DNA of 64,000 nucleotides from Methylobacterium sp. C25 (lineage in GTDB: Bacteria; Pseudomonadota; Alphaproteobacteria; Rhizobiales; Beijerinckiaceae): assembly GCF_021352225.1 (NCBI RefSeq), contig NZ_JAAUVI010000001.1, positions 62,001 to 126,000 of the forward strand, written 5' to 3'. Every line of letters starts with the position of its first letter. Within the stretch, counting starts at the first letter, position 1. The notes beneath the pieces are model-generated. The model had not been told where the DNA came from. It worked only from the letters and a program-made list of their open reading frames with translations, and searched no databases. Both the position numbers and the translations under genes were made by a program. Below, one piece after another: positions 1 to 64,000 of the stretch.

Positions 1-1
1 C

Positions 2-2839
2 GACATCCAGGCTGCGATCAACGCGGCCGGCGGCCAGTTGCCCAAAAACCTGCCGAGCCCGCCGACCTACCGCAAGGTCAACCCGGCCGACTCGCCGATC
101 CTGCTGCTCTCCGCCACGTCCGACAGCCTGCCGATCACCGAGGTCGACGATGCGGTCGACGTCCAACTCGCCCAGCGCATCAGCCAAGTCCCAGGCGTTG
201 CCCAGGTGTTGATCGGCGGCCAGCAGAAGCCGGCCGTGCGGATCCAGATCGATCCAGCCAAGCTCGTCGCCAAGAACCTCTCGATGGAGGACGTCCGCAC
301 GCAGCTCTCGCTCGTCACCGTCAACAACCCGAAGGGCAGCTTCGATGGCGCGACGCGCAGCTACACCGTCTACGCCAACGATCAGCTCACGGCAGCCAAG
401 GATTGGAACGACGTCATCGTCTCCTACGTCAACGGCGCGCCCTTGCGTGTGCGTGACATCGGCCAAGCGATAGCAGGACCGGAGGACGTCAAGCAGGCGG
501 CCTGGACCAACGGCAAGCGCGGCGTCTTCCTCGTCATCTTCAAGCAGCCCGGTGCCAACGTCATCGACACTGTCGACCGGATCAAGCAGGAGTTGCCGAA
601 GATCACCCAGGCTCTCCCGGCCGCCATCAAGATCAGCATCCTGAGCGACCGTACAACAACGATCCGCGCCTCAGTCGAGGACGTGCAGTTCACGCTGCTG
701 CTGACGATCGTTCTCGTCGTCGCCGTGATCTTCGTGTTCCTGCGCAGTTTCTGGGCGACGATGATCCCGAGCATCACCGTGCCGCTGGCACTGCTCGGCG
801 CCTGCGGCCTGATGTGGATCGCCGGCTACACCCTCGACAACCTTTCTCTGATGGCGCTGACCATCTCCGTTGGCTTCGTGGTCGACGACGCCATCGTCGT
901 GCTGGAGAACATTAGCCGCTACGTCGAGGAAGGCATGAAGCCGATGGAGGCCGCGTTCAAAGGCGCAGGCGAGATCGGCTTCACCATCGTCTCGATCTCG
1001 GTCTCGCTGATCGCGGTGCTGATCCCGCTGCTGCTGATGGGCGGCATCATCGGCCGCCTGTTCCGCGAGTTCGCGATGGTTCTCTCCATGGCGATCGCCG
1101 TGTCGGCCTTCGTCTCGCTGTCGCTGACGCCGATGATGGCCTCGCGCCTGCTCAAGGAGCATGGCACTGAGCATCACGGCCGGCTCTACCGGATCAGCGA
1201 GCGCTTCTTCGACGGCATGCTCCACGCCTACGAGCGCGCCCTCGACGTCGCCCTGCGGCACCGCTTCATCACGCTGATAACCTTCTTCGCCACGCTGGGG
1301 CTGACGGTCTATCTCTTCGTCATCATTCCCAAGGGCTTCTTCCCGCAACAGGATACCGGCCTGATCGTCGGCGTCACCGAAGCCGGGCAGGATATCTCCT
1401 TCTCGGCCATGAAGAAGAAGCAGGAGGAGGTCGGCGCAATCATCCAGACCGATCCGGCGGTCGCCACTGTGGCCATGGTGATCGGCGGCAACGGCCAGGC
1501 TCTGAATTCGGGCCGGATGTACATCACACTGAAGCCGCGCGACGCCCGTGATGCCGACGCCTTCCAGATCATCTCCCGGCTGCGGCCGAAGCTCGACCGC
1601 CTCGAAGGCGTCAAGGCTTTCCTGCAATCCTCGCAGGACGTCAGGACTGGCGCGCGTGCCTCGCGCACACAGTTCGAGTTCACCCTGCAGGATCCCGACC
1701 TGTCCGAGTTGAACCTGTGGGCGCCCCGGCTTCTCGACAAGCTCAAGACCCTGCCGGAGCTACGTGACGTCGCCAGCGACCAGCAGACGCGGGGCACCAC
1801 CCTGACCCTGAAGATCAACCGCGATGCGGCCTCGCGCTTCGGGATCTCGTCGCAGCTGATCGACGACACCCTCTACGACGCTCTCGGGCAGCGGCAGATC
1901 GCGCAGTACTTCACGCAGCTCAACAGCTACCATGTCGTCATGGAGGTGCTGCCCGCGCTCCAGGCCTCACCGGACAACCTCGACAAGATCTACGTGAAGT
2001 CGCCGCTCACCGGCGGCCAGGTGCCGCTCGCTGCCTTCGCGAGCTGGACCACCGAGCCCGTAGCGCCGCTCTCGATCAGCCACCAGGGCCAGTTCCCGGC
2101 GATCACGATCAGCTTCAACCTCGCCAACGGCGTCGCCCTCGGCCAGGCCACCGCTGCGATCGAGCAGGCCAAGCGCGAGCTGAATGTGCCAGCCACCGTG
2201 AGCACCGGCTTCCAGGGCACCGCCCAGGCCTTCCAGCAGTCGCTGAGCACGGTGCCGCTCCTGATCCTCGCGGCCCTCTTCGTGGTCTATCTGATCCTGG
2301 GCGTGCTCTACGAGAGCTTCATCCACCCGATTACGATCCTCTCGACCCTGCCCTCTGCAGGCGTCGGCGCCCTCGCGGTGCTGTTGATCGCCGGTTACGA
2401 TTTCAGCCTAATCGCGTTGATCGGCATCATCCTTCTCATCGGCATCGTGAAGAAGAATGGCATCATGCTCGTCGACTTCGCGATCGTTGCCGAGCGTGCC
2501 GAGAATCTGTCGCCGGAAGTGGCGATCCGGCGCGCAGCGCTTCTACGTTTCCGCCCGATTCTGATGACGACCATGGCCGCACTGCTTGGCGGAATCCCGC
2601 TCATGGTGGCGAGCGGCACCGGCTCGGAGATCCGCCAGCCCCTCGGCTACGCCATGGTCGGCGGCCTCGCGGTCAGCCAGATCCTGACGCTGTTCACGAC
2701 ACCGGTGATCTACATCTATCTCGACAAGCTCGCGCAGCTCTTTTCGAAGGGACATCACCGCACGGTCAGTGAACCTTTACCCGACGAGCAGCAGAAAACA
2801 TCGAACGCGAACACCCATTATCTACACGCCGCCGAGTAG
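2..2839 (+). CDS. RND-family multidrug efflux transporter, inner-membrane subunit (5' end outside window)
   Basis: Proton-driven inner-membrane pump of a tripartite RND efflux system, closest in style to the MdtB/MdtC group. The reading frame is open from base 2, so the true start lies upstream. About 945 residues are present against roughly 1030 in the family, so about 90-100 N-terminal residues including TM1 are missing. Visible features are the porter domain, the TM2-TM6 block with the proton-relay stretch VGFVVDDAIVVLENI near 875-915, the FFPQQDTG segment at the start of the second porter half (about 1340), and the TM8-TM12 block ending near 2735. The membrane-fusion partner should lie upstream and is not in the window. 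The substrate cannot be deduced. Confidence 0.9.
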   Translation, partial: DIQAAINAAGGQLPKNLPSPPTYRKVNPADSPILLLSATSDSLPITEVDDAVDVQLAQRISQVPGVAQVLIGGQQKPAVRIQIDPAKLVAKNLSMEDVRTQLSLVTVNNPKGSFDGATRSYTVYANDQLTAAKDWNDVIVSYVNGAPLRVRDIGQAIAGPEDVKQAAWTNGKRGVFLVIFKQPGANVIDTVDRIKQELPKITQALPAAIKISILSDRTTTIRASVEDVQFTLLLTIVLVVAVIFVFLRSFWATMIPSITVPLALLGACGLMWIAGYTLDNLSLMALTISVGFVVDDAIVVLENISRYVEEGMKPMEAAFKGAGEIGFTIVSISVSLIAVLIPLLLMGGIIGRLFREFAMVLSMAIAVSAFVSLSLTPMMASRLLKEHGTEHHGRLYRISERFFDGMLHAYERALDVALRHRFITLITFFATLGLTVYLFVIIPKGFFPQQDTGLIVGVTEAGQDISFSAMKKKQEEVGAIIQTDPAVATVAMVIGGNGQALNSGRMYITLKPRDARDADAFQIISRLRPKLDRLEGVKAFLQSSQDVRTGARASRTQFEFTLQDPDLSELNLWAPRLLDKLKTLPELRDVASDQQTRGTTLTLKINRDAASRFGISSQLIDDTLYDALGQRQIAQYFTQLNSYHVVMEVLPALQASPDNLDKIYVKSPLTGGQVPLAAFASWTTEPVAPLSISHQGQFPAITISFNLANGVALGQATAAIEQAKRELNVPATVSTGFQGTAQAFQQSLSTVPLLILAALFVVYLILGVLYESFIHPITILSTLPSAGVGALAVLLIAGYDFSLIALIGIILLIGIVKKNGIMLVDFAIVAERAENLSPEVAIRRAALLRFRPILMTTMAALLGGIPLMVASGTGSEIRQPLGYAMVGGLAVSQILTLFTTPVIYIYLDKLAQLFSKGHHRTVSEPLPDEQQKTSNANTHYLHAAE

Positions 2840-3009
2840 ATCGCTCGGCCTACCGGGCACCTTTCGTGAAGATGTTTGGGTTCGACAGATCACGCTCAAA
2901 TCTCAACCGCCCAAATCGAGCGGCTGAGTATTTTGGTCGGATCGGATCGCCGTTTCTCCACCATTCGGCATGCTCCCAACTCGGGAGAAGACCGCAGCTC
3001 ACCAGTCGA

Positions 3010-5160
3010 TCAGCGTGTCGCGAACTTGATGCTGATCGCCGCCTTCGCGGTCAGACCGGGGCTCTGCAGTAGGTTGAGATACTGCGTGTAGCGCTTGTCG
3101 AAGGCGTTCTGCAGGATGAAGTCCGCCTTGACGCGGTCATTGACCTGATAGGACGCGAAGAAGTCCACCAGACCGTAGGCCTTGGTCGCCAGGATCGTGG
3201 CTCCGGCCGGAACGTTGAGGCGGCTGTCGACGAAGGTCAGGCGGCTGCCCACGGTGAGGCTGTTCTCGAGGAAGCGCAGCCCGATCGTGCCGCTGACTCG
3301 GTCCGGCGCCACCGTCAGCAACGACTGGCGGGTGGCCTTATCGCGGCCCTCGGTATGGGTGGCCGCGACCGAGACGAAGCCGCCGCCCCAATCGTAGGCG
3401 CCCTCGAGTTCGACGCCCGATAGCTCGGCCTGGGCCACGTTGAGGTACTGGAACGACTGGACCGGGATCACGCAGGGAAACCGCCCCGGAATGCGGGCGC
3501 AGATCGAGGCGGGGATGCCGGGGATCGCCGGGACGAAATAGGTCGGCCCGACCCCGGAGATGTTGATGAAGTTGTCGACCTCGTTCTGGAACACGTTCGC
3601 CTTCGCGCGGAAGGTGTCGCCGGGCGTGAAGATGTCGCCGTACTTCAGGTTGACGCCGCCCTCGATGTTGTGGGCGACCTCGGGCCGCAGGGTCGGGTTC
3701 GGAAGGATGTTGAAGGCCGGGAAGGGGTGGATGCCCTGGACGAGCGTCTCGGTGATCGAGGGCGCGCGATAGCCCTCGGCGTAGGTGCCGTAGAGCTCGA
3801 TGCCCGGCAGCGGCGTGACGCCGACGGTGATCTTCGGCGAGATCCGGTCGCCAATGGAGCGGAAGGTGCCGCCGGACAGGTCGTAATGGTCGTAGCGCAG
3901 GGCGCCGATCACGCGCAGCCACGAGCTGTAGCGGACCTCGTCCTGGATGAAGGCGCCGGCGAGCGTCCGCTGACCCGAGGGCGTGAACGCGCCGCCGAAG
4001 CCGCCCGCACTGTCCGTGGTCTTGACCTGGTCGAACACCGCATCGCCACCGACGGTCAGGGCGTGGCTGAGCGCCCAGGTATCGAAGCGCGACGTGTTGT
4101 GAATATCGAAACCGCTGGTCTCGATGTCGTAGTTGATCCGGTTGCCGGCCTTCACGCCCAGATTGCCGTAGACCCCGCTGGCGGAGTCGTTGAGGAATGT
4201 CAGCGTGTTGTGCGTGGTCGTGTAGTAGCCCTTCGCGCTGAAATCGATCAGCGGCGTTTCGGGCCGCGCGAAGCGGTAGCCCAAGGTATAGGTGTCGGCC
4301 TGCACCGCATTCGCGAAGCGCGCGCCGGCATTGCTCGAGCCGTTATTGGTGAAGTCGAAGTTCTGCAGCAGCGCCGTACCGCTGATCTCGTGGCCCTCCG
4401 CCGGCCGGAGGTTGACCTTGGCAAGGCCCGAGGTCAGCTCGTTGCCGGTGTCGCGCACCAGCGTTCCCATGCCGTCTCGGTAGGGGTCGTTGTTGCGGTA
4501 GACGAACTGGCCGAACACGTCCGCACCCTCGCCGATGCGGGCACCCATCGAGGTTGAGTTCAGGAATTTCTGGCCGTTAGTGCCGAAGCCCTGCTTCTGC
4601 ACGACGCCCGCCCTCTCGTCCGGGTTCAGGATGTCGTCGATCGAGCGGGTGCGGAAGGCGACGACACCGCCGATCGCGCCGGAACCGTAGATGGTCGAGG
4701 TAGGGCCGCGGGTGATGTCGATGCCGCCGACGAGTTCGGGGTCGAGGTAGAACACGCCGTTGGCGCTGTGGCCCGAGGTCTGGAAGTTCTGGCGCGCACC
4801 GTCGACCAGCACGTTCACGCGGCCGAAATCCTGGAGGCCGCGGATGTTGATGGCCTGGGCCGGATCGTTCTGGTTTTCCTGCGTGGTCACGCCGGGCACG
4901 TCGCGCAGCACGTCCGACAGGCGGCTCGGCTGGATGCGGTCGATCTGCTCGCGGGTGACGACGCTGGTGCCGGAGAGCGCGTCGATTGCTTTCTCCTCCG
5001 TCTTGGTGGCGGTCACCGAGATGGTGTCGAGGCTGACGAGTTCCGCAGGCGCGACGACAGAAGGGGCAGCGTCGGTCTGCGCCTGTGCAACGGCGATCGA
5101 CAGCAGGGAGACGCCGGCCACGAAGACGGGACGGCAGGACGAGACACGGGGGGAGCGCAT
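3010..5160 (-). CDS. TonB-dependent heme/hemoglobin-type outer-membrane receptor
   Basis: Outer-membrane beta-barrel receptor of 716 aa, probably importing heme using TonB energy. It starts with a signal peptide (about residues 1-28, ending AVAQAQ), followed by a TonB-box-like segment DTISVTATKTEEKA. A plug domain of about 110 residues comes next, with the typical GVTTQ, INIRG and GPTSTIYGSGAIGG stretches, then the barrel. Heme-receptor signature elements are visible: GYRAPSITE (FRAP-box type) and LPNPTLRPE (NPNL type). The chain ends in an aromatic-poor KFATR. It is the last gene downstream of hmuV on the same strand, separated by 204 bp that contain a possible iron-responsive site. A siderophore substrate is less likely but not excluded. 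Confidence 0.88.
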   Translation of the reverse strand: MRSPRVSSCRPVFVAGVSLLSIAVAQAQTDAAPSVVAPAELVSLDTISVTATKTEEKAIDALSGTSVVTREQIDRIQPSRLSDVLRDVPGVTTQENQNDPAQAINIRGLQDFGRVNVLVDGARQNFQTSGHSANGVFYLDPELVGGIDITRGPTSTIYGSGAIGGVVAFRTRSIDDILNPDERAGVVQKQGFGTNGQKFLNSTSMGARIGEGADVFGQFVYRNNDPYRDGMGTLVRDTGNELTSGLAKVNLRPAEGHEISGTALLQNFDFTNNGSSNAGARFANAVQADTYTLGYRFARPETPLIDFSAKGYYTTTHNTLTFLNDSASGVYGNLGVKAGNRINYDIETSGFDIHNTSRFDTWALSHALTVGGDAVFDQVKTTDSAGGFGGAFTPSGQRTLAGAFIQDEVRYSSWLRVIGALRYDHYDLSGGTFRSIGDRISPKITVGVTPLPGIELYGTYAEGYRAPSITETLVQGIHPFPAFNILPNPTLRPEVAHNIEGGVNLKYGDIFTPGDTFRAKANVFQNEVDNFINISGVGPTYFVPAIPGIPASICARIPGRFPCVIPVQSFQYLNVAQAELSGVELEGAYDWGGGFVSVAATHTEGRDKATRQSLLTVAPDRVSGTIGLRFLENSLTVGSRLTFVDSRLNVPAGATILATKAYGLVDFFASYQVNDRVKADFILQNAFDKRYTQYLNLLQSPGLTAKAAISIKFATR

Positions 5161-5288
5161 TTTCGGGTTCCGCGAGACAGCACGCAGCGTGGGGAAGGTC
5201 GACTGGCTGGCTGGCGGAGGGCTGGCTGGCTGAATATCGTGATGCGTTCAGGCTAAGGCCAAGGTCAACGAAACGCTTTCATCCGTAA

Positions 5289-5305
5289 TTTAGTGGCAGT
5301 CTAAG
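5289..5305 (-). promoter_or_regulatory. Possible iron-responsive (Irr/ICE-like) operator upstream of the heme receptor
   Basis: TTTAG at 5289-5293 and CTAAG at 5301-5305 form an imperfect inverted repeat about 130 bp upstream of the receptor start. The half-sites resemble the outer parts of the rhizobial iron-control element bound by Irr; the inner bases do not match well. Visual match only. Confidence 0.25.
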
Positions 5306-5364
5306 CACCCTCTACAGGAGACTTAAATCGTTCCAAGTCGATATCACAGCCTTGTGAGTTGTGG

Positions 5365-6192
5365 TCAGCTTGCAACAACTTTGCGAGGAAGGATGAAGGG
5401 TTGACCGGTGGGAGGCGTTCGCCCGACTGGCCAATCGACGCCGAACACCGCCGCGATCAGATCGTCGCGCAGGATCTCCGCGGGCCGCCCTTCGGCGACG
5501 AGACGACCGCCATCAAGCACCAGAAGGCGATCGGCATAGGCCGCTGCGAGGTTCAGGTCGTGCAGGATCGCCACCACACCGACCCCGCCCCGACAAAGCG
5601 TGTGCACGGTTTCGAGGATGGCGCTCTGGTGGCGCAGGTCGAGGCTCGCGGTCGGCTCGTCGAGAAACAATACCTGCCGCTGCGTCACCGTTCGGCCGGC
5701 GGCGAGCTGGCAGAGCACACGGGCGAACTGCACCCGGGCCTGCTCGCCGCCCGACAGACTCTGGTAGGCCCGCTCGGCAAGATGCAGCATGTCTGCGTGG
5801 CGGAGAGCGTCGGACAGGATCGTCGCCCTGTCCCCGCGCGACAGGCCATGGCCGATCCCATCGAGGCCGATCCGCGCCACCTCGGCGACCGAGAAGGGAA
5901 AGGCGAGCCGCGCGCTTTGCGGCAGAACGGCGCGCAAGCCGGCGAGGCGCCATGCCGGAATGTCGGCGACGGCCTCGGTCCCGTAGGCAACGCGCCCTTG
6001 CGTGGGTGAGAGCTCGCCGCAGAGTATACGAAGAAGCGTGGACTTTCCTGCACCATTCGATCCGACGACGACGTGCAGCGCGCCCGGCTCGACCGAAAGG
6101 GAGATCCCATCGACGAGGGTGCGCTCGCCGATCCGGAACGAGAGTTCGGTCGCGGTGAGGAGCGCGTGCTCAGACATCGAGAGTCCGGCCAC
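5365..6192 (-). CDS. hmuV: Heme ABC transporter ATP-binding protein HmuV
   Basis: Cytoplasmic ATPase of 275 aa that powers heme import through HmuU. Walker A GSNGAGKST is near residue 42, the ABC signature is LSGGEQARVQFARV, and Walker B is VLFLDEPTASLD followed by the switch His in ILHDLNLA. The start overlaps the 3' end of hmuU by 23 bp, indicating translational coupling. Identification as the heme subfamily rests on the FecE/HmuV-like sequence and on its place in hemP-hmuTUV-receptor order. Confidence 0.93.
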   Translation of the reverse strand: MAGLSMSEHALLTATELSFRIGERTLVDGISLSVEPGALHVVVGSNGAGKSTLLRILCGELSPTQGRVAYGTEAVADIPAWRLAGLRAVLPQSARLAFPFSVAEVARIGLDGIGHGLSRGDRATILSDALRHADMLHLAERAYQSLSGGEQARVQFARVLCQLAAGRTVTQRQVLFLDEPTASLDLRHQSAILETVHTLCRGGVGVVAILHDLNLAAAYADRLLVLDGGRLVAEGRPAEILRDDLIAAVFGVDWPVGRTPPTGQPFILPRKVVAS

Positions 6193-7249
6193 GTCCGAGA
6201 AGCAGCCAGAGGAAAACCGGTGAGCCGATCAGCGCGGTGACGATGCCGATGGGCAGTTCAGCAGGCTTCACCACGATGCGGGACACCACATCCGCCAGGA
6301 CGAGAAGGGTCCCACCGAGCAGGGCACAAGCCGGCAGCAGCCGGCGATGCTCCGGACCGATCAGCAGCCGCAGGAAGTGCGGCACCACCAGCCCGACGAA
6401 GCCGATGATCCCGGCAACCGCAACGCTCGCACCGACGGCCACCGCAACGAGCAGGATGACGCCGCGTTTCAGCCGCTCCACGGATATGCCGAGGTGGAAG
6501 GCCTCCGCCTCACCGAGTACCAGCGCATTGAGGCCGCGCCCGAGAAAAGGCACGGCGAAGAGCACTGGCAGGATCGCCGGAGCGGTGGCGGCAAGCTTCG
6601 TCCAACTCGCGCCGCCGAGGCTGCCGAGCGTCCAGAAGGTCAGGTCGCGCAACTGCCGGTCGTCGCTGGCGAAGACCAGCAGTCCGGTCATCGCTCCGCC
6701 GAAGGCAGCGAGCGCGATGCCTGCGAGCAGCATCGTCGCAACGGACGTGCGGCCGGACCGCGTCGCGACGAGATAGAGCCCGACCATTGCCGCGAGACTG
6801 CCGAAGAACGCCCCGATCGGCAGGACCCAGTAGGGCAGCGGCGGGGGCAAGCCGACGGCAGCAAGAGCGGCATCGCCGAGTACGATGACGCAGGCGGCTG
6901 CGAGGCCGGCACCGGCCGAAACGCCGACCAGGGCAGGATCCGCCAGCGGATTGCGAAACAGGCCCTGCATGAGCGCGCCCGACACGGCCAGCGCCGCCCC
7001 GACCAGCAATCCGAGCAGGGTCCGCGGCAGACGGATGCCCTGCACGATGAGGGCATCGCGCGTCATAGTCGGATCGTCGACGCTTCCCGTCAGCACGGCG
7101 ATAATCCGAAGCGGCGAAATCGGGATCGCTCCGACGCCGATCGAAAGCACGGCGGCGCCCACGGTCAAAGCTGCGAGACCGAGAAGCACGACGAGGCTGG
7201 ACCTCTCTGCTCGGAGCAGGAGCGCAGTCCGACCCTCGGCCTCAGTCAT
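6170..7249 (-). CDS. hmuU: Heme ABC transporter permease HmuU (FecCD family)
   Basis: Inner-membrane permease of 359 aa with about ten hydrophobic helices. The N-terminal GVGAIPISPLRIIAVL and the internal RLPRTLLGLLVGAALAVSGA stretches are typical of the BtuC/FecCD family. The coupling region GASVAVAGIIGFVGLVVPH is present near residue 275. It overlaps hmuT by 8 bp at its 5' end and hmuV by 23 bp at its 3' end. It moves heme delivered by HmuT into the cytoplasm with ATP hydrolysed by HmuV. Confidence 0.93.
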   Translation of the reverse strand: MTEAEGRTALLLRAERSSLVVLLGLAALTVGAAVLSIGVGAIPISPLRIIAVLTGSVDDPTMTRDALIVQGIRLPRTLLGLLVGAALAVSGALMQGLFRNPLADPALVGVSAGAGLAAACVIVLGDAALAAVGLPPPLPYWVLPIGAFFGSLAAMVGLYLVATRSGRTSVATMLLAGIALAAFGGAMTGLLVFASDDRQLRDLTFWTLGSLGGASWTKLAATAPAILPVLFAVPFLGRGLNALVLGEAEAFHLGISVERLKRGVILLVAVAVGASVAVAGIIGFVGLVVPHFLRLLIGPEHRRLLPACALLGGTLLVLADVVSRIVVKPAELPIGIVTALIGSPVFLWLLLGRGRTLDV

Positions 7250-8132
7250 GGGCTAGGTCAGGATAGAAGACGCGCATCAGATCCCGAGCCGCCTCTGGCG
7301 TTCGCGGTCCGAACCCGAGGAGGTAGAGACCGTCCATCGAGACGTAGGCATCCTTCTTTGCTGCCGGCGTCCGGCTCAGCGCGGTGCCCGGCGCGAAGAC
7401 GCTGTCACGTCCGGGCGCATCGGGGCCACTGCGCATCACCACCACCACGTCCGGCGCTGCCGCGACGATGGCCTCGTCGGTGATCAGCTTGAAGCCGTCG
7501 ATCTCCGAGGCTGCGTTTTGCGCGCCGGCGAGCGTCAGGATGCCATCCGCCGTGCTGTTGCGACCGCCGACCATGACGCGCCCATTGGCCATCGAAAGGA
7601 TCACGATCGCCTTCGCCGGGCGCGTGATGCGGGCCCGCTCGCGGGAGAGAGCAGCGAAATGCTCTCCCACATCCTTGGCGAGGATCGCTGCTGCGTCGCG
7701 GAGGCCGACGAGACGCCCGATCGTGATGATCCTGTCGAGCACGCCCTCGGGGGTCGGCGGCTCCTTGATCATCGAGATCGGCACACCGGCCTCGCGAATG
7801 AGAGCCAGCACATCCGGCGGCCCCGCGCCTTCGGCTGCGATCACGATGTCGGGCTTCGTCGAGAGCAGCCCCTCCGCGGACAGGGCCCGGAAGTAGCCGA
7901 CATTCGGCTTTTCGCGCAGCGCCTCGGCCGGATGGAGGCTGGTCGTGTCGATGGCCACGATCCGGTCTGCGGCACCGAGGCGGTAGAGCGTCTCGGTGAT
8001 GGCTCCGCCGAGTGACGCAATGCGCTTGACCTCGGCGGACGTGCCTTCGGTGGCCCCGCCAGGGTGCGGCAGACTGGCGGTGGCAAGCAGGCCGGCGAGG
8101 ACGACGCGGCGTGAGACGGACGAGCTCGTCAT
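7242..8132 (-). CDS. hmuT: Periplasmic heme-binding protein HmuT
   Basis: Solute-binding protein of 296 aa for the heme ABC transporter. It has an N-terminal export signal with an arginine pair (SRRVVLAGLLATASL, residues 7-21). It continues with the BtuF/HmuT-type start RIASLGGAITETLYRLGA and the repeated lobe pattern PNVGYFRALSAEGLLSTKPD. The ATG of hmuT overlaps the hemP stop by 4 bp, and its 3' end overlaps hmuU by 8 bp. Periplasmic location is inferred from the signal. Confidence 0.92.
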   Translation of the reverse strand: MTSSSVSRRVVLAGLLATASLPHPGGATEGTSAEVKRIASLGGAITETLYRLGAADRIVAIDTTSLHPAEALREKPNVGYFRALSAEGLLSTKPDIVIAAEGAGPPDVLALIREAGVPISMIKEPPTPEGVLDRIITIGRLVGLRDAAAILAKDVGEHFAALSRERARITRPAKAIVILSMANGRVMVGGRNSTADGILTLAGAQNAASEIDGFKLITDEAIVAAAPDVVVVMRSGPDAPGRDSVFAPGTALSRTPAAKKDAYVSMDGLYLLGFGPRTPEAARDLMRVFYPDLAHD

Positions 8133-8338
8133 TTGGTCAGGATCAACTTGTCGTTGGTGGTCAGCCGGAGCTGATAGCGCTCGTTTCCGTGCAAGATCGT
8201 CAGCTGGCGACGGCCTTTCAGCAGGTTCATCGAGCTAACCACATCGCCATGCGTGGAATCTCCGCCGACGGTATCGCCGCCCACATCTTTGCTCTTGTTA
8301 TAATTATCAACTCTAATCTCTGGATCATCAGGACTCAT
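8129..8338 (-). CDS. hemP: Hemin uptake protein HemP
   Basis: Small protein of 69 aa. The C-terminal 35 residues (SSMNLLKGRRQLTILHGNER onward) match the HemP/HmuP family: S-x-x-L-L-x-G, I-x-H-x-x-x-x-Y-x-L-R-x-T, and an ending with KLILTK. The N-terminal 34 residues are polar and probably disordered. It is the first gene of the heme operon and overlaps hmuT by 4 bp. In Bradyrhizobium the relative HmuP is a co-activator of heme-receptor transcription together with Irr; whether this holds here is inference. Confidence 0.88.
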   Translation of the reverse strand: MSPDDPEIRVDNYNKSKDVGGDTVGGDSTHGDVVSSMNLLKGRRQLTILHGNERYQLRLTTNDKLILTK

Positions 8339-8578
8339 GAGACAGGTCTCTTTTTAATTATTCAAGTTTCAGGAACAATATTTCCATTATTCTCCAGTAC
8401 GAGGCGATCACTCGTCCTGCAAGCCGCATTCTTATCGGTACTGAACGGCCCCGTCCGGCGGACAGGGTCCGCCATTTCGGCGGCGCTCATCCGGGAGCGC
8501 CGAGCGGCAAAGCGGCCAGCCGCTCGCTTCCGCGCTAGATCGTGGTTATTCCACGCAGCCCGCTACTTGAGAGGACCC
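8339..8578. promoter_or_regulatory. Divergent intergenic region, heme operon / VOC gene
   Basis: These 240 bp separate hemP (minus) from the VOC gene (plus). The half nearest hemP (8347-8400) is markedly AT-rich compared with the rest of the window. It holds an inverted repeat GGAA-N6-TTCC at 8372-8385, a plausible promoter/operator for the heme operon. No gene seen. Confidence 0.4.
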
Positions 8579-8953
8579 ATGTTCACCCACGTCATGATCG
8601 GCAGCAACGACCTCGAGCGGGCCCGGGACTTCTACGACGCCACTTTCGCCGCCTTGGGTGGCAAGCCCGGCAGGATGGATGAGAGAGGCAGGCTGATCTA
8701 CAAGCACGAGGGCGGTCGCCTGATGATCACGAAACCGATCGACGGCAAGTCGGCGACCGCAGCCAATGGCGGGACGATCGGTATCGCCGCCTCGAGCCCT
8801 GACCATGTTCGTGCGTGGCACGAGGCAGGCACCAAGCATGGCGGAACCTCGATTGAGAGCCCGCCCGCCGAGCGTCCGAACGGGGCCTTCGTCGCCTATC
8901 TTCGCGATCCGGACGGAAATAAGCTCACGGCACGGTCTCAGCCGACGAGATGA
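8579..8953 (+). CDS. VOC-family (glyoxalase/bleomycin-resistance fold) protein
   Basis: Protein of 124 aa with two beta-alpha-beta-beta-beta halves of the vicinal-oxygen-chelate fold. It starts MFTHVMIGSNDLERARDFYD and the second half ends VAYLRDPDGNKL, both typical of this family. The ATG at 8579 is preceded by GAGAGGA, which decides the start; the frame is open much farther upstream but has no coding character. Substrate unknown. Such small VOC proteins include lyases, dioxygenases and binding proteins. It is not obviously part of the heme operon, being on the opposite strand. Confidence 0.85.
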   Translation: MFTHVMIGSNDLERARDFYDATFAALGGKPGRMDERGRLIYKHEGGRLMITKPIDGKSATAANGGTIGIAASSPDHVRAWHEAGTKHGGTSIESPPAERPNGAFVAYLRDPDGNKLTARSQPTR

Positions 8954-9101
8954 TGATCTCGCATGCAAGGCCACGACAGCGTGGCCGATCGGCCGAGGAG
9001 CGACCTTCGGGTGCCTCGGCCCGGATCCGCATTCAGGGAGACGTCTGACGCCTTCCGCGAAAGCGCCGGCGCACTAAGTTGCTCTCATTTCTGGGAAAAT
9101 C

Positions 9102-9176
9102 TGGTGCTGCGAGAGAGGATTGAACTCTCGACCTCTTCATTACCAATGAAGTGCTCTACCACTGAGCTACCGCAGC
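9102..9176 (-). tRNA. tRNA-Thr (anticodon GGT)
   Basis: Cloverleaf on the minus strand: acceptor GCTGCGG pairs with the TCGCAGC 3' strand, discriminator A, and CCA is encoded at 9102-9104. The D arm carries AGCTCAGTGGTAGAGC. The anticodon loop has GGT at complement 9142-9144, flanked by a TTCAT/ATGAA stem. The T arm is GAGAGTTCAATCCTCTC. No intron or mismatched stem. Confidence 0.95.
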
Positions 9177-9434
9177 ATGCGGGGACGAGCGAAGCGGCTC
9201 CGTCCGGCAGGTGGCGGCTCTAACGGATCGGATCGGGCTTGGCAACGGCCTCGACGACACGTTTCGCGTCGATCCGTTGACGGACTCGGAAGCCATGTCT
9301 ATAGAGCCGGCTCTGCCTCCGGACGCGCTTCGCGGACCGGCAGCGTCGCTTTTGCCTGATCACCCCTGACGCGTCGACCAGATGCGCGCCCATCGAGGCC
9401 GCTGCGGTGTCGCCCATAGAGACGAGGATGCCCC

Positions 9435-9701
9435 ATGGCCAACACCGTGTCGGCCAAGAAAATGACCCGCAAGATCGCCAAGCGCACGGCGATCAACCGC
9501 TCGCGCCGCTCGCGGATGCGCACCTTCGTCCGCAAGGTCGAGGAGGCCATCGCTTCCGGTGATCAGACTCAGGCCGCCGCCGCCCTCCGCGCCGCCGAGC
9601 CCGAGCTCATGAAGGCTGCCCAGAACGGCATCGTTCACAAGAACAACGCCTCGCGGAAGGTCTCGCGCCTCGCCGCTCGCGTGAAGGCGCTCGCCGCCTG
9701 A
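9435..9701 (+). CDS. rpsT: 30S ribosomal protein S20
   Basis: Primary 16S rRNA-binding protein of the small subunit, 88 aa. The sequence starts [18 protein letters not shown] and has the expected run of basic helices ([20 protein letters not shown]) and the C-terminal [20 protein letters not shown]. Length is normal for the family. A rho-independent terminator follows at 9731. Its position before dnaA is the usual arrangement in Rhizobiales. Confidence 0.97.
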
Positions 9702-9730
9702 GACGCCGTATCGGCATCGCTGACGAAAAG

Positions 9731-9756
9731 AGCCCGGCCCTCGCGCCGGGCTTTTT
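9731..9756 (+). terminator. Rho-independent terminator of rpsT
   Basis: Eight-base-pair stem AGCCCGGC / GCCGGGCT (9731-9738 and 9745-9752) with a six-base loop. A T run at 9752-9756 follows, 30 bp after the rpsT stop. Confidence 0.92.
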
Positions 9757-10446
9757 CGTGGCTGTAAGCCAAACTGGCGTTCTCGGATCGCCGCATCAGC
9801 TTAATCGACGCTGACACCGCCCTGAAATCGCACCCGACGGGCGGGACGAGATCGTGGGCCTCTGCTGCTCCCGCGCGGGGGTCGGAACCGGCGCCGCAGC
9901 CCATTCGAAGGTTCGCCTGGCTTCGCTCGCGCCCATCACCGGCATCCGAGTCGCCAACAGCTTGCCCCCTGGTTTTCCCCGAGGGGTCGGAAGTTGTGCA
10001 CAGATTCGTCGGACTTGTCCCAGCGAGCCTCTTGCGGCCCCGGCCAAGCAGTCCGTTTAGACCGCGTTAACGCTAATCTGAATCGATTCAGTTGCGTCGA
10101 ATGCATCGGACCCTGTAGCTTAACAAAACCTTGCTACGACCGATCAGGTCCGAAGTGTCAACGGCTTGCGCCCGAGTCGTCCCCAAGATCCGCACCTCTG
10201 CTTCGACTCCGAAAGGCTGCACGAAGAGCCTATCGAGAGCGCAGAAGCTATCCCCACACTTCCCGGTGTTAGGAGAACGATAGAGGATTGTTGATAGACC
10301 GGTTCTGCCGGTCGTTGGTTCCGCTCGTGGGCTTGACAGGCAAGTGGTTCAGGAGGCCTCGCGACTCGCTGAGGTCTCCTTCAAGTAGCGTGAGCGTACG
10401 TGTCCCCGGCGGGCTCCGCCGCCCCGGATGCGAGGAGAGTCAGGTT
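9757..10446. other. Non-coding region upstream of dnaA; candidate oriC/dnaA regulatory region
   Basis: About 690 bp without a convincing gene between the rpsT terminator and dnaA. It contains a 14-bp perfect palindrome CTGAATCGATTCAG at 10078-10091, seven GANTC sites (see separate entry) and near-matches to DnaA boxes (TATCCCCAC at 10249-10257; TGTGCACAG at 9996-10004). The area 10060-10140 is less GC-rich than its surroundings. Regulation of dnaA is likely. Origin function is possible but unproven, since several Rhizobiales have oriC elsewhere. Confidence 0.45.
9948..10367. promoter_or_regulatory. Cluster of seven GANTC (CcrM methylation) sites before dnaA
   Basis: GANTC occurs at 9948, 10003, 10080, 10085, 10174, 10205 and 10363 within 420 bp, against one per 256 bp expected from base-neutral chance. 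The two sites at 10080-10089 abut and form the core of a palindrome. GANTC is the CcrM target in Alphaproteobacteria, and methylation state controls dnaA transcription in Caulobacter. The sites are seen; the regulatory role here is inferred. Confidence 0.45.
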
Positions 10447-11973
10447 ATGCAGCTCGACGGCAGCAGGACGGACGGCAACGGCGACGGAAACGGCAGGGGC
10501 GACAACGGCGCCGCTGACGTTCAGGCTGCCTGGACCCGCGTGAAGCGGCGGCTGCGGGCCGAGCTGGGCGAGGACGTGTTCGCGAGCTGGTTTGCCCGCC
10601 TTGAACTCGAAGACGTGGTTGGTGGGATCGCCCGGCTCAGCGTCCCGACGCGCTTCCTCAAGAGCTGGATCGAGTCGCATTACATCGACCGGGTGCTCAC
10701 CACCTTCAAATCCGAGCTCGACGACGTCGTGCGCCTCGACGTCAGCGTGCGCGGCCCGTCCTCGTCGCCGCGCCCAGCAGCCGCTGCGGCCAAGCCGGCC
10801 GCCCCGACCGGCGCCGTCGTCCATTATCCGGCCAGCAGACCGTCGGCCTCAGCCCCGGGCGTTGCTGCCGGAGCCCCCTCTGATGCCGGCGCGGCCGCCC
10901 GTTCCGCCACCGGCGACGCCTCGGGAGGCGACCTCAGCAGCGCGCCGCTCGACCCGCGCCTCACCTTCGCGAGCTTCGTCGTGGGCCGTTCGAACGCCCT
11001 GGCCCATGCGGCCGGCGAGCGCGTCTCGCGCCATGACGGCGAAGGTGCTCTCTACAATCCGCTCTACGTCCATGCGGGCGTGGGCCTCGGCAAGACCCAC
11101 CTGCTTCATGGCATCGGCCACGCTGCCCGCGAGGCCGGCCGCCGGGTCATCTACCTCACCGCCGACCGCTTCATGTACGGCTTCGTCAACGCCTTGAAGA
11201 CCCAGAACGCGCTAGCCTTCAAAGAGCGCCTGCGGGCCATCGACCTGCTGATCCTCGACGACGTGCAGTTCATCCAGGGCAAGTCGATCCAGGCCGAATT
11301 TGGCCACACGCTCAACGCCCTGATCGATGCCGGCAAGCAGGTCGTCGTCGCCTCGGACCGTCCGCCGACCGAGCTCGAAGCCCTCGACGAACGCGTGCGC
11401 TCGCGCCTCGCCGGCGGTCTCGTCGTCGAGATCGGCACGCTGGACGAGGGCCTGCGCGCCTCGATCCTGCAGGCCCGCCTCGCCGCCGTGCGGGTGACGC
11501 ATCCGGGCTTCGACGTGGCTCCTGCCGTCGCCGCCTATGTCGCCAAGGCGATCACCGCGAACGGCCGCGACCTGGAAGGTGCGGTCAACCGCCTTCTGGC
11601 CCACTCGACGCTCACCGGCGCCCCCGTCACCGTGGAGACGGCCGAGGCCGCGATCCGCGATCTCGTCAAGAACCGCGAGCCGAAGCGGATCAAGATCGAG
11701 GACATCCAGAAGCTCGTCGCCAGCCGGTATAATGTCTCGCGCTCGGACATCCTGTCCGAGCGCCGCACCGCCGCCGTGGTGAAGCCGCGCCAGATCGCGA
11801 TGTACCTCTCGAAGGTGCTGACCCTGCGCTCGCTCCCCGAGATCGGCCGCCGCTTCGGTGGCCGCGACCACACCACCGTGCTCCATGCGGTCCGCAAGAT
11901 CGAAAAGCTGATCGGCGACGATCCGGTGCTCGGCGATGAGGTCGAGCTGCTGAAGCGGATGCTGCAGGACTAG
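10447..11973 (+). CDS. dnaA: Chromosomal replication initiator protein DnaA
   Basis: AAA+ initiator, 508 aa from the ATG at 10447, preceded by GGAGAG. A Gly/Asp/Asn-rich leader (residues 1-20) precedes domain I ([21 protein letters not shown]). A long Ala/Pro/Ser linker (about 103-165) forms domain II. The AAA+ core has Walker A GVGLGKTH (211-218) and Walker [10 protein letters not shown]. The C-terminal DNA-binding domain has the signature [16 protein letters not shown]. It binds DnaA boxes and opens oriC. The upstream in-frame extension to 10288 has no ribosome site and is rejected. Confidence 0.96.
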
Positions 11974-12007
11974 CCGAGGCAGGCCCATTCCATGTCTTGG
12001 AACATGA

Positions 12008-12036
12008 TCAGGCGCAGCGAGCCACGCTGCGCCTGA
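12008..12036 (+). other. Strong hairpin in the dnaA-dnaN gap
   Basis: Perfect 12-bp stem TCAGGCGCAGCG / CGCTGCGCCTGA (12008-12019 and 12025-12036) with a 5-nt loop, 35 bp after the dnaA stop. A smaller TTCCA/TGGAA hairpin precedes it. No T run follows, so it is not a classical terminator. It may attenuate read-through or stabilise the dnaA transcript end. Confidence 0.6.
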
Positions 12037-12172
12037 TGCGCATCCGCGCCAATACGGGCGGGAAGGTGCCGTCGTCTCTCTTGCCTTGAGCGTGCAGCTT
12101 CGCCAAGCTCAAGCGCCCGAACCTGCATCTGCGGTGGCGGCTGGCGTTCTCCGAAGTTCAGAGTTTGTTGCG

Positions 12173-13294
12173 ATGAGAGTCACTGTCGAGCGCGCGGCCC
12201 TTCTTCGGTCGCTCGGCCACGTGCACCGCGTCGTCGAGCGACGCAACACGATCCCGATCCTGTCCAACGTGCTCCTGCGCGGTTCGGCCGACGGCCTCCA
12301 GCTCAAGGCCACCGACCTCGACATCGAGGTGACCGAGACCATTGCCGCCGACGTTGCCACGGCCGGCGCCACGACGGTCCCGGCCCACGTGATCTACGAC
12401 ATCGTCCGCAAGCTGCCCGACGGCTCTCAGGTCTCGCTGGAGACCAGCGAAGAGACGGGGCAGATGACGATCCGGTCGGGCCGCTCGCGCTTCGCCCTCG
12501 GGGCACTCCCCGAGGCCGACTTCCCGGATCTCGCCGCGGGCGAACTGCCGCATTCCTTTTCGATTGCCTCGCTCGATCTCAAGCGCTTGATCGACAAGAC
12601 GCAATTCGCGATCTCGACCGAGGAGACGCGCTACTATCTCAACGGCATCTACCTGCACACGATCGAGGTCGACGGCGCCCTCAAGCTCCGCGCCGTGGCC
12701 ACCGACGGCCACCGCCTCGCTCGGGTCGAGATGGAGGCGCCCGAGGGCAGCCGCGGCATGCCGGGCATCATCGTGCCGAGAAAGGCCGTCGCCGAGATCC
12801 AGAAGCTCGTCGACGATGGCGGTGACAGCGTCTCCATCGAGATCTCGCCGGCCAAGATCCGGCTGTCCTTCGAGAGCGGCGTGATGCTGATCTCGAAGCT
12901 GATCGACGGCACCTTCCCCGATTACCAGCGCGTGATCCCGACCGGGAACGACAAGCGCCTGACGGTGGAGCGCGACGCCTTTGCGCGCGCGGTGGATCGC
13001 GTCTCGACGATCTCGTCCGAGCGCGGCCGTGCCGTGAAGCTCGCCATGACGGATGGCCGTCTGGCCCTCTCGGTGAACAACCCGGATTCCGGGTCGGCCA
13101 CCGAAGAGCTCGACGTCGACTACGAGGCGGCGGGGCTCGATATCGGCTTCAACGCCCGATATCTCCTCGACATTACCGGCCAGCTCGAAGGCGACACCGC
13201 CCTGTTCAAGCTCGCCGATCCGGGTTCGCCCACCGTGATCCAGGATCGCGAGGGCGCGCCGGCTCTCTATGTTCTGATGCCGATGCGTGTCTGA
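12173..13294 (+). CDS. dnaN: DNA polymerase III beta subunit (sliding clamp)
   Basis: Processivity clamp, 373 aa from the ATG at 12173, the usual length for the family. The start MRVTVERAALLRSLGHVHRV and the first-domain motif RRNTIPILSNVLL are characteristic. The sequence ends ALYVLMPMRV, the conserved C-terminus that carries the hydrophobic ligand pocket. It lies 199 bp downstream of dnaA and 43 bp before recF. Upstream in-frame sequence to 12086 lacks conservation and was excluded. Confidence 0.96.
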   Translation: MRVTVERAALLRSLGHVHRVVERRNTIPILSNVLLRGSADGLQLKATDLDIEVTETIAADVATAGATTVPAHVIYDIVRKLPDGSQVSLETSEETGQMTIRSGRSRFALGALPEADFPDLAAGELPHSFSIASLDLKRLIDKTQFAISTEETRYYLNGIYLHTIEVDGALKLRAVATDGHRLARVEMEAPEGSRGMPGIIVPRKAVAEIQKLVDDGGDSVSIEISPAKIRLSFESGVMLISKLIDGTFPDYQRVIPTGNDKRLTVERDAFARAVDRVSTISSERGRAVKLAMTDGRLALSVNNPDSGSATEELDVDYEAAGLDIGFNARYLLDITGQLEGDTALFKLADPGSPTVIQDREGAPALYVLMPMRV

Positions 13295-13337
13295 CGCGGG
13301 CTGTTCACGACAGGCCTGACATCCTACATCGCGGGGC

Positions 13338-14498
13338 ATGGACACAATGCCGGGCGGGGGCGCTCGCCCCACCCGCCTGATCGCCCGCGATTTCCGCAAT
13401 CACACCGAACTCGACCTGCCGATCGGCAGCCGCTTCGTGGCACTGGTCGGCGAGAACGGCGCGGGCAAGACAAACCTGCTCGAAGCCCTCTCTCTGTTCT
13501 CGCCCGGCCGCGGATTGCGGCGGGCGGACCTCTCTGGCATGGCGCGGAACGGCGGCCCAGGCGGTTTCGCCGTCTCGCTCACGCTCGGCGAGCGCGAGGA
13601 CGGCCACCGGCTCGGCACAGGCTGTGAGCCGCCGAGCTTCGACGGCCGTGCCAGCCGCCTCTGCCGCATCGACGGCGCTGGCGTCGGCTCGCCGGTGGCT
13701 TTTGCCGAATTCCTGCGCGTTGTCTGGCTGACGCCCGACCTCGACGGCCTGTTTCGCGGCCCCGCCGGCGATCGTCGTCGCTTCCTCGACCGTCTCGTCC
13801 TCGCCGTCGACGCGACCCATGGTGGCCGCGTCAGCGCGATGGAGCGTGCGCTGCGCTCGCGCAACCGCTTGCTGGAGGAGCGCCCCGACGACGGGCGCTG
13901 GCTCGATGCGGTCGAACGCGAGGTGGCCGAACTCGGCGTCGCCGTCGCGCTGGCCCGCCGCGAGACGGTCGAGCGTCTTGACCGGCTGATCGGCGAAGGC
14001 CGCGACGACGCCCAGCCGTTCCCGTGGGCGGCCGTGCGCCTCGAGGGCGAGCTCGACGATCTCGTCGCCGTCTGGTCGGCGCTGGAGGCAGAGGATCGGT
14101 TTCGCTCGGCTCTCCGCCAGGGCCGCCATCGCGACCGTGCGGCCGGGCGCACGTTGATCGGTGCGCAGAGCACGGATCTCGTCGTGCGACACGGCCCCAA
14201 GGACGTGCCCGCCGCCACCGCCTCGACCGGCGAGCAGAAGGCATTGCTGATCGGTCTGGTGCTCGCCCATGCCCGGCTGGTCCAAGCCATGAGCGGCCTC
14301 GCCCCGCTGATCCTCCTCGACGAGGTCGCAGCCCATCTCGATCCGCGCCGCCGCGCCGGTCTCTACGATGCGCTCGATGCGCTCTCCGGACAGGTCTGGA
14401 TGACGGGGGCTGATCCAGCGCTGTTCGCCGAGCTGGGCGAACGCGCAGATATCGTGAAGGTCGCCGATGGACGGGTCGTGCCGGCGGATGCTGGCTGA
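13338..14498 (+). CDS. recF: DNA replication/repair protein RecF
   Basis: SMC-like ATPase of 386 aa that helps load RecA on gapped DNA. Walker A GENGAGKTN is near residue 39, the signature is STGEQKALLIGL, and Walker B is LILLDEVAAHLD. It completes the dnaA-dnaN-recF cluster. The initiation site could be the ATG at 13338 or the one at 13347; both leave all motifs intact. Confidence 0.95.
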   Translation: MDTMPGGGARPTRLIARDFRNHTELDLPIGSRFVALVGENGAGKTNLLEALSLFSPGRGLRRADLSGMARNGGPGGFAVSLTLGEREDGHRLGTGCEPPSFDGRASRLCRIDGAGVGSPVAFAEFLRVVWLTPDLDGLFRGPAGDRRRFLDRLVLAVDATHGGRVSAMERALRSRNRLLEERPDDGRWLDAVEREVAELGVAVALARRETVERLDRLIGEGRDDAQPFPWAAVRLEGELDDLVAVWSALEAEDRFRSALRQGRHRDRAAGRTLIGAQSTDLVVRHGPKDVPAATASTGEQKALLIGLVLAHARLVQAMSGLAPLILLDEVAAHLDPRRRAGLYDALDALSGQVWMTGADPALFAELGERADIVKVADGRVVPADAG

Positions 14499-14504
14499 GC
14501 GCGG

Positions 14505-14880
14505 TCAGCCCATCGCCGAGCGATTGTCTGTCTGCGAAAAATCATTGCAGACAAAGAGCAGCGGGACATCATGCGCGCGGGCGCTGGCACAGGCGAAGCA
14601 ATCGCCCATGTTGAGCTGAGCGGGGTGCCCTGGCCTTTTGCCGTGCCGGCCGTATGCGGCGATCGCCCCCCGCGCATTTCCAGATCGGTGATCGCCACGA
14701 TCGGGATGTCAGCCTCGTCGAGAAAACTCCGGACGATCGACTCTGCCTCCGGAACGCCGACGGCCACGATTCGACGCAAGGCCATGACCGCTTCGAGGAT
14801 CGCGATCCTCGAGGTCGTCCGCGGCTACGTGGCCCCTTCCAATACCTCGGCCAGCTCGTCATGACCGGCCTATTGCGCGA
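14505..14880 (-). pseudogene. Decayed VapC-type PIN-domain toxin
   Basis: Relic of a PIN-domain ribonuclease toxin directly downstream of a VapB-like antitoxin. In one minus-strand frame one reads AGHDELAEVLEGAT, then SRIAILEAVMALRRIV and SFLDEADIPIVAITDLEM. After a shift at the C6 run 14666-14671 one reads YGRHGKRPGHPAQLNMGDCF and CASARAHDVPLLFVCNDF, the characteristic VapC C-terminus. Two TAG codons interrupt the first part, one just before AGHDEL and one between EGAT and PRTTS. The N-terminal residues with the first catalytic Asp are missing. Toxin activity is therefore not expected. A sequencing error could explain the shift but not all defects together. Confidence 0.8.
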
Positions 14881-15024
14881 TCACCGCAGCGATGGCCTCT
14901 TGTCGCGCAGTTCGAGCTCGTTGGTCAGCACAATGCGCCCCGCTTCAGCCTTGCTGACCTTCAGGAGCGATGCCAGCTTGTCGGCGAGTCGGTTCACTTC
15001 CTCGCTGCGCATGTTCAGCGGCAT
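14881..15024 (-). CDS. VapB-like antitoxin, probably C-terminally truncated
   Basis: Short protein of 47 aa: MPLNMRSEEVNRLADKLASL continues into KVSKAEAGRIVLTNELELRD. This is the DNA-binding N-terminus of the VapB/Rv0623-type antitoxin family. GGAGGG precedes the ATG at 15024. Normal members have about 70-90 residues, with the toxin-wrapping tail after the KRPSLR motif. Here the frame stops at that point and runs into the damaged toxin remnant, suggesting that one deletion removed the antitoxin tail together with the toxin start. It may still bind DNA. Confidence 0.65.
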   Translation of the reverse strand: MPLNMRSEEVNRLADKLASLLKVSKAEAGRIVLTNELELRDKRPSLR

Positions 15025-15107
15025 CGGACCCTCCGTGTAGACACCGGCATGGTTATGTCTGCACAGCCCATCTTCAAGCATATCCGTTCCTCCGCGAAAG
15101 ACCTTGG

Positions 15108-16967
15108 ATGACCCGCCTCGACGAGGCCCGCGCCGCGCTTCGAAAGACGTTCGGCTATGACGATTTCCGGCCCGGCCAGGACGAGGTGATCGGCGCCGTG
15201 CTCGACGGATCGGATGTGTTCGCGGTGATGCCGACGGGCTCCGGCAAGTCGATGACCTATCAGTTGCCCGCCCTCGTCGATGACGGGCTAACCGTCGTGA
15301 TCTCGCCGCTGATCGCGCTGATGCACGATCAGGTGCAGCAGATGGTCGGTTTCGGCGTCGAGGCGGCGACGCTGAATTCCACAGTCGCCGAGACGGCGTC
15401 ACGCGAGACATGGCGCAAGATCCGCTCGCGCGAGCTGCGCCTGCTCTTCGTCTCTCCCGAGCGCCTGCTGATGGACGGCTGCATGGAGGCGTTGCGCGGC
15501 GCGGGCGTACAGCGTCTGGCGGTCGACGAAGCCCACTGCGTCTCGCAATGGGGCCACGATTTCCGGCCGGAATACCGCGAGATCGCCCGGGCTCGCGAAG
15601 CGCTCGGCAACGTGCAGACGCTGGCGTTGACGGCCACCGCGGACGCGGCCACCCGCACCGACATCGCCGAGCGCCTGTTTCCGGCCGGACGCGGGGTCAG
15701 GACCTTCGTCCATTCCTTCGACCGGCCGAACATCCGCTTGACCTTCGCGGCCAAGGACAACCCGACCCGGCAATTGGAGCGCTTCCTGCGCAACCGTCGG
15801 GCGGAGAGCGGCATCATTTACTGCTCGTCGCGCAAGCGCGTGGAGCAGCTCGCCGACACCCTCAAAGCCGACGGCTTCAACGCCCTGCCGTACCATGCCG
15901 GGCTCGACCAGGGCACGCGGATGCGCAACCAGGACAGCTTTCTGCAGGAGGACGGCGTCGTGATGACCGCCACGGTGGCCTTCGGCATGGGCATCAACAA
16001 GCCGGATGTGCGCTTCGTCTGCCACGCCGACATGCCGACCAACGTCGAGGGCTACTATCAGGAGATCGGCCGCGCCGGCCGCGACGGGCTGCCGGCCGAT
16101 ACGCTGACCCTCTACGGCCTCGACGACATGTCGCTCCGCCGCCGCCAGATCGACGAGAAGGAGGTGCCCGACGAGCGCCGTCGCGTCGAGCGCCGCAAGC
16201 TGGAAGCGATGATCTCGCTCTGCGAGGGCGCGGCCTGCCGTCGCCAGTCGCTCCTCTCGTATTTCGGCGAAGCCAGCGAGCCCTGCGGGCGATGCGATCT
16301 CTGCCGCGGCGGTGTCTCGCTGATCGATGGCACCGTGGAGGCGCAGAAGCTGCTTTCGGCGATCGTTCGCACCGGGCAGCGTTTCGGCGCCGCCTATGTC
16401 TGCGATGTGGTGCACGGCAAGGAATCGGAGCAGGTCCGCCGCAACGGGCATGGCCAGCTCAAGACCTTCGGCGTCGGTGCGGACAAGCCGGTGGCCGCTT
16501 GGCGCGCCATCCTGCGCCAGCTCTTCGCCGCAGGAGCGGTCGCCGAGAGCGCCGATGGCTTCGGCGGTCTCACCATGACGGAGAAGGGCGAGGCGATCCT
16601 GTTCGGCCGCGAGACCATTCAGGTCCGGCCCGATCCCGAGCCGCGCAAGGCCGAGCCCCGCGGCCGCCGCGCGGCAGCGCGGGATGACGACGCTCTGCAA
16701 CTCGGCGAGGCGGACGAGGCGCTGTTCCAGCACCTGCGCGGCCTGCGCGCCTCGATCGCACGGGCCGAGAACGTAGCCGCCTTCATCGTGTTTCCGGACA
16801 AAACTTTGATCGAGATGGCGCGTGCCAAGCCGGTCGACCTCTGGGCGCTGCGCAGCGTCCATGGCGTCGGCGAGCGCAAGCGCGAGGCCTATGGCCAGCG
16901 CTTCGTCGAGGCCATCGCAGAGTTCCTGGCCGACGATGGCAGGCGCGGTCGGGTCGCTGCGGATTGA
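15108..16967 (+). CDS. recQ: ATP-dependent DNA helicase RecQ
   Basis: 3'-5' DNA helicase of 619 aa from the ATG at 15108. Motif 0 FRPGQDEVI, Walker A PTGSGKS (near residue 44), and motif II with aromatic loop DEAHCVSQWGHDFRPEY are clear. Motif VI is GRAGRDG. The RecQ zinc-binding cysteines are in CEGAACRRQ...CGRCDLC, followed by the winged-helix and a C-terminal HRDC domain (DEALFQHLRGLRASIARAEN). It acts in recombination and stalled-fork repair. Upstream in-frame codons overlap the vapB region and are not conserved. Confidence 0.95.
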   Translation: MTRLDEARAALRKTFGYDDFRPGQDEVIGAVLDGSDVFAVMPTGSGKSMTYQLPALVDDGLTVVISPLIALMHDQVQQMVGFGVEAATLNSTVAETASRETWRKIRSRELRLLFVSPERLLMDGCMEALRGAGVQRLAVDEAHCVSQWGHDFRPEYREIARAREALGNVQTLALTATADAATRTDIAERLFPAGRGVRTFVHSFDRPNIRLTFAAKDNPTRQLERFLRNRRAESGIIYCSSRKRVEQLADTLKADGFNALPYHAGLDQGTRMRNQDSFLQEDGVVMTATVAFGMGINKPDVRFVCHADMPTNVEGYYQEIGRAGRDGLPADTLTLYGLDDMSLRRRQIDEKEVPDERRRVERRKLEAMISLCEGAACRRQSLLSYFGEASEPCGRCDLCRGGVSLIDGTVEAQKLLSAIVRTGQRFGAAYVCDVVHGKESEQVRRNGHGQLKTFGVGADKPVAAWRAILRQLFAAGAVAESADGFGGLTMTEKGEAILFGRETIQVRPDPEPRKAEPRGRRAAARDDDALQLGEADEALFQHLRGLRASIARAENVAAFIVFPDKTLIEMARAKPVDLWALRSVHGVGERKREAYGQRFVEAIAEFLADDGRRGRVAAD

Positions 16968-17237
16968 GAGCGGCAGCCAAGCCGCCCTCTTGGATCACAC
17001 CCAAAACAGCTTAGCTCACTGGTCGCACGCGAGTTTGCTATTCAAGCGGCCCTTTCGATCCGGCTGATTCCCGCCCTCTCACCGAGTACCGGCATCATTT
17101 CCGAAGAGCGCGATCCGACGAAGCTGCGCCAAGTCTTCTACCTGCCAGGCTTCGATCCACGCGAGCCGGAGGCCTATTGGGGTCTGCTGCGCCGTGAGGG
17201 TCGGCTGACCGCGAGCCGGCGCGGCCTGACGATCGAC

Positions 17238-18314
17238 GTGGGTGAACCGGTCCGGTCCGCCGATGGCTTCAGCCTCGACTGGATGGTCGAAAGCGCCGAG
17301 CACGGCGTCGCGACCCGCTCGCGCTACGGCCTGCTGCGCTGGGACGACATCGTGCGCTCGCGCTTCCCGCGCTCGAACCTGAGACGGCTCATCGAAATTC
17401 CCCGCTTGTGGTGGCGCCTCTGGCGCTGCGGCTACCTCGAGGCCTTCCGCCGGGAGGCCTGGCAATTCTCGGCGGTGATCCTCGTCGTTCATCTCCTCTA
17501 TGCCGGCCTGGTCGTCGCAAGCCTCGGCCTCGCGGCGTCGCTTCTGGCGGTGGTGCCGCTCGGCGAAGGTTCCGCATTGTTACGTTGGATCCTCCTGCTG
17601 CCGGCTGCCTATGGCATCCTCAGCGTCATCTCGCGGATCACGAAGGGGCGGCCCTTCTTCATCACCCACCTCGTCGACGATACCGCCTTCACCCATGAGC
17701 ACGCGGCAGGCGAAGACCACGACATGCGCGCTCGGCTCGACGCTTGGGCGAAGCGCATCCAAGCCGCCGAGGCCGAGGCGGCCGAGATCGTGGTCATCGG
17801 GCATTCCTCATCGAGCTTTCTCGCTCTCGAAGCGCTCGATCGGGTCCTGATGCGCGATCCGGGATTCGGCGAGCGCGGCGTCCCGGTGACGCTGGTGACG
17901 CTCGGGGGTGTGATCCCGTGGATTACGCTCGATCCCCTCGCCGAGGCGACACGCGGCTCTTTGCGCCGGGTTGCCGACGCCAATGCCATCGCCTGGCTCG
18001 ACCTGCGCGCGCCTTGGGACTGGCTCTCGATCCACCTGCGTAGCCCGGTCGCCACGGTCAATCCGGCCATGGCGAGGCCGGACCGGCCGATGATCCGCAG
18101 CATCAGCATTTCCGATCTCATCGAGCCGAGCGCCGTCGCCACCCTGCGCTGGAATTTCTTCCGCATGCATTTCCAGCTGCTCATGTCGAGCCGCGACCGC
18201 ACTGCCTTCGACTACATCGCGCTGATCTCGGGGGCGGAACCAGTTCATCGCGCGGTCGCGGCGATCGAGGATTCGCCGCTCTATACGGGGGCCGGCCCAC
18301 CTCCGGCCGCCTGA
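17238..18314 (+). CDS. Membrane-linked putative alpha/beta-hydrolase-like protein (start uncertain)
   Basis: Unrecognised protein of at least 358 aa counted from the GTG at 17238. Coding character continues upstream in frame to about 17097: the stretch RQVFYLPGFDPREPEAYWGL is a protein-like N-terminus with an oxyanion-type LPGFD motif. Yet no ATG, GTG or TTG opens that frame between the recQ stop and 17238. ATT at 17097 or CTG at 17064 would have to serve. Two hydrophobic helices lie at residues 78-105 and 113-133. VVIGHSSSSF (S190) looks like the nucleophile elbow of a serine hydrolase. It sits between recQ and purL on the same strand. The hydrolase role is inference. Confidence 0.7.
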   Translation: MGEPVRSADGFSLDWMVESAEHGVATRSRYGLLRWDDIVRSRFPRSNLRRLIEIPRLWWRLWRCGYLEAFRREAWQFSAVILVVHLLYAGLVVASLGLAASLLAVVPLGEGSALLRWILLLPAAYGILSVISRITKGRPFFITHLVDDTAFTHEHAAGEDHDMRARLDAWAKRIQAAEAEAAEIVVIGHSSSSFLALEALDRVLMRDPGFGERGVPVTLVTLGGVIPWITLDPLAEATRGSLRRVADANAIAWLDLRAPWDWLSIHLRSPVATVNPAMARPDRPMIRSISISDLIEPSAVATLRWNFFRMHFQLLMSSRDRTAFDYIALISGAEPVHRAVAAIEDSPLYTGAGPPPAA

Positions 18315-18472
18315 GCCCCGCGCGGGGCGCGGGGATGATTGGGCAGAACGGCGCCGCAGGGTTTGCAGTGGAGCCGCTGCCGATCTAATCCGTGCCGCAA
18401 TGCAGGGAGAGCCGAGGCCGGTGTCTCCCCATGGCGAGCCGACCGCGACGCTAGTCCCAGGCGAGAGACCGA

Positions 18473-20698
<2,226 letters not shown>

Positions 20699-20730
20699 TC
20701 CGATATCACCGCGACCTTGGAGAGACCCCG

Positions 20731-20967
20731 ATGCCGATGGATGCGCGCGAGATCGAGACGATGATCCGCGAGGCGCTGCCCGACGCGCATGTCGAGATCA
20801 AGGATCTCGCAGGCGACGGCGATCACTACGCTGCCACCGTCATCTCCTCCGCCTTCAAGGGCAAGACGCGCGTTGCGCAGCATCAGATGGTGTACGGCGC
20901 ACTGCAGGGTCGCATGGGCGGCGTACTTCACGCCCTTGCGCTGACCACGGGCGTCCCCCAGGATTAG
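20731..20967 (+). CDS. bolA: BolA-family protein
   Basis: Protein of 78 aa with the class II KH-like fold of BolA. It has DAHVEIKDLAGDGDHYAATV, with the invariant H in the HYAATVIS segment, and the helix-turn motif FKGKTRVAQHQMVYGALQGR. It lies between purL and the monothiol glutaredoxin gene. BolA proteins partner with CGFS glutaredoxins in [2Fe-2S] handling, so a BolA-GrxD pair is the natural reading. Confidence 0.93.
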   Translation: MPMDAREIETMIREALPDAHVEIKDLAGDGDHYAATVISSAFKGKTRVAQHQMVYGALQGRMGGVLHALALTTGVPQD

Positions 20968-21001
20968 GTCAGAGACCGAAATTCAGAACGAGGACCAGAC
21001 A

Positions 21002-21343
21002 ATGAGCGACGTCAACACCGCCATCGAGAACGAGATCAAGTCGCAGGACGTGGTCGTGTTCATGAAGGGCACGCCGCAGTTTCCCATGTGCGGCTTCTCC
21101 GGTCAGGTCGTGCAGATCCTCAACTACCTGGAAGTGCCGTTCAAGGGCGTGAATGTGCTCGACGACATGGCCATCCGGGACGGCATCAAGGCCTATTCCA
21201 ACTGGCCGACCATCCCTCAGATCTACGTGAAGGGCGAGTTCGTTGGCGGCTGCGACATTACCCGCGAGATGTTCCAGTCGGGCGAGCTGCAGACCTTCCT
21301 GTCCGAGAAGGGCGTCCCGGTGAAGAACACCGCCGCTGCCTGA
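21002..21343 (+). CDS. grxD: Monothiol glutaredoxin, Grx4 family
   Basis: CGFS-type monothiol glutaredoxin of 113 aa that binds a bridging [2Fe-2S] cluster with glutathione. Visible are KGTPQFPMCGFSGQVV (active-site C), the WPTIPQIYVKGEFVGGCDI glutathione-binding stretch and the usual length. It is 34 bp after bolA and is followed by a strong terminator, so purL-bolA-grxD likely forms one transcript. Confidence 0.96.
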   Translation: MSDVNTAIENEIKSQDVVVFMKGTPQFPMCGFSGQVVQILNYLEVPFKGVNVLDDMAIRDGIKAYSNWPTIPQIYVKGEFVGGCDITREMFQSGELQTFLSEKGVPVKNTAAA

Positions 21344-21370
21344 TCGAAAGGCCACCTGAAAAGACGATAG

Positions 21371-21391
21371 GGGCGCTTCGGCGCCCTTTTT
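21371..21391 (+). terminator. Rho-independent terminator after grxD
   Basis: Stem GGGCGC / GCGCCC (21371-21376, 21381-21386) with a TTCG tetraloop and five T's. It ends the purL-bolA-grxD unit. Confidence 0.9.
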
Positions 21392-21453
21392 CGCGCACGG
21401 ATCGCGCAACGAATTCGGCTTTCCCCGCGTCCTTTCACCAAGGAGGACGAGGG

Positions 21454-22356
21454 ATGCGCGATGTCATCATCGTCGGCGGCGGCCCGGCCGGACTCAATGC
21501 GGCCCTGATCCTCGGCCGCTGCCGCCGTGACGTGTTGCTCTGCGATGCCGGCTGCCCGCGAAACGCGGCGACGCCGCTGACCTGGGGCGTGTTCACACGC
21601 GACGGCACGCCGCCCTTCACCCTGCGCGAGCAGGCGCATGCCGACCTCGATCGCTACGAGACGGTCGAACGTCGCGAGATCGAGGTGGCAGAGGCGCACG
21701 TCCGCCAGCCCGGCTTCGAGATCGCGCTCACCGACGGGACGCGTGAGCGGACACGGCGGCTGATTCTCGCGACGGGCCTCCGGCAGGAGTTGCCGAAGGT
21801 CGAGGGTTTCGAGACCTATTGGGGAACGGGCGTCCATTCCTGCCCGTATTGCGACGGCTACGAGAATCGCGATCAGGCGATCGTCGCCTATGGACGCGGA
21901 CATGGCGGGTGCGGACTGGCACTCGAACTGAGCTGCTGGAGCCGCGACGTCACCCTCTGTACCGACGGAACCGACGGCGACCTGTCGCGGAAGGATCGCT
22001 CCCGGCTGGAACGGAACGGCATCCGGATCATCGAGACGCCAATCGCGAGACTCGTGGGCGACGGGGTGCAGGCGGAGAGGCTGACGTTTCGCGACGGGCG
22101 GACGATCTCCTGCTCCGGGGTCTTCCTCATGCCGGTCGAATGCGAGCCCTCTCATCTCCTGGAGCAACTCGGCTGCGACGTCAGCGAGACCGGCGTCGTG
22201 CCGACAAGGAACGACTACGAGAAGACCAACGTGCCCGGTCTCTTCGTGGCCGGCGATGCCTCGCGTCGCGTCCAATTCGCGATCGTGGCTGCGGCCGAGG
22301 GCGCCATGGCGGCGTTTGCCATCAATATGGAGCTGATCGCCGAGGATACGGCGTAA
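21454..22356 (+). CDS. Thioredoxin-reductase-like FAD/NAD(P) oxidoreductase
   Basis: Flavoprotein of 300 aa, start at 21454 after AAGGAGG. The N-terminal FAD-binding motif is VGGGPAGLNAAL. A dithiol CPYC at residues 130-133 (CPYCDGYE) matches the redox cysteines of low-molecular-weight thioredoxin reductases. The NAD(P) loop is GRGHGG, and the C-terminal FAD motif is GLFVAGDAS. The family includes thioredoxin reductases and dithiol oxidases with a CxxC and other substrates; the variant sequence GYE after CPYCD suggests it is not the housekeeping TrxB. It stands alone. Confidence 0.85.
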   Translation: MRDVIIVGGGPAGLNAALILGRCRRDVLLCDAGCPRNAATPLTWGVFTRDGTPPFTLREQAHADLDRYETVERREIEVAEAHVRQPGFEIALTDGTRERTRRLILATGLRQELPKVEGFETYWGTGVHSCPYCDGYENRDQAIVAYGRGHGGCGLALELSCWSRDVTLCTDGTDGDLSRKDRSRLERNGIRIIETPIARLVGDGVQAERLTFRDGRTISCSGVFLMPVECEPSHLLEQLGCDVSETGVVPTRNDYEKTNVPGLFVAGDASRRVQFAIVAAAEGAMAAFAINMELIAEDTA

Positions 22357-22446
22357 TGGGCAGACGGCCGCTCCGAGCCGCCGCCGGCTCGTGGAAACGC
22401 TGCGCCTAAGCGACTGTGATCAGTAGCCACACGGCCCTTCGCCGTC

Positions 22447-22821
22447 TCACACCGCGCGCAGCGGCTTCTCTAGCACGGCAATCACCCTGGCGAGATCCTG
22501 GCCTCGCTTCAGCACCACCCCCGTCGCAGCGATAACGGCATAAGCGCCCTGTCGGCGCGCGAGTTTGGGATCCTTCTCGATCCGGTAGAGCGGCATTTCG
22601 GAGCTGCGCCGGTAGATCGAGAACACGGCCTTGTCCCTCCGGAAGTCGAGGGCATAGTCGCGCCATTCGCCTTCGGCCACGCGCCGGCCGTAAAGATTGA
22701 AGATGGTTCGCAACTCGGTGCGGTCAAAGGCGATCTGTGGAGTGGACGCACCGGACGGGAACGGGATTACGCGAGAACTCGGGTCCTCACCCTGCGTATC
22801 GACGCTGCGCCACTCGCTCAT
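22447..22821 (-). CDS. DUF2794 family protein
   Basis: Conserved alphaproteobacterial protein of 124 aa with unknown role. The core ELRTIFNLYGRRVAEGEWRD and FSIYRRSSEMPLYRIEKDPK matches the DUF2794 pattern, and the last part LARRQGAYAVIAATGVVLKR is highly characteristic. The ATG at 22821 was chosen because upstream in-frame sequence is low-complexity. No membrane segments. Confidence 0.85.
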   Translation of the reverse strand: MSEWRSVDTQGEDPSSRVIPFPSGASTPQIAFDRTELRTIFNLYGRRVAEGEWRDYALDFRRDKAVFSIYRRSSEMPLYRIEKDPKLARRQGAYAVIAATGVVLKRGQDLARVIAVLEKPLRAV

Positions 22822-23225
22822 CGTCTCTCCCGTGCGAAGCCGTCGACGCGGCCGGTTCGGAATGATGGGGCCACCTTTGCCGGCTCGCAAGCCCGTCGCG
22901 CGGCCACCCGTCGCCGCAGCGCCCGCAAAGAGCCGAAACACTCTGTCACGATCTCGCCGTGTTGCCGCCCTCCGAGCGCCTTGCTGGAACGCTTGACTGT
23001 CGCCCGAAACCTCGTCGGCCTCGGGCCCCGAGGCGGCTCCGCACCCCAGCTCCCCAGCCCGCGGTGGCCGCCGAGGATCCGGCTCGCGTCCGACACTCCG
23101 AGGTTTCGAGACCCAAGGACTTCAGGCGGCCTCTCCGGAGCGCCGCCCCTTTTTTGTCCGACGCAGACCGCGGCGATCCGCTAAACAGGACCCGTCGGGC
23201 ATCCCGCCCGTCGGAACCGCAGACC
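22822..23225. other. Intergenic region with a terminator-like hairpin before bluB
   Basis: About 400 bp between divergent DUF2794 and bluB with no supportable gene. A self-complementary GCCTCGG/CCGAGGC hairpin lies near 23018-23034. At 23125-23155 the stem GGCGGC/GCCGCC is followed by six T's, a rho-independent terminator shape, 70 bp upstream of the bluB start and on its strand. That layout suits leader attenuation or a small RNA. I looked for the B12 box and core of a cobalamin riboswitch and did not find them. Confidence 0.4.
23125..23155 (+). terminator. Terminator-like structure in the bluB leader
   Basis: Stem GGCGGC (23125-23130) / GCCGCC (23142-23147) encloses a self-complementary CTCCGGAG; a run of six T's follows at 23150-23155. 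It has no upstream gene on this strand within 770 bp. Confidence 0.5.
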
Positions 23226-23861
23226 GTGCCACCCGATTTCGACGCCGCCTTTCGCGATCGTCTCGCCGACCTGTTCGCATGGCGCCGGGACGTGCGCCGC
23301 TTCCGTGGCGATTCCGTCGACGAGGGCACGCTCGCGGCCTGTCTCGCCCTGGCGAGCCTCGCACCGTCGGTCGGCAACAGCCAGCCCTGGCGCTTCGTGC
23401 GGGTCGCAGATCTGGGCCGCCGCTCGGCCGTGATCGAGACCTTCGCGCGCTGCAACGAGGCGGCCTGCGCCTCCTACGCGGATGCGCGCCGCGATCTCTA
23501 TGCCAGCCTCAAGCTCGAGGGCCTCCGCGAGGCACCGCTTCATCTCGCGGTGTTCTGTGACGAGGCGACGGAGACGGGTCATCGCCTCGGCCGGGCGACC
23601 ATGCCGGAAATGCTACGCTACTCGGTCGTCACGGCAGTTCATTCGTTCTGGCTCGCGGCCCGGGCGCACGGCCTCGGTGTCGGATGGGTCTCCATCCTGG
23701 AGCCCGACACGGTAACACGGCTGCTCGACGTGCCGGCCTCGTGGCGGCTCGTCGCCTATCTCTGCGTCGGCCATCCGGTGGAAGAACACCGAGATCCCGA
23801 ACTCGTCCGGCACGGCTGGCAAGAGCGTCTGCCGGACTCGGCACGACTGACCGAGCGGTAA
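23226..23861 (+). CDS. bluB: 5,6-dimethylbenzimidazole synthase BluB
   Basis: Flavin-destroying enzyme of the nitroreductase fold that makes the lower ligand of cobalamin from reduced FMN. It has 211 aa from the GTG at 23226. The hallmark stretches are FAWRRDVRRFRGD near the start and LASLAPSVGNSQPWRFVRV, with later WVSILEPDTVTRLLDVP and the end VGHPVEE. Fits with cobC, cobD, cobQ and cobO farther along the window, although bluB is 34 kb away. The frame is open upstream to 22959 but without conservation. Confidence 0.93.
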   Translation: MPPDFDAAFRDRLADLFAWRRDVRRFRGDSVDEGTLAACLALASLAPSVGNSQPWRFVRVADLGRRSAVIETFARCNEAACASYADARRDLYASLKLEGLREAPLHLAVFCDEATETGHRLGRATMPEMLRYSVVTAVHSFWLAARAHGLGVGWVSILEPDTVTRLLDVPASWRLVAYLCVGHPVEEHRDPELVRHGWQERLPDSARLTER

Positions 23862-24039
23862 ATCTTACGAGATCTCGACTCGGGCTTTGGTTGAGTCGAC
23901 TGAGTTCGACAACAGCTCGTTAGCCCTCCAGCTCGAATTACGTAATTCGCCGCCACGTAACCATGCGCAGTAACAGGAACGACAAGCTTGGGTGCGAATT
24001 GTCCCGTCGCGTAAGCTCACGCTTGAAGGACGAAATCCG

Positions 24040-24552
24040 ATGTTCCGAACAGGGAGAGTGGCCGTTGGTGTTGCCGCCGCGTTGTTGACCGGCGTGTTCG
24101 CCGCGCCCGTCGAGGCGCGCGAGATCGTTCCGTTCAACGAGCCGGGACTGGCCGGCTCGCTCGTCGTGCGCACCTCGGAGCGCCGACTGTACCTCGTAAA
24201 TTGGGACGGCACCGCGATCCGCTATCCGGTCGCCGTCGGCAAGCCCGGCAAGCAATGGGCCGGGCGCACCGAGATCGACGGCAAGTATTTCCATCCTGAC
24301 TGGTCGCCGCCCGCCGACGTGAAGCGCGATCATCCGAGCCTGCCGAACCTCATCCGCGGCGGAACGCGCGGCAACCCGATGGGTGTCGCTGCGATGACGC
24401 TGCGCGGCGGCGAATATGCGATCCACGGGACCAACAGGCCGAACTCGATCGGCACCTTCGCGTCCTATGGCTGTATCCGCATGTATAATCAGGACATCAC
24501 CGACCTGTACCAGCGCGTCTCGGTAGGCACCCAGGTCTACGTGACACGCTGA
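24040..24552 (+). CDS. Periplasmic L,D-transpeptidase (YkuD), copy 1
   Basis: Peptidoglycan L,D-transpeptidase of 170 aa. A signal peptide (about residues 1-25, ending APVEA) precedes a YkuD domain with substrate-binding SERRLYLVNWDGTAIRYPVA, the catalytic HGTN His and the SYGCIRM Cys. It cross-links or attaches proteins to peptidoglycan in the periplasm. It is the first of two tandem paralogues of identical length separated by 260 bp. Start chosen for the signal peptide; the 24-30 bases before the ATG are also shared with copy 2. Confidence 0.93.
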   Translation: MFRTGRVAVGVAAALLTGVFAAPVEAREIVPFNEPGLAGSLVVRTSERRLYLVNWDGTAIRYPVAVGKPGKQWAGRTEIDGKYFHPDWSPPADVKRDHPSLPNLIRGGTRGNPMGVAAMTLRGGEYAIHGTNRPNSIGTFASYGCIRMYNQDITDLYQRVSVGTQVYVTR

Positions 24553-24574
24553 ATTCGTTTTTCACCTGATCAGG

Positions 24575-24612
24575 CGCCGTGGACGGGATTGAGTTCTCGT
24601 CCACGGCGTTTT
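24575..24612 (+). terminator. Rho-independent terminator between the two L,D-transpeptidase genes
   Basis: Eleven-base-pair stem CGCCGTGGACG / CGTCCACGGCG (24575-24585, 24598-24608), 12-base loop, four T's. Each copy is therefore probably transcribed separately. Confidence 0.88.
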
Positions 24613-24812
24613 CGTTCCGGCATCGGAAGGATTCATATTTTATCATCTACCAAATTTTCTCTTCGAGATCGGATCTATATTTGCAATATTTGTTAAGCAC
24701 ACAAATGATCCCGGCCCCATCAAAGCAGCCATCCAGGCGTTGGCAATAAAATCTCAAGACCGAACCGACAAGATCTCTCCTGCGTAAGACCACGCTTGGA
24801 GGTTCGAAATCT

Positions 24813-25325
24813 ATGTTCGGCAAGTCGGTATTGGGCGCGGGCGTCGCTGCCGCGTTGTGGTCCGGTGTCTTTGCGACCGCGCCGGCTTCGGCGCGCGAGG
24901 TCGTGCCCTTCTCTGGCGCGCCCGCCGGCACGCTGGTCGTGAGGACCTCCGAGCGGCGACTCTATCTCGTCAACGGCGACGGCACGGCGATCCGCTATCC
25001 CGTCGCCGTTGGCAAACCCGGCAAGCAATGGGCCGGACAGACCATGATCGACGGCAAATACTATCAGCCCGATTGGTCTCCGCCCGCCGTCGTAAAGCGC
25101 GATCATCCGCGCCTGCCCAATCTCATCCGCGGCGGAACGGCGAGCAATCCGATGGGCGTAGCCGCCATGACCCTGCGCGGCGGTCAGTATGCGATCCATG
25201 GCACCAACCGGCCGGAATCGATCGGCCACTTCGCGTCTTACGGCTGCATCCGCATGCTGAACCAGGACATCTCGGATCTGTTCGAGCGCGTCTCGGTCGG
25301 CACGCAGGTCACGGTGGTGCGCTGA
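24813..25325 (+). CDS. Periplasmic L,D-transpeptidase (YkuD), copy 2
   Basis: Tandem paralogue of the gene at 24040, also 170 aa. It has a signal peptide ending APASA, conserved VVRTSERRLYLVN, the IHGTNRP His block and the SYGCIRM catalytic Cys. The mature domains are very similar to copy 1, while signal peptides differ. The region upstream (24640-24780) is unusually AT-rich and may carry its own promoter. It ends 12 bp before the convergent DUF1674 gene. Confidence 0.93.
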   Translation: MFGKSVLGAGVAAALWSGVFATAPASAREVVPFSGAPAGTLVVRTSERRLYLVNGDGTAIRYPVAVGKPGKQWAGQTMIDGKYYQPDWSPPAVVKRDHPRLPNLIRGGTASNPMGVAAMTLRGGQYAIHGTNRPESIGHFASYGCIRMLNQDISDLFERVSVGTQVTVVR

Positions 25326-25337
25326 TCGCGATCGCCG

Positions 25338-25562
25338 TCAGAAGTCGACGGCGATGCCTTTGACCTCCCAGTCGTCGTAGCGGACCGGTTCGAGGCCGCC
25401 GCGGCCGCTGGTCTCGCGCTTCGCCGCGATCTCGGCCGCGCGCGCATCGATCGCCGCGCGGCGCTCGGCCGCCTCGGCCAGGGCGCGTTGCGCTGCCGGA
25501 GTCAGCGTGCGCGGCGCGGCCTGCTCGGGGGACTGGGCCTGGTCGCCGGTCTCGTCCTTCAT
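25338..25562 (-). CDS. DUF1674 protein (SDHAF4-like succinate dehydrogenase assembly factor)
   Basis: Protein of 74 aa ending GRGGLEPVRYDDWEVKGIAV plus DF, the diagnostic C-terminus of DUF1674/SDHAF4. The N-terminal part is an Ala/Arg-rich helix (ALAEAAERRAAIDARAAEIA). In mitochondria and alphaproteobacteria the family assists flavinylated SdhA assembly; that role is inferred. The ATG at 25562 has GAGGA upstream; the ATG at 25577 is an alternative adding five residues. Confidence 0.8.
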   Translation of the reverse strand: MKDETGDQAQSPEQAAPRTLTPAAQRALAEAAERRAAIDARAAEIAAKRETSGRGGLEPVRYDDWEVKGIAVDF

Positions 25563-25653
25563 CGCGGTCCTCGTCATCGATCCCTTGCATCGTGCGGCTG
25601 CGGATGGGAGTGCGTCCGGCAGGACATCGCAGCGCACCCCGAAAGTGGCATTC

Positions 25654-27030
25654 ATGACCCCACGCCGCAACGCGGCCTCCGCGAACGACGCGTCGGACGG
25701 CGCGGTTGCCGGCCTCGCGGCGCGGCGGACCGCTCACGAGGCCGTCGCGGCGCTTCTCGGCAAGGGGCGCGCCTTCGCCCTCGAGGACGCTCTGGCCCAG
25801 GCCGGCGGCCGGCTCGATCCGGGCGAGGCGGCGCTGGCCCGCGCCATCGCGACGGCCACCTTCCGGCGCCTCGGGCTGCTGCGTACGGTGCTCGCTGAGC
25901 GCATGAGCCAGGGCCTGCCCGAGGATCAGCCGCGGCTTCTGGCGCTCCTTGCGACCGGGTCCGCCCAGATCCTCGATCTGGCCGTGGCCGACCACGCCGC
26001 CGTCGACCTCTCCGTGCGGCTTGCCAAGGCCGATCCGGATCTCGGCCATCTGGCTGGCCTCGTGAATGCGGTGCTGCGGCGCGTGACGCGCGAGCGCGAC
26101 GCGATCCTCGCGGCGGGCGGCGACCCGCTGGATGCCAACACGCCGGACTGGCTCGCCGCCCGCTGGCGCGCGGCTTATGGCGAGGACATTGCACGCCAGA
26201 TCGCCGCGGCTCATCTCGATGGAGCGGCGGTCGACCTCACGATCCCCACCGATGCGGCAGCGTGGGCAGAGCGGGTCGGTGGCGTGGCGCTCGGCCTCGG
26301 CAGCGTTCGGCTCGCGGATGTCGATGCACCCGTCGCCTCGCTGCCCGGATATGCCGAGGGCGCCTGGTGGGTGCAGGATGCCGCAGCCGCCCTTCCCGCG
26401 CGCCTCCTCGCCGCGGCACCGGGCGAGCGGATTGCCGATCTCTGCGCCGCGCCGGGCGGAAAGACTGCACAGCTGGCCGCGGCAGGGGCCTCGGTCGTCG
26501 CCGTCGACCGCTCGGGCGCGCGTCTCGACCGCCTCCGGAAAAACCTCGAACGCCTCGGCCTGAGCGCGGAGGTTCGTGTCGCGGATGCCCTCTCGCTCGA
26601 CGAGGACGGCGCCTTCGATGCGGTGCTGCTCGATGCGCCCTGTTCTGCAACAGGCACGATCCGCCGACATCCCGACGTCGCCTGGACCAAGACCGAGGCC
26701 GATATCGGCCGCCTTGCCGACCTCCAGTGCCGCCTATTGGGTAAGGCAGCCGCCCTGGTCAGGCCGGGCGGGCGCTTGGTCTACTGCACCTGCTCGCTGG
26801 AGCCTGAAGAAGGCGAAGCGCAGGTTGCCGCCTTCCTCGGTCGAGAGCCCGGCTTCGAGCGGGTGTCGGTCACCGCGGACGAAGTGGCCGGCCAAGCCGA
26901 GATGATCGACCGGCACGGCGATCTGCGCACCCTCCCCTGCCACCTTCCGCTATCGTCCGAGGGAATTCCGGTCGTGCGCCGGGGCGGCCTCGACGGATTC
27001 TTCGCCGCACGTCTTCGGCGAAAGGCCTGA
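25654..27030 (+). CDS. rsmB: 16S rRNA (cytosine-967 C5)-methyltransferase RsmB-like
   Basis: SAM-dependent RNA m5C methyltransferase of 458 aa. An N-terminal NusB-like helical domain (residues about 20-150, LARAIATATFRRLGLLRTVL) precedes the Rossmann domain with SAM motif DLCAAPGGKTAQLA. The catalytic cysteines are in DAPCSATGTIRRHPD and YCTCSLEPEEGE. It lies upstream of a heparinase-like gene and purH on the same strand, an arrangement typical of Rhizobiales. Confidence 0.93.
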   Translation: MTPRRNAASANDASDGAVAGLAARRTAHEAVAALLGKGRAFALEDALAQAGGRLDPGEAALARAIATATFRRLGLLRTVLAERMSQGLPEDQPRLLALLATGSAQILDLAVADHAAVDLSVRLAKADPDLGHLAGLVNAVLRRVTRERDAILAAGGDPLDANTPDWLAARWRAAYGEDIARQIAAAHLDGAAVDLTIPTDAAAWAERVGGVALGLGSVRLADVDAPVASLPGYAEGAWWVQDAAAALPARLLAAAPGERIADLCAAPGGKTAQLAAAGASVVAVDRSGARLDRLRKNLERLGLSAEVRVADALSLDEDGAFDAVLLDAPCSATGTIRRHPDVAWTKTEADIGRLADLQCRLLGKAAALVRPGGRLVYCTCSLEPEEGEAQVAAFLGREPGFERVSVTADEVAGQAEMIDRHGDLRTLPCHLPLSSEGIPVVRRGGLDGFFAARLRRKA

Positions 27031-27174
27031 ACGTCTTCGTCGCAGGACGGTTCTGCGGGAGGACACAGCGTTAGCGGACGGTTAAGAGGCAGGCGCTAGT
27101 CTGACCGAAGGCCGCGAGGCCGGTCGTCTACGTCCCGACGGGGCATCCCCGACACACCAACGAGAGGGTACGGC

Positions 27175-28899
27175 GTGGCGCGCGGCCATGAGCGCTGGGT
27201 GTTGTATCGGCTCGCCGTGCGCGAGGCGGTGCGCACGGTGCGCAGCGCCGCTGCGCGCTTCACAGCCCCTCCCGACCTGCTCGCGGGCGCGCGCGTCACG
27301 GCGCTGGTGATCGCGCCGCACGACTTGCGCACAAGCGACGCGACCTTCGCCGACGACATCTATTCCGGGCTTTTCGTGTTCGCCGGGCGCGCGCTCTCGG
27401 TCAGCGGCCGCTCGCCCTTCGATTACGATCCGCCCTCGCCCGAATGGGCCGAGGTCCTCTACGGCTTCGGCTGGCTGCGCCATCTGCGCGCCGCCGATAC
27501 TGCGTTGGCCCGCGCGAACGCCCGCGCCTTCGTTTCCGACTTTCTGGCCAATCGAGGCGATGCCGCCCTGGCGCGCCCCGTGCCGATCGCCGCGCGGCGG
27601 CTGATCTCGTTCCTGTGCCAGTCGCCGCTGGTGCTGGAGGGGGCCGACCACACCTTCTACCAAGCCTTCCTGAAGGCGATCGGGCGCAGCGCGCGCGACC
27701 TGGAGCGGGCCCTGCGGCGCGGCACCGAGCGGCCCTCGCGCCTGCTTGCCGCGGTCGCCCTCTGCTATGCGGGCCTGTGCTGCGAAGGACTTCAGCCGAT
27801 CCTGCGGCGGGCGACGCGCGTGCTGTCGAGAGAGCTCGACCGCCAGATCCTCCCCGATGGCGGCCACCGCAGCCGCAATGCGCGTTTTGCCGTCGAGCTG
27901 CTGCTCGACCTGCTGCCGCTTCGGCAAAGCTTCCTCAGCCGAGGCCTCGAGCCGCCGGAGGCGCTGCTGCGCGCCATCGACCGGATGCTGCCGATGCTGC
28001 GCCTGATGCGGCACCCCGATGCCTCGCTCAGCCACTTCAACGGCATGGGCACCACCGAAGCCGACCATCTCACGACGCTGCTCATCTATGACGGCGCCAT
28101 GATCGAGACGATGCGGCACGCACCGTTCTCCGGTTACGAGCGCCTTGAGGGTGGCCGGGCGGTTCTCGTGGCCGATGTCGGCGGGCCGCCGCGACAATCC
28201 TATTCAAAGTTGGCCTGCGCCGGCTGCCTCTCTTTCGAGATGTCGAGCGGCTTGCAGCGGCTCGTCGTGAATTGCGGTGCGCCGGCCAGTGGTGCCGATC
28301 AGCGCCACCTCTCGCGCAGCACGGCGGCCCACTCGACCGCGACCATCGCCGACGCCTCATCCTGCCGCTTCCTCACCGGCGAGAACGGCTGGTGGGGACG
28401 CCGCCTCATCGGCCGCTGGCTGCTGAACCGCTGGGGGCCGATCATCCTGCGTGGGCCGAGCCCCGTGCCTATCGATCGACGCAACGAGCCGGGCCGCGCC
28501 ATCTTGGCCGGCCGCCACGACGGCTATCAGTATCCGTTCGGCGTGACGCACGAACGGCGCTGGGAGCTCGCAAGCGACGGCACCCAGCTCGACGGCGACG
28601 ACGCCTTCTTCCGCGAAGGGCGTGGCAGAGGTCGCGCGCGGGACGTCGCGATCCGCTTCCATCTCCATCCGACCGTCAGCGTCGTGGGCGGAGAGGATGG
28701 CCGCCTAATGCTGACGACGCCGCTCGGCGGGATCTGGACCTTCGCGTCGCAAGGAGCCGAGGTCGCGATCGAGGACAGCGTCTTCTTCGCCGGCGTTGCC
28801 GGCCCTCGCCGCACGAAGCAGATCGTGCTGCACCTGACGCTGACCGATGGCGCCCACGTACGTTGGCAGTTCGCCCAGAAGGAACCGGCTGCGGCCTGA
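27175..28899 (+). CDS. Heparinase II/III-family protein
   Basis: Protein of 574 aa, GTG start at 27175 with GAGAGGG ahead. An N-terminal alpha-helical toroid part (residues about 90-300; e.g. WLRHLRAADTALARANARAF and SFLCQSPLVLEGADHTFYQA) is followed by the C-terminal beta-sandwich typical of heparinase II/III-like proteins (LEGGRAVLVADVGGPPRQSY; GTQLDGDDAFF). No signal peptide is apparent, which is odd for a polysaccharide lyase. The gene is conserved between rsmB and purH in this group. The substrate is unknown; cell-envelope glycan is one guess. Confidence 0.85.
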   Translation: MARGHERWVLYRLAVREAVRTVRSAAARFTAPPDLLAGARVTALVIAPHDLRTSDATFADDIYSGLFVFAGRALSVSGRSPFDYDPPSPEWAEVLYGFGWLRHLRAADTALARANARAFVSDFLANRGDAALARPVPIAARRLISFLCQSPLVLEGADHTFYQAFLKAIGRSARDLERALRRGTERPSRLLAAVALCYAGLCCEGLQPILRRATRVLSRELDRQILPDGGHRSRNARFAVELLLDLLPLRQSFLSRGLEPPEALLRAIDRMLPMLRLMRHPDASLSHFNGMGTTEADHLTTLLIYDGAMIETMRHAPFSGYERLEGGRAVLVADVGGPPRQSYSKLACAGCLSFEMSSGLQRLVVNCGAPASGADQRHLSRSTAAHSTATIADASSCRFLTGENGWWGRRLIGRWLLNRWGPIILRGPSPVPIDRRNEPGRAILAGRHDGYQYPFGVTHERRWELASDGTQLDGDDAFFREGRGRGRARDVAIRFHLHPTVSVVGGEDGRLMLTTPLGGIWTFASQGAEVAIEDSVFFAGVAGPRRTKQIVLHLTLTDGAHVRWQFAQKEPAAA

Positions 28900-29004
28900 T
28901 TATCTGGCCTCTCCCGCCATGTTGCGCCGCACGCGCTGGTTCCACCTGTGGGTTTCGTGCTACCCGCGCGCATCCCCGATGGACTGACGACCCGGACACG
29001 CCTG

Positions 29005-30603
29005 ATGCCGCGCGACACTGCTCCCATTACCCGCGCCCTCCTCTCGGTCTCGGATAAGACCGGCCTCGTCGACTTTGCCCGCGCTTTGTCCGAACGCGGC
29101 ATCGCTCTCGTTTCGACGGGTGGCACACACAAGGCGCTGACCGAGGCCGGCCTGCCCGTCACCGAAGTCTCCGAGCTGACGCGCTTTCCCGAGATGATGG
29201 ACGGGCGCGTGAAGACGCTGCATCCGGCTGTCCATGGCGGCCTGCTGGCGATCCGGGACAATCCCGAGCATCAGGCAGCTCTCGCGGCCCATGGCCTGCA
29301 GGCCATCGATCTCCTCGTCGTCAATCTCTACCCGTTCGAGGCGACGCTGGAGGCCGGACGGCCCTTCGATGAGTGCGTCGAGAACATCGATGTCGGCGGC
29401 CCCGCGATGATCCGCGCCGCCGCCAAGAACCACGCTGACGTCGCCGTTGTGGTCGATGTGGCCGATTACGCCTCTGTCCTTGCCGAGTTGCAGACGCATG
29501 ACGGCAGCATCGGCTCTGAAATGCGCCGTCGGCTCGCGCAGAAGGCCTTCTCGCGGACGGCCTCCTACGATGCCGCGATTTCCAACTGGTTCGCCGGCGA
29601 GATCGGCGGCGATGAGACGCCCGCGTTCCGGGCCTTTGGCGGCACGCTCGGCCAGAGCTTGCGCTACGGTGAGAACCCGCACCAGTCGGCCGCTTTCTAC
29701 CGTTCCCCAGGCATCGCGCGCCCCGGCATCGCGACCGCCCGCCAGATCCAGGGCAAGGAGCTGTCCTACAACAACCTCAACGACACCGACGCCGCCTATG
29801 AATGCGTCGCCGAGTTCGATCCGGCCCGCTCGGCCGCCGTCGCGATCATCAAGCACGCCAATCCGTGCGGCGTCGCCGAGGGTTCGAGTCTCCTCGAGGC
29901 CTACGAACAGGCTTTGGCCTGCGATCCGACTTCGGCTTTCGGCGGCATCGTTGCCCTCAACCGCACGCTCGACGCCGAGGCCGCCAGGAAGATCGTCGAG
30001 ATCTTCACGGAAGTGATCATCGCGCCCGACGCTTCGGAGGAGGCCCTGGCGATCGTCGGCGGGAAGAAGAATCTCCGGCTCCTGCTGGCCGGCGCGCTGC
30101 CCGATCCGCGTGCGGCGGGCGAGGTCGTGCGCACGCTCTCGGGCGGTCTCCTCGTCCAGGGCCGCGACAGCGCTGTCATCGACGACATGTCGCTTCGCGT
30201 GGTGACGGCCCGCCAGCCAAGCGAGGCCGAGTTCGCGGACCTCCGCTTCGCGTACCGGGTAGCGAAGCACGTCAAGTCGAACGCTATCGTCTACGCCCGC
30301 GCCGGCGCGACGGTCGGCATCGGCGCAGGGCAGATGTCACGGGTCGATTCCTCACGCATCGCCGCCTGGAAGGCGGCGGAGGGCGCCAAGCGCATCGGTG
30401 CAACGGACAGCCTCGCCAAGGGTTCGGTCGTGGCGTCCGACGCCTTCTTCCCCTTCGCCGATGGCCTGATTGCGGCGGCCGAAGCCGGTGCCACCGCCGT
30501 GATCCAGCCCGGCGGCTCGATGCGCGACGACGAGGTGATCCGCGCCGCCGACGAGGCCGGCCTGGCGATGGTGTTCACGGGAACGCGCCACTTCCGGCAC
30601 TGA
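29005..30603 (+). CDS. purH: Bifunctional AICAR transformylase / IMP cyclohydrolase
   Basis: Last two steps of IMP synthesis in one protein of 532 aa, the normal length. The N-terminal IMP cyclohydrolase part has [36 protein letters not shown] and NLYPFEATL. The C-terminal transformylase shows [24 protein letters not shown] and [20 protein letters not shown]. The ATG at 29005 was chosen; the upstream extension is not conserved. Confidence 0.97.
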
Positions 30604-30683
30604 ACCGATAGGCACTCAGCAGGCTTTCCGGCGCTTGAGACCGGTGACACGCTCGCTGATTGCGTCACGACAACCCAGACAGC

Positions 30684-30712
30684 AAAAGAAAAGGCGCCCC
30701 GAAAGGGCGCCC
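30684..30712 (-). terminator. Rho-independent terminator of the MFS symporter gene
   Basis: Stem GGCGCCC / GGGCGCC (30693-30699, 30705-30711). Read on the minus strand it is followed by TTTTCTTTT, 26 bp past the symporter stop. It may also stop purH read-through from the other side. Confidence 0.82.
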
Positions 30713-30737
30713 TTTCCTATTTCGCATACTCCAAGAG

Positions 30738-32423
30738 CTAGTCTTCGGCGAAGATGTCCCGGTCCTTCGTCTCCGGCACGAAGATCAGACCGATGACGAA
30801 GGTCATCACCGCGATCACGATCGGGTACCAGAGGCCGTAATAGATGTCGCCGGTTGCGGCCACCATCGCGAACGCGGTAGCGGGCAGAAGGCCGCCGAAC
30901 CAGCCGTTGCCGATATGGTAGGGCAGCGACATCGCCGTGTAGCGGATCCGGGTGGGGAACAGCTCCACGAGGGCGGCGGCGATCGGGCCATAGACCATGG
31001 TCACGAACAGCACGAGCACGAAGAGCAGGCCGATCACCTTGGCCACTTGAGGCCGGAAGATGTCGAAGGGGTTCGACATCTTCACGATCGCCGGGTCGCC
31101 CGCCTTCGGATAGCCTGCGCCCTGCAGAGCGGCAGACGCAGCCTTGGCGAAGTCCGCAGCCGGCATGCCCGCAGTGTAGGGCACCTCGGTGTCGTTGACC
31201 TTGATCTTGGTCGGCTGTCCGGCCGGCCCAGCCTCGGTGGAGTACTTCACCGAAGACTTGGCGAGGTAGTCGCGAGCCAGATCGCACGGGGTCTCGAACT
31301 TGCGCGTGCCGACCGGGTTAAACAAGCTGCCGCACTCCTTCGGGTCGGCGATTACGCTAACCTTCACGGATTCGACGGCCTTTTCGAGGTTCGGGTTGGC
31401 GACCGTGGTGATCTGCTGGAAGACCGTGAAGTAGGAGACCGCCGCGATCAGGCAGCCGGCCAGGATGATCGGCTTGCGGCCGATCTTGTCCGAGAGCCAG
31501 CCGAAGAACACGAAGAACCCGGTGCCGAGCAGGAGCGACCACGCCACCAGCAGGTTCGAGGTGTAGCCGTCGACCTTCAAGATCGATTGCAGGAAGAACA
31601 GAGCGTAGAACTGGCCGGTGTACCAGACCACGCCCTGCCCGGCGGTGAGGCCGAGCAGCGCGATCAGCGCGAACTTGGCGTTCTTCCACTGGCCGAAAGC
31701 TTCCGTCAGCGGCGCCTTCGAGGTGGTGCCCTCCTCCTTCATCTTCTGGAAGGCCGGCGACTCGTTGAGCTTGGTCCGGATCCAGACCGAGACGGCGAGC
31801 AGCAGGACGGAGACCAGGAACGGGATACGCCAGCCCCAGGCTTTGAAGGCATCCTCACCGGTGAAGGTGCGGGTCGCCAGGATCACGATCAGCGACAGGA
31901 ACAGACCCATCGTCGCCGTCGTCTGGATCCAGCTGGTGTAGAAGCCGCGGCGGCCATGCGGGGCGTGCTCGGCGACGTAGGTTGCAGCGCCGCCATACTC
32001 GCCGCCGAGGGCGAGGCCCTGGAGCAGGCGCAGCGTGATCAGGATGATCGGGGCCGCGATGCCGATGCTATCGGCGTTGGGCAGGATGCCGACGATGAAG
32101 GTCGACAAGCCCATGATCAGGATGGTGACGAGGAAGGTGTACTTGCGGCCGACGAGGTCACCGACCCGGCCGAACACCAGCGCGCCGAAGGGGCGGACGA
32201 GGAAGCCTGCCGCGAAGGCGAGCAGGGCGAAAATGTTGCGGGTCGATTCCGGGTAGGCAGAGAAGAACTGCGCGCCGATGATCGCGGCAAGCGATCCATA
32301 AAGATAGAAGTCGTACCACTCGAACACCGTACCGAGAGACGAGGCCAAGATGACCTTCTTCTCGGATGCCGTCATCGGTCGCGCGGCATCACCCGTATGC
32401 GACGCTGCTGCTGCCACAGCCAT
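30738..32423 (-). CDS. Metabolite:proton symporter (MHS family, MFS) with a periplasmic insertion
   Basis: Twelve-helix major facilitator of 561 aa. GTVFEWYDFYLYGSLA (TM1), RPFGALVFGRVGDLVGRKYT (TM2-3 loop) and LQGLALGGEYGGAATYVAEH (TM4) place it with ProP/KgtP/ShiA-type symporters of organic acids or osmolytes. Between TM9 and TM10 there are about 110 extra residues including two cysteines, in PKECGSLFNP and FETPCDLAR, predicted to lie in the periplasm. GGAGGAAAG precedes the ATG at 32423, deciding it over the GTG at 32438. It lies upstream of and parallel to actP-acs, so a carboxylate substrate is plausible. Confidence 0.9.
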   Translation of the reverse strand: MAVAAAASHTGDAARPMTASEKKVILASSLGTVFEWYDFYLYGSLAAIIGAQFFSAYPESTRNIFALLAFAAGFLVRPFGALVFGRVGDLVGRKYTFLVTILIMGLSTFIVGILPNADSIGIAAPIILITLRLLQGLALGGEYGGAATYVAEHAPHGRRGFYTSWIQTTATMGLFLSLIVILATRTFTGEDAFKAWGWRIPFLVSVLLLAVSVWIRTKLNESPAFQKMKEEGTTSKAPLTEAFGQWKNAKFALIALLGLTAGQGVVWYTGQFYALFFLQSILKVDGYTSNLLVAWSLLLGTGFFVFFGWLSDKIGRKPIILAGCLIAAVSYFTVFQQITTVANPNLEKAVESVKVSVIADPKECGSLFNPVGTRKFETPCDLARDYLAKSSVKYSTEAGPAGQPTKIKVNDTEVPYTAGMPAADFAKAASAALQGAGYPKAGDPAIVKMSNPFDIFRPQVAKVIGLLFVLVLFVTMVYGPIAAALVELFPTRIRYTAMSLPYHIGNGWFGGLLPATAFAMVAATGDIYYGLWYPIVIAVMTFVIGLIFVPETKDRDIFAED

Positions 32424-32604
32424 TGCTCTTTCCTCCACCCGGCGGGGCCTCCAGGGCTAACCGCTCGTTTTCTTGATTTCCGGGCCCCAGGTCGCTGAAA
32501 CGACCTTGGAACACATGCGGCATTGTTACTTCAGTATTGTGCCGTGCCAAGGACGAAAGAGCATCAGCAAGCGTGCGAAAGCGCTTAGACGCATTTTTGC
32601 AATG

Positions 32605-32634
32605 GAAAAGGCGCGGCTTGCGCCGCGCCTTTTT
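32605..32634 (-). terminator. Rho-independent terminator of actP
   Basis: Eleven-base-pair stem AAAGGCGCGGC / GCCGCGCCTTT (32607-32617, 32622-32632), tetraloop, T-rich on both flanks. It lies 27 bp beyond the actP stop on the minus strand and may work in both directions. Confidence 0.88.
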
Positions 32635-32660
32635 AATCCCGCCCGAAACGAGATTCTTTT

Positions 32661-34358
32661 TCAGTGGGCGTGAGCGCCGCTGGCGCCGATCCCGGTCTCG
32701 GACCGGACGAATTGTGCATCGAAGGCTGCGCGCTCACGCTGGGCACGGCGTGTATTGTCCAGCTTCGACACCACGTAGATGGTCAGGAACGCCAGAGGCA
32801 TCGAGAACAACGTCGGATTGTCGAAGGGGAACAGGGCTGCGGGGTGGCCGAAGGTCGTCACCCAAACCGCCTTCGACAACACCACCATGATCACGGCCGT
32901 GAGAAGCCCCACGAGACCGCCCAGAAGCGCGCCCCACGTAGTCGTCCCCCGCCAAAGAATCGACATCGAGAGCACCGGGAAATTGCAACTCGCCGCCACC
33001 GAGAAGGCAAGCCCGACCATGAAGGCCACGTTCTGGTTCTCGAAGACATAGCCGAGATAGATCGCGACGATCCCGATCACCACCGCAGCGATCTTCGAGA
33101 GCCTGACCTCCGCGCCCTCCGTCGTGCGCCCGCGAGCGATGACCTGGGCGTAGAGATCGTGGCTCACCGCCGAGGCGCCGGCCAACGTAAGACCGGCCAC
33201 CACCGCGAGGATGGTCGCGAAGGCCACCGCCGAGATGAAGCCCAGGAAGTATGGGCCGCCGACGGCATTGGCGAGGTTCACGGCGACCATGTTGGTGCCG
33301 CCGATCATGTCCTTGAGCTTGTCGAAGCTGCCGGCCGCACCGAGCTTGAAGTAGCTCGGATCGGACATCAGCAGGGCAATGCCACCGAAGCCGATGATGA
33401 AGGTCAGGATATAGAAGTAGCCGATCAAGCCGGTGGCGTAGAACACGGATTTGCGGGCGGCCTGGGCATCCGCGACCGTGAAGAACCGCATCAGAATGTG
33501 CGGCAGGCCGGCCGTGCCGAACATCAGGCCGACGCCGAGCGAGATCGCCTCGATCGGGTTCGAGACCAGTCCGCCGGGTGCCATGATGGCGTCGCCCTTC
33601 GGGTGGGTCGCGACCGCCGCAGCGAAGAGCGCCTCGGGATGGAAGCCGTATTTGTACAGCACGGCACCCGCCATGAAGCTGGCACCACCGAGGAGCAGGC
33701 AAGCCTTGATCACCTGGACCCAGGTCGTCGCCTTCATGCCGCCGAAGGCCACGTAGACGATCATCAGGGCGCCGACGATCACCACCGCATAGAGGTAGGG
33801 AAGACCGAACAGGAGCTGGATCAGCTTACCGGCGCCGACCATCTGCGCGATCAGGTAGAACGCCACGACGACGAGCGTGCCCGTGGCCGAGATGATGCGG
33901 ATCGAAGTCTGGTCGAGACGGAACGAGGCGACGTCGGCGAAGGTGAACTTGCCGAGGTTGCGCAGGCGCTCCGCGATCAGGAACAGCACGATCGGCCAAC
34001 CGACGAGGAAGCCCGTCGAGTAGATCAGCCCGTCGAAGCCCGAGGTGTAGACGAGGCCGGAAATGCCGAGGAACGAGGCGGCCGACATGTAGTCGCCGGC
34101 GATGGCGAGCGAGTTGGTGCCCGCCGAGATCCCGCCACCGGCCGCGTAGAAGTCGGCGGCCGATTTCGTGCCCTTCGCCGCCTTGTAGGTGATGCCCAAG
34201 GTGAGCAGCACGAAGAACAGGAACATGCCGATGGCCGGCCAGTTCGTTGCCTGCTGCTGGACGGCCCCGAGATCGGGACCAGCCGCCAGTGCCGCCGTCG
34301 CCGCGATCCCGAGAATGCCGAAGGCGCCCAGAAAGCCCAAGAGGTGGGCGCGGCTCAT
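32661..34358 (-). CDS. actP: Cation/acetate symporter ActP (SSS family)
   Basis: Sodium:solute symporter of 565 aa, taking up acetate and similar monocarboxylates. An N-terminal signal-like helix precedes TM2. Characteristic stretches are [37 protein letters not shown] and [15 protein letters not shown]. The start overlaps the DUF485 gene by 4 bp, the usual yjcH-actP coupling, with acs on the same strand upstream of both. Confidence 0.94.
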
Positions 34359-34735
34359 CGGGCGAGACTCCGGACGAGTTCCGCGGAGAGCCGGTCGAAA
34401 CGCGTATTCGCCCGCGTGACGTAGATGCCGGTCAGGATGAAGGCGAAGACGATGACGCCGACGCCCAGGAACAGGCCGAGCGAGGCGGTGCCGGACACCT
34501 TGGTCGCGAGCAGCTGCTTGTCGAATGCGATGAGGCCGATGAAGCCGAAATAGACGACCAGCATCAGGATCGTCAGGATCCAGCCGAAGCGCGTGCGCTC
34601 GGAGACCAGCGTCTGGAAGGTCGGATTGCTGGTGACGCGCTCGAGCCGGGGATCGGGCGCCTCGCCCCCCGGTGCCCCACCCTGCACGGCATGGGTCGAT
34701 GACGCGGCGCTTCCCGCCGTCTGTACTGCGCTCAT
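34355..34735 (-). CDS. DUF485 membrane protein (YjcH-like)
   Basis: Small inner-membrane protein of 126 aa with two helices ([20 protein letters not shown] and [20 protein letters not shown]). [16 protein letters not shown] is the DUF485 signature. Its stop overlaps the actP start. GGGAGGA before the ATG at 34735 fixes the start. In other bacteria it is the constant companion of ActP, with unknown molecular role. Confidence 0.9.
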
Positions 34736-34838
34736 AGATGTCCTCCCGCCCGACCGGACATTCTTCGGGTCCGGCGGCTCGTTCTTATAGCGTGACGAGG
34801 GGGCGCTGGCGCCCTGTCTCGCCTTCGGCACGAGACGT

Positions 34839-34861
34839 CGGGCGCCCGCATCGGGCGCCCG
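34839..34861 (-). terminator. Hairpin downstream of acs
   Basis: Ten-base-pair stem CGGGCGCCCG repeated around a 3-base spacer, 23 bp after the acs stop on the minus strand. No T run, so termination is likely weak or factor-dependent. Confidence 0.45.
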
Positions 34862-34883
34862 TGCTGTTCAGTCCGGGTTATTG

Positions 34884-36833
<1,950 letters not shown>

Positions 36834-36963
36834 GCCGTTTCTTCCCTTCGAGGCGCCCGATCGTATCGCGAAGGTTCGCGCAGCCGGGACTTCCAGTCAC
36901 TAACTAGTTGCACCGCCAAAACGCCGGGACAAGCACCAAAAAGTCTAGAATGCGAGGTGACTT

Positions 36964-39654
36964 TCAGGCGCTGAGCGCTTGCGGCGGCGGAAACAGCATC
37001 TCGACGAGTGTGCCCTCGTTCTTGCGGCTGGAGATCCGGAAACGCCCGCGATTTGCCTCCACCAGCGCCTTGGTCACCGTCAGCCCGAGCCCCATCCCGG
37101 CGCGTCCGCCCGCAATGTCGCCAACGCCCTGCGCCATCAGCGCCCGCTCGATCTCCTCCTGCGTCATACCGATGCCGGTATCGCGGACCCGGAAAGCGAT
37201 CTCGCCGCGCTCGTCGGTCGTCGAGACGATCACCTGGCCGCCGGCCTCGGTCAGGCGGATGGCGTTGGCGATGACGTTGAGAGTGGCCTGACGCATGGAG
37301 CGCTCATCGGCGACGAGCGGCCGGAGATCGGGCGAAAGGCTCGTCCTCACGACGATGCGGTCGCGCGCCGCCTGCGGCTGCATCAGGGCGATGCAGCCCG
37401 ACACCACGTCATTGAGTGCGATGTCGGTGAATTTCAGTCCGCCCTGCCCTGCCTCGATGCGTGAGAGATCGAAAAGGTCGTCGATCACACCGACGACATG
37501 CTGGCTGGATTGGTAGATCTCCTGAAGATAGTCGTTTCCGCGCCCGCTCCCGAGCGGTCCGATACTCTCGGAGAGAAGGATCTCGGTGCGGTCGGCAATC
37601 TGGACGATCGGCGCACGGATCTGATGCGATAGGATCGCGGCGAAGTCTGCCCGGAAGCGCGCCTCCGGTCCGACGCGCAGTGTGCTCGACCCTGGCGAGG
37701 GTGGCTTGCTCAAGGTCACACAGAACCGGGCGTTGCTCTCCGCTGGAAGCGGAGCGACGCGCAGGTGAAGGACGCCATTCTGCGGGTCCGTACGTGCGGT
37801 CGCTTCGCAGGTTGCTCCGGTGCCGGACTCTCGCGCCTCGTCCAGGCACGCGGCGATGGCCGGCTCGCTGTCGCCCGTGAACAAATCCGCGAGTCGGCCG
37901 CCGACGACTTCGCGCGGCTCGCTCGACAGCATGCTGCGCGCGCCGGCATTCAATCGGAGGACACGGCCGCTCTCGTCGAGCGAGGCTACGCCCAACTCGA
38001 TCTGGTCAAGGAGATCCTGAGCGTCGCGCTCGCGTGCCGCGTCGCGCGCTTGCAGCAGGCCGCGCGCGATGTGTTCGCGGGCGCTGTCGGCCTGAGCTGC
38101 GACGCGGGCCAGCAACAATTCGGCCGAGCTGCCATCCCAATCGACCCGCGAGCGCTCGACGAGCAGCGACAGCGGCAGACCGCCCGCCCTCGTCATCGAG
38201 ACCGGCGTGTCGGGGAGGATGCCATCCTTCAAAGGCGGCAACTCGCCGAGAAGTTTGCCAACGCCCTCGGCGGCCTGCAGCGCATCACGGTCCGGATGTC
38301 CGGTGAGATCGAGGAACCTGCCATTCGCGTAAAGGATCGCGGTTCCGCGATGCACCAGAACGCCGACCGGCAGCCGATCGAGCGCGGCGACGATTGCCTC
38401 ATCGATGGATGAGATCGCACTCGGCGGTGCAGCGACTGGGAAGGCCGTAACCGAGCCGCTGCGCCCCGAGCCTTGTGGCGGCTCGGTTGGCGAGGCGTCG
38501 TCGTCGCCCGCGAAGCGCGCGCCGAGCGCGCGCGCGATCTCGCGAAATGCCGCGTGCTCGTTCGTCGAAAGATCCGAATTCTTCTGCGCCGGCGCGCGAT
38601 CCTCACTGATCTCCTCAGCCGCGGCGGAAAGCACGGCTGCATCGGTGTGATCGCTGGGCGCGTCGGCCGTGGCAACGGCATCCGCCACGTCCGGGGCGGG
38701 ATATTCAGCGGTCAGCGGCGCCGATGGTCCTGTTTGCGCCTCGTCGGCGGCCGGACACGCCAGAGCCTCGTCTCGGCCGTCGACGGAGGGTGGCAGCGCC
38801 AGTTCGCCCGCGATCATATCCCCCGCGGTTCCCTCCTGCAGCGGGGCCGCTTCGGCCAGCGAGGACCGCGCCTCGCGCACGACACCGAACCCCGAAAAAC
38901 CGGAAAACGGCTGCGATGCGCGTCCGGATGGCGTTCCGGACAGGTCGATTGCGATCTCGCGATCGGTCCCTGGCGGACGGAGGATGACGGAAAGCGCTCG
39001 GAAGGTCCGATGGGCCGTCAGCGCCTCGAACAGGCTAGCCCCGAGGACGGTTCCGGCTTCGCCGAGCTTTGTCCAGCCGTGGCCGAGGAGATGCGCGGCG
39101 ATCTCGGATGAGGCGCCTGAAAGATCCGTGACAACGTGATGTTCGTCGCTGCGCCAGACGAACCGCTTCGAAGCCGACGCTGGAGCTTCCGGTTCCGAAG
39201 CAACGACCGGAGACGGCGCCACCTCGATCGTCGGGCGCTCGCCGGTACTGCGACGTGCCGGCACTGCCTCGGTGGATGCGAGAAGCAGCAGGGGACCGTT
39301 CGTCTCGCTCGTGACCGACGCGATCAAGCACGTGACCGGCCGCCCCAGGCCTCGCGTATCGAGGCGAAGTCGAACGAGGCGCGGGCCCGTATCCGACGCG
39401 CCGACGGATCGGATTTGATGCGGAAGCCTCAGCCCGGGATCGACGCGGTTGGCCTCGCGCGTGATCGCGCCGCGCAAAGCCGCAGCGTCGCCATGGGCAC
39501 CGATCACGCTTTCGGCGGCTCGATCGAGAACGAGAACCGCGCGCTCACGCGCCGCGAAAATGGGGGCCAGCCGGGCATCGGCGGACCAGCGCGCGAAGTC
39601 GGCGGCAAGCGTCGCTTCGCCGCCATCGGCCTGCTTTGCGCGGTCGGACATCAA
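36964..39654 (-). CDS. PdhS/DivL-like PAS sensor histidine kinase with altered H-box
   Basis: Cytoplasmic-looking sensor kinase of 896 aa. The first 415 residues are acidic, Ala-rich and of no recognised fold. Two PAS-like segments follow at about 418-543 (LPVGVLVHRGTAILYANGRF) and 544-659 (LDQIELGVASLDESGRVLRL), then HisKA at about 660-730 and the ATPase domain (VIANAIRLTEAGGQ; RDTGIGM; GMGLGLTVTKAL). The kinase half resembles the cell-cycle PdhS/PleC/DivL group. The phosphoacceptor block reads SHQIRAP around H677, where active kinases have HExxT. No transmembrane helix. No response-regulator gene is adjacent. Confidence 0.85.
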   Translation of the reverse strand: MMSDRAKQADGGEATLAADFARWSADARLAPIFAARERAVLVLDRAAESVIGAHGDAAALRGAITREANRVDPGLRLPHQIRSVGASDTGPRLVRLRLDTRGLGRPVTCLIASVTSETNGPLLLLASTEAVPARRSTGERPTIEVAPSPVVASEPEAPASASKRFVWRSDEHHVVTDLSGASSEIAAHLLGHGWTKLGEAGTVLGASLFEALTAHRTFRALSVILRPPGTDREIAIDLSGTPSGRASQPFSGFSGFGVVREARSSLAEAAPLQEGTAGDMIAGELALPPSVDGRDEALACPAADEAQTGPSAPLTAEYPAPDVADAVATADAPSDHTDAAVLSAAAEEISEDRAPAQKNSDLSTNEHAAFREIARALGARFAGDDDASPTEPPQGSGRSGSVTAFPVAAPPSAISSIDEAIVAALDRLPVGVLVHRGTAILYANGRFLDLTGHPDRDALQAAEGVGKLLGELPPLKDGILPDTPVSMTRAGGLPLSLLVERSRVDWDGSSAELLLARVAAQADSAREHIARGLLQARDAARERDAQDLLDQIELGVASLDESGRVLRLNAGARSMLSSEPREVVGGRLADLFTGDSEPAIAACLDEARESGTGATCEATARTDPQNGVLHLRVAPLPAESNARFCVTLSKPPSPGSSTLRVGPEARFRADFAAILSHQIRAPIVQIADRTEILLSESIGPLGSGRGNDYLQEIYQSSQHVVGVIDDLFDLSRIEAGQGGLKFTDIALNDVVSGCIALMQPQAARDRIVVRTSLSPDLRPLVADERSMRQATLNVIANAIRLTEAGGQVIVSTTDERGEIAFRVRDTGIGMTQEEIERALMAQGVGDIAGGRAGMGLGLTVTKALVEANRGRFRISSRKNEGTLVEMLFPPPQALSA

Positions 39655-39818
39655 AAGCCTAGTCGTGCGCCACGTGAGGGGAAATCGGACTGCAGTCTGA
39701 AACTTTGCGTAGCGCCGTCATAGACATGAAGGCGATCTGACACACGTTAATCAACGCTTAACCCTAATACGCGGCCTGCCGCCGCACCGGGGGCTGGCGC
39801 CGCATGAAATATATGTTA

Positions 39819-39833
39819 TTGTGCAATGCACAA
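39819..39833. promoter_or_regulatory. Palindrome upstream of the phasin gene, candidate PhaR operator
   Basis: TTGTGCA-A-TGCACAA is a perfect 7+1+7 inverted repeat, 36 bp upstream of the phasin ATG. TGC/GCA-rich palindromes before phasin genes are bound by the PHB regulator PhaR in other alphaproteobacteria. The repeat is seen; the factor is inferred. Confidence 0.5.
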
Positions 39834-39868
39834 TGATGAATTCGTGGGCAATTGGAAAGGAAACGAAC

Positions 39869-40342
39869 ATGAGCAGCAGCCAGAATCCCAATTACGAAGT
39901 GCCTGCCGAGATGCGCGACTTCGCCGAGAAGAGCGTCGACCAGGCGCGCAAGGCGTTCGATTCGTTCCTCGGCGCCGCGCGCCGCACGGCCGACACCGTG
40001 CAGGGTTCCGCAGAACTGGCTCGCACCAACACCACCACTTTGTCCTCGCGCTCCTTCGAGTTCGCCGAGCAGAACGTGAACGCTGCGTTCGACCTGGCCC
40101 AGAAGCTCGTGCGCGCCAAGGATGTGCAGGAAGCGATGCAGCATCAGGCCGAGTTCGTGCGCTCGCAATTCGCCAACATCCAGGCTCAGGCCAAGGAGTT
40201 CGGTGGCCTCGCGCAGAGCGCGCTCCAGCAGGGCGCCGAGAACGCCAAGAGCGCCGTTCAGCAGGGCCAGAACGAGGCTCGCCAGGCTTTCGAGCAAGGT
40301 ACGGCCGCCGCTAAGGGCGCTGCCAAGAAGCCGACCGCCTGA
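39869..40342 (+). CDS. Phasin-family protein
   Basis: Small helical protein of 157 aa that would coat polyhydroxybutyrate granules. The phasin domain runs from FAEKSVDQARKAFDSFLGAA to about residue 120 (FVRSQFANIQAQAKEFGGLA), with the amphipathic pattern of the phasin_2 family. It ends in a Gln/Ala/Lys-rich tail (AAAKGAAKKPTA). GAAAGGAAA precedes the ATG at 39869. A palindromic operator candidate lies upstream and a terminator downstream; monocistronic. Confidence 0.92.
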   Translation: MSSSQNPNYEVPAEMRDFAEKSVDQARKAFDSFLGAARRTADTVQGSAELARTNTTTLSSRSFEFAEQNVNAAFDLAQKLVRAKDVQEAMQHQAEFVRSQFANIQAQAKEFGGLAQSALQQGAENAKSAVQQGQNEARQAFEQGTAAAKGAAKKPTA

Positions 40343-40394
40343 TCATCCGATCACGGCCGCGCTTCAACGAGCGGCCGACTCAGGACCACCCAAC

Positions 40395-40424
40395 CGGCTC
40401 GCCCTCACGGGCGAGCCGTTTTTT
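40395..40424 (+). terminator. Rho-independent terminator of the phasin gene
   Basis: Ten-base-pair stem CGGCTCGCCC / GGGCGAGCCG (40395-40404, 40409-40418), tetraloop, six T's. Confidence 0.93.
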
Positions 40425-40549
40425 CAGGGCGATGCGACCGTCCGCTTCGACGATGCGCCGCCTTTTTTCGGCCGATCCAGACTTTTAGCGAGGCGCATCC
40501 CGTGTCGGCGTTCGGCGCGGCCTCACGCCATCGAGAGAGATCGACCTCC

Positions 40550-40885
40550 ATGCGCCCTGCCCTTCGTCTCAGCATCGCGGCCGCGGTTCTCCTCGGTGCG
40601 CTCGGCTCTCAAGGCGCCCGCGCGCAGTACGACGATGAAGGCTACTACGACGCGCCGCCTCCGCCCCGCGGCGGCTACGAGTCCCGCTACGAGCGCCGTC
40701 GTCCGCCGCCGCCGCGCCGTGACGTTGGCCTGAACTGCGATGCGATCCAGCCGGGTATGTTCGGGCCGAAGCCGTTCTCGTGCCCGCTCCCCGGCCCCCG
40801 CCCGCTCGGCGCCCGCTGCTTCTGCGACACGCCGACGGCGCCGCTGAGCGGAGGCGACACCGTCGCCGGCCGCGTCGTCCCCTAA
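40550..40885 (+). CDS. Secreted Pro/Arg/Tyr-rich small protein
   Basis: Protein of 111 aa with a clear signal peptide (RLSIAAAVLLGALGSQGARA, residues 6-25). The mature part begins with a Tyr/Asp/Pro-rich stretch (DDEGYYDAPPPPRGGYESRY, then RRRPPPPRR) and ends in a compact part with four cysteines (NCDAIQPG, FSCPLPGP, ARCFCDTP). Unknown function; periplasmic or envelope location inferred. Not recognised as a named family. Confidence 0.75.
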   Translation: MRPALRLSIAAAVLLGALGSQGARAQYDDEGYYDAPPPPRGGYESRYERRRPPPPRRDVGLNCDAIQPGMFGPKPFSCPLPGPRPLGARCFCDTPTAPLSGGDTVAGRVVP

Positions 40886-40901
40886 TCGCCGGACCAACGA
40901 A

Positions 40902-40939
40902 GAAGCCCGCCCCGGTCGAACCAGGGCGGGCTTCTTTTC
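40902..40939 (+). terminator. Rho-independent terminator between convergent genes
   Basis: Eleven-base-pair stem GAAGCCCGCCC / GGGCGGGCTTC (40902-40912, 40924-40934) followed by TTTT. It serves the small secreted-protein gene and lies between it and the convergent L,D-transpeptidase. Confidence 0.9.
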
Positions 40940-40956
40940 GTTCGCGGTCGGAACGA

Positions 40957-41619
40957 TCAGTTCAGGACGACGACCTTGGCGCCGACTCTGACGCGCTCGT
41001 AGAGATCGGTGACGTCGTCGTTCGTCATACGGATGCAGCCCGAGGAAACAGCTTGGCCAATCGTATCCGGCTCGTTGGAGCCGTGGATGCGATATTCGGT
41101 GCCTCCGATATACATGGCGCGGGCACCGAGCGGGTTCTCGACGCCGCCGGCCATGTAGCGCGGCAGATCGGGACGACGGGCCAGCATCGCCTTCGGCGGC
41201 ACCCATGACGGCCATTCCTTCTTGGCGACGACCTTCTTCACGCCCGACCACTCGAAGCCGGGACGGCCGACGCCGACGCCGTAGCGGATGGCTTCGCCGG
41301 GCGAGGTCACGAAGTAGAGACGGCGCTCGGAGGTCGACACCACGATCGTCCCGACCGGGTAGCGCGAGTCGAACCTCACCATCTCGCGCGGGATCGGGGC
41401 GACCTGGGCCTGCGGCGCGGCCTGGACGCCCTGGCCACCGCCGTACTGGCCGCCATACGGATCATATTGCTGGGCTCCGGAGCGACCGTAAGTCTGACCG
41501 GAATAGTAATCGTCAGCGTCATTCGTCCCGAACGGGTCGTAGGGCGCAGACATCGCAGGAGCGGTCGCGAGAACACAGACGCCGATGACGCCAGCGAGCG
41601 CGGTAGCCAGAGTCTTCAT
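40957..41619 (-). CDS. L,D-transpeptidase (YkuD), third copy in the window
   Basis: Secreted L,D-transpeptidase of 220 aa from the ATG at 41619. A signal peptide (ATALAGVIGVCVLATAPAMS) is followed by a Tyr/Gly/Gln-rich linker (about residues 30-75, QQYDPYGGQYGGGQG). The YkuD domain has STSERRLYFVTSPGEAIRYG, the HGSNEP His and SSGCIRM catalytic Cys. It differs clearly from the tandem pair at 24-25 kb, having the linker and a KEWPSWVPPKAML insertion typical of the ErfK group. Confidence 0.93.
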   Translation of the reverse strand: MKTLATALAGVIGVCVLATAPAMSAPYDPFGTNDADDYYSGQTYGRSGAQQYDPYGGQYGGGQGVQAAPQAQVAPIPREMVRFDSRYPVGTIVVSTSERRLYFVTSPGEAIRYGVGVGRPGFEWSGVKKVVAKKEWPSWVPPKAMLARRPDLPRYMAGGVENPLGARAMYIGGTEYRIHGSNEPDTIGQAVSSGCIRMTNDDVTDLYERVRVGAKVVVLN

Positions 41620-41792
41620 GAGAGGAAGCCTACCTGTGCATTTATCTTGACTGTACAAGCGTGACCGTGGCCACGCGGTTCCACGCTTGTTCGACGATTT
41701 TGTGCATAACGCCGTGCGCATCCAAACGAGGCTTAACGCCAGTCTTCAACGATGCGTTCGACTTGATCGGCGTTCGGGCTGACGAGGCTTCG

Positions 41793-42401
41793 TCAGGCGA
41801 CGGCCGGGGGTGGCAGCCGGGTGGCGCGGCCGGCCTCGACGAGCACGTCGAGCGCGCGCCAGGGCTTGGGGATGAAGACCGCCCGGTCAGGGATCTCGGT
41901 CCGGCGTTCCGGCGCCACACCCGAGGTGATGACGAGCCGTGTCTTCGGCCACAGGGTCGCGACGGCATTGGCGAGTTGGATGCCATCCATCTGGCCCGCG
42001 AGGCTGATGTCGGCAAAGACCAGCGCGATGTCTCCACCGGCCTCGCGCAGGACGTTGAGAGCCTTCTCGGCACTGTCGCAACCGACAACCGACAGTTCGG
42101 TCTCGTCGAGAAGCGTTTCCGCCAGGCCGCGCACGTCCGGATCGTCCTCCACCACGAGGGCCATCCGGCCGCATTTGGGTGGAGCGTCGAGGTCGGCGTG
42201 CTTCACCTGCCGGACGAGGGCGGCGAGGTGTTCGGGAATCCCTTCCGAGACGAGCGCGTCGTAGGCTGAGGCGAGCGCCTGGCCGATCTGGTCGAGCGGC
42301 ATGCCGGGCAGAAGCGGATCGAGCGTGTGACTGCGGCCGGCCTTCGGGCTCGATCCATCGAGCATCGTTGGGTTCGGCTTCTGCACGCGCTTTCCTTTCA
42401 T
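41793..42401 (-). CDS. Receiver-domain protein with N-terminal NepR-like segment
   Basis: Protein of 202 aa. Residues 36-67 (LDQIGQALASAYDALVSEGI and PEHLAALVRQV) follow the pattern of the anti-sigma factor NepR: IG-x3-L..YD-x2-V-x4-VP-x3-x2-LL. A receiver domain covers 79-192, with the acidic pocket E85-D86-D87, phosphoacceptor D131, S160 and K179 all present. No output domain follows. NepR blocks the general-stress sigma factor EcfG and is removed by phosphorylated PhyR; a NepR-like helix tied to a receiver suggests a phospho-controlled anti-sigma or decoy. Start uncertain: the GTG at residue 6 has a better AAAGGA site. Confidence 0.75.
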   Translation of the reverse strand: MKGKRVQKPNPTMLDGSSPKAGRSHTLDPLLPGMPLDQIGQALASAYDALVSEGIPEHLAALVRQVKHADLDAPPKCGRMALVVEDDPDVRGLAETLLDETELSVVGCDSAEKALNVLREAGGDIALVFADISLAGQMDGIQLANAVATLWPKTRLVITSGVAPERRTEIPDRAVFIPKPWRALDVLVEAGRATRLPPPAVA

Positions 42402-42500
42402 CTCGCAACCGCTGAATGAGCGGAGACGTAGATGGGAATGCCCCCAACTGCTCGTCAGTTGCGTCCGAAGGAGCTTTTCATTGTCCGAAAGCAGACGGAA

Positions 42501-43649
42501 CTATTGGCCCGCTGCATCCGCGTAGGCCATCACGCCGGCCATCGACGTCACGTCGCGATAGCGGTCGCCGCGGGCACTCATCATCGCCTCGAACTTCTCG
42601 TGGACCTGGGCGACGGAGAGGCTCGGCACCTTCTTGGCGTGGCGTCCGCGGCCGGTGCGGCCGGCATGGGCGGCGAAGAAGATCGAGCGGTTGGCGCGGG
42701 CCGGGCCGGGCAGAAGCGCGGCGGCGGCCGCATCCGGCTTGTCGACGACCTTGGAGAGGAAGCTCTCGGCGTCGTTCGGGCCGAGGAAGTGGGCGAGGTA
42801 GATCTCGCCGAGCGACAGGTCGCGACCGATGGTCTGGGCGATGCGCGCGGAGTCGCGCTTCAGCATCTCGCCAGCCATGAGGGCCGAAAGGTAGGGATCG
42901 CGGCGCAGTTCGAGCACACGGTTGCGGTCGGCCTGGTTGACGATCACCGGCTTGTCGTTGGCGTCGTTCGTGACCAGCGCGGCCTCCTGGGCAAGCCCGT
43001 ATTTGGCGCCGAAATCGCGGATCACGCCGAGCCAGGTCCGCTCGATGAACTGATACAGGCCGGTGGCCGAGGAGGTCTTGGCCTGCACGGCGGTGATGAA
43101 GCTCGATTCCTTGTCGGCGATCGCCATCAGCAGGACGGGATCGGTCTCGACCGCCTGCGCCGCCTTGACGATCGTCTGGACGATGTGGCGCCGGATCTTC
43201 ATCGGCCCGAATTCGAGGATGTCGTTCGGATCGCCTGTGGCGGTCTGCGAGAGCAGGAAGTCATAGGAGACACGATCGACGCTGTTGCCACCGAGTTCGG
43301 TGTCGAGATCGTGGATCGGGGCGAAGCTCGATGCGGCGGTCAGCGTCACCTGCGGCTGCGGCTGGGGCGCCTCGGGGGCGAGCGCCTGCACGCGGGGCTT
43401 GGGCATCGCGAATTCGTGGCCGACCTTGGTGGAGGCCTCGGCGCGGCCGAATTCGGTGCCGGCATTGAGCAGGACGGCACCGAGGCCGCCTGCGACGAGC
43501 GTCATCGAGAGAACCGAACGGATCAGCGCTTTGCGGCTGCCGTGGTCGCGTCCAACCTTGTTCGAGAGAGCGATGACATCCTGCCGGGCGCCAGTACCAA
43601 AGCGGCGCGCGGGGGTCGTCGTCTGCGAACGGTTCGTACGGCCCTGCAT
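42501..43649 (-). CDS. Membrane-anchored lytic transglycosylase (SLT-like)
   Basis: Protein of 382 aa with an N-terminal basic cytoplasmic stretch, one hydrophobic anchor (IRSVLSMTLVAGGLGAVLL, about residues 43-61) and a periplasmic SLT-type lysozyme domain. The catalytic Glu is in MAIADKESSF, followed by SATGLYQFIERTWLGVI, the SLT motif. The domain continues with LSALMAGEMLKRDSARIAQT and YLAHFLGP. It would cleave peptidoglycan glycan strands. The frame is open upstream to 43865, but those residues are not protein-like. Confidence 0.88.
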   Translation of the reverse strand: MQGRTNRSQTTTPARRFGTGARQDVIALSNKVGRDHGSRKALIRSVLSMTLVAGGLGAVLLNAGTEFGRAEASTKVGHEFAMPKPRVQALAPEAPQPQPQVTLTAASSFAPIHDLDTELGGNSVDRVSYDFLLSQTATGDPNDILEFGPMKIRRHIVQTIVKAAQAVETDPVLLMAIADKESSFITAVQAKTSSATGLYQFIERTWLGVIRDFGAKYGLAQEAALVTNDANDKPVIVNQADRNRVLELRRDPYLSALMAGEMLKRDSARIAQTIGRDLSLGEIYLAHFLGPNDAESFLSKVVDKPDAAAAALLPGPARANRSIFFAAHAGRTGRGRHAKKVPSLSVAQVHEKFEAMMSARGDRYRDVTSMAGVMAYADAAGQ

Positions 43650-43895
43650 GGTCGGACGCTTGTCCCCTGGATTACCGCTCTTCACGGCCTGATTCGATGA
43701 CCAGAACTTTTCTTGACCGGTGTGGCGACAACACGGCTGCGCTTGTGGCAGACCTGGGGCAGTGCAGGGCAAATTCGCGGGCGCGGCCAGCCGCAAGGCC
43801 CCGCTTAGCGCGGGATGAGCGGACCACTGGCGAAGGTTTAGCGACGAGCGTTGCCGAACGGCCACGCTTTGTGGCGGTTTCGAGAGCCGGTCGGC

Positions 43896-44909
43896 TCAAA
43901 GCCGGCGCAGGGCGACGCTCTCGATTCGGTGGCTCGCGCCCTTGGCGAGAATCAGGCTCGCGCGCTGGCGTGTCGGCAGGATGTTGTCGCGCAAGTTGGG
44001 CAGGTTGATCGTCGCCCAGAGGCCGTCGGCGATGGTCAGTGCCTCCGCCTCGCTCGCCTCGGCGTATTTCCGGAAATACGAGAGCGGGTTGCGGAAGGCC
44101 GTCTGTCGCAGGCGCAGGAAACGGTTGACGTACCAGCGGTGCAGGTCGTCCTCGTGGCCGTCGAGATAGATCGAGAAGTCGAAGAAATCGGAGACGAAGG
44201 GGATTGCCGTGCCATCGCGCGGCAGACGTGCGGGTTGCAGCACGTTCAGGCCCTCGACGATCAGGATGTCCGGCTGCTCGATGACCTGCTCCTCGCCCGG
44301 CACCACGTCGTAGACGAGGTGCGAATAGACCGGAGCTGCGACGCGCTGCTTGCCGGCCTTGATGTCGGTGAGGAAGCGCAGGAGCGCCGCCGTATCGTAG
44401 CTTTCGGGGAAGCCCTTCCGCTCCATCGCGCCCATGCGCGTCAGTTCGGCATTGGGATGCAGGAAGCCGTCGGTGGTGATGAGGTCGACCTTCGGGGTGT
44501 TCGGCCAGCGCGCCAGCAGGGCCTTGAGCACGCGCGCCGTGGTCGACTTGCCGACCGCCACCGAGCCCGCGAGGCCGATGATGTAGGGCGCCTTCGCCTC
44601 GCGCTCGGCCATCAGGAAGCGCTGCGTCGCCTTGAAGAGGCCCTGCGTCGCCGCGACGTAGAGCGAGAGCAGGCGCGAGAGCGGAAGGTAGATCTCGACG
44701 ACCTCCTCGATCGAGATCGGGTCGTTGAGCGACTGCAGCCGGGTGACGTCCTCGACGTCGAGGGTCAACGGGGTGTCGGCGCGCAGTTGTGCCCATTCCG
44801 CACGTGTGAACAGGCGGTAAGGCGAGAGCCGGGCGGGCCCCACGCCCGTCACCGGGTTCTGGCGATCGGCATCTTCGATGCCGCTGGAGGGGATCGGAGC
44901 CCCTTTCAC
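43896..44909 (-). CDS. coaA: Pantothenate kinase CoaA (type I)
   Basis: First enzyme of CoA synthesis, 337 aa. Walker A is [14 protein letters not shown] near residue 118. The motifs [39 protein letters not shown] and [12 protein letters not shown] are those of bacterial CoaA. Its ATG overlaps the hisE stop by 4 bp, the last gene of the his operon, a coupling common in Rhizobiales. Confidence 0.96.
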
Positions 44910-45229
44910 GTATGCCTCCGTGCTGCCTTCTCGGCGATCCCGCTCTGCGCCGTCCTGCGCTCGAGCTCGGCCATGACCTCGCTCAGGGGGATGCCAGCAG
45001 CCTTGAGCAAGACCACCAGATGGTAGAGCACGTCGGCCGCCTCGCCGACGAGGCCTGGCCGATCGCCCTGAACGGCGGCGATCGCGGCCTCGACCGCCTC
45101 CTCGCCGAGCTTCTTGGCCGGTTTTGCCGGACCTCCGGACAAGAGCTTGGCCGTGTAGGACGTCTCCGCCGAGGCGTCCGCGCGCGCATCGACCAGATCG
45201 GCCAAATCCTGGAGGGAGAAGGAGGTCAT
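44906..45229 (-). CDS. hisE: Phosphoribosyl-ATP pyrophosphatase
   Basis: Second step of histidine synthesis, 107 aa. [20 protein letters not shown] is the conserved metal-binding MazG-like helix, followed by [18 protein letters not shown]. It is 109 bp downstream of hisF and overlaps coaA by 4 bp. Confidence 0.95.
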
Positions 45230-45338
45230 ACGGTCCGTGGAGCGGCTTGGTCGGGAAAGCGTGCCGGCTTCGGACCCTGATCTAGGGCAAGGTTTTCGGT
45301 CAAGGGAGCCGACTTGGACGAAAGTTCAGGGGGAAGCT

Positions 45339-46115
45339 TCAGCGGTCAATACGCATGTCGAGGCCGGCCGCCGCCATGTGGGCTTTGGCTTCGCCGACCG
45401 TGTGCTGGCCGAAATGGAAGATCGAGGCGGCGAGAACTGCACTCGCATGGCCGTCGCGCACGCCCGCGACGAGATCGTCGAGACCGCCCACACCACCCGA
45501 GGCGATCACGGGGATCGTCACCGCATCGGTGATCGCGCGCGTCAGCTCGATGTCGTAGCCCGACCGCGTGCCGTCCTTGTCCATCGAGGTCACGAGCAGC
45601 TCGCCGGCACCGCGCTTGGACACAGCCAAAGCGAATTCGATGGCATCGATGCCCGTGCGGGTACGGCCGCCATGGGTGAAGATTTCCCAGCGCAACGGCT
45701 CACCGGGTCCTGAGACGCGCTTCGCATCGATCGCCACGACGATGCACTGATCGCCGAACTTTTCCGCGGCCGCCGCCACGACGTCGGGGTTCTTCACTGC
45801 GGCCGTGTTGATCCCGACCTTGTCGGCACCGGCCAGCAGGAGCGCGCGGACATCCGCGAGGGTACGAACGCCGCCTCCGACGGTCAGCGGCATGAAACAG
45901 GCCTCGGCCGTGCGGCTGACGACGTCGAGCAGCGTGCCCCGGTTCTCGTGGCTCGCGGCGATGTCGAGGAAGCAGAGTTCGTCCGCACCGGCCGCGTCAT
46001 AGGCCTTGGCGGATTCCACAGGATCGCCGGCATCGCGCAGTTCCAGGAACTGCACGCCCTTGACGACGCGGCCGTCCTTGACGTCGAGGCAGGGAATGAT
46101 GCGGGTCTTGAGCAC
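45339..46115 (-). CDS. hisF: Imidazole glycerol phosphate synthase subunit HisF
   Basis: Cyclase subunit of 258 aa with the TIM-barrel fold. Catalytic acids are in [15 protein letters not shown] (D11) and [28 protein letters not shown] and [13 protein letters not shown] are phosphate-binding loops. It pairs with HisH, which supplies ammonia. 20 bp after hisA. Confidence 0.97.
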
Positions 46116-46135
46116 GGCGCGCTTTCGGGTCTCGT

Positions 46136-46873
46136 TCAGGCCTGCCGAGCCTGCCGGATGGCGTCGAGCGCCTCCTGCGGGTCGATGCGGCCATCGTAGA
46201 GCGCGCGGCCCGTGATCGCGCCGGCAAGCATCGCGCAGTCCGGCTGCAGGATGCGGTGGATGTCCTCGATCGAGGCGAGCCCCCCCGAGGCGATGACCGG
46301 GATCGTCAGTGCATTGGCGAGCGCCAGCGTCATCTCGATGTTGAGGCCCTTCAGGATGCCGTCGCGGGCGATGTCCGTGTAGATGATCGCGGCGACGCCG
46401 GCATCTTCGAAGCGCTGGCCGAGTTCCTCGGCCGTCATGCTCGAGGTCTGCGCCCAGCCCTCGACGGCGACACGGCCGTCCTTCGCGTCGATCCCGACGG
46501 CGATCTTTCCGGGATGCCGGCGTGCGGCCTCACGGACGAAGGCCGGATCGCGCACGGCAGCGGTGCCGATGATGACCCGGCTCACGCCCTTGTCGAGCCA
46601 GCCTTCGAGCGTGCGCATCTCGCGGATGCCGCCGCCGAGCTGAACTGGCACCTCGACCCGCCCGAGGATCGCCTCGACGGCCTCGGCATTCTTGGGCGCG
46701 CCCGCGAAGGCGCCGTCGAGATCCACCACGTGGATCCAGGAAAAGCCCTGCCGCTCGAACTCGGAGGCCTGCGCCGCCGGGTCGTCGTTGAACACCTTGG
46801 CCTGCGCCATGTCGCCCTGAACCAGGCGGACGCAGCGTCCCTCCTTGAGGTCGATTGCCGGGAAGAGGATCAC
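46136..46873 (-). CDS. hisA: ProFAR isomerase HisA
   Basis: Amadori-rearranging isomerase of histidine synthesis, 245 aa. The barrel start [20 protein letters not shown] carries the first catalytic Asp. [20 protein letters not shown] and [14 protein letters not shown] are the phosphate loops, and IYTDIARDG holds the second Asp. 57 bp after hisH. Confidence 0.97.
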
Positions 46874-46930
46874 GAAACGGCTCGTCTATCGATTGCAGGA
46901 ATGGAGATCACGATGCCCGTCGATCGGGCA

Positions 46931-47584
46931 TCATGGCCGCCACCGTAGAAAATTCGCGATCAGAGCGAGGCCGAGGCGCTGGCTCTTCTCGGGATGGAAC
47001 TGCGTGCCGGCGACGTTGTCCCGCGCCACCATCGCGGTGACCGAGCCACCGTATTCGCTGTGCGCCACGACATCCGCCGCGTCGACCGGCTTCAGGGCAT
47101 AGCTGTGCACGAAATAGGCATGCAGTCCGTCCTCGCCCGTCGGGATGCCGTCGAGCAGGGGCGAGGGCCGGTCCACCGTCAGCGTGTTCCAGCCCATATG
47201 CGGGATCTTGAGTGACGGGTCGGAGGGGGCGATCGGCGCGACATCGCCCGCGATCCAGTCGAGACCCTGCGTGGTCTCGTATTCGAGCCCGCGCGTCGCC
47301 ATGAGCTGCATGCCGACACAGATGCCGAGGAAGGGCCGGCCGCGCCCACGTACGGCCTGGGTCATGGCCTCGACCATGCCGGGCACCGAATCGAGGCCGC
47401 GCCGGCAATCGGCATAGGCGCCGACGCCCGGCAGCACGACGCGCTCGGCAACGGCAACATCGTCCGGCCTGTCGGTGACGACGATGCGGGTGCCGTCGAG
47501 GCCAGCCTCGCGGGCGGCACGCTCAAAGGCCTTGGCCGCCGAGTGCAGGTTGCCAGACCCGTAATCGATGATCGCTACGGTCAC
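46931..47584 (-). CDS. hisH: Imidazole glycerol phosphate synthase glutaminase subunit HisH
   Basis: Glutamine amidotransferase of 217 aa from the GTG at 47584. [20 protein letters not shown] is the family N-terminus. The nucleophile Cys is in GICVGMQLM and the His/Glu pair in [10 protein letters not shown]. Just 5 bp separate it from the DUF2628 gene. The upstream extension to 47698 overlaps that gene and is not conserved. Confidence 0.96.
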
Positions 47585-47589
47585 GGGCG

Positions 47590-48075
47590 CTACCGGTGGC
47601 CTTCGCTGAGAGGAAACAATCCGATCACCGAGTCGTCGAAGCGCCGGCTGGGGGCTGGCGGCGCCGTCGGACGGGGTGCGGCGGACGGATCGAGCCACCG
47701 GGTGACGGCCTTCGCCTCTGCCTCGTCGGAGGATGCGGCAACGACGGCATCACGGGCGGGGCGGCCGTTGCGCGCATAGGTCCAGCGCCGCAAGCTCGAT
47801 GCTTCGAGCCCGATCAGCAGTGACGCGAGCAGCGCGATCACGGTGCCGGCAACCGGGGAAATGCCCACCACACGGCCGCCAACGATCAGGCCGCCCAGCA
47901 AGGCCAGGACGAGCAGCGCCGACAGCCAGAGCCGATGGTACAGGAACCAGGCGACGGAGAAGGCGAAGGCCGGCCAGGAGAAGCCGTCGGGCACCACCAC
48001 GGCGTCATCGAACGCGCGGGCATCGCCGCGCAGCGCGCTGTCGGGCAGGTGGAGTGTATAGGTCCGCAGCCGCAT
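47590..48075 (-). CDS. DUF2628 membrane protein inside the his operon
   Basis: Protein of 161 aa with a hydrophobic middle of two or three helices ([39 protein letters not shown]). The start [11 protein letters not shown] and the stretch [20 protein letters not shown] match DUF2628. The C-terminal 50 residues are Pro/Ala/Asp-rich. It sits between hisB and hisH with gaps of 18 and 5 bp, as often in alphaproteobacteria. Role unknown; not a histidine enzyme. Confidence 0.87.
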
Positions 48076-48093
48076 CCTGATCCCCCCAGACTC

Positions 48094-48681
48094 CTACAGC
48101 GAGCCCTTGGTCGACGGCACGCGGTCACCCTCGCGCGGGTCGACCGCGACCGCGTCGCGCAAGGCTCGGGCCAGACCCTTGAAGCAGCTCTCGGCGATGT
48201 GATGGGCGTTGTCGCCGTACAGGGTCTCGACGTGCAGCGTGATGCCAGCATTCATGGCGAAGGCCTGGAACCACTCGCGCACCAGCTCGGTGTCGAATTG
48301 TCCGATCTTCTCGACGCGGAACTCGGTCTTGAAGACGAGGAACGGCCGACCCGAAATGTCGACGGCGACGCGGGTCAGCGCCTCGTCCATCGGCAGGTGC
48401 AGATCGGCGTAGCGGCGGATGCCGCGCTTGTCGCCGAGTGCCTTCAGGAAGGCCTGACCCAACGCGATGCCGGCATCCTCGGTGGTGTGGTGCTGATCGA
48501 CATGCAGGTCACCCGTGACCTTCACCTCGAGATCGAACAGGCCGTGCCGGGCAAACAGCTCCAGCATGTGGTCGAGGAAGCCCACGCCGGTGGCGATGGT
48601 CGCCTTTCCGGTCCCATCGAGGGCGATCGAGACGCTGACGTCGGTCTCCGCCGTCCGGCGGCTGATGCTCGCGGCGCGCAT
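48094..48681 (-). CDS. hisB: Imidazoleglycerol-phosphate dehydratase
   Basis: Monofunctional HisB dehydratase of 195 aa. Metal-binding motifs [14 protein letters not shown] and DNAHHIAE flank the core [14 protein letters not shown]. The ATG at 48681 was chosen since the preceding residues are unlike the family. It is the first gene of the local his operon hisB-DUF2628-hisHAFE-coaA. Confidence 0.97.
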
Positions 48682-48893
48682 CGCTGGTGAAGGCCTTCCA
48701 GGAGGCCGCATCCGCGGCCGGGGCTGCCTTTTAGAGCGGTTCCGGCTGCGGGGGGAAGGGTTTCGAACGCTCTTGGCCTGCGAAAAGGCGGAAGGGCTTC
48801 AGGAATTCGGGTCATGCCGGCGTCACATCCCGGTCGGGGCGTTCGCTTAAGCTCCCCGGATCGTGCAATCTCTGCCCGACCGAGGAGTCAGAC

Positions 48894-49805
48894 ATGCCGT
48901 CCCGACGGACCGTACTCGCCGGAGGTGCCGCCGTGCTCGCTGCCCCACTCGCCAGCCATGCCGATGTCAGGCCCCTGCGCTTCGGCGTCGTCGCCGACCC
49001 GCAATACGCGGATGCCGACCCGCATCTCGGCATGGATCGCTACTTCCGGAACAGCCTGGACAAGCTGCGCGTGGCCGTCGCGGCCTTCAATGCGGAGGAT
49101 CTGGATTTCGTCGTCACCCTCGGGGACGTGATCGACCGGGACGTCGCGAATTACGCCGCCATCCTCCCGATCTACGCGACGCTGCGGCATCGCCACGTCG
49201 TGCTGCTCGGCAACCACGATTACTCGATCGCGCCCGAACACCTGACCTCACAGCTGGGTCTCCTCGGCCTCGCCGAGGCGCATTACGATTACACGGAAGG
49301 CGGCATCCGCTTCGTCGTTCTCGACGGCAACGACGTCTCGCTCTTCGCACCGCCGCAGGGTGATCCGCGCTGGCAGATCGCCCAGGACCGGATCAACCGC
49401 CTCGCGGCGCAAGGTGCCGAGAACGCCAATCCGTGGAACGGATCGCTCGGCGACAAGCAATTCGCTTGGCTCGGCGGCGTGCTCGGCGATGCCAGGGCCA
49501 GGGGCCAGCGGGTGATCGTGCTGAACCACTATCCCGTCTTCCCGGCCAACCCTCACAACATGTGGGACTCGGATCGGATCACCGCGCTTCTCGAAGGACA
49601 GCCGCACGTCGTCGCGTATTTCTGCGGGCACAACCATGCCGGCAATTACGGAGAGGCCGCGGGCCTCCACTACGTGAACTTCCACGGCATGGTCGATACG
49701 CCGGCCGAGAACGCCTACGCGATCGTCGAGCTCGCGGGCGACCGGCTCGACATCCGCGGCTTCGGCCGCGAGCCCAACCGGTCGCTTCGGCTTCGGACGG
49801 CTTAA
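48894..49805 (+). CDS. Exported metallophosphoesterase, ADPRibase-Mn-like
   Basis: Calcineurin-like phosphoesterase of 303 aa with a Tat-type signal (SRRTVLAGGAAVLAAPLASH). Metal-binding motifs are VADPQYAD (D-x-Q in place of the usual D-x-H), TLGDVIDRD, LLGNHDYS and YFCGHNHAGNY. The D-x-Q form is typical of Mn-dependent ADP-ribose/CDP-alcohol diphosphatases. Substrate inferred only from that resemblance. The C-terminus overlaps the mtnP stop by 4 bp on the opposite strand. Confidence 0.85.
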   Translation: MPSRRTVLAGGAAVLAAPLASHADVRPLRFGVVADPQYADADPHLGMDRYFRNSLDKLRVAVAAFNAEDLDFVVTLGDVIDRDVANYAAILPIYATLRHRHVVLLGNHDYSIAPEHLTSQLGLLGLAEAHYDYTEGGIRFVVLDGNDVSLFAPPQGDPRWQIAQDRINRLAAQGAENANPWNGSLGDKQFAWLGGVLGDARARGQRVIVLNHYPVFPANPHNMWDSDRITALLEGQPHVVAYFCGHNHAGNYGEAAGLHYVNFHGMVDTPAENAYAIVELAGDRLDIRGFGREPNRSLRLRTA

Positions 49806-50677
49806 GCCTTCAGCACGCGACCGGCGACGGCGTCGAGCTTGGCGACGAGCTCCGCGTCGCGGTGGCTCGGAGCGGTCATGATGGCCCCGTCGAGCGCCCG
49901 GTGCGAGCCGGCCGGGCATTCCTCACGCTCGGCCGGGAAGTCGCGGGCCAGCCGCGCCACGAGCCGCGCCGCCTTGTCGGCATTGGCGCGGGCGACCGCC
50001 ACGACCGAGGCGACGTCGACATCGTCGTGGCTCGGGTGCCAGCAATCGAAATCCGTCACCATGGCGATGGTGGCGAAGGTGATCTCGGCTTCGCGGGCGA
50101 GCTTGGCCTCCGGCAGGTTCGTCATGCCGATGACGTCGTAGCCGGCGGCCTTGTAGCCCTTCGACTCGGCGAGCGAGGAGAATTGCGGCCCTTCCATGCA
50201 GACGTAGGTGCCGCCCTTGTGCACCGCGATCTCCTCGGCAGCGGCGGCATCGACGATGCGGCGCCGCAGGATCGGTCCGACGGGATGGGCGAAGGGCACG
50301 TGCGCGACGCAGCCATTGCCGAAGAAGGACGAGGCGCGGCCATGCGTGCGGTCGACGAACTGATCGACCAGGACGAACAGCCCCGGATGCAGCTCGTTGC
50401 GGAAGGAGCCGCAGGCCGAGATCGCGACGAGGTCGGTGACGCCGGCGCGCTTCAGCACGTCGATATTGGCGCGGTAGTTGATGCCCGAGGGCGAGAGCCG
50501 GTGACCGCGCCCGTGCCGGGCCAGGAAGACGACCTGGGTGCTGCCGATCCGGCCGAACCTCAATGCATCCGACGGCTTGCCCCAGGGGGAACCGATCGCT
50601 TCCTCGCGGATGTCTTCGAGGCCGGGCAAGTCGTAGACGCCCGAGCCGCCGATCACACCGAGAACCGCTGCGGTCAT
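49802..50677 (-). CDS. mtnP: S-methyl-5'-thioadenosine phosphorylase
   Basis: Purine-salvage enzyme of 291 aa of the PNP/MTAP family, splitting methylthioadenosine. The start VLGVIGGSGVYDLPGLED, phosphate-binding RHGRGHRLSP, ISACGSFRNELHPG and the MTAP signature TYVCMEGPQFSSLAES are visible. The substrate loop is IGMTNLPEAKLAREAE. ATG at 50677 follows a conserved start; the upstream 33 codons are not conserved. Confidence 0.95.
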   Translation of the reverse strand: MTAAVLGVIGGSGVYDLPGLEDIREEAIGSPWGKPSDALRFGRIGSTQVVFLARHGRGHRLSPSGINYRANIDVLKRAGVTDLVAISACGSFRNELHPGLFVLVDQFVDRTHGRASSFFGNGCVAHVPFAHPVGPILRRRIVDAAAAEEIAVHKGGTYVCMEGPQFSSLAESKGYKAAGYDVIGMTNLPEAKLAREAEITFATIAMVTDFDCWHPSHDDVDVASVVAVARANADKAARLVARLARDFPAEREECPAGSHRALDGAIMTAPSHRDAELVAKLDAVAGRVLKA

Positions 50678-50746
50678 GGCCGAATTCCATTCGCTAGGGG
50701 AGTGAGCGGCAGCCGTTCTGCCGCCACGGCAGGCTTCGCGCAAGCA

Positions 50747-50769
50747 AACGGGCCCACGAAGGGCCCGTT
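50747..50769 (-). terminator. Hairpin downstream of the bc1 operon
   Basis: Nine-base-pair stem AACGGGCCC / GGGCCCGTT (50747-50755, 50761-50769), 5-base loop, 33 bp past the petC stop on the minus strand. The T run is weak. Confidence 0.6.
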
Positions 50770-50801
50770 CTGTCACGCGGATCGATGGATGAGACGCCGT
50801 C

Positions 50802-51695
50802 TCACGAGGTCTTGTGAAGCTCGGGCTGTAGGCCGTGCACCTCGCCGCCGAGCGGCTTCCAGACGCGCTTCTTCACGTAATAGAGCAGGCCCGACAGGAT
50901 GATCAGGAACAGGATCACGCGGAAGCCCAGCGCCTTGCGCTCCATCATGTGCGGCTCGGCTGCCCAGGCCATGAAGGCCGCGACGTCCCGCGCATATTGG
51001 TCCACTGTCTCCGGCACGACAGGCTCGCCCTTGTCGTTCTTGGCATAGGTCACGGCGCCGTCGCTCAGGGGCGGCGGCATCGCGATGACCTGACCCTGCG
51101 GGTAGTACTTGTTGTAGAAGGCGCCGTCCGGGACTTCCTTGCCCTCGGGCGCGTCGCCGTAGCCGGTCATCAGCGCGTGGATGTAGTCCACGCCCTGCTC
51201 CGAATAGCCGGTGAGCGGCAGCGCATCGAACACGAAGGCCGGGAAGCCGCGCTCGTAGGTGCGGGCCTTGGCGAGCACCGAGAAGTCCGGCGGCGCCTTG
51301 CCGCCATGGGCCGCGGCGGCCGCCTTCTCGTTCGGATGCAGGAGCGGAAAGGCATCGGCCGGGCGGCCGGGCCGCTCGATCGTCTCGCCCTTATCGTTCT
51401 CGTCCTTGATCTGGTAGGTCTCGGCCAGCGCCTTGACCTGCGCCTCGCTGAAGCCCGGACCGCCCTCCTCCGAGAGGTTGCGGAACTTGACCAGCTTCAT
51501 CGAGTGACAGTTCGAGCAGACTTCCTTGTAGACCTGGAAGCCGCGCTGAAGCTGCGCCTCGTCGAACTTGCCGAACACGCCGGCGAAGCTCCAGTGCTCG
51601 CGCGGCGGGTTATGGCCGTGCTCCTCGGCGGCGGCCTGGCCGATACCGAGGGCGGCGATCAGGGTCGCCGCGAGAAGGGTCGGGGTACGCATCAT
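50802..51695 (-). CDS. petC: Cytochrome c1 (bc1 complex)
   Basis: Heme c subunit of ubiquinol:cytochrome c reductase, 297 aa. A signal peptide ends in GQAAAEE. The heme motif CSNCH lies in GFQVYKEVCSNCHSMK, the axial Met in VIAMPPPLSD, and a C-terminal anchor is VILFLIILSGLLYYVKKRVW. Between about residues 95 and 140 there is the alphaproteobacterial insertion rich in charged residues. Last gene of petABC; gap 15 bp. Confidence 0.95.
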   Translation of the reverse strand: MMRTPTLLAATLIAALGIGQAAAEEHGHNPPREHWSFAGVFGKFDEAQLQRGFQVYKEVCSNCHSMKLVKFRNLSEEGGPGFSEAQVKALAETYQIKDENDKGETIERPGRPADAFPLLHPNEKAAAAAHGGKAPPDFSVLAKARTYERGFPAFVFDALPLTGYSEQGVDYIHALMTGYGDAPEGKEVPDGAFYNKYYPQGQVIAMPPPLSDGAVTYAKNDKGEPVVPETVDQYARDVAAFMAWAAEPHMMERKALGFRVILFLIILSGLLYYVKKRVWKPLGGEVHGLQPELHKTS

Positions 51696-51710
51696 CTCGT
51701 CTCCCGCCGC

Positions 51711-53036
51711 TCAGTGGCTCTTGACCGCATCGGGCTTGGCCCATTCGGGGATGTTCTTGTTCGCATCCTCGACCGGTGCGCCCGGCGTCGGGCCTTCGCT
51801 CGACCCGTAGCGGGGACCGGTGACCGTCTCGAGGATCGAGCCCGGCAGCGGCTTGGGCGTCTCGAAGAGGCCGACGAGCGGCATCACCAGCAGGAAGTGG
51901 GCGAAGTAGTAGATCGTGCAGATGCGTCCGACGATCACGTAGCCGCCCTCCGGGGGCTTCGCGCCGAGCCAGCCGAGCAGGATGGCGTTGAAGACGAAGA
52001 CCCAGAAGAAGACCTTGTAGACCGGGCGGTAGTTCGTCGACCGGACACGCGAGGTGTCGAGCCACGGCGCGAAGGCCAGGATCGCCACGGCGCCGAACAT
52101 CATGATCACGCCGCCGAGCTTGTCCGGCACGGCGCGCAGGATCGCGTAGAACGGCAGGAAGTACCATTCGGGCACGATATGCGCGGGCGTCACCGAGGCG
52201 TTGGCCGGGACGTAGTTGTCGGCATGGCCGAGGTAGTTCGGCTGGTAGAAGATGAACCAGGCGAAGATGATCATGAACGCCACGGTGGCGAACACGTCCT
52301 TGATCGTCGCGTAGGGCGTGAACGGAACCGCGTCCTTGCTCGACTTGATCGGGATGCCGGCCGGGTTGTTCTGGCCGGTCACGTGCAGTGCCCAGACGTG
52401 GAGCACGACGACGCCGGCGATCATCCAGGGCAGCAGATAGTGCAGCGAGAAGAAGCGGTTGATGGTCGGGTTGCCGACCGAGTAGCCGCCCCAGAGCAGG
52501 CTCTGGATCGAGTCGCCGACCACCGGGATCGCCGCCAGGATATTGGTGATGACGGTGGCGCCCCAGAAGCTCATCTGGCCCCAAGGCAGCGTGTAGCCGA
52601 GGAAGGCGGTGGCCATCATCAGCAGGTAGATGATGACGCCGAGCAGGTAGAGCACCTCGCGCGGGGCCTTGTATGACCCGTAATAGAGCGCGCGGAAGAT
52701 GTGCACGTAGACCGCCAGGAAGAACATCGAGGCGCCGTTGGCGTGCGCGTAGCGCAGCAGCCAGCCGTAGTTCACGTCGCGCATGATGTGCTCGACGCTC
52801 TCGAAGGCGTTGGCGGCGCTCGGATCGTAGTGCATCGCCAGCCAGACGCCGGTGATGATCTGGATGCCGAGGAAGGCCGACAGGATCGCGCCGAAGGTCC
52901 AGAAGTAGTTCAGGTTCCGCGGGACCGGGTAGGCGATGAAGGAGCCGTGGACCAGGCCGACGACCGGCAGGCGCGACTCGAACCACTTCGCGATGCGGCT
53001 CTTGGGAACGTAGGTCGAGGTGGCGTGCGCGCTCAT
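51711..53036 (-). CDS. petB: Cytochrome b (bc1 complex)
   Basis: Membrane subunit of 441 aa with eight helices and the two b hemes. [40 protein letters not shown] and [18 protein letters not shown] hold the heme His pairs. [13 protein letters not shown] and [20 protein letters not shown] form the Qo region including PEW. The C-terminal 25 residues are hydrophilic ([20 protein letters not shown]). It is 33 bp after petA. Confidence 0.97.
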
Positions 53037-53069
53037 GAGGTGACCCGCTCGGCTCCGCTTATCGTTGGT

Positions 53070-53642
53070 TCAGGCTGCGGCCTTGCCGCCCTCTTCGCCG
53101 ATCCGGACCTTGGTGTCCGAGGCGAAGGTATAGGGCGGGATCGGCAGGTTGATCGGTGCGGGACCGCGACGGACGCGACCGACCGCATCGAACTGGGAGC
53201 CGTGGCACGGGCAGGCCCAGCCCTCGAAATTGCCGGCATGGCCGATCGGCACGCAGCCGAGATGCGTGCAGTTGCCGTAGACCACGAGCCAGTTGTCGTG
53301 GCCCGGCTTCACGCGCGAGTCGAAGGTCGCCTTGTCGGAGAGGTCGGACTGAGGGATCGCCTTCATATCCTTGACCTCCTTCTCCGTGAGCTTCCGGACG
53401 AAGATCAGCTTGCCGCGCCAGAACACGTTGACGATCTGGCCATCGGTGATCGGCGAGAGGTCGACATCGAGCGGCGCGCCGGCCGCCACTGTCGCCGCAT
53501 CGGGCTTCATCGACGAAACGAAGGGCCAAGCCGTGAGACCGGCGCCGACGGCGAGACCGGCTCCGGTGGCGAGGAACAGAAAGTCGCGGCGGCTGCCGTG
53601 TTGATCCTGTGCGCCAGCGGTGGGGGCCGGGATGTTCGCCAA
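53070..53642 (-). CDS. petA: Rieske iron-sulfur protein (bc1 complex)
   Basis: [2Fe-2S] subunit of 190 aa. A twin-arginine signal-anchor (SRRDFLFLATGAGLAVGAGL) is retained as the single helix. Cluster ligands are in CTHLGCVP and CPCHGSQFD. First gene of petA-petB-petC on the minus strand. Confidence 0.97.
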   Translation of the reverse strand: MANIPAPTAGAQDQHGSRRDFLFLATGAGLAVGAGLTAWPFVSSMKPDAATVAAGAPLDVDLSPITDGQIVNVFWRGKLIFVRKLTEKEVKDMKAIPQSDLSDKATFDSRVKPGHDNWLVVYGNCTHLGCVPIGHAGNFEGWACPCHGSQFDAVGRVRRGPAPINLPIPPYTFASDTKVRIGEEGGKAAA

Positions 53643-53906
53643 GACTCGAGCTCCGAACGGAGAAGGCGCAACCGTCTCGACGAGATCCCCTCCGGCCTTT
53701 TGCCGGGGCGGCGCCTAGCGAAACCCTGCGCGTGATCATCAGCACGGCGCGAAGGCAACCGCCAACCCGCCGTGGCCGGTGAAGGTTCGGCCATGGCCGC
53801 ACCGCACACCTGTCGCGGCGCTCTGTGACATGACAGATGCGAACGTGTCTAGACTGGCAAAGCGCCGCTTCCCGCAGTTTGGCGGGAGTGTCGCCTCGCT
53901 GCGCGC

Positions 53907-55313
53907 TCACGCATCCGCGAGAACGACGCTGCGTGGCGGCGGCAGGTTCGCGCGCAGCTCCCGGCTGACCGCCGACGAGGCGGCGACGGTGCCGAGGTTT
54001 GCGTAGGTCTCGTGGTTCTTTTCGATGGCCGAGAGGTCGTAGAGGTAGTTGACCATCAAGCCGTAGGATTGCCCGACGCCCTTGCGCGAAACGTCGCCCA
54101 GGAAGTTCATGCGCTCGAGCCTGGCGCCGTTGCCGAGGTGGAATCGCGCCACCGGATCGAGCGGCCGGCCCTTGGGGTTCTTGGCGCGCAGGAAATAGGC
54201 GGCCGCCGCCGGCAACATCGCCCGGCGCACCGCTTCACACTTCGCCTTGTCGGATTGCCAATCCTCCGCGTCGAGCATGCGCAGAGTCTCGACGTCCTCC
54301 CGGGTCAGGCCCTGCGGCGCGTCCGAGCCGCGCTCCCGGTCGAGCCACGTGCGAAATCCCGGCACCGGCGAGAGCGTCACGAAATTCTTCAGGGTCGGGA
54401 TCTCGCGGGCGAGGTCCTCGACCACCTGCTTGATCAGGAAATTGCCGAAGGTGACCCCGGCGAGCCCAGCCTGGCAGTTCGAGATCGAGTAGAAGATCGC
54501 GCTCGTCGCCGCGCGGACAGGCAGGGGCTCGCGTTCGTCGGCGAGGATCGGCTGGATCGAGGATGCGATGTCCGAGGTCAGCGCCACCTCGACGAAGATC
54601 AGGGGCTCGTCGAGCAGGGCCGGATGGAAGAAGGCGAAGCAGCGGCGGTCCTGCGGCTCGATCCGCCGGCGCAGATCATCCCAGTCCCTGATCTCGTGGA
54701 CGGCCTCGTAGCGGATGATCTTTTCCAGGATGTCGGCCGGCGAGCTCCAGTCGATGTGGCGCAGCACCAGGAAGCCGCGGTTGAACCACGAGGCGAACAG
54801 GTGCTGGAAATCAGCGTCGAGGCTGACGGCGGCATCGATCAGATCAGGGTCCGCCCCCTCCTTCTTGAGCTGCTTGCGCAGCTCGAACAGGTCCTCGCGC
54901 ATGCGGACCAGCGCCAGGGTGCCCCCACGCGCGAGGTTCAGCCGCCGGATGAGTTCCTGGGAGCGGGGCTCGGCGGATTCGTGCAGAAGGCCAAGCTGCG
55001 CGCGAGTCGGGTTGGCGCGGTAGGCGACGATGGCCTCGTCGACCGCCTCGTGGTCCGCATCGAACTCGGCCGCAACCAGCCTGAGAAAGGCGAGGCGTTC
55101 TTCGCGCGGCAGAGCCGCATAGCGCTCGAGGATCAGCCGCGCCAAGGCGACGCCCGAGGCCTCGCCGCGCCGGGAAATCAGATCCTCGCAGAGCTTCAGC
55201 AGATCGGTGGCGTTCGCCGTCCGCGCGATCTCGCCCCGGCCAAAGTTGATCAGGTCGCGACCGCGATCCCCGATCGTCTGGAGCAGGTCACCGAGGAATG
55301 AGATCGTCGCCAT
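53907..55313 (-). CDS. Malonyl-CoA decarboxylase
   Basis: Decarboxylates malonyl-CoA to acetyl-CoA; 468 aa. A helical N-terminal domain (about 1-190; SRRGEASGVALARLILERYA) is followed by the GNAT-like catalytic domain with RRCFAFFHPALLDEPLIFVE, AIFYSISNCQAGLAGVTFGN and FVTLSPVPGFRTWLD. The C-terminal QSYGLMVNYLYDL is also conserved. No acyl-CoA or malonate transport gene is adjacent. In a methylotroph it could remove malonyl-CoA formed as a side product or feed acetyl-CoA. Confidence 0.93.
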   Translation of the reverse strand: MATISFLGDLLQTIGDRGRDLINFGRGEIARTANATDLLKLCEDLISRRGEASGVALARLILERYAALPREERLAFLRLVAAEFDADHEAVDEAIVAYRANPTRAQLGLLHESAEPRSQELIRRLNLARGGTLALVRMREDLFELRKQLKKEGADPDLIDAAVSLDADFQHLFASWFNRGFLVLRHIDWSSPADILEKIIRYEAVHEIRDWDDLRRRIEPQDRRCFAFFHPALLDEPLIFVEVALTSDIASSIQPILADEREPLPVRAATSAIFYSISNCQAGLAGVTFGNFLIKQVVEDLAREIPTLKNFVTLSPVPGFRTWLDRERGSDAPQGLTREDVETLRMLDAEDWQSDKAKCEAVRRAMLPAAAAYFLRAKNPKGRPLDPVARFHLGNGARLERMNFLGDVSRKGVGQSYGLMVNYLYDLSAIEKNHETYANLGTVAASSAVSRELRANLPPPRSVVLADA

Positions 55314-55439
55314 GGAACGCCCGACTCTCCGGCACTGACCGCTACGATACCGAGCAGCGCGCCGGCGAGAGCACGCTGCTCAGCTCGAGATTTAGGGCCA
55401 AGCGGAGCCCGAGGCCAGCACCCGATTCGCCAGCGGAGG

Positions 55440-55658
55440 TCAGCCTTGCGGACTACCCTCCGAGGCCGCGATGTCGGCCGTGTCGGCGCGTTCGCGCCAG
55501 TCCAGCAATCCATGCTGACGCGCGAACCGGATCTCTGCGGCACGTAACGCCCGGATCGGATCGCGCGCCCTGGCGATCTCGACGGAACCGATCGTGAAGG
55601 GAACTCCCAAGATCTCCTTGGCGAAGTGTATGCGGTAATTGGCCACGTACGACTCCAT
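55440..55658 (-). CDS. Small conserved-looking hypothetical protein
   Basis: Seventy-two residues, no recognised family. The sequence looks coding: a mixed beta/alpha start (YRIHFAKEILGVPFTIGSVE) then RARDPIRALRAAEIRFARQH and a polar tail. The third-position GC bias fits this frame. A start at 55658 has GGAATGGAG just upstream. Cytoplasmic, no signal or TM. It is 126 bp downstream of the decarboxylase end side on the same strand. Confidence 0.6.
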   Translation of the reverse strand: MESYVANYRIHFAKEILGVPFTIGSVEIARARDPIRALRAAEIRFARQHGLLDWRERADTADIAASEGSPQG

Positions 55659-55925
55659 TCCTGGAAACAGAACGCATGCTGCGGTGGAATCGACTTCGCA
55701 TCACAGACCTGAACGATGCCTGGACGGATCTTCCTTCCGCAAGAGACACGATATGGGGATGAGGGCCTGATTCGACAGGCCTTTCGCGGAAAGGTTGCTT
55801 TCCGACCGGGGAGACAGCACCGGCGCATGAACCCGGCCGCGAGGGCCCCTCGGCTTGCGGAGGCTTCTCCGCGCGGCTAGCCGGGGCGCGATGTCCAAGC
55901 TCATCTTTGCCGGCCAAGCCGATTC

Positions 55926-57143
55926 GTGGCGCCAACCCTCTTCGGCCGCTCGCCCGTGACCGCCCCGGTGGACGCGGCCCCGCACGGCTTCACGACGAAG
56001 ACCCGCCTCGGCCTGACGCTGATCGCCGGCGGTGCGGTCGCGAACATCTACTACAATCAGCCGCTGCTCGGGCTGATGGTGGCCGAGTTCGGAGACAGGG
56101 CGGCACTTGTGGTGCCGACGGCATGCCTCGTCGGATACGGCCTCGGAATCCTCGGCCTCGTACCGCTCGGCGATGCGCTGCCGCGCCGCAACCTGATCAT
56201 CGGCCAGTTGCTCGGCCTCTCGGTCGCCCTCGTGATCGCGGCCCTCAGTCCCAACCTCCCGGTGCTCGGCCTGGCGAGCCTCGCGATCGGCGTGCTGGCC
56301 TCCGCGGCCCAACAGGCCGTGCCCTTCGCGGCCGAGCTGGCGCCCGACGCAACCCGCGGCCGCATGGTCGGGCAGGTGATGACCGGGCTCCTGTCCGGAA
56401 TCCTGCTCGCCCGAACCGCGAGCGGCCTCCTCGGGGCCCAGTTCGGCTGGCGCTGCGTCTTCGCTGCGGCGGCCGGCATCGCGATCCTCATGGCCGGTAT
56501 CGCAGCGGCCACCCTTCCGAGGACCGTGGCCACGCAGCGCCTGCGCTACCGGGCCTTGATGATCTCTCTGCTGCAACTCCTGCGCTCGCAGCCGGTCCTG
56601 CGGAATGCCAGCCTGTCGCAGGGGCTGCTCTTCGCGAGCTTCAACGCGTTCTGGGCGACTTTGGCCCTGCTCGTCGAAGCTCCGCCCTTCGACCTGTCTC
56701 CGGCCGGCGCAGGATTGTTCGGGATCATCGGCGTGGCGGGCGCGTTGGCTGCGCCGCTGTCGGGCCGCTACAGCGACCAGCGTGGAGCGCGCCCGGTGGT
56801 GATCGCGGGCAGCATCTGCATGCTCGCGGCCTTCATCGTGCTCGCGGCCGGCGGGACCTGGTCGCTCGCCGCCATCGTCGCCGGCGTGCTGCTGATCGAT
56901 CTCGGCATCAACACCGCGCTCATTGCGAACCAGACCCGGGCCTATGCCCTCGCCCCCGGTGCGCGCGGGCGGATCAATACCGTTTTGTTCACGTCAGTCT
57001 TCATCGGGGGAGCATTCGGGGCGCTCGCCGGTTCGCGCGCCTTCATGATGGCCGGCTGGCTCGGCGTCTGTGCCGTCGGCGGCACCTGCGCCCTCGGTGC
57101 CCTCGGCGTCTCGTGGCTCGGCGGCCGCTCTAGACCAGCTTGA
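55926..57143 (+). CDS. MFS exporter
   Basis: Twelve-helix major facilitator, 405 aa from the GTG at 55926; a GTG ten codons later is also possible. GGAVANIYYNQPLLGLMVAE (TM1), GDALPRRNLII (motif A type) and PDATRGRMVGQVMTGLLSGI place it with the DHA1-like, YnfM-related bacterial exporters. TM10 carries VLLIDLGINTALIANQTRAY. Substrate unknown. The last 14 bp overlap the 3' end of the convergent cobC. Confidence 0.88.
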   Translation: MAPTLFGRSPVTAPVDAAPHGFTTKTRLGLTLIAGGAVANIYYNQPLLGLMVAEFGDRAALVVPTACLVGYGLGILGLVPLGDALPRRNLIIGQLLGLSVALVIAALSPNLPVLGLASLAIGVLASAAQQAVPFAAELAPDATRGRMVGQVMTGLLSGILLARTASGLLGAQFGWRCVFAAAAGIAILMAGIAAATLPRTVATQRLRYRALMISLLQLLRSQPVLRNASLSQGLLFASFNAFWATLALLVEAPPFDLSPAGAGLFGIIGVAGALAAPLSGRYSDQRGARPVVIAGSICMLAAFIVLAAGGTWSLAAIVAGVLLIDLGINTALIANQTRAYALAPGARGRINTVLFTSVFIGGAFGALAGSRAFMMAGWLGVCAVGGTCALGALGVSWLGGRSRPA

Positions 57144-58182
57144 GCGCCCGCGAGAGCCGGCACCACGCCCCCTTGTCGGGCGGCAGGCCGAACCGGAGCT
57201 GGGCCGGAGTCGCGGGGAAGCGCCGCACGTAGATCCCGGCTTTGCCGAGGCGCCGGAAGACGGCCGGCCCGTCATCGAAGACCGCGGTCCTGAACAAAGC
57301 CGTGCCGCCGACGATCCGGCCGCCGTGATGCTGGATCATCCGGTCGAGCCGCGCCGCATCCTGCGCCCGTGCCGCCGCAGCCTCGCGGCACCAGGCTCGG
57401 TCGGGAAGCGCCGCGAGGCCGGCCGCGATCGCCGGCCCCGACACAGCCCAGGGACCGAGCGCGGTCTCGATCCGCCGCGCCAGCGCTGGGGCGGCCAGGG
57501 CGAAGCCGAGGCGCAGGCCGGCCAGGCCGTAGCTCTTTCCGAAGGAGCGCAACCTCACCGCGGATGGGCCGAGCGCGCCCGGCTCGGCAAAGCCCGGCTC
57601 GAAATCGGCGAAGGCCTCGTCGACGACGAGCATGCCGCCCCAGGCCGCGAGATCCCGCGCCATCTCCGCGAGCCGCCCGGTCTCGTGAACGCGCCCGTCC
57701 GGGTTGTTCGGGTTGACGACGACGACGGCCTCGAAGCGCCCGGCCGCCGGCAGGTCCGGGACCGTCTCGACGTCATGGCCGCCCCTGGCCCAGGCGGCGG
57801 CATGCTCGGCATAGGTCGGCCCGACCACGGCGACGCGGGCCCGCGCCCGCAGGCGCGGCAGCGTCTCGATCAGGATCTGCGAGCCGGGAGCGGCGGCGAC
57901 GCTTTCCGGTCCCGATGCGCCGTAGGCCTCGGCCGCCGCGCGCTTCAGGGCGAGCAGGTCGGCGGCGGACGGCAGGCGGCACAGGGCGCTGGCCTCGAAG
58001 GGCGGCAGCGGATAGGGGACCGGATTGATCCCGGTGGACAGGTCGATCCAGGGTTCCGGCGCGTCCGGAAACATCGTCCGCGCCGCGTCGAGATCGCCAC
58101 CGTGAAACACCGGGGGCGGATTTTCCTCATCCGTCTCGTTTGCGGGAATCGCAGACACTTCGATGCCTTGGACCAGCCTCAC
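57130..58182 (-). CDS. cobC: Threonine-phosphate decarboxylase CobC (PLP enzyme)
   Basis: Provides (R)-1-amino-2-propanol phosphate for the nucleotide loop of cobalamin. 350 aa of fold-type I aminotransferase. VFHGGDLDAARTMFPDAPEP and WIDLSTGINPVPYPLP are the usual start, VVVNPNNPDGR the cofactor loop, and RSFGKSYGLAGLRLGF holds the PLP Lys. The ATG at 58182 overlaps the divergent cobD by 20 bp; a GTG at VFHGG (near 58111) would avoid this. Called CobD in Salmonella. Confidence 0.92.
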   Translation of the reverse strand: MRLVQGIEVSAIPANETDEENPPPVFHGGDLDAARTMFPDAPEPWIDLSTGINPVPYPLPPFEASALCRLPSAADLLALKRAAAEAYGASGPESVAAAPGSQILIETLPRLRARARVAVVGPTYAEHAAAWARGGHDVETVPDLPAAGRFEAVVVVNPNNPDGRVHETGRLAEMARDLAAWGGMLVVDEAFADFEPGFAEPGALGPSAVRLRSFGKSYGLAGLRLGFALAAPALARRIETALGPWAVSGPAIAAGLAALPDRAWCREAAAARAQDAARLDRMIQHHGGRIVGGTALFRTAVFDDGPAVFRRLGKAGIYVRRFPATPAQLRFGLPPDKGAWCRLSRALKLV

Positions 58183-59167
58183 GCACCCGCCGGACGCCCT
58201 CGCGATCCTGTGCCTCGCGCTGGCGATCGAGGCGGCGGCCGGCTATCCGGACCGGCTCTACAGGGCGCTCGGCCACCCTGTCACCTGGATCGGCCGGCTG
58301 ATCTCGGCCCTCGAGGCCGGACTGAACCGCGGTAGCCAGGCACGGCGGCGCGCGGGGGGCGTCGCGGCCTTGCTGTCGCTGATCATGATCTGCGCGCTCA
58401 CCGGGATCATGGCGACGATGCTCGCGGCGACGGCCGGACGAGTGGCGTCGCTGCTGCTTGCTGCCATCCTCGCCGCGAGCCTGCCCGCCCAGCGCAGCCT
58501 GCACGACCACGTCGCCCGCGTCGCCCGCGACCTGCGCATCGAAGGCCTCGCCGGCGGCCGAAGGGCCGTCTCGATGATCGTCGGCCGCAATCCCGAAACC
58601 CTGGACGAGGCCGCTATCTGCCGGGCAGCCATCGAGAGCCTATCCGAGAACTTTTCGGACGGCGTCGTCGCGCCCGCCTTCTGGCTCGGGCTCGGCGGCC
58701 TGCCGGGCGGCATAATCTACAAGGGGATCAACACAGCCGACAGCATGATCGGCCACCGCACACCGCGCCACGCCGCATTCGGATGGGCCTCTGCCCGCCT
58801 CGACGATCTCGTCAATCTGCCGGCATCGCGGCTAACGGCTCTGCTGCTGATCGCCGCTGCCATGCTCCATCGCGACGCCTCACCGGCAGGCGCCTGGCGC
58901 GCCGTGCGGCGTGACGCCGGCTTTCACCGCTCGCCCAATGCCGGCTGGCCGGAGGCGGCCATGGCTGGCGCGCTCGGCCTTCGTCTCGCCGGGCCGCGGA
59001 TCTACGGCGACACGCGTGTCGAGGATGCCTGGATGGGCGACGGCCGGGCAGACGCCGGGCCCGGCGACATCTCGCTTGCACTCGCCCTGTACCGGACGAG
59101 CTGCTTGCTGCTGATAACGCTGGTTGGAATTCTGGCGGCCACGGCATTCCTCGCCGATCGACTCTGA
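58163..59167 (+). CDS. cobD: Adenosylcobinamide-phosphate synthase CobD/CbiB
   Basis: Membrane protein of 334 aa that attaches aminopropanol phosphate to adenosylcobyric acid. AAAGYPDRLYRALGHPVTWI and GRLISALEAGLNR form the conserved start. ESLSENFSDGVVAPAFWLGL, INTADSMIGHRTPRHAAFGW and ARLDDLVNLPASRLTALLL are CbiB hallmarks. It is transcribed divergently from cobC, which makes its co-substrate; 5' ends overlap. Confidence 0.95.
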   Translation: MPWTSLTHPPDALAILCLALAIEAAAGYPDRLYRALGHPVTWIGRLISALEAGLNRGSQARRRAGGVAALLSLIMICALTGIMATMLAATAGRVASLLLAAILAASLPAQRSLHDHVARVARDLRIEGLAGGRRAVSMIVGRNPETLDEAAICRAAIESLSENFSDGVVAPAFWLGLGGLPGGIIYKGINTADSMIGHRTPRHAAFGWASARLDDLVNLPASRLTALLLIAAAMLHRDASPAGAWRAVRRDAGFHRSPNAGWPEAAMAGALGLRLAGPRIYGDTRVEDAWMGDGRADAGPGDISLALALYRTSCLLLITLVGILAATAFLADRL

Positions 59168-59195
59168 CGCCGTGCGCCGGATAGAGCCTGCGTCC

Positions 59196-60161
59196 ATGGC
59201 TGCAGCCGCCCTCCCGTACCAAACCCGCCGCGCAGCCCTGCTCGGTTTGGGCAGCCTGCTGGCCAGTGCGCCAGTGATGGCGCGCCCAGTGCCTGCGGCG
59301 ATGCCGGCGAAATGCGCAGGCGCCTTCGTCGATTGGGGTGCAGCCGGGCGAGAGACCAACGTTCGGCTGTGGGAAGCCTCACTGAGGCAGCCGACCTCCT
59401 CCGTCCCCGCCATGGACTTTTACGGTCAGGCCACCTGGGAGGATTTCCATCGTCTCGACTGGCTTCCGGCATTCTGGGCCAAGGCCAATCCGAGACGCCG
59501 CATGGTGTGGTCGATACCACTGACCGTGGCCGGGACCGACATCATCTCGGTCGGAGAGGGCCTTCACGACGAGCCCTTCCGTGTCGCGGCACGAGCCATC
59601 GCCGCAGCGCAGCCGGAAGCGGCAATCCGCATCGGCTGGGAGATGAACGTGGCTGGAAGCTTGTGGCTCGCGGCCGACCGCGAGCAGGATTACATCCGCG
59701 CCTACCGGCACGTCGTCCAGCTATTCCGGCAGGCATCTGCCCGCTTTCGATTCGATTGGTGTCCCGGGTGGGGAGCGCAGGCGATGCCGGCCGAACGTGC
59801 CTATCCCGGCGATGACGTCGTCGATGTCGTCGGTCTCGACATCTACGATTTTCGCAGCGAGCGCGAGGCCGAGGCACGCTGGATCGCCGAGGACTTGGAA
59901 GGACCGTCCGGTCTGCTCTGGCACCGAGCCTTCGCGCGCCGCCACGGCAAAGCGATGAGTTATCCCGAGTGGGGCATAGGGCAGGCAGGCGATAATCCCG
60001 TCTTCGTTCAGCGAATGGCCGACTGGCTCGCCGAACATTCGGACAAAATCGCCTACGCGCTCTACTTCAATGTCGACGGCGCCTGGCCGACGCGAATAGA
60101 CGACGGCCGCTTTCCGCGATCCGCAGAGGCCTTGCGCGAGCGGTTCTCCGGCACAGGCTGA
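59196..60161 (+). CDS. Secreted glycoside hydrolase, GH26-like
   Basis: Putative secreted glycosidase of 321 aa from the ATG at 59196 (signal with RR pair: TRRAALLGLGSLLASAPVMA). The TIM-barrel pattern fits clan GH-A family 26: acid/base in IRIGWEMN (E149) and nucleophile in MSYPEWGIG (E258), with VVGLDIYDF between. GH26 proteins are mostly mannanases or act on related glycans. The neighbour downstream is a polysaccharide-type acyltransferase, hinting at exopolysaccharide turnover. The family call is from motifs only. The start could be earlier, within the cobD end. Confidence 0.75.
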   Translation: MAAAALPYQTRRAALLGLGSLLASAPVMARPVPAAMPAKCAGAFVDWGAAGRETNVRLWEASLRQPTSSVPAMDFYGQATWEDFHRLDWLPAFWAKANPRRRMVWSIPLTVAGTDIISVGEGLHDEPFRVAARAIAAAQPEAAIRIGWEMNVAGSLWLAADREQDYIRAYRHVVQLFRQASARFRFDWCPGWGAQAMPAERAYPGDDVVDVVGLDIYDFRSEREAEARWIAEDLEGPSGLLWHRAFARRHGKAMSYPEWGIGQAGDNPVFVQRMADWLAEHSDKIAYALYFNVDGAWPTRIDDGRFPRSAEALRERFSGTG

Positions 60162-60325
60162 AAATCTCGAAAAATTCTGGCCAACTTCGCGATTAACGGT
60201 ACCGAACGGAACTTCGGCTCGACCTGTCGAAGCTGCCGAAAACCTCTGCTAGTTCTCGGCAAAGCTGCCAGAACCTGTGCTCTTCGCACCATGGCCGCTG
60301 ACCGTCAGCCGTCCGGAGCCAAGCT

Positions 60326-61453
60326 GTGCCTGCTGTCCAAGCGTCGACGGTTCCAGCTCCTCAGCCGCGCCTCCTGGAGATCGACGCGCTGCGCGGCCTC
60401 GCTGCTCTTCTCGTCGTGCTCTACCACTTCACCGTCGGTTATGGCGCGGAGTTCGGCTGGCCCGGCTCGCCTCCGAGCCTGATGTTCTCGTCGGCCCAGG
60501 TCGGTGTCTCGATCTTCTTCGTGATCAGCGGCTTCGTCATTGCAATGACCCTCGAGCGATCGGAAACGGTATCCGATTTCGCGCTCAGTCGTTTTGCGAG
60601 GCTCTATCCGCCGTTCTGGACCTGTGCACTGATGACCACGGCGCTGATCGTGTTCACAGGCTTCAACCCCTTTCACCTGACCGCAGCCGGGTTCCTCGCC
60701 ACGCTGACGATGGCGAACGGCATCATCGATCTGCCGTTCGTCGATCCATCCTACTGGACGCTGACGCGCGAGCTTCTTTTCTACGCGTTCATGGCGACGG
60801 CATTCTACGGTGCAGGCTCTCGTCGCCTCACTCCCGTGATCCTCGGCTGGGTGCTGGCGACATCGGCCTACAACGTCCTCGTCATGGACGAGAACATCTA
60901 CGGATGCCGCACCGGCGCCAGTTGCGGCGCCATCCTTCTCAACGCCACCTTCGCGCATCTTTTCGCAGCGGGGGCCATGCTGCACAAACTCCACGCGGGC
61001 GATCGCTCGCCTCTCGTCATCATGACGCTCGTGACTGCCATCCTTGCCGGCAGCATCTCGTTCTGGCCGGTTCAAGGTTTCCAGCCGATGCTCGCGCTGA
61101 AAGCCGCGCTCTACGTCGCTCTAGTGGCCGGTGCCGCCTCCGGACGGGTGCGGATCCTGCGCAACCGGCCGATTATCTTTCTCGGAGCGATTTCCTACAG
61201 CCTCTATCTGCTGCACCAAGTCATCGGCGAGGAGGTCATCCGCGTTCTCGTAGAGCGCGGGCTCCACGCGAACGTGGCGATCGCGCTTGCATTGACCGTC
61301 GTGCTCAGCCTGGCCGCGATCGTGTGCTTCGGCGTCGAGCGTCCTGCGCAACGTGCCATACGCCAGTTCTACGCCCGGCGCCGTGCTCGGGCTGATACGC
61401 CAAGATCCGAAGCAGCCATCCTTCCGGCCGTGCAAAGTCCGCGACTGCTCTGA
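60326..61453 (+). CDS. Acyltransferase-3 family membrane protein (OafA-like)
   Basis: Integral membrane O-acyltransferase of 375 aa, GTG start, with about ten helices. LLEIDALRGLAALLVVLYHF holds the conserved His, FFVISGFVIAMTLERS and FALSRFARLYPPFWTC the R-x10-S-G-F type motifs. ILRNRPIIFLGAISYSLYLL and HQVIGE are the C-terminal signature. Such proteins acetylate surface sugars, lipid-linked glycans or Nod factors. Substrate unknown. Same strand as the GH26-like gene, 164 bp away. Confidence 0.88.
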   Translation: MPAVQASTVPAPQPRLLEIDALRGLAALLVVLYHFTVGYGAEFGWPGSPPSLMFSSAQVGVSIFFVISGFVIAMTLERSETVSDFALSRFARLYPPFWTCALMTTALIVFTGFNPFHLTAAGFLATLTMANGIIDLPFVDPSYWTLTRELLFYAFMATAFYGAGSRRLTPVILGWVLATSAYNVLVMDENIYGCRTGASCGAILLNATFAHLFAAGAMLHKLHAGDRSPLVIMTLVTAILAGSISFWPVQGFQPMLALKAALYVALVAGAASGRVRILRNRPIIFLGAISYSLYLLHQVIGEEVIRVLVERGLHANVAIALALTVVLSLAAIVCFGVERPAQRAIRQFYARRRARADTPRSEAAILPAVQSPRLL

Positions 61454-61508
61454 GTGAGTCTTTGCAGATCAGCAAGCGGCCTTTGCCAGGACGGCCGCGT
61501 AACTCGTG

Positions 61509-62969
61509 TCAAACTGCCGCCAGCGCCAGAAGTCCGTCGCAATCGAGATGAGCTTCGAGATGGTCCGCGAAGGCATCGAGCACCGTCTCGATCCCCGCCT
61601 CGTAGGAAGCACCTCCCGGCGGCGCGCCGAGGCGCATCAGCCAAGCTGCCCGCTGACAATCGTCTGCGAACAACCCGTGCACGTACGTCCCGCTGACGAG
61701 CCCATCGGCCGACACCGCTCCATCGGGTCGGCCATCGGCGAACCGCAGGAGCGGCCGCGCGGCATCGGGGCCACTCGTATCACCGACATGCATTTCGTAG
61801 CCCGCGAAGCTCACGCCATCTGCGAGACTCGAGCCGGCAACCGCGACGAGGCGCTTTGCCGGCGTCATCACGGTCTCCACATCGAGAAGACCTAACCCTT
61901 CGATGGACCGCGGCTCACCCTCGATCCCATCGGGGTCCGAGATACGCTGACCCAGCATCTGGAAGCCGCCGCACAGACCGATCACCCGGCCGCCGCGCCT
62001 GACATGAGCGCGGATATCGACGTCCCAGCCCTGCGCCTGGACGAAGAGGAAGTCGTCGATCGTCGTTTTCGAACCCGGCAACAGGATCAGATCGGCGTTT
62101 CCCGGAAACGCCTCGCCGGGCCGCACCCAGACCACCTCGACACCGGGCTCCTGCCGCAGTGGGTCGAGATCATCGAAATTCGCGATATGCGGCAGCACCG
62201 GCACCGCTACGACAGCCCCCTGCCCCGTTCGGGCGATCAGTGGCCCGAGAGCCATAGCGTCTTCTGCCGGCAGGCGTGCCGCGGCGTGGAAATGCGGGAC
62301 GAGTCCGAACGGGGTCCAGCCGGTCGCCTCGGCGATCATCGCCATACCGTCGGCAAAGAGGCTCGGATCGCCCCTGAAGCGGTTGACGATGAAGCCGCGG
62401 ATCATTGCCGCGTCGTCTGGACCGATCACCGTCTTGGTGCCGACGAGGCTGGCGATAACGCCACCGCGATCGATGTCGCCGACCAGCACGACCGGCGTAT
62501 CCGTGGCGCGCGCAAAGCCCATATTGGCGATGTCGCCTTTGCGCAGGTTGATCTCGGCCGGCGAGCCGGCGCCCTCCACGAGTACGATATCGGCCTCGCC
62601 CTTGAGATGCTCGAAACTCTCGATCACCGATGCGAGCAAGCGCGGCTTCCAGGACTGGTACTCTCGCGCCTTTGCGGTACCGACCATATGGCCCTGGACG
62701 ATGACCTGGGCGCCGACGTCGCTCTGAGGCTTCAGGAGCACCGGGTTCATGTGGACCGAGGGCGCGACGCGCGCGGCTCGCGCCTGGAGCGCCTGGGCCC
62801 TTCCGATCTCACCGCCATCGGCCGTCACAGCGGCATTGTTCGACATGTTCTGCGGCTTAAACGGCCGGACACGCAGTCCACGCCGAGTGAAGACACGTGC
62901 CAGACCGGCAACGATCAGTGACTTGCCGACGTCGGATCCGGTGCCCTGGATCATGAGGGCGCGGGTCAT
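61509..62969 (-). CDS. cobQ: Cobyric acid synthase CobQ
   Basis: Amidates four side chains of adenosylcobyrinic a,c-diamide; 486 aa. N-terminal dethiobiotin-synthetase-like ATPase: [56 protein letters not shown]-terminal class I amidotransferase: Cys in [11 protein letters not shown], then GYEMHVGDT and GTYVHGLF. The ATG at 62969 is preferred over a TTG two codons earlier. Same strand as cobO, with a plus-strand gene between them. Confidence 0.96.
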
Positions 62970-63088
62970 TGCCAATCAGTGCTCCAAACCGACAGAGTCG
63001 CGGCTCATCTCCGGAGCCGCTGCAAAGCTTCACGGTCGTCGACCGCATAGCCAGCCGCAGCTCCGCGACCAAGGTCAGCGAGGTCGAC

Positions 63089-63469
63089 ATGAGGGATCAG
63101 GAGATTCGATCGGCTCTGGATCAACACTGGGCTGCGTCCGACGTGAACGACTTCGAGGAAGAGCACAAGATTTACAGGGACGACGCGGTGCTGGATTACC
63201 CGCAATCAGGCGAGCGTATCCGAGGTCGGAGCAACATCCAGTCGTCCCGTGCCGCGCAGCCGAACCAGAAACGCTTCGCAATCCGCCGCATTACGGGCAC
63301 GGGCGACCTTTGGGTCACCGAGTACGTCCTGACTTACGATGGGAAGCCGTCCTACACCGTGAGCATCATGGAGTTCCTCGACGCGCAGGTTGTCCGCGAA
63401 ACGCAGTATTTCGGAGATCCGTTCGAGCCAGGGGCTTCGCGCGCTCGGTGGGTCGAGAAGATCGGCTGA
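63089..63469 (+). CDS. SnoaL/NTF2-like protein
   Basis: Protein of 126 aa with the cone-shaped alpha+beta-barrel of the NTF2-like superfamily. IRSALDQHWAASDVNDFEEE, HKIYRDDAVLDYPQSGERIR and GRSNIQ are the family start, and SIMEFLDAQVVRETQYFGDP the typical end. Enzymatic or binding role unknown. It lies between cobO and cobQ on the opposite strand, so it interrupts rather than joins the cob operon. The start at 63089 has AGGTCG ahead. Confidence 0.8.
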   Translation: MRDQEIRSALDQHWAASDVNDFEEEHKIYRDDAVLDYPQSGERIRGRSNIQSSRAAQPNQKRFAIRRITGTGDLWVTEYVLTYDGKPSYTVSIMEFLDAQVVRETQYFGDPFEPGASRARWVEKIG

Positions 63470-63514
63470 AGCTGCCGCTGCTCGGGGAGCCGGGCAGGCA
63501 GCCGAAAGCGGCCA

Positions 63515-64000
63515 TCAAAACTCGATCCCCTCCTGCGCCTTCACCCCTGCCGAGAAGTGGTGCTTCACGTTCCCCATCTCGGTGACGAGATCGGCGGCCT
63601 CGATCAGGGCCGGCTTGGCGTTGCGACCGGTGACGACAACGTGGAGGTCGGGGCGCCGCGACTTCAGCGCAGCAACGACGGCATCAACGTCGAGATAGTC
63701 GTAGCGCAAGGCGATGTTCAGCTCGTCGAGAATGACCAGGCGAATACGCTCGTCGGCAAGGAGACGTTCCGCCTCCGCCCAGGCCTGCCTTGCAGCGGCG
63801 ATATCACGGGCCTTGTCCTGGGTCTCCCAGGTGAAGCCCTCGCCGAGCGTGTGCCAGTCTATCCGGTCCCCGAAGGCCTTGAGGGCGTGCTTCTCGCCCG
63901 TGTCCCAGGCGCCCTTGATGAACTGCACCACGCCGACCCGCCAGCCGCGGCCGAGCGCGCGCAGCATCAGCCCCCAGGCCGCCGTCGACTTGCCCTTGCC
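63515..64000 (-). CDS. cobO: Cob(I)yrinic acid a,c-diamide adenosyltransferase CobO (5' end outside window)
   Basis: Adds the adenosyl ligand to reduced corrinoid. The frame is open to the window edge; the first visible residues GKGKSTAAWGLMLRALGRGW are the P-loop, so only some 30-45 N-terminal residues are missing. VVQFIKGAWDTGEKHAL, VILDELNIALRYDYLD and VVVTGRNAKPALIEAADLVT match CobO/BtuR. The end MGNVKHHFSAGVKAQEGIEF is conserved as well. Confidence 0.95.
   Translation of the reverse strand, partial: GKGKSTAAWGLMLRALGRGWRVGVVQFIKGAWDTGEKHALKAFGDRIDWHTLGEGFTWETQDKARDIAAARQAWAEAERLLADERIRLVILDELNIALRYDYLDVDAVVAALKSRRPDLHVVVTGRNAKPALIEAADLVTEMGNVKHHFSAGVKAQEGIEF

Follow-up and report, generated by a model that had tools for sequence, protein, structure and literature searches.

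A NepR-like segment joined to a receiver domain in Methylobacterium, a candidate control point on the general stress response

The 64-kb window, by which we mean the whole stretch of 64,000 nucleotides of Methylobacterium sp. C25 that was analysed, contains on its minus strand an open reading frame of 202 amino acids in which a short segment resembling the anti-sigma factor NepR precedes a receiver domain. This raises the question of whether the segment really is a relative of NepR and, if so, what a receiver attached to it could control. Early work on the general stress response made use of Methylobacterium extorquens. Even so, our literature search, which lacks most subscription papers, gave no description of the NepR-receiver protein that most genomes of the genus carry; an earlier note on this DNA, which named no strand, likewise knew of no example with this order. 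Judged by its sequence, the fusion may well be a point at which the general stress response is controlled and which has so far gone undescribed.

Gene, start and domain layout

The features of the gene are given in window coordinates; pN/pS is a Nei-Gojobori count made with our own script.

41793..42401, minus strand: whole coding sequence, 202 amino acids and stop (NepR-like segment, linker, receiver), from the translation, the Pfam NepR and Response_reg matches and the orthologue family
42297..42401, minus strand: residues 1-35, variable N-terminal tail with an uncertain start (M1, V6 or M13); pN/pS 0.79 (30 orthologues)
42204..42296, minus strand: residues 36-66, NepR-like segment; PF18557 match, hhalign to NepRs 93.2%, pN/pS 0.19
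42246..42296 and 42204..42230, minus strand: predicted helices 36-52 and 58-66; AlphaFold2, low confidence
42261..42275, minus strand: codons 43-47, with L43 (42273-42275) and Y47 (42261-42263), equivalents of Sphingomonas melonis NepR L32 and Y36 in the 2lfw_B alignment; A44 in place of R33
42165..42203, minus strand: residues 67-79, variable linker; mean pairwise identity 0.29, pN/pS 0.87
41817..42164, minus strand: residues 80-195, receiver domain; PF00072 E 1.1e-10, AlphaFold2 pLDDT 84-97, Foldseek
42009..42011, minus strand: D131, expected phosphorylation site; D in 31/31 intact rows, G in 14/14 divergent-clade rows
41925..41927, minus strand: T159, expected switch threonine; T in 31/31 intact rows, A or V in 14/14 divergent-clade rows
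41865..41867, minus strand: K179, conserved receiver lysine; K in 31/31 intact rows, deleted in 14/14 divergent-clade rows

The NepR-like segment, residues 36-66, is LDQIGQALASAYDALVSEGIPEHLAALVRQV. The true start codon upstream of it is uncertain from the sequence. At another locus (L011 1501-2106) an in-frame TGA directly follows the ATG found at the position of the window's start codon, so translation there must begin further downstream, and in many orthologues TTG or GTG are the sole nearby start options.

The AlphaFold2 model of the protein (pTM 0.60) predicts two helices which coincide with the NepR-like segment. Averaged over ten-residue blocks, pLDDT is about 46-68 in these helices and 84-97 in the receiver (residues 81 to 190), and because of the low confidence in the helices their placement on the receiver is uninformative. 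A Foldseek fold search returned receivers as nearly all of the 50 matches listed, with no NepR among these 50. Against NCBIfam, residues 1-78 had no match, and the whole protein matched receiver-containing models only, among the 25 matches listed. The NCBIfam PhyR model aligned to residues 64-189 only, with 22.0 bits against a cut-off of 240; the sigma-like N-terminal domain of PhyR is absent from the protein, whose N-terminus is instead NepR-like.

The NepR-like segment

Taken alone, the protein of the window gives a borderline match to the Pfam NepR family (PF18557, curated cut-off 25.7 bits). The whole protein scores 23.0 bits (E 6e-5), residues 1-78 score 24.9 bits, and in a six-frame search of the genome the locus reaches 25.8 bits, just above the cut-off. 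The earlier note had described NepR spacing in residues 36-67 and had named a PF18557 search of the N-terminus as its check. The spacing is present as described, in residues 36-66, and while the check came out marginal for the single protein, PF18557 is matched at E <= 0.01 in 30/30 aligned orthologues, the best at 3.7e-6. A profile-profile comparison (hhalign) of the segment with 25 true NepRs gave a probability of 93.2% and an E-value of 3e-7.

Hidden Markov models of true NepRs, built from these 25 rows or from only the 8 rows outside the genus, scored 91/91 orthologue rows at 15.2-28.7 bits, all above every shuffle. The best shuffle reached 11.5 bits (about 5,400 reported of the 9,100 shuffles made); the 91 rows represent 81 distinct genes because some genes were entered twice with different ends. 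The 25-row model was also used to rank 2,149 six-frame ORFs, taken from the window and from 100 kb of a relative. The two fusion ORFs came first (20.6 and 18.2 bits), and the third, at 10.0 bits, was an ECF sigma factor extended at its N-terminus.

Searches of the PDB pointed the other way. With the single sequence, the 38 chains found at E <= 1 were matched via the receiver and included no NepR. With a profile of the segment, NepR (3t0y) appeared at E 0.17, behind an ATP-citrate synthase at 0.0014 that is matched over two short stretches only (domain E-values 2.8 and 28); the true-NepR profile itself found only four NepR sequences in the PDB.

Constraint on the protein is strongest in this same segment. 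Among 30 orthologues the mean pairwise identity is 0.82 in the segment, 0.75 in the receiver and 0.29 in the linker, and pN/pS is 0.19, 0.35 and 0.87, respectively. An ordinary single-domain response regulator with a helical leader that resembles NepR by chance is therefore highly improbable as an explanation. The score of the single protein below the Pfam cut-off, the shortness of the segment and the rank of ATP-citrate synthase above NepR would fit it, but all of the orthologue rows exceed every shuffle, the segment is the most constrained part of the protein, and the divergent orthologues described below match NepR in 14/14 cases and a receiver in 0/14. The shuffles, the family-wide scores and the constraint largely refute a chance match, and we rejected it. 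The NepR-like segment is real: at the level of sequence the family settles the matter, which for the single protein is marginal.

The comparison with a NepR of known structure bears on which residues were kept. In the alignment with 2lfw_B, NepR L32, R33, Y36 and M48 fall on L43, A44, Y47 and L59 of the fusion. We take 2lfw to be the S. melonis NepR; its letters at L32, R33, Y36 and M48 agree with the numbering of PMC6599016. L43, A44 and Y47 are invariant in 50/50 alignment rows, and in 45/45 rows of a set that includes the 14-genome clade. In S. melonis the L32A and Y36A changes are reported to weaken NepR while R33A still works, and in NepR2 the counterpart of M48 could be changed without effect (available text of PMC6599016). 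With L43 and Y47 invariant and an alanine at the R33 site, both residues important in the tested NepR are retained in the fusion, and the departure lies at a site where a change was tolerated. One further difference is a phenylalanine, invariant in the 25 true NepRs, which is a leucine in the fusion.

The receiver domain and a clade that lost its key residues

The receiver domain (PF00072, E 1.1e-10) is matched in 30/30 orthologues as well, and E85, D86, D131, T159 and K179 are present in all 31 intact rows. Position 87 varies among these rows (D in 20, E in 10, N in 1) and position 160 is S in 29 and T in 2. The switch residue we take to be T159 and not S160, as is usual for CheY-type receivers. 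The claim that a NepR-like segment lies in cis to an intact receiver is thus supported by the PF18557 and PF00072 matches of the 30 orthologues. As for the residues listed in the earlier note, E85, D86, D131 and K179 stand, whereas D87 is variable and S160 should give way to T159.

A group of 14 genomes departs from this pattern. In 14/14 of their orthologues E85 and D131 are replaced by G and K179 is deleted, and T159 has become A or V; position 86 stays acidic (D in 12, E in 2). The same 14 proteins all keep L43, Y47, G40, D48 and P56. With Pfam at E <= 0.01, NepR is matched in 14/14 (best E 4.8e-7) and Response_reg in 0/14, and the first member, with 28.9 bits, and G015, with 26.5 bits, exceed the PF18557 cut-off of 25.7 bits. 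The clade forms a single group with support of 100/100 beside G717, which has an intact receiver, in a tree that warns of long branches. Within the clade both halves are constrained, with pN/pS of 0.30 and 0.38.

Since the NepR segment outlives the key residues of the receiver, it looks like the output of the protein, as far as sequence conservation can indicate. The earlier note had given homologues in which only the receiver is conserved as grounds for its refutation; the opposite was found, the segment being the more conserved part and 14 genomes keeping it while losing the receiver residues. Its other proposal, a phosphorylation switch, cannot hold for the whole family, because this clade has no Asp at position 131. 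The simplest reading of the constraint within the clade is that the receiver-derived half is still needed there, in a way that would not involve phosphorylation. These 14 orthologues, which lack the phospho-acceptor, would offer a natural test of what phosphorylation adds.

The same clade bears on a positive role for the protein. SdrG and MrrA are, like the fusion, receivers without DNA-binding output in the same pathway class. To our knowledge neither carries a NepR segment, and the receiver of the fusion presumably does not show the FATGUY-type motif. It could be suggested that the helices dock on PhyR and aid its phosphorylation while the receiver exchanges phosphate with the same kinases, like a tethered SdrG or MrrA. 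The Pak-SdrG-PhyT-PhyR relay of S. melonis (PMC6599016) and MrrA in Caulobacter (PMC5964349) would provide precedents, and according to one proposal PhyR is not properly phosphorylated unless NepR is present (PMC8999054). The 14 orthologues without Asp131 nevertheless keep the NepR segment, and we consider such a cofactor quite unlikely.

Distribution

The architecture, whose survey the earlier note had suggested, is a regular feature of the genus. With the NepR segment as query the fusion was found in 104 of 111 genus genomes, one copy each; 90 copies were matched at E <= 1.3e-20 and 14 between 8.8e-13 and 1.7e-7. The seven genomes that gave no match are G728, G251, G729, G739, G036, G756 (95% complete) and G758 (70% complete), and for G728, G729, G739 and G036 only part of the candidates was scored. 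Six genus genomes of at least 93% completeness are among those with no copy detected.

Samples from outside the genus tell a different story. In 385 genomes of the class, where at most 18 candidates were scored per genome and weak cases could be missed, three matches reached E 1e-4, two of them in the genus and one in G071, where it coincides with a PF18557 match. Only the two genus genomes carry the fusion in this sample, and the idea that it is common outside the genus was rejected on this basis. Among the matches listed, 12 long-frame NepR matches in other genera are short NepRs with at most 36 residues after the core and no receiver. In 61 related genomes, the matches listed that reach the NepR segment are all in the genus. 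A scan of contigs with patterns from the receiver half gave 70 loci, of which 68 are labelled Methylobacterium or Methylorubrum and the other two belong to one Methylobacteriaceae MAG and one Beijerinckiaceae MAG. As the fusion was found only in the genus within these samples, it represents local wiring.

One match (NZ_LR743510.1 2807059-2807607, to residues 28-201 with 61.7% identity) lies on a 2.83 Mb record listed among Methylobacterium bullatum plasmids; either the gene is on that replicon or the record is misfiled. We also observed a possible second fused class, in which a receiver follows a weakly NepR-like N-terminus (L158 624-1208 in G036, L160 587-1168 in G011 and L159 576-1100 in G019); Pfam NepR gives 15.7 bits for one of these three proteins and no match for the other two. 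Another protein, L166 505-1056 in G026, has an N-terminus that is NepR-like by eye and a receiver that has lost the acidic pair.

Neighbourhood and promoter

The gene is flanked by two genes for proteins related to the cell wall.

42501..43865, minus strand: upstream neighbour, transglycosylase SLT-domain protein (PF01464); upstream on the same strand in 84/85 orthologue loci
40957..41721, minus strand: downstream neighbour, YkuD L,D-transpeptidase (PF03734); 62/85 loci, the other 23 including short stretches

The frequency of both neighbours indicates that the orthologues, those of the divergent clade included, sit at one place in the genome. Between the SLT and YkuD genes of G739 and G036, and it seems of G728 too, there is another small ORF and no fusion gene. 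Where no fusion was detected, the transglycosylase gene has a small ORF of similar sequence behind it (L184 and L185 2644-2907, L183, L182); the next gene is YkuD in L184 and L185 and, it seems, in L183.

An EcfG-type promoter was sought within 400 nt upstream. The published consensus (GAAC-N16,17-C/GGTT) occurs at only 1 of 70 loci and not in the window, and the stricter GGAAC pattern also occurs at 1 of 70, a different locus. Control of the fusion gene by EcfG was rejected for 69 of the 70 loci by the published consensus. With this scarcity of promoters, and with no phyR or ecfG beside the gene in the window, it is not an obvious member of the stress regulon. The best NepR of the same genome lies elsewhere (C33, 54.9 bits), and the gene beside it passes the NCBIfam PhyR cut-off, with 366.2 against 240 bits.

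This setting invites the view that a segment descended from NepR has been re-used, for receiver docking, for dimerisation or for a partner related to the cell wall, with the general stress response uninvolved. The constant place after the SLT gene (84/85) and before the L,D-transpeptidase gene (62/85), the weak PDB profile match to NepR and the 69 loci that have no EcfG-type promoter would agree with it. Adjoining cell-wall genes do not, however, equal function, and conservation falls on the positions of the NepR core, among them the two residues whose mutants have a phenotype; this would be unexpected for a re-used pair of helices. We regard re-use as decidedly unlikely.

About 2.1 kb downstream of the fusion gene, on the same strand, lies a gene for a PAS-type histidine kinase of 896 amino acids (36964-39654), and the same order was seen in 41 of 85 loci. 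It is a possible candidate for the kinase partner of the fusion.

Other arrangements of receivers and NepR-like sequences were observed as well. In the genome of the window (G000), L005 on C31 holds a receiver gene (651-1184) and, behind it, a NepR-like gene (1414-1623), each stand-alone. This receiver gene, a different one from that of the fusion, is present in 111/111 genus genomes, and in 43 of the 111 a stand-alone NepR-like gene follows it on the same strand within 1 kb.

Comparison with known systems and probable partner

The fusion shares with NepR (PF18557) the two-helix core IG..L...YD..V....P...L..L and the equivalents of L32 and Y36. It differs in having a receiver attached, in its position away from phyR and ecfG, in the alanine at the R33 site, in the leucine at the conserved F site and in the rarity of EcfG-type promoters, absent from 69/70 of its loci. 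In PhyR, as would be the case in the fusion, a receiver controls a partner-switch element in cis; PhyR has a sigma mimic and the fusion anti-sigma-like helices, so the topology is a mirror image.

Also comparable, as divergent NepR paralogues, are META1p1275, META1p2700 and META2p0735 of M. extorquens AM1 (PMC4814048), and likewise NepR2 of S. melonis. The main text of PMC4814048 has no instance of the word receiver. According to the available text of that paper, two of these three M. extorquens homologues pull down PhyR and one bound neither PhyR nor any EcfG, so that resemblance to NepR does not guarantee binding. Its authors suggested for these homologues an anti-anti-anti-sigma role through competition with NepR. 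NepR2 is reported to bind PhyR and to lower the response (PMC6599016). The N-terminus of Methylobacterium EcfG proteins is extended by a NepR-like piece (PMC4814048), which is another N-terminal fusion in the same genus, joined there to a sigma factor and here to a receiver; NepR-like pieces in fusions are hence not entirely new. In the genome of the window an ECF sigma factor with such an N-terminal NepR-like piece, like the published EcfG of M. extorquens, was observed at C1:636984 (L007).

The helices might alternatively bind one of several EcfG proteins directly, making the fusion an anti-sigma factor gated by phosphorylation, with the receiver deciding when. EcfG is the first partner of NepR itself, only two of the six EcfG paralogues in M. 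extorquens were seen to bind NepR (PMC4814048), and L43 and Y47 are kept. Against this, the available text of PMC4814048 reports that none of the three M. extorquens NepR homologues bound any EcfG in two-hybrid assays, and that of PMC6599016 gives indirect evidence that S. melonis NepR2 appeared not to bind EcfG. Moreover, EcfG1 of M. extorquens had to lack its N-terminal extension to bind NepR in vitro (PMC4814048), so that these sigma factors may already be blocked in cis; an extension of this kind is the one seen at L007. Direct binding of EcfG is in our judgement unlikely.

Binding to PhyR fits the comparisons better. By analogy with the M. extorquens homologues and NepR2, we suggest that the fusion is a NepR paralogue joined to a receiver and that PhyR is its most likely route for adjusting the general stress response, a reading that we put at about an even chance. 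In its favour are the NepR match across the family, the invariant L43 and Y47, the constraint on the segment and its survival in the 14-genome clade, and the recurring linkage of a receiver gene with a NepR-like gene. Against it stand the score of the single protein below the Pfam cut-off, the PDB searches, the leucine at the conserved F site, the position away from phyR and ecfG, the scarcity of EcfG-type promoters and the six largely complete genus genomes with no copy detected. On the sigma-like domain of PhyR, the two helices would occupy the groove that NepR uses. PhyR would thereby be drawn away from NepR, NepR would stay on EcfG and the response would be damped, as in an anti-anti-anti-sigma role. 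In most species a histidine kinase acting on D131 would set the availability of the helices, possibly via the linker, with phosphorylation either exposing or hiding them. For the 14-genome clade we picture the half derived from the receiver as a fixed scaffold, with binding that would either be constitutive or have some other gate.

More tentatively, and as something we think somewhat less likely to be true than not, the fusion may be a full mirror image of PhyR, in which the receiver controls NepR-like helices in cis and a kinase signal sets the sequestration of PhyR (or EcfG). Across most of Methylobacterium the general stress response would then receive a second two-component input that opposes the first, of which one clade would have frozen a phosphorylation-independent form. 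Binding to PhyR, if it occurs, would mean that another input with the opposite sign reaches the pathway by way of a receiver.

The gene number of META1p2700 of M. extorquens suggested a similar place, which led us to consider that the fusion might be this gene itself. A search of plasmids for the megaplasmid NepR homologue gave weak matches only. In AM1, kefB is META1_2712, at 2,838,079 (PMC4827201). The nearest PF00999 gene to the fusion, which was taken as kefB, lies at 39 kb in G018, 36 kb in G027, 65 kb in G005 and 303 kb in G016, and by the spacing in G018 and G027 the fusion would be expected around META1p2674-2678. A putative EcfG-type promoter is reported for META1p2700 (PMC4814048), of the kind that 69/70 fusion loci are without. 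From gene spacing and promoter content this identity seems unlikely. Between the fusion and the PF00999 gene of G018 there is one weak NepR match, which reads as an ECF sigma factor extended at its N-terminus.
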